From: a virus
IMG/VR virus record: IMGVR_UViG_3300015360_000227
Coordinates: 1 to 20,991 of that record
Length of the DNA: 20,991 nt
Direction: 5' to 3' (one strand)
In this document: positions 1 to 20,991 of the stretch, in pieces
How positions within the stretch are numbered: position 1 is the stretch's first letter
Layout of the letters: each line of letters starts with the position of its first letter
Notes under the pieces: model-generated
What the model was told of the DNA's origin: nothing
What the model saw: only the letters and a program-made list of their open reading frames with translations
Database searches by the model: none
Translations under genes and position numbers: made by a program

Positions 1-119
1 ATATCCCTTGTCCGCACCTGTCCTGTCGGTTGAAAATAGTCCTGGACAGGCTTAATGACAGCCTTCTTCAAAAGCCGTCCAGCCCTCTGCTTGAGTTGGT
101 CAATAGAAGGAAGCTCCAT
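1..119 (-). CDS. Virion-module protein, N-terminal fragment (runs off window)
   Basis: An open frame starts with ATG at 119 and continues to the window edge without a stop, giving about 39 residues that begin MELPSIDQLKQRAG. It starts 9 nt after the stop of the coiled-coil gene at 129-1361 on the same strand, so it is almost certainly the next gene of the tail/ejection operon. The visible part is short, basic and helical (several K/R and L), with no signal peptide. No family can be recognised. No Shine-Dalgarno sequence is visible, as with most genes here. Confidence 0.6.
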   Translation of the reverse strand, partial: MELPSIDQLKQRAGRLLKKAVIKPVQDYFQPTGQVRTRD

Positions 120-128
120 ATTTCGGTG

Positions 129-1361
129 TTAATATCCAGCGCCACCATTAAGTTCTATCCCATATCCGCTTATTTGCTGGTCCTTTTCTTCTTCTGCTGT
201 TAATCTCCTGCGAGTCATAGGCGTGAACTGATTCATGGTCTGGCCACCTTGAGCAACATTTGCCTGGGTTCCTGCCATAATTTGCTGGCTATTACTTGTT
301 TGGATACCAGAAATAGCTGGATTGGCCAACGGATTCTCACCTACGCTAGACTCAGCGGCGTATTGTGTCAAAGATTGCTGGTACTGACGAAGTTCCTGGT
401 CAAGAGAGAACTTGTTATTGACATAGTTGTTCCACGCCTGCACACCAGCAGCGTTTTTAGCAGCAGCTGATTGACTCCGCGCTCCACCAATCTGGTCGAG
501 AGTGGCGTTTAGCTGTTGCTGGAGCCCGGTGATAAGCGTGTCATATTTTTGCTTTCCTTCGAAGAGCTTGCTATCAAAGTATTGCTTCGCCTCCACGCGC
601 TTGTTCGCTATTTCATTCAATGCCTGGTCACGAGAAGTCTGGATTTGATTCTGGGCAGCGTACGCTTTGTTACCAAACTGGTCGGCGTATGCTTCTGGTA
701 CAGATGTCCCATAGTTCCCCGATGCACTCATTTGAGCCGCTTGGCGACGATTAAGGTCGTTCAAAAGCTGACGAGCCTGTCCGAGAGACCGTTCTGATTC
801 GTATTTACGCTGATTCTCAAGATTTCCCAGCTGACCTTCCGTGGAGGCCTGTTGCTCACCCACCATTCTCTGAAACTCTGGGTAATATGCCTGAGCCTGA
901 GCGACTGATTGTCCATAGACTGCACGCGTTCTGTCTTCAAGACCATTCAGTCTGCTTTTCTCAGAATTATAATTGCTGTTTCTGGCATCATCCTCCGCAT
1001 CTTTGAGGCTCTGAAGGTCAGTATAATCGTTGCTGTTGAGATTAACGCTTTTGCCTCCACCGCCTCCACCTGGGTTACTGGTATCTACGGTTGGGACTAC
1101 CGATGTCTGTCTCACTGGTGCGAAGTTCTGAGCTGGCGAGAAGTTCTGATTTGGACCACTTGAAACACCCCCATAGACGACAGGACCGCTAGACGCTTGA
1201 GCTTTTTTCCCAAGAAATCCACCAGGTGTCTTAAATCCCTGGATGACTCTTTTGGCAATTGCTGGTCCCGCAGTAAAACTTTTAATCGTGGTCTGCCCCG
1301 CACCAGCAGGACCAAATAAACGGCGGCTATAACTTTCTCTTTCACGTCCGAAAATTGGCAT
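129..1361 (-). CDS. Gln-rich coiled-coil virion protein (candidate internal/ejection protein)
   Basis: The 410-residue product has a basic N-terminus (GRERESYSRR), a Gly/Ser/Pro-rich linker with a GGGGGG run near residue 100, then a long helical, Gln/Ala/Asn-rich region (about residues 115-345) typical of coiled coils, and a Gln-rich C-terminus. There is no signal peptide or membrane segment. It follows the tail adaptor and nozzle genes. In podoviruses that position is commonly occupied by internal virion or ejection proteins that leave the capsid with the DNA. That role is inferred from position and composition, not from a recognised domain. It could instead be a fibre-associated or tail-needle protein. 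It has its own leader, behind the terminator at 1498-1530. A weak promoter TTGTTT-N18-TATCAT may lie about 25-50 nt upstream. Confidence 0.7.
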   Translation of the reverse strand: MPIFGRERESYSRRLFGPAGAGQTTIKSFTAGPAIAKRVIQGFKTPGGFLGKKAQASSGPVVYGGVSSGPNQNFSPAQNFAPVRQTSVVPTVDTSNPGGGGGGKSVNLNSNDYTDLQSLKDAEDDARNSNYNSEKSRLNGLEDRTRAVYGQSVAQAQAYYPEFQRMVGEQQASTEGQLGNLENQRKYESERSLGQARQLLNDLNRRQAAQMSASGNYGTSVPEAYADQFGNKAYAAQNQIQTSRDQALNEIANKRVEAKQYFDSKLFEGKQKYDTLITGLQQQLNATLDQIGGARSQSAAAKNAAGVQAWNNYVNNKFSLDQELRQYQQSLTQYAAESSVGENPLANPAISGIQTSNSQQIMAGTQANVAQGGQTMNQFTPMTRRRLTAEEEKDQQISGYGIELNGGAGY

Positions 1362-1365
1362 AGGG

Positions 1366-1394
1366 TTGACTTTTAATTTAAATTATGATACAGT
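1366..1394 (+). promoter_or_regulatory. Sigma70-like promoter for a small leaderless ORF
   Basis: TTGACT (1366-1371), a 17-nt spacer and TACAGT (1389-1394) lie on the plus strand. The ATG of the 33-residue ORF begins 7 nt after the -10 box, about where transcription would start, so the mRNA would be leaderless. It fires against the surrounding minus-strand genes. Confidence 0.4.
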
Positions 1395-1400
1395 GTTTAT

Positions 1401-1502
1401 ATGAAAGTAAACAAGTTTTTATACTATACAATTCTCTGCCTCTGGTACCCTGGAGTTCTTTTTATGTGTTTTATCATCTTCAACCTAGCAATCATTCCTT
1501 AA
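1401..1502 (+). CDS. Small hydrophobic single-pass membrane peptide (33 aa), hypothetical
   Basis: An ATG at 1401 opens a 33-codon frame ending in TAA at 1500-1502. The product starts MKVNKFLYYTILCLW and is hydrophobic from about residue 7 onward, with a short positively charged N-terminus (two Lys) as in a single transmembrane helix. A promoter-like sequence ends 6 nt before the ATG. It lies in the 234-nt gap between two virion genes but on the opposite strand, and its end meets the T-tract of the minus-strand terminator. Small membrane peptides of this kind can be holin-like or exclusion factors, but no motif supports a specific role. It could be a chance frame in AT-rich DNA. Confidence 0.33.
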   Translation: MKVNKFLYYTILCLWYPGVLFMCFIIFNLAIIP

Positions 1503-1530
1503 AAATAAAAACCGCCCACCATTGGACGGC
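1498..1530 (-). terminator. Intrinsic terminator between nozzle and coiled-coil genes
   Basis: On the minus strand an 8-bp stem (1523-1530 with 1511-1518, two G-U pairs) with a CATT-type 4-nt loop is followed by TTTTTATTTTTAA. The same strand carries a promoter just upstream (1566-1593), so the short transcript from that promoter meets this terminator within about 60 nt. The stem shares ACCGCCCA with the terminator at 4210-4239. Confidence 0.8.
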
Positions 1531-1565
1531 TTGTAAGGTTCTCTTATCGTGCCAGTTTCAATGCT

Positions 1566-1593
1566 ACTATAACACAGTCTATTTTCTTGTCAA
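1566..1593 (-). promoter_or_regulatory. Repeated late promoter element, copy A
   Basis: Minus strand: TTGACA at 1593-1588, a 16-nt spacer, TATAGT at 1571-1566. It begins 3 nt after the stop codon of the nozzle gene. The spacer is nearly the same as in copy C (12313-12340), and the -10-proximal half matches copy B (4271-4298): ATAGAC-x-GTG-x-TAT. A hairpin with a T-tract follows 35 nt downstream. Confidence 0.75.
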
Positions 1594-1595
1594 AC

Positions 1596-3557
1596 TTATA
1601 CGCGCCACGAACTTGGGAGCTGGGTACTTGGAGTGAGAATTGCTTTGAGTGAGAGTATTTCAGCCGATGAACCAGACCCAGTAATACGAATAGAGTAGGC
1701 GCGAATAGCGTTCTTATTGACGTTGATGTATTTGATTATGTCCGTGAGATTGGTTGTCGATGTGGAGGCCTGGCGGCTACTCCCGAATGGGAGACCTCTC
1801 CAGATAAAGCTTCCCCAACCAGCGAGAGATTGCGTGCCAACGACAGGGAAGGATGAGGCAGTGGTAGTTATCCCTGTTTTTCCTTCGATGACTATCTCCA
1901 CGCTGATAGAGCCACGCACATTTTTCAAGTGGACCATAACACGCTTCAAGTTTTTGAGAGAGAGAGGTTTTCCGACCTCTTCTTTTTTTGACTCATAGGT
2001 CCAGTCGATATTTCCCCCATCATCAGTGTTAAACGATGCAGAAATTTCTCGCACCTTCCCATCAGTACCGCCATAGAGAAAATGTTCAACCTTCCCTTCA
2101 TCATAAAACACTTCAATCGAAGATGGATTGGACGGGAAAGAATGCTGACCAGTAAACGCCAACCGTTCTCTATCATACGCCATACACTTTACTTCGGTTG
2201 CTCCCACTGGATAGAACAACCAATACCTTTGAGCAAAGTAATGACAGAAAATATCATCTACGCGAGCGAAGGATATGGTTTCCATTTCGGGCCGGATGCG
2301 AGCAGAGATTTCACGAGTACGCAGCGCGTTGGTGAAGTTTGGTTCGTATCCAATAGAGTTGAGTGATATGCCACCACCAGCACGACGACCAAGAAAGAAG
2401 ATATCATTTTCTACCGGACGGATAGAACGGTGAGAAATACAGCCCAGTGCTCCGGAAATCTTTTGCAGTGTTGGCTCTACAATACCGAGCGAGGCGTTGT
2501 AGGTGAGTGTCACTTGATAGGCGGAACGCTCTTTGAAAATAATGACACGCCCAGAGCTATCATTGGCTTCCGCGAGACCAGTGATTTCTTCTCCGTCATC
2601 TTTAGAAACATCGAAATATCCACCACCGCGAGCCCAATGGAATTTATCAACATTCGGTCCGCCACCAGAGAACATGACACGACTTGGGTTGTTTTCAATG
2701 TTTCCGACAAAGAGTTTTTCCTTGGAAGCAATAACGAATTTTGCTTTTGGTCCAGCGGTGAAATCTGCTTCGGCTGGAAAGACAAAGGCAGAGGCAAGGT
2801 TTGAGCCGTCATCAACAAATGTGATTTGAGAAGCAGGAACGCGCGTGAGGAAAGTTTCATTCCCTGGGTCACGACCATAGATGACATACCCCTGGGCATT
2901 TGCTACTGATGTCCATGAGAGAGTGACGAAGTTGGTAGTGGTGAAATCTTCTGGCAGGACTCCAAGTGACACTGACCCAGAGGCGAGCGTTTCCCCCACT
3001 TCTGATTCAGCGGATATTCTCCAAGAGCGAGTGAAGACACCAGACGCGCCTGATGATTTTGTAATAGAGATGAGAGATGGTCGAGTGATACCAGCGTAGG
3101 AGGCGAGTGTGGTGCCATCGTATCTCCGTAACACTGCTGATGGCGAGACCGCGTACACGCGATTGTATATTTGAGCTGCGTCTAATCGTGAACCAGAAGC
3201 ATAGGAAGCACCAGGGATAATAGTGGTAGATGTCCCAGACTTCCTTCGCAAAAGACCATCTTCATTCATGTACAACGATTCCTGAGCGCCAGAGGCACCA
3301 GAAATTTGCTTGGCATAATAGTGCGAGAGGAATTTCACCTTTGTCGAACCAGCTGAATAATATGTCTGTGTCCCTGGACGCTGAGTGAGAACGCCCTTTC
3401 CTTTGAGGACGAGATTATCCAGACGGCGACTTTCTTCTTTATCAAGCTCAACATCTTGAACGAGGAGGTTCAACCCTCTACGAAAAGATGACCACTCAAC
3501 TTCTTGTGGCTTTCCAAACTGGACTGGTCTTTTTTTAGTCGCGCTAAATACAGCCAT
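1596..3557 (-). CDS. Tail nozzle / stabilisation protein (P22 gp10 / T7 gp12-like role)
   Basis: A 653-residue protein. Residues 29-67 hold the pattern seen near the N-terminus of podovirus nozzle proteins: a Gly-Leu-Asn stretch, acidic residues, then L-x-N-hydrophobic and the turn VLTQRPGTQTYY. Much of the rest alternates short beta strands, consistent with the beta-propeller of nozzle proteins. About residues 160-255 look like a fibronectin type III insertion (VTLSWTSVANAQGYVIYGRD). The nozzle forms the distal end of the short tail and closes the DNA channel. The gene starts 1 nt after the adaptor stop (TAG-T-ATG), so translation is probably coupled, with AGGA about 10 nt upstream of the ATG. 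The family assignment rests on N-terminal pattern and gene order. A generic tail-spike base is the alternative. Confidence 0.7.
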   Translation of the reverse strand: MAVFSATKKRPVQFGKPQEVEWSSFRRGLNLLVQDVELDKEESRRLDNLVLKGKGVLTQRPGTQTYYSAGSTKVKFLSHYYAKQISGASGAQESLYMNEDGLLRRKSGTSTTIIPGASYASGSRLDAAQIYNRVYAVSPSAVLRRYDGTTLASYAGITRPSLISITKSSGASGVFTRSWRISAESEVGETLASGSVSLGVLPEDFTTTNFVTLSWTSVANAQGYVIYGRDPGNETFLTRVPASQITFVDDGSNLASAFVFPAEADFTAGPKAKFVIASKEKLFVGNIENNPSRVMFSGGGPNVDKFHWARGGGYFDVSKDDGEEITGLAEANDSSGRVIIFKERSAYQVTLTYNASLGIVEPTLQKISGALGCISHRSIRPVENDIFFLGRRAGGGISLNSIGYEPNFTNALRTREISARIRPEMETISFARVDDIFCHYFAQRYWLFYPVGATEVKCMAYDRERLAFTGQHSFPSNPSSIEVFYDEGKVEHFLYGGTDGKVREISASFNTDDGGNIDWTYESKKEEVGKPLSLKNLKRVMVHLKNVRGSISVEIVIEGKTGITTTASSFPVVGTQSLAGWGSFIWRGLPFGSSRQASTSTTNLTDIIKYINVNKNAIRAYSIRITGSGSSAEILSLKAILTPSTQLPSSWRV

Positions 3558-3558
3558 A

Positions 3559-4200
3559 CTAGTTTATTCCTAAAGTGAAACCACGGAGTTCTTGTTTGCT
3601 TTTGATACGAGTGTCCATTTGTATCCCTTCATGGACATCAGCACCAATCATTTGTTGAGCAAGTGTTTCCGCCTTCGCATCGAAGTCTACATATTTCCCA
3701 TCGTCACGAGTGAAGAGTACTTTGCTCGTAGCATTGTAGATGAGATAGTTATCGTTCGGACAGAGAGAGGATGAGGTTGTGGTGGAGAGAGAAGTTGGGC
3801 GAGAGTTGTAGCGGATAGCCACTCTCTCTGTAGAAGTGCGAGCAGGATTCACTGCGAGATAGTTCCTATTGTAATCAATAGAAACAAAAGCCTCTCTCGT
3901 ATCGAAGCGCGCAACATCATTTATATCCACTTCTGGGAATTGTGTTCCTGCAAAAGTTGGGAAGCCCTCTAGTTTGCGGAAATCATTTGGTAGACCAATA
4001 GAAGTCCCCGACACCAGAAGAGTGGTGTTGAGAGTCTTCATCAGCTGTGGCCACTTATAATCAATGGTCGCCCAATCATCTTGTGCCTGGTTGAGAGCCT
4101 CTACCCACAAGAGATATTCATCATCACCCGTAGTGGGAGCGGTCGTATCGCCATTGATATGAAACGCCATGGATGAGAGAAGCTGTGAAACTGTCTTCAT
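3559..4200 (-). CDS. Head-to-tail adaptor (tail tubular protein A-like)
   Basis: A 213-residue protein beginning MKTVSQLLSSMAFHINGD. The N-terminal half has helical segments with conserved-looking aromatics (LWVEALNQAQDDWATIDYKW, residues about 30-49), as in podovirus adaptor proteins that dock on the portal. The C-terminal part is mixed. It sits immediately before the nozzle gene, the usual order adaptor-nozzle. It is the first gene after the promoter-terminator leader at 4210-4298. No Shine-Dalgarno sequence precedes the ATG. The call relies mainly on order and size (T7 gp11 and P22 gp4 are of similar length). I cannot distinguish a portal-proximal adaptor from a tail completion protein. 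Confidence 0.6.
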   Translation of the reverse strand: MKTVSQLLSSMAFHINGDTTAPTTGDDEYLLWVEALNQAQDDWATIDYKWPQLMKTLNTTLLVSGTSIGLPNDFRKLEGFPTFAGTQFPEVDINDVARFDTREAFVSIDYNRNYLAVNPARTSTERVAIRYNSRPTSLSTTTSSSLCPNDNYLIYNATSKVLFTRDDGKYVDFDAKAETLAQQMIGADVHEGIQMDTRIKSKQELRGFTLGIN

Positions 4201-4209
4201 AAAAGTTGT

Positions 4210-4239
4210 AAATAAATAAGAACCGCCCAGTCAGACGGT
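4210..4239 (-). terminator. Intrinsic terminator upstream of the adaptor gene
   Basis: Minus strand: stem 4234-4239 with 4222-4227 (6 bp, one G-U), 6-nt loop, then TTCTTATTTATTT. It lies 31 nt downstream of promoter copy B and 21 nt before the adaptor ATG. It also follows the stop of the carbohydrate operon. Confidence 0.7.
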
Positions 4240-4270
4240 CCATAAAGTGTTTTTATTGGAGCTCGATTAC

Positions 4271-4298
4271 ACTATACCACGGTCTATAAGTATGTCAA
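4271..4298 (-). promoter_or_regulatory. Repeated late promoter element, copy B
   Basis: Minus strand: TTGACA at 4298-4293, 16-nt spacer, TATAGT at 4276-4271. The -35 box and part of the spacer encode the last residues (Leu-Thr-Tyr-Leu) and stop of the upstream glycosyltransferase. The -10-proximal spacer matches copy A at most positions. Confidence 0.75.
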
Positions 4299-5015
4299 CC
4301 TTGGCCACTGATTGCTTGCTTTCAGCTCTGCCTTCCGCTTATCGTAAAGCCCATTAAAGATAACATGGTTCTTGTTCCATTGAGCTTCTCCACCGAAATC
4401 CTCTCTCCCATGACGAAGAGTGAATGATTCATTGGTTTGGTCTAAGAACGTCTTATATCCAGCGTCATAGATACGCTCCATTATTTGTAGCTGGTCGCCA
4501 CCAACACCAAGAAAATCAAGGTGCTCGTCCATACCACCGACATCCAACACTGCTTGCTTTGGGAATCCTGCAAAATTCCATTCAACATCGTTTGTCTTAC
4601 ATTCATAAACAGACCCGTACTTATCAGTCTTTCTTGGGTCACTCCACACCTTCACCTCTGGCTTCATGGTGTCCTCGTTCAGTCTCGCGTATTGGTCACC
4701 TACGCCAGAGACAACGCCACCGGTCACTTCTACTGCCAAAACCATCTTAGCGATAGCATCTGGAGGAAGCCATATCCAGTCTTGCCAGGTGATGATTATC
4801 TCTCCCACTGCTTTACGGAACAAGGCATTATAAGCCCTGTTTAAGCTCCAGTAGCCACCATAAAAGCTATCGTGCACCCACACAGCATCCTCTACCTTAA
4901 AAGGAGAACAGACCAACCACTCCCAATCGGTATAGGTTTGGTTCAGTAAAGATTCTCGTATGACATCAAGACCACCCTCACGAATAGAGGGGGTAATTAT
5001 GCTGACTTTGACCAT
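4284..5015 (-). CDS. Glycosyltransferase, GT2-like (243 aa)
   Basis: The N-terminus MVKVSIITPSIREGG followed by a helix and NQTYTDWEWLV is the classic opening of GT-A fold family 2 transferases, which move a sugar from a nucleotide donor. The usual DxD is replaced around residues 76-82 by TWQDWIW, so metal binding may rest on the single Asp79. Later GGMDEHLDFLGVGGDQ (about 165-180) resembles the acceptor-side GGxDE motif of GT2 enzymes. It is the last gene of the carbohydrate operon, overlaps the preceding GT2 gene by 19 nt, and is followed by a promoter overlapping its stop. Acceptor and donor are unknown. Confidence 0.75.
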   Translation of the reverse strand: MVKVSIITPSIREGGLDVIRESLLNQTYTDWEWLVCSPFKVEDAVWVHDSFYGGYWSLNRAYNALFRKAVGEIIITWQDWIWLPPDAIAKMVLAVEVTGGVVSGVGDQYARLNEDTMKPEVKVWSDPRKTDKYGSVYECKTNDVEWNFAGFPKQAVLDVGGMDEHLDFLGVGGDQLQIMERIYDAGYKTFLDQTNESFTLRHGREDFGGEAQWNKNHVIFNGLYDKRKAELKASNQWPRLTYL

Positions 5016-5545
5016 CGCTCTTTGTATTTAATTTGATTACGCTTGAAAAAATCATCATGGTCAGGAAAGGTATGTAATGTTCTCCCTCCCTCATGTACAA
5101 AATTTACACTCGAGATACTCTTCATTTTAACGCCTGCTTGTTCAAGCGTATTCCTATAATCATCATCATCAAAATAACTCACCTCATAACCTTCCCACAG
5201 TCCTCCAACTTTTTCATAAACCCATCGAGGTATACAAAACACACATCCCCAAAAATCATTACGCCTACCATTTATCAATGGAGAGGTAACAGCTTCAGGG
5301 TCGCAAAGCATATCTAGGTCACCTTCAGTGAGAATAACATCATCATTCATGACAATAATGAAGTCTCCTTTAGCAAGAGCAAGCCCTTTATTAATTGGTT
5401 TTGCATATCCCATCTTCCAGTTCCAAATAACCAGAAGTTCACTGATAGGGCTAAGGGAGTCAGTGCATCTTTTAAGAATAGAAGGTTTACCTTCATCAGC
5501 TTCCATATAAGGTATAACAACACTTATATTATTTTTTCTTTCCAT
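4997..5545 (-). CDS. Glycosyltransferase, GT2-like (182 aa, short)
   Basis: The product opens with a family 2 strand (ISVVIPYMEADEG, residues 7-19), has KGDFIIVMNDDV at 59-70 with the donor/metal-binding NDD, and WVYEKVGGLWEGYEVSYFDDDDY (about 108-130), matching the G-x-hydrophobic-DE...D-D-x-D/E acceptor region of rhamnosyl- and related transferases. A late HEGGRT fits a C-terminal GT2 His motif. At 182 residues it is shorter than typical (about 250-300), but the core seems complete. The N-terminus overlaps the epimerase gene by 22 nt. Base composition is visibly more AT-rich than the capsid genes, as for its two upstream neighbours, suggesting separate acquisition. Confidence 0.75.
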   Translation of the reverse strand: MERKNNISVVIPYMEADEGKPSILKRCTDSLSPISELLVIWNWKMGYAKPINKGLALAKGDFIIVMNDDVILTEGDLDMLCDPEAVTSPLINGRRNDFWGCVFCIPRWVYEKVGGLWEGYEVSYFDDDDYRNTLEQAGVKMKSISSVNFVHEGGRTLHTFPDHDDFFKRNQIKYKERWSKSA

Positions 5546-6519
5546 GTTCGTGGTGTTTTATCATTAATTATTTCTAGTGGGAGGGAATAATCAAATGGTT
5601 TTGTACCTTTCTTTTTTATATCTTCAATCATTTGTATTAGACCATCACGAAGAGAAGTATCTGTATGGTAGCCAAAGTCCTTTCTAATTTTAGCTGAAGA
5701 ACAATGAGCGTCTTTTACTTCACGAGGTCTTTCAGGATAAAAATCAAACTCCCCCTTGTAGTCAGTCAATTCAGCAATCAGATTAGCAAGCTCAAGTATA
5801 GTCACCACTTCTCCATCTACTTCGTCTGGTCCAATATTATACATTTCTCCTGACGGTGCATCAATTAATTTCACTAATGTTTGTATACAATCATCTACGA
5901 AAGAAAAACATCTAGTTTGGGAACCATCACCATATATAATAGGGGACTTTCCTTGAAGCATTCGATTTATCATAATACTAGCCACATTTCTAAATGGGTC
6001 GTCATACTTTTGACGAGTCCCAATAATTGAGTGAGGTACAGCAATGACATATTCAAAACTATGAGTTTCTGCCATTTGTTTAATCACTTGTTCAGAAGCG
6101 ACTTTAGCAGAAGCATAGGGGTCTTCTGGTCGTGGCAACATATCTTCTGTAAAAGGAGTAGCTTGGTTACCATAGCGAGACATAGAGGACAAGTATATAA
6201 ATCTCTTCAAGTGCCCTCCTTTTATGGAAGAAGAAAGTAGTTGAACTGTGTTTTGAAAAGTATTATTTGTGACGAGAGCAGGAGAAAAAACCGATAGACC
6301 TTCATAAGGAGTGCACGCACAATGATAAATAACTTCAAAATTCCAGTACTGCTCTTTATCATTAAGGTCAGCTTCTAGAAAAGAAACTCCTTTTGGTACA
6401 TTTTCAATACAACCCCCAACAAAGTTATCAACACCAAAAACTTCATGTCCCTCTCTAATTAGTGCCTCAGCAAGATGACTCCCTAAAAATCCTGCCACTC
6501 CTGTAACTAAAATTTTCAT
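5524..6519 (-). CDS. NAD-dependent sugar epimerase/dehydratase (extended SDR)
   Basis: A 331-residue extended short-chain dehydrogenase. The NAD-binding loop is GVAGFLG at residues 7-13, the acidic residue after strand 2 is D31, the catalytic Ser lies in YLSSMSRYG (about 109-117) and the catalytic YxxxK is Y135-K139 (YASAK). PREVKDAHCSSAKIRKDFGY near residue 280 is the usual C-terminal substrate region. The family interconverts nucleotide sugars such as UDP-glucose/UDP-galactose or makes related deoxy sugars. The exact substrate cannot be read here. Its start overlaps the methyltransferase stop by 4 nt (ATGA), with AAAGGA directly before the ATG. It probably supplies a donor sugar to the neighbouring transferases. 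Confidence 0.88.
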   Translation of the reverse strand: MKILVTGVAGFLGSHLAEALIREGHEVFGVDNFVGGCIENVPKGVSFLEADLNDKEQYWNFEVIYHCACTPYEGLSVFSPALVTNNTFQNTVQLLSSSIKGGHLKRFIYLSSMSRYGNQATPFTEDMLPRPEDPYASAKVASEQVIKQMAETHSFEYVIAVPHSIIGTRQKYDDPFRNVASIMINRMLQGKSPIIYGDGSQTRCFSFVDDCIQTLVKLIDAPSGEMYNIGPDEVDGEVVTILELANLIAELTDYKGEFDFYPERPREVKDAHCSSAKIRKDFGYHTDTSLRDGLIQMIEDIKKKGTKPFDYSLPLEIINDKTPRTWKEKII

Positions 6520-7037
6520 TCCTTTACGGCTTTAGCAATTAAGCAACCCATATCATGTGCTTCATACTCCCTGCGGACTTCAACTTTGAAACCAGCTTTT
6601 TCGAGAGCATCTGTGAGGGAATTTTTAGTGTATCCCCAATGGTGTTTGTCAAAGCCAGTGTCACCGACATTGCCATAAATAACCTCCATGAGTTTTTTCG
6701 TAGTAGTAAAATAGCTCGAGTCGCTCCTCCCCCCATTTTCCGTAAGAATAATCTGGTGACAAAGCCACTCTATATCAGGCACGTTAATAATGGCATAGCC
6801 CCCAGAAGGTAATGAGTCATACCAATGCTTCAACATAGCGTCAACTTCTTCAGGAACTATGTGCTCAACAATATGGGAAGCATAGATTGCCTCTACTCCT
6901 TCTGGTAAAGAACGAGCATCAACTCTCATTATGTTATTTGAACGAGGGTTAATATCAGTCAATATCCAAGTATCATCAATAAAATTATAATGATAGCGAT
7001 GTGGCTTTTCGTCGTAAACGCCTAAGACTATTTTCAT
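6516..7037 (-). CDS. SAM-dependent methyltransferase-like protein, lacking the glycine loop
   Basis: 173 residues resembling the type 11 methyltransferases found in polysaccharide clusters. D28 in WILTDINPR matches the acidic ribose-binding residue, VDARSLP (39-45) the adenine region, and YASHIVEHI (52-60) with the following LPSGGYAIINVPD (76-88) the post-I and motif III region. The usual motif I (GxGxG, before the acidic residue) is absent: the segment is MKIVLGVYDEKPHRYHYN. So the enzyme is either divergent or has lost cofactor binding. ATGA overlaps join it to both neighbours. Likely role: methylation of a sugar or glycan; inference from context. Confidence 0.7.
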   Translation of the reverse strand: MKIVLGVYDEKPHRYHYNFIDDTWILTDINPRSNNIMRVDARSLPEGVEAIYASHIVEHIVPEEVDAMLKHWYDSLPSGGYAIINVPDIEWLCHQIILTENGGRSDSSYFTTTKKLMEVIYGNVGDTGFDKHHWGYTKNSLTDALEKAGFKVEVRREYEAHDMGCLIAKAVKE

Positions 7038-7819
7038 ATCACCGATGTTATACCCCTTAGTAATGCTTTGTAATAATGAACTTCACTCGGTACAGGCACT
7101 TTACTCATCTCATTAAGCTTCGGATTGTCGCCTTCAATTTTCACAGGAACTCCGCACGCGCGAGCTTCCAACACTGCTCTCTCTCCGCCGCCATTTATAT
7201 CAGCGGGGATGTAACAGAGCCTTGAAGCATTATAGAAATCAGACAGCTTCTCTGGGGTAACCATATTGCACACGGCAACACCATTCGTAAGAAGCTCTCC
7301 AACGATGTGCAGTGACTCGCTCATGTTCCCTCTTTGTATCTCTCCAATAACAATACGAAGACCAGGGAGAGCGCGTATCTTTTCTTGTCTTTTCCAGGAA
7401 GAGAAAGCTCCAACAGAAATGACATCAAAGAGTTTCGTTGCCTTCTTACGATGAAAATAGATTTGAGTATTCACACCGAAAGCCAGGTGGATATTTTTAT
7501 GGTCAGCTATTTGTGGCTTGTACCACTTAGTCTCGTAAAATAGGACATCATAATTATGCCTATGGATTGGCTCGAAAGCATTACCACCAATGCAAAGTCC
7601 TTTTTTGATATCCAAGCATCGTATAGCCTGTTCAACGGGCGATTCAAAACCACCCCAACCGAGAAGGAAGTCATAGCCCTGAATATCCACCTCGTCAGTT
7701 CTGATATTCTTACACACGACATCGTAGTCGTTCAGGAGAAGCTGAATAGCAGCCCACAAACCGTCCCTCCAGAGGTGGGGGTATTCATGGTCATAGACAA
7801 AGAGTATTTTCTTTTTCAT
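7034..7819 (-). CDS. Glycosyltransferase, GT4-like (261 aa)
   Basis: A two-Rossmann GT-B type protein, shorter than the usual 350-400 residues. The N-terminal half begins KKILFVYDHEYPHLWRDG. The second domain starts near VISVGAFSSWKRQEKI (133-148). The donor-binding signature is PADINGGGERAVLEARACG (205-223), with the E-x4-E pair E213 and E218 that contacts the nucleotide sugar in family 4 enzymes. The start overlaps the stop of the large fusion transferase by 4 nt. Its position in the operon suggests it adds a sugar to the same glycan. Substrate unknown. Confidence 0.78.
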   Translation of the reverse strand: MKKKILFVYDHEYPHLWRDGLWAAIQLLLNDYDVVCKNIRTDEVDIQGYDFLLGWGGFESPVEQAIRCLDIKKGLCIGGNAFEPIHRHNYDVLFYETKWYKPQIADHKNIHLAFGVNTQIYFHRKKATKLFDVISVGAFSSWKRQEKIRALPGLRIVIGEIQRGNMSESLHIVGELLTNGVAVCNMVTPEKLSDFYNASRLCYIPADINGGGERAVLEARACGVPVKIEGDNPKLNEMSKVPVPSEVHYYKALLRGITSVI

Positions 7820-10080
7820 AGATGTTCTGCCCAGCGGTCAGCAATGTTTTTCCATGATTCTTCACGCGCGAGGACGCTAAATCCTTCACTTCCCTCAAAA
7901 GCCGTTGTCAGAAGGAGGACAACCTTATCGGCAACATTTTTTTGTGTCTCTATCTTCAATGGGTTGCCAGGGACGGTCCAGCAATAAGTTCTATCTTTTA
8001 GAGCGGCATAATTCGTTGTGACGGGGATACATTCAACAGCGGCTGATTCTCTTACGCCGATACAGTCAATCTCCTCAAAAATACATGGGTAGAAATGGAC
8101 TGGGGCTGTGGCCTTGAAGTTGATGAGTTCCTGTTGAGACACTCGTCCATGGTGGACTACGCCTGGCTGGGTCATCAGCTCTTCCATCTTTGCTTTCCAG
8201 GCCATACGCTCTGGATTGTTTCTGTGAATGGCCTCAAAGAGATTCCAACCATAGAAGATATGAAACTCGGCGTGGGGAACGGCCTTCTTGATAATCGGCC
8301 ACCCGATAGAGAGGGCTGGCTCTAACCCTCGGTCATAACTAGATGACCACACCACTCTTCCTGGTACCTTCTCTAACTTCTTTGGAAGCATTGTCAGGTC
8401 AATACCATTTGGTATGATTTCGAACTTCTCATCTGGGACATCAGGAAGAAGCGAACGATGATACGGTGACTTCACAAATATCTTCGTCACTTTCTTTAAT
8501 CGCTCGGGAGTGTATTCAGCCGCCTGTGGGACATCGTGCAAGTCCAAGAACACGCGCTTCGCTTTGCAGGGAGTGTTGAGTAAGGTTTCGTTCCTCCAAA
8601 TGATGAGGGTATCAAAGGTATCCATCATATTCCACTGCCACCAGTGCTTCCAATCAATACCGTCCTTATCGGTGTGCTCCCCTTTAGGATAACCGAATAT
8701 CGTGACCTTATACCCTAGCTTTGTCCATTGTCGAGCGAGATGTATCACCGCCGTTTCAGACCCACCGATACCAGCCTCCAGATTACTCTCATCCCATCTC
8801 TCGAATCCCTTCCCACAAAAATAAGCAATGGTTTTTTCTCCCCATACTTTTGCTGGGGTATACTCCTGAATAAGTTTTTCAAGAAGTTTTGTTCCCTGAA
8901 GTTTATCGGGAGCGTTGAGAACGAGGGCTGCGACCCTTTCTATATCATCATAAGAATCTATAACATGTAAGAACGCTTCACCGAGAGTTTTATTTTCCAT
9001 GAGTTGCGTTACTGCCTCCAATCGCTCTGCTAACAACGTATCATCAGGAAAGAATTGGCACAGTTTTTCCGCTGCCATCAGACATTCCTCCATCTTTCCT
9101 GTCTTCAGCGTGGCAAAGTAAATAACCTCCAGTGCTTTCATCTTATCGTCGCGAGGAGTCATTACCATAGCAGTTTTGGGCGCGTTCATGGAAAGACCCA
9201 TTTGGGTGAAGAATATCGCTCGTTCCCAGTCTTCTTTCTTCCCATAGGCAACACCAAGGTTCACATACCAGGTAGGAAACTCAGGACGTTCCTTGATAGC
9301 CTGCATATAGGCCTCAATAGCGTCATCAAACTTGTCGTTTTGGATGTAAATATCACCTAAATAGCTCCAAGCCATAGCCCTTTCTTCATCCCATCCAGAG
9401 TGCTCCAAATAGGCATACAAGAGTCTTTCCGCCTTAGCATGGTCACGACTATCATAATAACAGCGAGCCAGGTAGTATTCTGTCCGAGGGTCGTGCTTAG
9501 TGCCTTCATCTGCATAGGTTTTCTCCAAAATCTCTATATTCCGATGGATATTGTTATCAATTTCCGCCTCAGTCGGGTAGTGATTAACCGCTAAAAGGTT
9601 AGTAAAGACGGTTGTTACCTGCTTCTGTGGGATGAGTGTCTCGTGCAGTTTACCAACCCAGTGATAGGAGTTCTTTCGTATAACGCGCTCTCTTGGGTGG
9701 GATATCAGTATTTGTCCTGTTTTCTCGTCTATCTGGTAGTTATAGGTAGCAAAATAGGCATCTTCACCGGTAGAAATGAGCTGTTTTAGGACGTTTCCGT
9801 CCTTCAAAACATCGTCCGTGTCGAGCCAAATCATATACTCATATTCGTCTGGAATCTGGCTTTTGGCGTAGTTTCGAGCAGCGGAGAAATCTTTGTTCCA
9901 CTTAAAGAAAGAAATCTTTGCTCCATAGGATGCAAAGACTTTTGTGGCCTCTCCTTCTTTCTCCCAGGTGGCGGTAGCGTAGACAGCGTCAACGTGTTGC
10001 GCGACGCTCTGCAAAAGGCGGTTAATCTGAGCACCGGTTTCAGTGCCTTTGTAGATTATCGACAGGGCTATTTTTGACAT
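7816..10080 (-). CDS. Trifunctional-looking glycosyltransferase: GT2 + TPR + GT4 fusion
   Basis: 754 residues in three parts. Residues 1-175 are a family 2 transferase: KIALSIIYKG start, FFKWNKDFSAARNYAKS (58-74), the metal/donor motif WLDTDD (85-90) and HWVGKLHETL (140-149). Residues about 195-350 form tetratricopeptide-like helices (EYYLARCYYDSRDHAKAERL; AWSYLGDIYIQNDKFDDAIE), possible acceptor-binding scaffold. Residues about 415-754 are a family 4 transferase: AGIGGSETAVIHLAR (436-450), IIPNGID (555-561), WSSSYDRGLEPAL (578-590) and an E-x7-E type region in FEEIDCIGVRESAAVE. GT2-TPR proteins with extra GT domains occur in bacteria and some phages. It starts 1 nt after the preceding stop, with AGGA 7 nt before the ATG, one of the few good ribosome sites here. 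Confidence 0.85.
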   Translation of the reverse strand: MSKIALSIIYKGTETGAQINRLLQSVAQHVDAVYATATWEKEGEATKVFASYGAKISFFKWNKDFSAARNYAKSQIPDEYEYMIWLDTDDVLKDGNVLKQLISTGEDAYFATYNYQIDEKTGQILISHPRERVIRKNSYHWVGKLHETLIPQKQVTTVFTNLLAVNHYPTEAEIDNNIHRNIEILEKTYADEGTKHDPRTEYYLARCYYDSRDHAKAERLLYAYLEHSGWDEERAMAWSYLGDIYIQNDKFDDAIEAYMQAIKERPEFPTWYVNLGVAYGKKEDWERAIFFTQMGLSMNAPKTAMVMTPRDDKMKALEVIYFATLKTGKMEECLMAAEKLCQFFPDDTLLAERLEAVTQLMENKTLGEAFLHVIDSYDDIERVAALVLNAPDKLQGTKLLEKLIQEYTPAKVWGEKTIAYFCGKGFERWDESNLEAGIGGSETAVIHLARQWTKLGYKVTIFGYPKGEHTDKDGIDWKHWWQWNMMDTFDTLIIWRNETLLNTPCKAKRVFLDLHDVPQAAEYTPERLKKVTKIFVKSPYHRSLLPDVPDEKFEIIPNGIDLTMLPKKLEKVPGRVVWSSSYDRGLEPALSIGWPIIKKAVPHAEFHIFYGWNLFEAIHRNNPERMAWKAKMEELMTQPGVVHHGRVSQQELINFKATAPVHFYPCIFEEIDCIGVRESAAVECIPVTTNYAALKDRTYCWTVPGNPLKIETQKNVADKVVLLLTTAFEGSEGFSVLAREESWKNIADRWAEHL

Positions 10081-10081
10081 A

Positions 10082-10435
10082 TTATTTTCCTAATTGAAAA
10101 GCTGGGTAACGATATGAGAAATCCCTCCAAAACTGCTTCTCACCACCAGTGTATTGAGTTTTTTCTATTCGGAAAAGCATATCAATAAGAGCGTGTATCT
10201 TTTCGGGCACCTCTACGATACGCCTCATCGGCAAAGAGTCTTTTGATTGGTTGCTTCCATATTTGTCTTTCAAGTTATTGCGCTCATCGGCAACAATGTT
10301 TTTCATTTCCATAAAAAAATCTGGGTTAGCACTTGCCCAGCGTTCAACTATAAAGTCAATAGTCGGCCACATCCCTTTGGTGTTGGCAAACATAACTATC
10401 TTATCGGCAAGCATGGCGCTAGAAGATTCGTGCAT
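10082..10435 (-). CDS. Hypothetical protein (117 aa), first gene of the carbohydrate operon
   Basis: The product begins MHESSSAMLADKIVMFANTK, is mainly helical and mildly basic, and has no signal peptide or cysteine motif. I do not recognise a family. The start codon lies 6 nt after a TATACT -10 box, so transcription would begin at about the ATG and the mRNA would be leaderless. Internal Met8 is a less likely alternative start. Its stop lies directly before the ATG of the large transferase. The position just after the capsid gene is one where decoration or head-completion proteins may occur, but nothing in the sequence shows that. Confidence 0.7.
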   Translation of the reverse strand: MHESSSAMLADKIVMFANTKGMWPTIDFIVERWASANPDFFMEMKNIVADERNNLKDKYGSNQSKDSLPMRRIVEVPEKIHALIDMLFRIEKTQYTGGEKQFWRDFSYRYPAFQLGK

Positions 10436-10441
10436 GTTGTC

Positions 10442-10470
10442 AGTATAGCATAAAAAACACCTCTTGTCTA
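10442..10470 (-). promoter_or_regulatory. Promoter for the carbohydrate operon, overlapping a terminator
   Basis: Minus strand: TAGACA at 10470-10465, 17-nt spacer, TATACT at 10447-10442. The -35 box lies in the loop and distal arm of the capsid-gene terminator hairpin and the spacer includes its T-tract, so this promoter starts new transcription just where the previous transcript ends. The ATG at 10435 is 6 nt from the -10 box. Confidence 0.65.
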
Positions 10471-10486
10471 GCTAGGCCAAGAGGTG
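10452..10486 (-). terminator. Intrinsic terminator after the major capsid gene
   Basis: A perfect 9-bp stem (CACCTCTTG 10458-10466 with CAAGAGGTG 10478-10486) with an 11-nt loop is followed on the minus strand by TTTTTT. The plus-strand side (AATTTAATTTTGTTTT) is also T-rich, so it may act weakly both ways. Confidence 0.88.
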
Positions 10487-10513
10487 AATTTAATTTTGTT
10501 TTCGAGACGACGA

Positions 10514-11413
10514 CTAGACAGAGAAGTTGCGGACAGTCATGGCACGAGCACCACGAGTTTCCACGGTAGCTTCTCCGATAATCATCCCTCTTGAGGCATC
10601 ACCGATAGTAGCGAGCTCTACCAACTTCGGCTTACGTAGGTAAGCGATTTGGATTTGGCTCTTCTTAAGACCGATAACGTCTCCAGCGAGTACATCCTTG
10701 TGGGCCTTTATTTCATGGATACCGAAATCCGATTCATAAATCGAAATGGTATTCACCAAACTCTTGTCCTCAGCAGAGATGTTACGAGTGTTTCCGGCGG
10801 TAAACTTGGAAATATCACGTTTTCTGCCTGCAGTGGTCAACACGAGGTCGAACACATATTCGTCAGTGACATTCCAGCTGGATACAACCATGTCGTTGAA
10901 TTCGTTTTCCGAGAGACTGGTTCCAGAAACACGGAGAGTGTACAGACCATCTGTGACAATCGTGTTACGGATACCTTCCATTTCTCGTCCGACACCAGAG
11001 GAACCAGAAGCCTTTGTTCCGCGAAGCAGAGCAAACTCAAACTGATTTTTCCAGGTCTTCATCGCTTTCGCTTGCTGGTATGCAAAGGCATCCTTAGGAG
11101 AAAGTTTGTTCACCTGTCGTTCCGTTTCGGAAACGATAAATGACTGCCGGATGATTTGGCAGATGTTGTTCTTGCGTGTTGGCTGGGTAAGAGCGGAGTA
11201 ACTTGCGTCATCACCTTCAATGGTCACCGCATTCGTGGTATTGCGAGCGACAAAGTCTTCACCCCATTCATGGAGGGTCTGTGAAGCAGTGCCGACTTTC
11301 GCAAAGTTCTGAATGTAGTTGGCATCTGGACTTACGTCCACCAAAACATCCATCAGGTCTTCACGGCGTACGGTGTCATTGTAGGTTTGAAGCGTACCGG
11401 CGGTCATGGCCAT
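10514..11413 (-). CDS. Major capsid protein, SU10/DUF5309 type (HK97 fold)
   Basis: 299 residues. The N-terminal pattern T-x3-YNDTVRREDLMDVLVDVSPD (9-29), then HEWGEDFVARNT, an EGDDASY segment, and NNICQIIRQSFIVSETER (about 81-98) is the conserved opening of the SU10-type capsid family, which adopts the HK97 fold and builds the icosahedral shell. No N-terminal delta domain is present, consistent with a separate scaffold gene immediately upstream (22-nt gap). The start at 11413 is chosen because it follows the gap and matches the family's N-terminus (MAMTAGTL); an in-frame Met lies at residue 3. A strong terminator follows, as expected for a highly expressed gene. Confidence 0.9.
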   Translation of the reverse strand: MAMTAGTLQTYNDTVRREDLMDVLVDVSPDANYIQNFAKVGTASQTLHEWGEDFVARNTTNAVTIEGDDASYSALTQPTRKNNICQIIRQSFIVSETERQVNKLSPKDAFAYQQAKAMKTWKNQFEFALLRGTKASGSSGVGREMEGIRNTIVTDGLYTLRVSGTSLSENEFNDMVVSSWNVTDEYVFDLVLTTAGRKRDISKFTAGNTRNISAEDKSLVNTISIYESDFGIHEIKAHKDVLAGDVIGLKKSQIQIAYLRKPKLVELATIGDASRGMIIGEATVETRGARAMTVRNFSV

Positions 11414-11435
11414 AGTAGTACGATTAAACTTAAAA

Positions 11436-12194
11436 TTATCCTTTCAAAAGAGCAGCAATCGCTTCTGGGTCTCCGCGTCGAGCACCGTCTCGCATAGTGG
11501 CTTCCTTGCTATTGTCGGTTGTCTGCGGTTGAGCTGACGACCCACGAGCTTCGGAAGTAGCTTGTTCGAGTTTTGTTGCCTCGGCATTAACCTGTTGGGC
11601 AATCGCTTCTTTCTGTGGCTGTGACAAGAGAGAGAAATCTGCTTTCGCTTTTCGGGCAAGACTTACCAAATCTGGGTTCTTCCCCTGGAGCTGTTCAAGG
11701 ACGTACATCCCAGCAACGTGTTTCTCGAAAGCCCGATTCTCAGGCTTCTTAAATTCAGGGTTGGCTGGATTGAGCTCTGGGAAGGCATTGAATAGTCGCT
11801 CGTCGTCAAGCTGTTGCTTAAGGTCAACTACTTGCTGAGCTGTCATTTGAGCTTGATAGGCTACCTGTTGCATCTGATTCATCGTTTCATCTGGAGCCAT
11901 TTCTGACGTGAATTGCGTCTGAGGAACTTGCCTCTGGCGAAACTGGCTGAGAATCTCCGCTTCCTCTTCTACGGTTACAGGCGCTTCCTGGATTTCCTTG
12001 AGTGACTTGATTTCCTGTCTCATCTTTATGAACGCTTCACGTTGCTTATCAGGCTCGGTTGGCATTTCATCTTCCTGCTCCGTCTGAGCTTCTGCAGTCG
12101 GGGTTTCTGCTGTGGCGGTTGCTTCCACATCCGGTTGCACATCGGCTTGTACGGGCTCCTGTACCTCCTCTACTCCCTGGTTTTGTTCATCCAT
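11436..12194 (-). CDS. Capsid scaffolding protein
   Basis: 252 residues, very acidic N-terminus (long E/Q/T/A-rich stretch to about residue 50), a charged helical centre with Gln-rich coiled-coil character (QQVVDLKQQLDDERLF, about residues 120-135), and a short basic region near the C-terminus (MRDGARRGDPEAIAALLKG). This composition and the position directly before the capsid gene are typical of scaffolds that template procapsid assembly and are then released. The C-terminal basic helix is where such proteins usually bind the capsid protein. No protease motif is visible. It is the first gene after promoter copy C and the terminator at 12240-12280. Confidence 0.85.
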   Translation of the reverse strand: MDEQNQGVEEVQEPVQADVQPDVEATATAETPTAEAQTEQEDEMPTEPDKQREAFIKMRQEIKSLKEIQEAPVTVEEEAEILSQFRQRQVPQTQFTSEMAPDETMNQMQQVAYQAQMTAQQVVDLKQQLDDERLFNAFPELNPANPEFKKPENRAFEKHVAGMYVLEQLQGKNPDLVSLARKAKADFSLLSQPQKEAIAQQVNAEATKLEQATSEARGSSAQPQTTDNSKEATMRDGARRGDPEAIAALLKG

Positions 12195-12239
12195 AACGCT
12201 TTACTCTAGTTTTATGACGTGGGGGTCAGTATAATGGTT

Positions 12240-12280
12240 AAGAAACAAAAATGGACAGATAACATAGTCGTTATCTGCCC
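12240..12280 (-). terminator. Intrinsic terminator upstream of scaffold
   Basis: Minus strand: GGGCAGATAAC (12280-12270) pairs with GTTATCTGTCC (12263-12253), 11 bp with one G-U, 6-nt loop, followed by ATTTTTGTTTCTT. It lies 32 nt downstream of promoter copy C. The plus-strand side (AGAGTTTTTCTC) could give weak termination in the other direction. Confidence 0.8.
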
Positions 12281-12312
12281 AGAGTTTTTCTCTTAATGCA
12301 GTTGTTACTAAC

Positions 12313-12340
12313 ACAATAACACAGTTCTATTTTCTGTCAA
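12313..12340 (-). promoter_or_regulatory. Repeated late promoter element, copy C
   Basis: Minus strand: TTGACA at 12340-12335, 16-nt spacer, TATTGT at 12318-12313. The spacer GAAAATAGAACTGTGT is almost the same as in copy A, apart from a one-base shift. It overlaps the stop codon of the small zinc-finger-like gene and precedes the scaffold-capsid block. Confidence 0.75.
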
Positions 12341-12548
12341 CTGTTTTCACTCTCGCCACTAAGTTCAGATAGTCTTGATAGGAAGAAACAAACAAGCCAA
12401 TAGGACATCTGGTGCAGACAACCTCATACCCTTTCAGGATGAGGTCGTGCTGACAACCAACGGAGTCTCCAACCATTTCGGGTATGAGACGCTCACTCTT
12501 TATTGACTTGTCCGCGCTCAGACTTGGAAGTTCCTTCTTCTCTGTCAT
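12327..12548 (-). CDS. Small Cys/His (zinc-ribbon-like) protein, hypothetical
   Basis: 73 residues with C32-x-H34 and C45-x2-C48 in the segment GCQHDLILKGYEVVCTRC. That is a metal-binding pattern seen in small proteins of tailed-phage structural modules, where the last Cys pair is followed by G-hydrophobic. The function is unknown. With the ATG at 12548 the gene overlaps its upstream neighbour by 56 nt. A shorter version from Met25 (12476) would start 16 nt after the neighbour's stop and keep all four ligands. The longer form is given because RLIPEMVGD reads like conserved protein, but the start is uncertain. Confidence 0.6.
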   Translation of the reverse strand: MTEKKELPSLSADKSIKSERLIPEMVGDSVGCQHDLILKGYEVVCTRCPIGLFVSSYQDYLNLVARVKTVDRK

Positions 12549-12678
12549 AGCGTTTTCTTAATTTTTCTAAGAGGTTTTCTTCTGCTTCGTCACTCCGCTT
12601 TATCAACTTTGCCAAAGCCACTTGTCTATCTACAAGATTGTGAGGGAGCTCTTCTCCGAATCCATTATAGTGCCTCAT
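12493..12678 (-). CDS. Small charged helical protein (61 aa), hypothetical
   Basis: The start chosen is ATG at 12678, whose ATGA overlaps the stop of the preceding small gene (12675-12678), the same coupling used elsewhere in this operon. The frame is open further upstream to 12738. The product begins MRHYNGFGEELPHNLVDRQV and continues as a charged helix (EENLLEKLRKRYDREEG). No domain is recognised. It belongs to a set of three small genes between portal and scaffold. Confidence 0.6.
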   Translation of the reverse strand: MRHYNGFGEELPHNLVDRQVALAKLIKRSDEAEENLLEKLRKRYDREEGTSKSERGQVNKE

Positions 12679-12857
12679 ACGATTGTTTTTACGGGTTGCT
12701 CTTCCTGGGTGGTGATGTCTTCTGCTTCTTTCGACCACGCCTGAATCCTGCTCATCAGGAGGGAATACACGTCATCCTTTGCGAAAGCATATCGATACTT
12801 ATTCTCCCAGTCAGGAACGTCTGGTTTTGGATAAGCGCCCATACGTTCCTTCTCCAT
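12675..12857 (-). CDS. Small hypothetical protein following portal (60 aa)
   Basis: The start at 12857 is chosen because it lies 1 nt after the portal stop (TGA-T-ATG) and gives a 60-residue product beginning MEKERMGAYPKPDVPDWENK. The frame stays open a further 71 codons into the portal gene (to 13070), including charged sequence, so a longer overlapping form from 12998 cannot be excluded. The product has aromatic-rich YRYAFAKDDVYSLL and an acidic tail. I do not recognise it. Its stop overlaps the next start. Confidence 0.55.
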   Translation of the reverse strand: MEKERMGAYPKPDVPDWENKYRYAFAKDDVYSLLMSRIQAWSKEAEDITTQEEQPVKTIV

Positions 12858-12858
12858 A

Positions 12859-14865
12859 TCAGCCAACAGGAACTCCTTGAGGAACTCCGACCGGAGGAAT
12901 TCCTTGGCCAGCAATCCCCGTCGTTTGCGGAGGGAGCGCGACTCCTCCATTTCCCGAGACATCGACTCCATCTGCTCCTGCGTTTGGAAGATTTCCATCT
13001 TGTTGCATGTTGGGTTGATTAGGTGGTGCCATTGGTTGTTCTGGAAGTTTATCGAAGTACTGGTCAGCATCTTTCACTCCTGCCTTTTCAGCGAGGGCGG
13101 TGTTGAGTTCTTTCCACTTGACGATGATTCCTTGCTTCTCCATCGACTGTTCACTTTCAAGGAGCGACTGCATAAAGAGTTGGCGAGCCTGCACTTCGGT
13201 CTGGTCGCTCTGGATACTCATCGCTTCAATGTCGACAATGAAATCAAACTCGCCGTCATAGTCATCTTTCTCCATGGTGAGTGTTCCTGACCTATTGCCA
13301 TTTTCCAACTGTAATTTTGGAAGCATCGCTCCATCTGGTCCGGCGACAGGATAGAGTGGTGTTCCGTACTGCTGGAGGAGTCCGGTCTGACGCATTTCCT
13401 CGTAGGCTTGCTCCCACATGATGTCGTGTTCATGAGCATACTGCGCGACCAGTTCCTGTCCTTCCGAGCTGACTGACCAGTCTTGCAGTCCTTCGTTCAT
13501 GAAATCAGCGATAGCATCTTTGCCAATAATCTTTACAACTTCGCCGTCTCCCAAGAACTGCTTGTTCATTTGTGTCCAAAAGAAAATCATTTTCCCCATA
13601 GCAAGCTGGAGCATTATCTTGTTGGCGTTGTCGCGCGAGGTACGCAAGAGTGCCATGTCCCTCACTTCGGTGGCGGTCTTTTCTACTCCTGACTGCTGGG
13701 CAATCTGAGAGACATCCTGTCCTGTTTCCCCCATACCTTCCATGATGAGCGATGTGAGTAGTCCATAGACCTCAAAGAACTTCTGCATAGAAGTGGTGCC
13801 ACTCTGGAATGGCATGACATCAGTGCCAGGGCGTTGCATGAGCCAGCGAGCACCTGAGTCAAACTTGAGCGTGTCCATCTGCACGTTCTGGGGGTTTACC
13901 ATGAGAGGCGTGTAGAGTTCGTTCTGGGCGGATTCAAGGTACTGACAGAGCAGGGCCCAGTTTGCCTTTAAGAGGGGAAGAACAGCTTCCAATTCTGGCA
14001 CACCATAAATATCATCATCGATTGAATCGTACATCAATCGGATAATAGGGATTTCTCCGTGGTCAAATGGGTTGGGAATCTCACGAAGGACCATACCCTT
14101 CACATCTCCGCGCTTCGGCATAAAGGTAATCCATTTGTCCCGACGATATTCAGTCACCACCTCAAAACGACCGTTTGATTTCGCGTTCTGCAAACCGACA
14201 ACCGTCTTGTTGATAGAGGTATATTCTTTGTGGTCGCCATCTTGTTCGTCCTCCATATCCTTGATAGCTTTCGTATCATAGATGGGTCCGAATTTTGCCT
14301 TTTCGTTGACCTTCTTTAGTTCTGCTAGGGTGACATAGCGACGCACCTGCACCCATTCAGAGTCTTCGAGAGAGGACGCTCCTGGCTGAGTGATGACGTT
14401 GCGGTTCTCCAGATGTTCAAACCAAGGCTGAGAGACCTTGCCCTTCTTATTCCAACCAACAAAAGCAAACCCAGCCCCGTATTTACGAGTGGATTGGTCT
14501 ACTTTGCGCCATTTCATGAGGATTGGTTCGTCGGTGCAGAGGTCGTGATACTGCCACTGAGAAAGAACGAGCTGGGTGTTTATCTTTGCCTTAAGTTCAG
14601 AGCCGTCCTTTCGTGGTTTGAGGTTCCCTTGGAGCCGAGAAGCAAGCAGTCGGTCGGTTTTGCGTTTAAGAAGAGTGGCTCCACGTCCGTCAGGTACCCT
14701 GGCTCGAAATGGCCAAGTCGTTGGGTCAATATAATTGCGGAAAACACGGTCATAGACATCAAAGCCTCGCTCCTTATGAGTGATTCGAGTCTCGAGTTCT
14801 CCTTTTCCGTCATCATAGTGACGTAAAACCTCGCTTAATACGTCTTTTTTCTTCGTTCGTGCCAT
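12859..14865 (-). CDS. Portal protein (podovirus/P22-type, 668 aa)
   Basis: The size fits the large portals of short-tailed phages. The N-terminal half is alpha/beta with KYGAGFAFVGWNKKGK (about 128-143) and an RxVTLAELKK helix (about 191-202), as in other phage portals. The central LYTPLMVNPQNVQ...GARWLMQRPGTDVMPF leads to the helical wing and stem (LLTSLIMEGMGETGQD) and a long helical C-terminal part. The last 60 residues are Pro/Gly/Gln/Asn-rich and probably disordered. Twelve copies form the ring through which DNA is pumped and to which the terminase and adaptor attach. The likely promoter is at 14895-14928. Confidence 0.88.
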   Translation of the reverse strand: MARTKKKDVLSEVLRHYDDGKGELETRITHKERGFDVYDRVFRNYIDPTTWPFRARVPDGRGATLLKRKTDRLLASRLQGNLKPRKDGSELKAKINTQLVLSQWQYHDLCTDEPILMKWRKVDQSTRKYGAGFAFVGWNKKGKVSQPWFEHLENRNVITQPGASSLEDSEWVQVRRYVTLAELKKVNEKAKFGPIYDTKAIKDMEDEQDGDHKEYTSINKTVVGLQNAKSNGRFEVVTEYRRDKWITFMPKRGDVKGMVLREIPNPFDHGEIPIIRLMYDSIDDDIYGVPELEAVLPLLKANWALLCQYLESAQNELYTPLMVNPQNVQMDTLKFDSGARWLMQRPGTDVMPFQSGTTSMQKFFEVYGLLTSLIMEGMGETGQDVSQIAQQSGVEKTATEVRDMALLRTSRDNANKIMLQLAMGKMIFFWTQMNKQFLGDGEVVKIIGKDAIADFMNEGLQDWSVSSEGQELVAQYAHEHDIMWEQAYEEMRQTGLLQQYGTPLYPVAGPDGAMLPKLQLENGNRSGTLTMEKDDYDGEFDFIVDIEAMSIQSDQTEVQARQLFMQSLLESEQSMEKQGIIVKWKELNTALAEKAGVKDADQYFDKLPEQPMAPPNQPNMQQDGNLPNAGADGVDVSGNGGVALPPQTTGIAGQGIPPVGVPQGVPVG

Positions 14866-14894
14866 AGAATTGTGTATTTATGTACCAAAAAGCA

Positions 14895-14928
14895 ATTATA
14901 GTATGCAACTAGGTACTTAAATTGTCAA
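14895..14928 (-). promoter_or_regulatory. Candidate promoter for portal
   Basis: Minus strand: TTGACA at 14928-14923 followed after 17 nt by CATACT (14905-14900); a perfect TATAAT overlaps it at 14900-14895 but at 22-nt spacing. The -35 box is inside the last codons of the upstream gene. The leader to the portal ATG would be about 25-30 nt. Confidence 0.5.
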
Positions 14929-15187
14929 ATATGTCTTCTCCAGGGAGCGTTTTGAGTATTTTATCCTGCATGGTTCGTACCCGAATCCAGTTTCCATTGT
15001 TTTTTCGTTGCATTTCAATGAAAATCTTGCCAAAACCGTCATCTGATGTTCTAATAATGGCCATTTTCTCCGCTACCACTAACAATTCCTGAAAATCAAG
15101 GTGTCCGCGCTGGGCCATTTGATAAATAGTGAAGAGTTCTGGGCACGATTGGCTGAGGAGGGCTGCGAATTGTTCTTCGTTTGTCAT
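14909..15187 (-). CDS. Hypothetical protein between terminase nuclease and portal (92 aa)
   Basis: The product begins MTNEEQFAALLSQSCPELFTI, is helical in the first two thirds (QELLVVAEKMAIIRTSDDG) and ends with an acidic tail. No family is recognised. The ATG overlaps the nuclease stop by 4 nt (ATGA, 15184-15187), so it is translated with the terminase genes. By position it could be a packaging accessory factor, but the sequence does not show this. Confidence 0.7.
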   Translation of the reverse strand: MTNEEQFAALLSQSCPELFTIYQMAQRGHLDFQELLVVAEKMAIIRTSDDGFGKIFIEMQRKNNGNWIRVRTMQDKILKTLPGEDIFDNLST

Positions 15188-15867
15188 AAGCCTATGTGTG
15201 GGTCATGTTTTATTTGGGCACTCGCTTGTTTCAGGTAGGTGGAGAATGGTCCACTGCCAGCGCTGTTAAAACCAGAATACTCACGAGCATACTGATAGAG
15301 TTGCCAGGCACCAGCAAGAGCCATGACCAGGTCGTCGTGGGCCCCTTTTTCCGCTTGGGCTTTCCAGGAGGAGGACGTCTTAGCAATAACAAAAGAAAAA
15401 AGTTCCTCTATGGTTTGGCGGTCATAGATAGTGGCTATGCCCTTATCAACCATGTCCTTGAGGTCAGAGAGCATCTTAGGGCGCGTGGCAGTGTTCGTGT
15501 CCCACCCCAGCTTCTTTGATTCTTCGTTGTCCAGGTAGCGACCATAGGTGGGCATCATAAAAATATCAAACTTGTTTCTTCTGTTTAATGAGGCCAGCCG
15601 TTCCATTTCGAACACGCCACCGTTATTTCTTTCATAGGCAACCAGTGGTTTGATACCGGTGGTGTCATAAATCTTCTCAAGTACCGGAAAGAGTTCATTG
15701 GTCATGTCGGTGGCCATGCGCCTGGAGTGGAACACCAGAGGAACGTCTAAGCGTTGGCGAGATAAAAACTGCACGCAGGAATAGTCCTTGGCACCGGCAG
15801 AAGTGTCAGCAAAAACAAGGATGTGCTCCCCATCAGTGATGTTTCTGTATTGCCGCCAATCTTTCAT
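15184..15867 (-). CDS. terL: Terminase large subunit, nuclease part (separate gene)
   Basis: 227 residues corresponding to the RNase H-like C-terminal half of a TerL. D21 in ILVFADTSAGAKDYS is the first catalytic Asp with its following G-x-DY, E79 in LVAYERNNGG is the second acidic residue, and D178-D179 in GAHDDLVMALAGAW is the last. These bind two metal ions and cut concatemeric DNA into genome lengths. The ATPase half is not fused but encoded 227 nt upstream, with a GroES-like gene between. The start at 15867 leaves a short linker (MKDWRQYRNITDGEH) before the first strand, matching the normal hinge between TerL domains. There is no sign of a frameshift remnant. ATGA overlaps link it to both neighbours. 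Confidence 0.88.
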   Translation of the reverse strand: MKDWRQYRNITDGEHILVFADTSAGAKDYSCVQFLSRQRLDVPLVFHSRRMATDMTNELFPVLEKIYDTTGIKPLVAYERNNGGVFEMERLASLNRRNKFDIFMMPTYGRYLDNEESKKLGWDTNTATRPKMLSDLKDMVDKGIATIYDRQTIEELFSFVIAKTSSSWKAQAEKGAHDDLVMALAGAWQLYQYAREYSGFNSAGSGPFSTYLKQASAQIKHDPHIGL

Positions 15868-16094
15868 AATTGTGCGAGGAGTTCATCCTCTTTAATAACA
15901 ATGTAACTCACGCCAGCAATGGTGACACCGAGCAGAGCCTTGGAAGGGTTGTACACATAGGTACCTTTGGCTATGGCACCAAATACGAGCTCCCCCGTGG
16001 GTTCAGCACTATTGTCTCCGAGGAAAATACCATTAGCGGTGACCGATTCTGTCGAGGTGGGGATAAGAAACACATAGCCATTGAGAGGGTTCAT
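15864..16094 (-). CDS. GroES-like co-chaperonin (phage Cpn10), inside the terminase operon
   Basis: 76 residues: NGYVFLIPTSTESVTANGIFLGDN (5-28) matches the start of Cpn10 proteins, with NGIFL in the place of the GGIVL tip of the mobile loop that docks on GroEL. PTGELVFGAIAKGTYV (32-47) matches the turn and beta-barrel strand, and YIVIKEDELLAQL (64-76) the terminal strand (usual form y-x-I-hydrophobic-x-E-x-D-I-L-A). It is shorter than bacterial GroES (about 97). T4 gp31 is the known precedent for a phage co-chaperonin that replaces GroES for capsid protein folding. It shares ATGA overlaps with the ATPase gene upstream and the nuclease gene downstream. No Walker or nuclease residues are present, so it is not a piece of TerL. 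A small beta-barrel of another family is the alternative. Confidence 0.68.
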   Translation of the reverse strand: MNPLNGYVFLIPTSTESVTANGIFLGDNSAEPTGELVFGAIAKGTYVYNPSKALLGVTIAGVSYIVIKEDELLAQL

Positions 16095-16903
16095 ACCAGT
16101 TGGAATTTAATTGGTTTAAGAAGTTTCGCGTAATCAAGGTGCTTCCTTAAGGCGTCAACATCAAAGTAACAATCCCCAGAGGTGATAAAGGCAACTTCGG
16201 GAGAATCTGGATATTCTTGTTCATAGAGGCGACCCAGTTCACGGCGCTTGGAATCGAGGAACTCTTTCGAATAGAAATCCTTGGCATTGAAGAAGAGGGG
16301 GTTGAAATTATTGTCACCGCCCTTTGCCCCATCCCAGAGTGTCTTAAAAAGGTTGAAGCCATTGGCGGTGGTTTCAACAACAACATAGCCATCGGGGACA
16401 ACCGCTTGAAGGGCACCAGCCAAAAGTTTATCAAAGTCTTTATAAAAAGCAGCCTCCGAAAAATGAAGATTGGTGATAGTTTTGGAGCGCCCAAAGGAGT
16501 GTCGCCCAGCGGTACCGATGATGTAATGGGACCCAATAACCTGGTTGACGAGTTCACGACGGGAATTGTATTTCAAAAATTTGGAAGCATCTATCCCTTG
16601 GGAGGCGGCATAGTCCTCCACAAACTGCTTCACTCGGTCTAAGAGACCTTGAGCGTTCTCAGTGCTATCAGCAATGACGACAGAATAGGAATTATCCTTG
16701 AGGAGGAAATCCACAGCAAAACGAGCAAGAATAACAGAAGAAAAGCCTTGCTGGCGAGCTTTAAGAATAATGTCTCTGTCTGTCGCCCCCTTCTGATAGG
16801 CATCCTGGATGGGATTGAGGATAAAAGGCACTCGAACACCTTGTTTATTCACAATGGTAAACGTATCCTCTATAAATTTCTTATATCCAGCTTTCCAGGG
16901 CAT
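16091..16903 (-). CDS. terL: Terminase large subunit, ATPase part (separate gene)
   Basis: 270 residues equal to the N-terminal motor half of TerL. Adenine-binding Q33 lies in NPIQDAY. The Walker A variant is KARQQGFSS (48-56), of the RQxGxS type usual in terminases. Walker B is TNLHFSEAAF (144-153) with catalytic Glu150. The coupling motif is VVETTANG (175-182). The protein ends a few residues after GDCYFDVDALRKHLDYAKLL, the position where the nuclease domain would normally follow. It drives ATP-dependent DNA translocation into the procapsid through the portal. ATG at 16903 has no Shine-Dalgarno; a hairpin lies about 40 nt upstream. The downstream gene starts inside its stop codon. Confidence 0.9.
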   Translation of the reverse strand: MPWKAGYKKFIEDTFTIVNKQGVRVPFILNPIQDAYQKGATDRDIILKARQQGFSSVILARFAVDFLLKDNSYSVVIADSTENAQGLLDRVKQFVEDYAASQGIDASKFLKYNSRRELVNQVIGSHYIIGTAGRHSFGRSKTITNLHFSEAAFYKDFDKLLAGALQAVVPDGYVVVETTANGFNLFKTLWDGAKGGDNNFNPLFFNAKDFYSKEFLDSKRRELGRLYEQEYPDSPEVAFITSGDCYFDVDALRKHLDYAKLLKPIKFQLV

Positions 16904-16942
16904 ATAACAAAAAGAATGATTACGCGAAACGCTTCCACTCTA

Positions 16943-16974
16943 TGAGGGGACCCAATTAACAATCCTCCCCCTCA
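16943..16974 (-). promoter_or_regulatory. Hairpin in the leader of the terminase ATPase gene
   Basis: TGAGGGGA (16943-16950) can pair with TCCCCCTCA (16966-16974) with one bulged C and a 15-nt loop. In the minus-strand mRNA it sits about 40 nt before the ATG and has no T-tract, so it is not a terminator. It carries CUCAUAG, complementary to CUAUGAG in the plus-strand RNA at 17055-17169. Confidence 0.35.
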
Positions 16975-17019
16975 ACAACTATATCCGGCTTTATTGATTC
17001 CTCTTCCATAAATAAATAC

Positions 17020-17048
17020 TTGACAAGGTTTATGATAGACGTTACACT
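17020..17048 (+). promoter_or_regulatory. Plus-strand promoter between terL and terS
   Basis: TTGACA (17020-17025), 17-nt spacer, TACACT (17043-17048). The same -35 and -10 boxes and a similar GGTT/TAT spacer start occur in the plus-strand promoter at 17836-17865. It points away from terL and into a stretch with no credible gene, ending at a terminator 94 nt further on. Confidence 0.65.
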
Positions 17049-17054
17049 TGCGTG

Positions 17055-17169
17055 TGGGATGGCACTTAATACGACAGTCCCCTATGAGACGTTTGAAACA
17101 GTTCCATATACCAGTCCACGTCAAAAGAATATAACACAGATAACACACAAAAGCAAATGTGTGTTTTTT
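17055..17169 (+). ncRNA. Candidate small RNA (about 115 nt), antisense within the terminase operon
   Basis: Bounded by the promoter at 17020-17048 and the terminator at 17142-17169. The 5' end GTGGGATGG (17054-17062) can pair with CCAGTCCAC (17111-17119), about 9 positions with one mismatch and one G-U, closing an inner loop. The inner part holds three CAGTCC-like repeats (17074, 17099 and 17112 regions). If terS and terL are transcribed together, this RNA is complementary to their intercistronic mRNA. A 38-codon frame from ATG 17059 exists, but its stop (17173-17175) lies beyond the terminator, so coding is less likely. Function is unknown; regulation of terminase expression or a packaging-related RNA are possibilities only. 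Confidence 0.45.
17142..17169 (+). terminator. Plus-strand intrinsic terminator
   Basis: AACACACA (17142-17149) pairs with TGTGTGTT (17158-17165) around an 8-nt A-rich loop, followed by a T-run (T 17164-17169). The stem is A-T/G-C mixed and of moderate strength. It closes the transcript started at about 17055. Confidence 0.6.
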
Positions 17170-17239
17170 ATATAAAAAAATAGTGAAGGAGAAAAAGGAA
17201 GGTTGCACTGTGTAAGTACTATATATAGAGTCTCATTAC

Positions 17240-17275
17240 GGGGGTAGACAGTATCTTATTTACCCCCTCCCCCCC
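17240..17275. repeat. G/C-tract inverted repeat in the terS-terL gap
   Basis: GGGGGTA (17240-17246) and TACCCCC (17261-17267) form a perfect 7-bp inverted repeat with a 14-nt loop, followed by a run of seven C at 17269-17275. Such strand-biased G/C tracts stand out in the AT-rich gap (16904-17386), which otherwise holds no gene. A packaging (cos or pac) site is a possible role given the terS location. Confidence 0.5.
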
Positions 17276-17325
17276 GTCTTTACGTCTGATAATACTCCTT
17301 ATGGGACATGTGTGACCATATAAAA

Positions 17326-17370
17326 ATAGGCACACGTATGCCTATATAATATAGGTACATATGCGCCTAT
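17326..17370. repeat. Two tandem 20-bp palindromes, 25-bp period, next to terS
   Basis: Unit 1 (17326-17345) is ATAGGCA-CACGTA-TGCCTAT, symmetric at 9 of 10 base pairs. Unit 2 (17351-17370) is ATAGG-N10-CCTAT with CATATG in the centre, symmetric at 8 of 10. The joint CCTATATAATATAGG (17341-17355) is itself a perfect inverted repeat. A third CCTAT follows at 17386-17390. The spacing suggests binding of a dimeric protein to two sites. The place, directly after the terS stop, suits either an operator or a small-terminase binding site. Confidence 0.55.
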
Positions 17371-17386
17371 TATACGTTAGATAAGC

Positions 17387-17818
17387 CTATAAGTCGTATC
17401 CCTTTCGCGTCTCTTTTATCGTGTGAGAGAGGTTGACGTTGACTTGTTTCAAATGTCCTTTCGTTTTGAGTGCTAAAGTAATGAAACCAAGCTTCTTTCC
17501 TTCCGTTAGTGAGTTTTCTATTCCACTCTTCAATTCTTCCATTAAATATCCATCCGTCAAGCCTATAGTATCCATTATCTCCACCAGTACATTCTTCACG
17601 TGTGGTTTTGCTAACGTTGCAACGCCCAATCCTCTCTTTCCTTCTTCGCTTTTGTTTGAGGCATACGCTTGACGTCCTGCTTCGCTTTTGTTTCCTGTTA
17701 TGGCGTACACTTGTACTGTTTTTGCTTGTTTTGCCGTCAATTCTTTTCCGTTCTTTTCCAGTGATATTCTTTGTATTTCCTCAATGGTCACGGCCTTTCC
17801 TATTGGTTGCGGTTTCAT
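17387..17818 (-). CDS. terS: Terminase small subunit
   Basis: The start is placed at ATG 17818 (143 residues, MKPQPIGKAVTIEEI). The frame extends 19 codons further upstream but through promoter sequence. Residues 27-52, ELTAKQAKTVQVYAITGNKS then EAGRQAY, match the N-terminal helix-turn-helix of small terminases (L-T-x-K-Q-x-x-F-V-x-x-Y-x-x-x-G-N-x-x-x-A). AKPHVKNVLVEIMDTIGL (about 70-87) and ELKSGIENSL fit the following helices. TerS recognises the packaging site and loads TerL. A duplicated N-K-S-E segment 12 residues apart matches a 14-bp DNA repeat. The leader has no Shine-Dalgarno; the ATG is preceded by TATAATACT, as in the divergent transglycosylase gene. The gene is separated from terL by 483 nt, unusually far. 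Confidence 0.82.
   Translation of the reverse strand: MKPQPIGKAVTIEEIQRISLEKNGKELTAKQAKTVQVYAITGNKSEAGRQAYASNKSEEGKRGLGVATLAKPHVKNVLVEIMDTIGLTDGYLMEELKSGIENSLTEGKKLGFITLALKTKGHLKQVNVNLSHTIKETRKGYDL
17644..17693. repeat. 14-bp direct repeat inside terS
   Basis: CTTCGCTTTTGTTT occurs at 17644-17657 and again at 17680-17693, 36 bp (12 codons) apart and in frame. It encodes N-K-S-E twice in the DNA-binding region of TerS. It may be a local duplication or a recognition site; pac sites within terS are known in phages such as P22. Confidence 0.6.
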
Positions 17819-17835
17819 AGTATTATATAGAAAGC

Positions 17836-17865
17836 TTGACAGGTTATATAAAAATATGCTACACT
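17836..17865 (+). promoter_or_regulatory. Rightward promoter for the transglycosylase unit
   Basis: TTGACA (17836-17841), 18-nt spacer, TACACT (17860-17865). Transcription would start near 17872 and produce a leader of about 230 nt before ATG 18105. It lies almost exactly on top of the leftward terS promoter. Confidence 0.65.
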
Positions 17866-17870
17866 GTCTA
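17843..17870 (-). promoter_or_regulatory. Leftward promoter for terS, overlapping the rightward one
   Basis: Minus strand: TAGACA at 17870-17865, 16-nt spacer, TATAAC at 17848-17843. The transcript would start about 17836 and reach the terS ATG (17818) within about 20 nt. The TAGACA -35 is shared with the promoter at 10442-10470. RNA polymerase could not occupy both strands' promoters at the same time. Confidence 0.45.
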
Positions 17871-17871
17871 T

Positions 17872-18104
17872 ACAACTGAGCTACACGTGATACACGGTAG
17901 ACTGGTTGGCAGGTTTCAACACTTCGTGGTAAGCAGTAGATACATTCTCAATCTAGCTACTTTATACCACGAAACAAAGCACAACGCAAGCAAGCAATTG
18001 GTGGGCTATCGTTAGCAAGTTCTTGGCCAGTGCCAAGCGGTAGCCCTCTCTATTAATACACGGGTGACGGTTGATTGATACGCTATCAATCAAAATATAA
18101 TACT
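17872..18104 (+). ncRNA. Structured leader with four successive hairpins (5' UTR or RNA element)
   Basis: No gene is present. Hairpin 1, 17881-17900: CTAC/GTAG and CGTG/CACG with one bulged A and an ATA loop. Hairpin 2, 17923-17973: TTCGTGGTA/TACCACGAA enclosing TAGAT/ATCTA. Hairpin 3, 18003-18046: GGGCTATCG/CGGTAGCCC (one wobble) around a 10-nt bulge and a perfect CTTGGC-CAGT-GCCAAG stem-loop. Hairpin 4, 18071-18093. No stem is followed by a T-tract, so these are not terminators. The order resembles a regulatory leader or structured RNA rather than spacer DNA. I do not recognise a known riboswitch or ribozyme. Confidence 0.5.
18071..18093 (+). repeat. Perfect 10-bp inverted repeat before the transglycosylase start
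   Basis: TTGATTGATA (18071-18080), CGC, TATCAATCAA (18084-18093). As DNA it is an operator-like palindrome; as RNA it is a stable hairpin ending 11 nt before the ATG, close enough to affect initiation. Confidence 0.7.
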
Positions 18105-18563
18105 ATGTTCGTCAAAACAAAAATAGCTATAGCACGGGGGAAGCTAGTCTGCGCCAAGCTGGTCCTGGTCTCTCTTGGTCTAGTAATAGGCGCCACAAGT
18201 ATGTACATCACTCTACAAGCGCCACAATACTGGAATACTAGCAACACTATAACATTCGAAAACAAACCGCTCACAATCGAAGCCAAGCCGTTAAAGGTCG
18301 AAACGGTGGAAGAAACAATCTCCCGAATGGTGGGAGAGCGTAAAATACTCCTAAAGGTGGCGCAATGTGAAAGTAATTTCTCACAATATGCTACCAATGG
18401 GCAGGGTTCAAGCGCAAAAGGAGTTTTCCAAATTCTCGACATGCACGGCCTCACACCGGAAGAGCGTTACAATGTCGCCACTTCTACGGCATGGGCTATA
18501 GCACAATACGACAAAAAAGGTCTCAAACCATGGCTAGCTAGTCAGCATTGCTGGTCTAAGTAA
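18105..18563 (+). CDS. Membrane-anchored lysozyme-like transglycosylase (candidate endolysin)
   Basis: 152 residues from ATG 18105; the frame could extend to a TTG at 18075, but that lies in a hairpin. A basic N-terminus is followed by one membrane segment (about 14-36, LVCAKLVLVSLGLVIGATSM), a periplasmic linker, and a lysozyme-fold domain from about residue 78. E89 in LKVAQCESNFSQ is the catalytic Glu, SSAKGVFQI (102-110) is the G-x-F/M-Q-I core, and YNVATSTAWAIAQYDKKGLKPW (122-143) is the helix-plus-PW end of the domain. Enzymes of this fold cleave the glycan strand of peptidoglycan. A non-cleaved anchor suggests a signal-anchor endolysin, though entry or host-wall remodelling are possible. 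No holin or spanin is evident nearby. The ATG follows TATAATACT, identical to terS. Confidence 0.82.
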   Translation: MFVKTKIAIARGKLVCAKLVLVSLGLVIGATSMYITLQAPQYWNTSNTITFENKPLTIEAKPLKVETVEETISRMVGERKILLKVAQCESNFSQYATNGQGSSAKGVFQILDMHGLTPEERYNVATSTAWAIAQYDKKGLKPWLASQHCWSK

Positions 18564-18576
18564 TAACCATATCACT

Positions 18577-18708
18577 ATGAAAAAACTCATTTTCGCATGG
18601 AAGGGGACGGCTAAAAGTTGGAAGGCAATTCAGAAATGCCTCGCAGATAAAAGCAAGCGAGAGCAGTTAAAAAACAGTGTAGCGGTAATTAATAAAATAA
18701 TACAATAA
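18577..18708 (+). CDS. Small basic helical protein (43 aa), hypothetical
   Basis: ATG at 18577 starts a 43-codon frame ending in TAA at 18706-18708, 1 nt before the next gene's ATG and 13 nt after the transglycosylase stop. The product begins MKKLIFAWKGTAKSWKAIQK and is a strongly basic, amphipathic helix with no clear membrane segment. Tight packing between two genes of the same strand is the main evidence that it is real. The start context (ATATCACTATG) resembles other starts here. Function unknown; a lysis-assisting peptide is only a guess from position. Confidence 0.6.
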   Translation: MKKLIFAWKGTAKSWKAIQKCLADKSKREQLKNSVAVINKIIQ

Positions 18709-18709
18709 T

Positions 18710-19138
18710 ATGCAAGACGAATACCAGAAGCAAGCAAAAGAATTTTTGAGCAATACAGGGACAGTTTTTTCAGTTATTGAAGCAGTACCACAAAAAAAAC
18801 CGCTTTGGGGAAAAGAGGGAAAAAAGCACGGTATGCACTACAGTGTAACCCTTGAGAATAAGCGTGGGAAGTATGTTTTTGATTATTGGGGCAGTATTGC
18901 TGATGCTGAAAAAATAAGATTTGGCGAGGGTAAAAAGGTTAAGCCGTCCGCCTATGACGTTTTGGCTTGTCTTTCTACTGATTATGATGATAACTTTGAT
19001 GATTTTTGCGATAGCTTTGGTTATTCTTCAGATAGCATAATGGCACTAGCTACTTTTGAAGCTGTAAAGCGTGAAGAGTTAGGCCTCAGGCGTATTTTTA
19101 CCAGTGAGGAAATGGAAAAACTTGCCGAAATCAATTAA
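18710..19138 (+). CDS. Conserved phage/mobile-element hypothetical protein (142 aa)
   Basis: The middle and end follow a pattern I associate with a widespread phage protein of unknown function: KPSAYDVLACLSTDYDDNFD (about 86-105) and DDFCDSFGYSSDSI, i.e. K-P-x-A-Y-D-V-L-x-C-L, then F-x-D-F-C-x-x-F-G-Y-x-x-D-S, followed by a helix and a Leu/Glu-rich end. The N-terminal part (YSVTLENKRGKYVFDYWGS) is a beta hairpin with aromatics. Length is typical for that family. It has no signal peptide and is probably cytoplasmic. It follows the small basic gene without a gap and is followed by a hairpin, ending the unit. Confidence 0.75.
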   Translation: MQDEYQKQAKEFLSNTGTVFSVIEAVPQKKPLWGKEGKKHGMHYSVTLENKRGKYVFDYWGSIADAEKIRFGEGKKVKPSAYDVLACLSTDYDDNFDDFCDSFGYSSDSIMALATFEAVKREELGLRRIFTSEEMEKLAEIN

Positions 19139-19153
19139 GTTGTAGCCTCTTAG

Positions 19154-19176
19154 AGCGTCCGAATGGGTCGGGCGCT
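19154..19176 (+). terminator. Candidate terminator after the 142-aa gene
   Basis: AGCGTCCGA (19154-19162) pairs with TCGGGCGCT (19168-19176), 9 bp with one G-U, 5-nt loop. Only TTAT follows, so termination may be weak. Confidence 0.45.
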
Positions 19177-19181
19177 TTATA

Positions 19182-19196
19182 GGGGATACAATCCCC
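19182..19196 (+). repeat. Short perfect hairpin GGGGAT-ACA-ATCCCC
   Basis: A 6-bp inverted repeat with a 3-nt loop directly after the preceding stem, 37 nt before the next ATG. It could be an operator or an RNA stem in the leader of the next gene. Confidence 0.45.
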
Positions 19197-19232
19197 GCAG
19201 TTTCTAGTGCTGTATTTTAACAATAAAATATC

Positions 19233-19547
19233 ATGAAAAAGTTTACTGGCGAGAGGTATATATATTTTTTGATGGCTTATTACGCTTGCAAAAATTCCCA
19301 CTCCGTGGAATACGTGCGCATCGGCGACGATAACGGTTTTGTGGGGGGCGAAAAATTCCATCGGGTTTTTTCGCTTAAAGAGTATAAAGGGAGAACGATA
19401 CTCACTGAAACGAAAAATAGCAGGGCTTTTGCATCATTCTCGCGTTATATCCAAGTAATAGAGCCAAGTACAAAAAGCGGCCTTCCCTCATTCTTTGAAT
19501 ATATCAACGAAAGCGGGGAAAACGGTTTCAAGGTATGGAGCCATTAA
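19233..19547 (+). CDS. Hypothetical protein (104 aa)
   Basis: The product begins MKKFTGERYIYFLMAYYACK and is mixed alpha/beta with many aromatic residues and a basic C-terminal half. No domain, signal peptide or metal motif is recognised. Its short hydrophobic stretch (YIYFLMAYYAC, about 9-19) is too short and polar for a clear membrane helix. It lies 10 nt before the next gene on the same strand and is probably co-transcribed with it. A real gene is likely from spacing and absence of a competing frame. Confidence 0.6.
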   Translation: MKKFTGERYIYFLMAYYACKNSHSVEYVRIGDDNGFVGGEKFHRVFSLKEYKGRTILTETKNSRAFASFSRYIQVIEPSTKSGLPSFFEYINESGENGFKVWSH

Positions 19548-19557
19548 GAAAAAATAT

Positions 19558-20190
19558 ATGACAATGACAAAAAAGCTTTTTTTCTATGCGGATATCCCAA
19601 CAGAAAAAGGCAAGGAAAAGGCGCGGGCATGGTTCGACGAAGGAAATGACCATCCCATGCTAGAAAGTGACTTGTGTAACGTAATCAAAGAGAACCTTGA
19701 GGCGCAAGGTTTCGAAGTGCTAGGCTATCCGGGGGAAGACGTAAAAGTTCTCTATTCTCTTTCCTATTGCCAAGGTGACGGCGTTTCGTTCACTGGAAGG
19801 GTAAAAAAGGACGGTATAGAGTACGTCGTTACGCAATCGGGGCACTATTATCACGAATATACCCTTTACGCCACGTCTACCGATGAGGATGGAAATGAGA
19901 GCGACGCGCCAGAGTCTATCATGGAATCATTGCGCAAGGCTTGCAAGGAAACAGAGCGCGCGGGATACGATATGATAGAGTATGAAAGCTCAGAGGAGTA
20001 CATTTCCGAAGCAATGGAAAGCAACGAGTACACTTTCACGGCGGAAGGCAAGCGTGAAAATGCCGACGATACACTTTCGAAAATTGACAGTTTCAGGGAG
20101 TGGGAGCGTTCACTGGACGCAACAGAGCGCAAGGCAATCTCCCGCAACGTGAAAAGCATAGAGAAGCAACTTGAAAAAATGGAAAACTAA
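19558..20190 (+). CDS. Acidic phage-type hypothetical protein (210 aa)
   Basis: The start is placed at ATG 19558; the frame is open back to 19495 but that overlaps the upstream gene. The product has LYSLSYCQGDGVSFTGRV (about 64-81), a motif present in several uncharacterised phage proteins, then EYVVTQSGHYYHEYTLY (beta strands) and a long acidic, helical C-terminus ending in a coiled coil (ERKAISRNVKSIEKQLEKMEN). It is probably a soluble early protein. Function is not known. A strong terminator follows the gene. Confidence 0.7.
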   Translation: MTMTKKLFFYADIPTEKGKEKARAWFDEGNDHPMLESDLCNVIKENLEAQGFEVLGYPGEDVKVLYSLSYCQGDGVSFTGRVKKDGIEYVVTQSGHYYHEYTLYATSTDEDGNESDAPESIMESLRKACKETERAGYDMIEYESSEEYISEAMESNEYTFTAEGKRENADDTLSKIDSFREWERSLDATERKAISRNVKSIEKQLEKMEN

Positions 20191-20236
20191 CAGTCTTTCA
20201 ACATCCCGCCAACATAACAACGCGGGAACAACAAAG

Positions 20237-20268
20237 GCCAAACAATACTAGAATGTTTGGCTTTTTTT
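20237..20268 (+). terminator. Strong intrinsic terminator
   Basis: GCCAAACA (20237-20244) pairs perfectly with TGTTTGGC (20254-20261), 9-nt loop, then seven T (20262-20268), with matching A residues upstream of the stem. It closes the plus-strand unit ending at 20190. Confidence 0.9.
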
Positions 20269-20289
20269 GTATTTTATAATGGGTTTTTT

Positions 20290-20427
20290 ATGAGTAAATG
20301 TCTACCAGGCAACGAGGGAATAGTAAAGCGGGTACTATATACCACTTCTGGTATAAAACGCGTCTCAGACGATTATAGAGCGTCGTTTTATACCGCCACA
20401 GCCACGGGGGAAAATATCATAACCTAG
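20290..20427 (+). CDS. Possible small protein (45 aa) in a gap, uncertain
   Basis: An ATG at 20290 opens 45 codons ending at TAG 20425-20427, product starting MSKCLPGNEGIVKRVLYTTS. A TATAAT lies 9 nt before the ATG. It is the only frame in the 331-nt gap 20191-20521. Much of it coincides with a perfect inverted repeat, so the DNA may have been kept for structure rather than protein. No family is recognised. Confidence 0.3.
   Translation: MSKCLPGNEGIVKRVLYTTSGIKRVSDDYRASFYTATATGENIIT
20350..20394. repeat. Perfect 11-bp inverted repeat with 23-nt centre
   Basis: GGTATAAAACG (20350-20360) and CGTTTTATACC (20384-20394). The centre holds CGTC-TCA-GACG, a small inner hairpin. It stands 128 nt before the zinc-finger gene. 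It could be an operator, a recombination site or an RNA stem. Confidence 0.65.
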
Positions 20428-20521
20428 CCCCTCCAAAATCTAAAACCTAATTCCTAGACAAACCAGGCAAGCCGAATTTTTGAATCAGCTTTCCCTAAGG
20501 CCAAATTAAGATGATATATTT

Positions 20522-20977
20522 ATGAAAATCTGTAAAAATTGTAGCGGAGAAATAGTGGTGACCAACATAAAAACAAATAATATCGTTTTTTGTAAGAAAG
20601 AGTGTCGTTTAGACTTCTATCGGAAAAATCCTTCTCCAAGCCATACAAAAGAAGCAATGGATAAACGGAATCACGAGAAATATAATAAGAAAGGGGAGGG
20701 GAAATTCCCGTGTCCATATTGTACTGGTTGGTACTTTGCTTTACTGCGGCACGTAGCACAAAGGCATGAAATGACCGAGAGAGAGTTCAAGGAAGCGTTT
20801 AAGCTCAAGAAAAGTTGCAGCTTTATTCAAGAGACGGAACGAGAGATAAAAAGAAACTCCATCGAAGAACATAAAATAATTGCCCTTCTCTTAAAGAATG
20901 GAATGGCTACACGGATAAAAAAAGGTGAAAAGCTAGCGCCATCCAAGCGGAATACGAAAGTTGATTATCGTGGATAG
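20522..20977 (+). CDS. Ros/MucR-like zinc-finger protein (151 aa)
   Basis: Two metal-binding parts. The N-terminus has C4-x2-C7 and C24-x3-C28, a zinc-ribbon-like knuckle. Residues 64-82 carry C-x2-C-x9-H-x4-H (CPYC..RHVAQRH), followed by EMTEREFKEAFKL: the same ligand spacing and the following H-x-MT-x-x-E-[FY]-x-x-x-[FW]-x-L pattern as in Ros/MucR regulators, which bind AT-rich promoter DNA. The C-terminal third is basic and helical. Ros/MucR-like fingers are common in phages and may be regulators or parts of DNA-binding enzymes. No HNH nuclease core is visible. The start lacks a Shine-Dalgarno sequence. Confidence 0.68.
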   Translation: MKICKNCSGEIVVTNIKTNNIVFCKKECRLDFYRKNPSPSHTKEAMDKRNHEKYNKKGEGKFPCPYCTGWYFALLRHVAQRHEMTEREFKEAFKLKKSCSFIQETEREIKRNSIEEHKIIALLLKNGMATRIKKGEKLAPSKRNTKVDYRG

Positions 20978-20991
20978 GCTTTTTGTCCTCA

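Follow-up and report, generated by a model that had tools for sequence, protein, structure and literature searches.

The large terminase subunit (TerL) of phage T4, gp17, is a single chain in which an ATPase "engine" and a nuclease-domain "wheel" are described as coupled by an essential covalent hinge; the isolated domains retain their own activities, and translocation is lost without the hinge, according to PMC9958956, which cites Kanamaru 2004 for this. In the Jug phages, Bastillevirinae and Campylobacter phage IBB_35, terL reads as several ORFs that are at times separated by a homing endonuclease gene; there the gene is interrupted by introns or inteins and is spliced where this has been tested. 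The nearest published remark to the case described here concerns Parabacteroides phage phiPDS1 (MN929097), which has two TerL CDSs and whose authors suspected the codon table or the assembly (PMC10773633); only open-licence PMC papers were searched, and an earlier description elsewhere is possible. The phiPDS1 TerL belongs to PHROG 38, an unrelated family, and matches neither of the profiles presented below, so it was rejected as the same system. In a different frame, its nuclease-like sequence extends 5' of the annotated start, indicating a possible frameshift in that phage. The genomes compared here indicate a different situation, in which many uncultured tailed phages, forming one large group, make TerL as two proteins, often with an unrelated gene between them.

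The stretch of DNA under analysis (the window, 20,991 bases) is a single assembly covering part of a genome, and the record may be a fragment. Its minus strand carries, in order, the genes for the small terminase subunit (TerS), the TerL ATPase half, a GroES-like protein, the TerL nuclease half, a 92-aa protein and the portal, with the capsid gene further on (Table 1). This TerS, TerL, portal and capsid context is typical of TerL. An ORF of similar size to the 92-aa ORF was found at the equivalent position in relatives. The ~480 nt between TerS and the ATPase half hold no convincing gene in the window, and in several relatives (L001, L003 and L005) TerS overlaps the ATPase half without such a gap. 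Between the capsid and the tail-side genes, reading of the sequences without a family search pointed to sugar-related and methyltransferase genes; glycosyltransferase and methyltransferase genes stand at the matching position in MW202524, which is the closest GenBank relative by capsid.

Table 1. Features of the terminase locus and neighbouring regions of the window.
Feature	Position	Strand	Support and remarks
Terminase small subunit (TerS)	17387..17875	-	PHROG terminase small subunit E 8e-8; Pfam Terminase_2 E 1.6e-5 (0.1 bit under cut-off); 5' of ATPase half
Gap between TerS and ATPase half	16904-17386		no convincing gene; contains a G-run/C-run pair
Terminator-like stem within that gap	17326-17345		
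TerL ATPase half, 270 aa	16091..16903	-	PHROG terminase large subunit E 1.1e-13; Q33, deviant Walker A 48-56, catalytic E150, ETTANG 177-182
ATGA stop/start overlap, 4 nt, ATPase half/GroES-like ORF	16091..16094	-	sequence
GroES (Cpn10)-like ORF, 76 aa, between TerL halves	15864..16094	-	PF00166 E 3.5e-4; PHROG 3188 E 3e-4
ATGA stop/start overlap, 4 nt, GroES-like ORF/nuclease half	15864..15867	-	sequence
TerL nuclease half, 227 aa	15184..15867	-	PHROG terminase E 2.2e-12; D21, E79, D178-D179
4-nt overlap, nuclease half/92-aa ORF	15184..15187	-	sequence
92-aa ORF, function unknown, between nuclease half and portal	14909..15187	-	no family match above cut-off
Portal protein (SU10-like)	12859..14865	-	PHROG portal E 1.2e-8; Pfam SU10_portal E 2.9e-5 (below cut-off)
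Major capsid protein (SU10 type)	10514..11413	-	Pfam SU10_MCP E 5.9e-56
Glycosyltransferase-like genes, NAD-dependent epimerase, methyltransferase	4284-10080	-	reading of sequences only

The initial annotation had placed all of the motor motifs in the 270-residue protein, all of the nuclease acids in the 227-residue protein and the break at the normal hinge of TerL, and each of these placements was borne out. In an alignment of 12 N halves, Q33, the deviant Walker A KARQQGFSS (K48-S56), E150 and ETTANG (E177-G182) were invariant except for Q51 and Q52, and D21, E79, D178 and D179 were invariant in the 12 C halves aligned. Single-sequence searches returned terminase families for both halves (PHROG), and profiles built from 12 relatives matched TerL structures: the ATPase domain of T4 gp17 (3ezk, E 8.7e-8) for one half and the RB49/T4 gp17 nuclease (3c6a, E 4.8e-8) for the other, with weaker matches of the nuclease profile to T4 gp17, 5tge and 5m1f. 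The N half as a single-protein query against viral_contigs gave no match, while an alignment query did. One of the few fused relatives, L072, was modelled with the separate halves added as extra alignment rows; an alignment that mixed the halves with distant fused TerLs was dropped, and another was used for structure prediction. The model (mean pLDDT 85) had T4 gp17 as its top structural match, and the point at which the relatives are split falls on it after the final ATPase helix (254-262) and before the nuclease domain's first long strand (286-291). The pTM of 0.56 makes the relative placement of the domains unreliable. The 4-nt overlaps with neighbouring genes noted in the initial annotation are also real, those with the GroES-like ORF being ATGA sequences, but the halves are not adjacent: the 223 nt from the stop of the ATPase half to the start of the nuclease half are occupied by the GroES-like ORF, which had been overlooked.

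The locus thus resembles T4 gp17 and the RB49 gp17 nuclease domain, its best profile and structure matches, in having both domains, the motifs and the predicted folds. It differs from T4 gp17, with its one chain and essential hinge (PMC9958956), in encoding two chains, between which other genes are possible. The closest isolate TerL to the ATPase half is that of Roseobacter phage CRP-7 (MK613349; 28.5% identity), which the nuclease profile matches too, although it is encoded by a single 1767-nt gene and has a longer inter-domain linker. No isolate with this TerL was found in 50,697 phage records, where the best matches were ~30% identical and those inspected were single genes. The GenBank capsid relatives MW202524 and MW202497 were set aside, having single-gene TerLs that match neither half profile. 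Applying the criterion that a TerL has both domains in one polypeptide, the locus fails, and its motifs and profile matches mark it as a variant TerL rather than a standard one.

Searches with each half kept the best 80 matches each, so they amount to a census of the surroundings of the window and not of every TerL. Among the matches listed, 100 distinct loci had both halves, and 97 of them were split into two ORFs at a common inter-domain point, the other three (L072, L141 and L168) being fused. The ends of the halves overlap in 62 of 96 split loci (by 8 nt in 21, 17 nt in 13 and 4 nt in seven), are separated by 0-45 nt in five, and by 80 nt or more in 26, again among the matches listed. The remaining three (L027, L107 and L061) were left unscored; they lack ATG, GTG or TTG where expected and have ATC or ATA at the conserved start of the nuclease half, which could be rare start codons or reflect another route of translation. 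In the other 93 of the 96 listed, the nuclease half has its own ATG, GTG or TTG start, and a common motif, mostly R/Q-Y/F-R, lies near the nuclease-half start in 93/96 of these matches.

The overlapping ends would allow programmed ribosomal frameshifting to join the frames, so that TerL would be partly or wholly one chain, and the nuclease half indeed lies in the +1 frame in 51 of the 62 overlapping, insert-free relatives among the matches listed. It lies in the +2 frame in the other 11, however, the overlaps range from 1 to 41 nt with no shared slip site seen, the retained start codon of the nuclease half speaks against it, and DNA intervenes between the halves in the 26 listed relatives with long gaps and, as the GroES-like ORF, in the window. 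A conserved programmed frameshift was rejected on account of the mixed phases, variable overlaps, inserts and lack of a common slip site, and we regard frameshifting that joins the halves as very improbable.

A group I or II intron, or an intein-like element, might divide two exons of one TerL and then be removed. Precedents exist in the intron-split terL genes of Bastillevirinae and the Jug phages (PMC12363816, PMC11878797), and L013 and L130 have HNH genes between the halves. Unlike such cases, the group of the window has yielded no intron, its frames differ, and some members have inserts of various kinds and others none. An intron-split terL was rejected because Rfam matched no intron in the window or in any of the 14 relatives scanned that carry inserts. 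In most relatives the halves overlap directly and in different frames, leaving nothing removable. No Hint sequence was present at the break in the aligned halves; the two inteins found (L115 4912-6555 and L061 2073-3557, with Hint_2 and intein splicing domain matches) lie elsewhere, at the catalytic GAHDD motif within the nuclease half. We give this explanation next to no credence. Scans of the junction for Rfam families, tRNAs and promoters yielded nothing useful.

An error of sequencing or assembly, or gene decay in a defective phage, could be entertained for a window taken from a single virus record, and one relative does have a broken nuclease half: in L161 (~3109-3400) the frame changes near the start of that half and several stops occur in frame, through either decay or sequencing error. 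Against this stand the same split in 97 distinct loci among the matches listed, junctions that are identical across independent assemblies, the retained catalytic residues and pairwise dN/dS of 0.03-0.17 in both halves (pairs with unsaturated dS), values that point to strong purifying selection on each. Each of 20 records, 27-45 kb long, yielded a single match to the ATPase half and a single match to the nuclease half (18 split and two fused), and phrog_2 detected no second TerL in them, with at most one place in each. PF03237 matched only the ATPase half, in three of the window and 18 long records, and no other TerL. Within the window itself no other TerL was found, with the reservation that it may be a fragment. 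A second intact terL, which would have refuted the initial annotation, was therefore not found in the window or in these long records, and an organised, heritable split, in place of the error or decay that the annotation had excluded, is strongly supported; we consider error or decay scarcely credible.

A tree of 101 rows, with CRP-7, a Brevibacillus plasmid and two Manatee Spring phages as outgroup, set the split group apart from single-gene TerLs with 99% support. It was built by a quick method and has long outgroup branches, leaving the exact root unsure. The split most likely arose once, at the inter-domain linker, in the ancestor of a broad group of uncultured phages. The three fused members are nested inside the split group, and their junctions are in frame (SHFRQYR in L072, DGFRRYR in L141 and DMFMQHR in L168), so that their origin by re-fusion would be the simplest account. 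Another kind of joining is apparent in L163 (1490-2881), where TerS and the ATPase half seem to form one open frame, whether through a genuine fusion or a deletion in the assembly, and a C5 DNA methylase gene sets the nuclease half apart.

The junction between the halves has received many kinds of genes. Methylases, HNH nucleases, nucleotidyltransferases or unknown ORFs occupy it in 26/96 split relatives among the matches listed, including N6/N4 DNA methylases (L043, L139 and L082), a C5 DNA methylase (L163), HNH_3 (L130 and L013), a NinG-like gene (L115), nucleotidyltransferases (L014 and L118), methyltransferase domains (L013, and weakly L062), a HAD-like hydrolase (L078) and, in several relatives, unknown ORFs; in the window it holds the GroES-like gene. 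The distribution of inserts on the tree needs 16 changes, of which well-supported branches make at least 10 unavoidable. L139 and L140 have near-identical halves (N 100%, C 99%), and L139 carries a 1.3-kb methylase gene exactly at the half junction that L140 lacks. L079 and L062 share only 41% identity in the ATPase half against 79% in the nuclease half, 70% in the portal and 89% in the capsid, whereas L079 and L015 share 64% in the ATPase half and 33% in the portal; the divergent ATPase type of L079 is common to ten loci. These contrasts indicate that the ATPase half moved separately from the nuclease half, and that the junction is a recombination point, as far as compared identities, without formal tree topologies, can tell. 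This role of the junction in cargo uptake and recombination was not described in the papers searched, with the same limits as given above.

The GroES-like ORF of the window falls 0.1 bit under the PF00166 cut-off (21.0 against 21.1 bits) and matches a clear Cpn10 ORF of L074 (E 2.7e-5). As a query against viral_contigs the protein gave no match, and its structure model (mean pLDDT 59) was too weak for a fold search. PF00118, the GroEL family, had no match in the window or among 18 long relatives. Its position exactly between the halves, with coupled overlaps, could suggest a working part of the split motor, such as an adaptor, or a factor dedicated to folding the two chains, and GroES-like genes lie close to TerL in L094 (5651-6255, two in tandem), L013 (8178-8456) and L074 (2315-2581) as well. 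In those three, however, the gene is always 3' of the nuclease half and not at the junction; among the relatives examined the window alone has it there, the others carrying unrelated genes or none, and a part in the motor has only a slim chance of being correct. In T4, gp31 assists the folding of a phage protein with host GroEL. By analogy with gp31, the GroES-like protein would most likely help to fold some phage protein with host GroEL.

In loci with whole genes between the halves a joined product is ruled out, and no intron was found; for these reasons the packaging motor of two chains implied by the initial annotation is supported, its independent control of cutting and pumping being no more than a possibility, and we hold it highly probable that the locus encodes a natural, stable two-chain TerL motor. 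Its physical assembly and packaging activity are inferred only, in contrast to what is observed: the split and its conservation, selection on both halves, long relatives without a second TerL, the passenger genes and the half exchange. In such a motor, chain 1, the ATPase, would form the translocating ring on the portal, and chain 2, a RuvC/RNase H-like nuclease, would make the initiation and termination cuts. The ATGA overlaps would likely couple translation, one chain being made after the other, and the chains would presumably associate non-covalently through the domain interface used by fused TerLs. The split would have left a permanent intergenic site that has since acquired passenger genes many times, the GroES-like gene of the window among them, and through which the ATPase half has been swapped independently of the nuclease half.

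Several points weigh against a two-chain motor. The window rests on a single assembly that covers part of a genome, there are no protein-level or packaging data for these uncultured phages, and the three re-fused members indicate that a single chain is sometimes favoured. Separated T4 domains, moreover, keep their activities and lose translocation without the hinge (PMC9958956), from which it follows that in the split phages either the contact between the two chains is firm enough to stand in for the hinge, or the ATPase chain translocates alone. A further reading, that the nuclease is a dissociable, exchangeable subunit with its own dosage, joining only for initiation and headful cuts while the ATPase ring translocates without it, can be proposed only tentatively, and we lean somewhat against it.

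TerL is a standard marker for phages, and in this group an annotator meets two short ORFs instead, the ATPase half being mostly under the Pfam Terminase_6N cut-off in the window and 18 long relatives. The split halves are ready-made parts for motor reconstitution. A phage group with engine and wheel on separate chains would be a natural test of the covalent-hinge model of T4, as that model is given in PMC9958956.

Follow-up and report, generated by a model that had tools for sequence, protein, structure and literature searches.

The stretch of DNA analysed here (the window) is a 20,991-base contig of an uncultivated podovirus, in which genes were called from open reading frames (ORFs) in combination with Pfam and PHROG profile matches. 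Along the minus strand, a terminase small subunit gene is followed by the ATPase half of the terminase large subunit, an ORF of 76 residues, the nuclease half, a 92-aa ORF, the portal, a 252-aa ORF (11436-12194) and the capsid gene. The small subunit (17387-17875) is recognised by PF03592 (E=1.6e-5) and PHROG_51 (E=8e-8). The portal (12859-14865) is SU10-like, matching PHROG_1216 (E=1.2e-8) and, below the cut-off of that model, PF23899 (E=2.9e-5), while the major capsid protein (10514-11413; 299 aa; PF17236, E=5.9e-56), also of SU10 type, is a candidate chaperonin substrate. No GroEL gene was found within the 21-kb window. Elsewhere on the contig, an SLT-type transglycosylase gene (18075-18563, plus strand) lies upstream of the oppositely oriented gene for the terminase small subunit, and the minus-strand region between the capsid and adaptor genes (4284-10080) carries glycosyltransferases, an NAD-dependent epimerase, a methyltransferase and a 754-aa TPR-glycosyltransferase protein.

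A preliminary description of this DNA had placed a 76-residue GroES-like gene at 15864-16094, between the terminase ATPase and nuclease genes and with an ATGA overlap on each side. These coordinates are exact, the gene being on the minus strand, and the identity of both flanking genes, also on the minus strand, is confirmed by PHROG matches and conserved motifs. The ATPase half (16091-16903; 270 aa) matches PHROG_2, terminase large subunit (E=1.1e-13), and its alignment with relatives reveals an invariant, Walker-A-like LKARQQGFSS and an ETTANG motif. The nuclease half (15184-15867; 227 aa) matches PHROG_24361, terminase (E=2.2e-12), and has the acidic residues D21, E79 and D178/D179 conserved in invariant alignment columns. 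The ATPase stop and the start of the 76-residue ORF share the 4 nt at 16091-16094 (minus strand), as do the stop of this ORF and the nuclease start at 15864-15867 (minus strand). Upon inspection of the upstream sequences, no obvious Shine-Dalgarno was seen ahead of either of these two starts, which together with the overlaps fits a probable translational coupling of the 76-residue ORF with both the ATPase and the nuclease genes.

The product of this ORF is confirmed as a divergent Cpn10/GroES, with a similarity far above chance. Against Pfam PF00166 it scores 21.0 bits (E=3.5e-4), 0.1 bit short of the gathering cut-off of 21.1, and it matches PHROG_3188, "co-chaperonin GroES", with E=3e-4. Several NCBIfam GroES models match as well, at E of about 0.002 and far below their curated cut-offs, and a phmmer search of PDB chains retrieves GroES (E=0.027). 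Additionally, two profiles built without the window protein score it at about 21-22.5 bits: with a phage-Cpn10 profile it reaches 22.5 bits against a maximum of 9.2 in 5000 shuffles, and with a wider profile it alone matches out of 481 stop-to-stop frames in the window (E=4.5e-6; next frame E=2.1). The latter alignment covers the protein end to end (residues 2-74), and a deletion lies behind the first strand after the loop. The nearest relative is the Cpn10 of the related contig L071 (35-37% identity, 34.6% over 81 columns; E=1.6e-9), and tblastn against named phages found no relatives. The window protein is the shortest of the set and among its most divergent members. The mobile-loop likeness noted earlier for NGIFL holds in the alignments, where this stretch falls on the hydrophobic motif of the GroES mobile loop, and the C-terminal end, YIVIKEDELLAQL, also noted earlier, falls on the C-terminal strand of GroES. 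Within the loop, IFL (residues 23-25) aligns with the GroEL-binding IVL of GroES and with the conserved GILL/GIIL of relatives, and is predicted to bind GroEL.

Structure prediction supports a GroES-type beta-barrel fold without the roof. Given six aligned sequences, each taken from the window or from loci of relatives, AlphaFold2 models a Cpn10 barrel (pLDDT 71.2) with strands at residues 7-12, 33-38, 45-48, 54-59, 62-68 and 72-75. Confidence is low at residues 16-29 only (ESVTANGIFLGDNS; 16008-16049, minus strand), the sole stretch with pLDDT<50, which in this model and in the alignments occupies the place of the mobile loop of GroES and is by comparison with GroES predicted to act as one. 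An earlier model from a gappier alignment had a pLDDT of 56, yet already matched GroES, and the tighter alignment raised this value to 71. In a Foldseek search of the PDB, ranks 1-31 are all Cpn10/GroES or Cpn10-domain chains, with probabilities of 0.94-1.00 and modest top E-values of about 1e-3; the next match has a probability of 0.09 and none thereafter exceeds 0.13, so that the strong matches are GroES/Cpn10 without exception. Among viral models (BFVD), those best matches that carry a name are viral GroES proteins. Since the AlphaFold2 alignments include recognised Cpn10s, the fold evidence is supportive but partly circular, and only in part independent of what the sequence shows. Both the model and the alignment to the wider profile indicate that the roof hairpin is gone, strands 33-38 and 45-48 being joined by a short turn only.

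Phage co-chaperonins are already well known, as in T4 gp31, pelagiphage GroES and PHROG_3188, and what is new here is the very short roofless protein, which adds a very small member to them, and its unusual position. T4 gp31, of about 111 aa against the 76 aa here, is likewise a phage-encoded Cpn10-type lid without roof loops in a head-morphogenesis context. The window protein differs from it in having a shorter mobile loop and a gene located between the terminase halves, and no direct match between the two was found in sequence searches. In gp31 the barrel and the mobile loop are kept without the roof loops, and the protein is essential for the folding of the T4 capsid protein gp23 (PMC6318259). 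With bacterial GroES/Cpn10 (PF00166) the window protein shares the barrel, the mobile loop with its hydrophobic tripeptide and the C-terminal strand; in contrast, its roof hairpin is deleted, identity is about 15-25%, and the gene sits in a phage packaging operon with no adjacent groEL. GroES is also a core gene of the HTVC023P-type pelagiphages, which are podoviruses, and for these we found no statement of a location in the terminase slot (PMC9599517). By profile, PHROG_3188, the GroES of HTVC023P-type phages and the window protein belong to one family.

To place the locus among its relatives, viral contigs were scanned for both terminase halves. A scan with the single ATPase protein found no relatives; alignment-based scans with the nuclease and the ATPase succeeded, yielding 94 non-redundant related contigs with both halves (L005-L161). 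The two genes abut or overlap in 65 of the 94, and a gap of at least 60 nt separates them in 27. The remaining two (L069 and L137) have a fused terminase, a single frame of about 490 codons that encodes ATPase and nuclease and leaves no room for a barrel. Three of the gaps trace back to artefacts of start codon, intein or frameshift (L030, L058, L157) and three hold no clear gene (L051, L082, L134), and so a clear ORF occupies about 21 of the 27. The cargo comprises an HNH endonuclease with a methyltransferase (L017), a nucleotidyltransferase (L018, with L114 similar in appearance), DNA methylases (L040 and L159, with L077 and L135 similar), another methyltransferase (L059, with L071 similar), a HAD-like protein (L073), a NinG-like protein (L111), an HNH-like ORF (L126) and, in further contigs, small ORFs without assignment. 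A quick FastTree of 90 rows, with a small number of artefacts among its slot calls, requires 14 or more changes in occupancy, and shows mostly empty slots in the neighbours of the window. The junction between the halves is a variable slot that has repeatedly taken up unrelated cargo. Inteins with Hint/Intein_splicing domains were also seen inside the nuclease gene itself (L058:2157-3560 and L111:4912-6558), with an HNH-like ORF in another frame within the insert.

A Cpn10 between the halves was found in none of the 94 other contigs with a split or fused terminase, nor in the literature searched; the arrangement is known from the window alone, in agreement with the unusual placement pointed out in the preliminary description. 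The split itself is common in relatives without Cpn10, and in the annotated phages whose ATPases are nearest, the terminase is a single chain. Thus, the split is a trait of this uncultivated podovirus group, neither caused by nor dependent on Cpn10. The idea that insertion of the Cpn10 gene had itself split the terminase was rejected, as the split is present without it. What emerges is an uncultivated podovirus clade with a two-protein large terminase and a cargo-accepting junction, perhaps a more interesting wider finding than the Cpn10, and one which lets us ask whether packaging needs the covalent joining of ATPase and nuclease. We found no published split terminase with a cargo slot in titles and abstracts, a source that covers the literature incompletely, and an earlier description is possible.

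The gene neighbourhoods of Cpn10 homologues provide additional clues. A Cpn10 passing the Pfam cut-off is present in 10 of the 123 related records searched, a lower bound given that many of these are fragments. All lie elsewhere in the head module and none between terminase halves: the gene is found between nuclease and portal in L017, L071 and L081/83/86, and directly after the major capsid (head protein) gene in L033, L058, L126/129 and L151, where the protein is extended by about 90 residues at its N-terminus. In L166, a contig of a Firestonebacteria MAG, a tandem Cpn10 pair (6678-7258) is located between nuclease and portal. Directly downstream of the L033 Cpn10 is a GroEL gene, and this row of capsid, Cpn10 and GroEL represents a phage-borne chaperonin pair beside its likely client. 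The Cpn10s of the split-terminase phages L071, L017, L166, L081 and L169 share phage group and family with the window protein but differ in location, their genes either following the capsid gene or separating nuclease from portal, and several retain a portion of the roof or carry the N-terminal extension of about 90 aa. Furthermore, in L172-L174, which were found via Cpn10 itself, the gene lies among glycosyltransferase genes. Within one phage group, the Cpn10 gene therefore moves around the head module, from the terminase junction to the positions before the portal and after the capsid gene and to the sugar-gene block.

We put forward, with a probability of roughly 0.8, that the 76-aa protein is a gp31-type lid for host GroEL which folds head proteins, and whose gene has settled in a tolerant insertion slot. 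The product would be a minimal roofless phage Cpn10 of which seven copies would form a ring. Its flexible loops (ANGIFLGD) could then dock on the apical domains of host GroEL, replacing host GroES, and the docked ring would seal phage head proteins inside the folding cage. The 299-aa major capsid protein is the likeliest client; the two terminase halves, or further proteins of the head, are possible clients too. The packaging operon would be a late one with translational coupling, and its ATPase/nuclease junction a tolerant slot; the Cpn10 gene may lie there because the junction of an already split terminase tolerates insertions, and in this operon the lid would be made together with the proteins that it serves. 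Two roles had been offered in the preliminary description. The folding of virion proteins with host GroEL is the one favoured here, since in relatives the Cpn10 genes neighbour those for capsid and portal, in one case together with GroEL; the other, a part in the packaging motor, found no support.

In an alternative scenario, the protein is a true co-chaperonin that chiefly serves the split terminase, with exposed and aggregation-prone halves, and the position of the gene serves the co-translational supply of the lid. The overlap coupling to both halves speaks for this, as does the presence of Cpn10 near the nuclease gene in L017, L071, L081 and L166. However, only 10 of the 123 records of relatives, many of them fragments, have a Cpn10, and in others it adjoins the capsid gene; we consider this scenario unlikely. 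Slightly more doubtful still is its narrower form, a dedicated roofless lid co-translated with both halves, with which GroEL would fold, and perhaps help to assemble, the ATPase and the nuclease; if true, a phage co-chaperonin would have the terminase as its client. That the gene is decaying or neutral cargo, with a shortened barrel unable to work with GroEL, might be suspected from the protein being the shortest member of its set and from the fast turnover of the slot (those 14 or more changes on the tree). This is very improbable given an intact frame, tight overlaps, a conserved motif in the loop and a hydrophobic pattern in the strands, and the fact that gp31 functions despite the loss of its roof (PMC6318259). 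Finally, that the barrel now serves the packaging motor as a linker or structural subunit, bridging the ATPase and nuclease proteins, as the site between the halves with an overlap on each side might suggest and as roof loss could suit, is hardly credible and fails on co-occurrence: in most related contigs the halves abut directly, the slot elsewhere holds methyltransferase, HNH, NTP-transferase or HAD genes, the two fused relatives have no barrel, the Cpn10s of relatives are located elsewhere, and the mobile loop is retained.

Some further features of the Cpn10 relatives deserve mention. The N-terminal extension of about 90 residues is conserved and charged, with a P-x-W-x-R/K-Y-E-K-D motif (L163, L165, L093 and L088), and the second Cpn10 of the L166 tandem has an insertion in its N-terminal region. 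In the record L088, that of L033, the capsid gene, the extended Cpn10 and GroEL stand in a row (174-2352), the contig ending inside GroEL. The sugar-gene block around the Cpn10 of L172-L174, in turn, resembles the block at 4284-10080 on the minus strand of the window.
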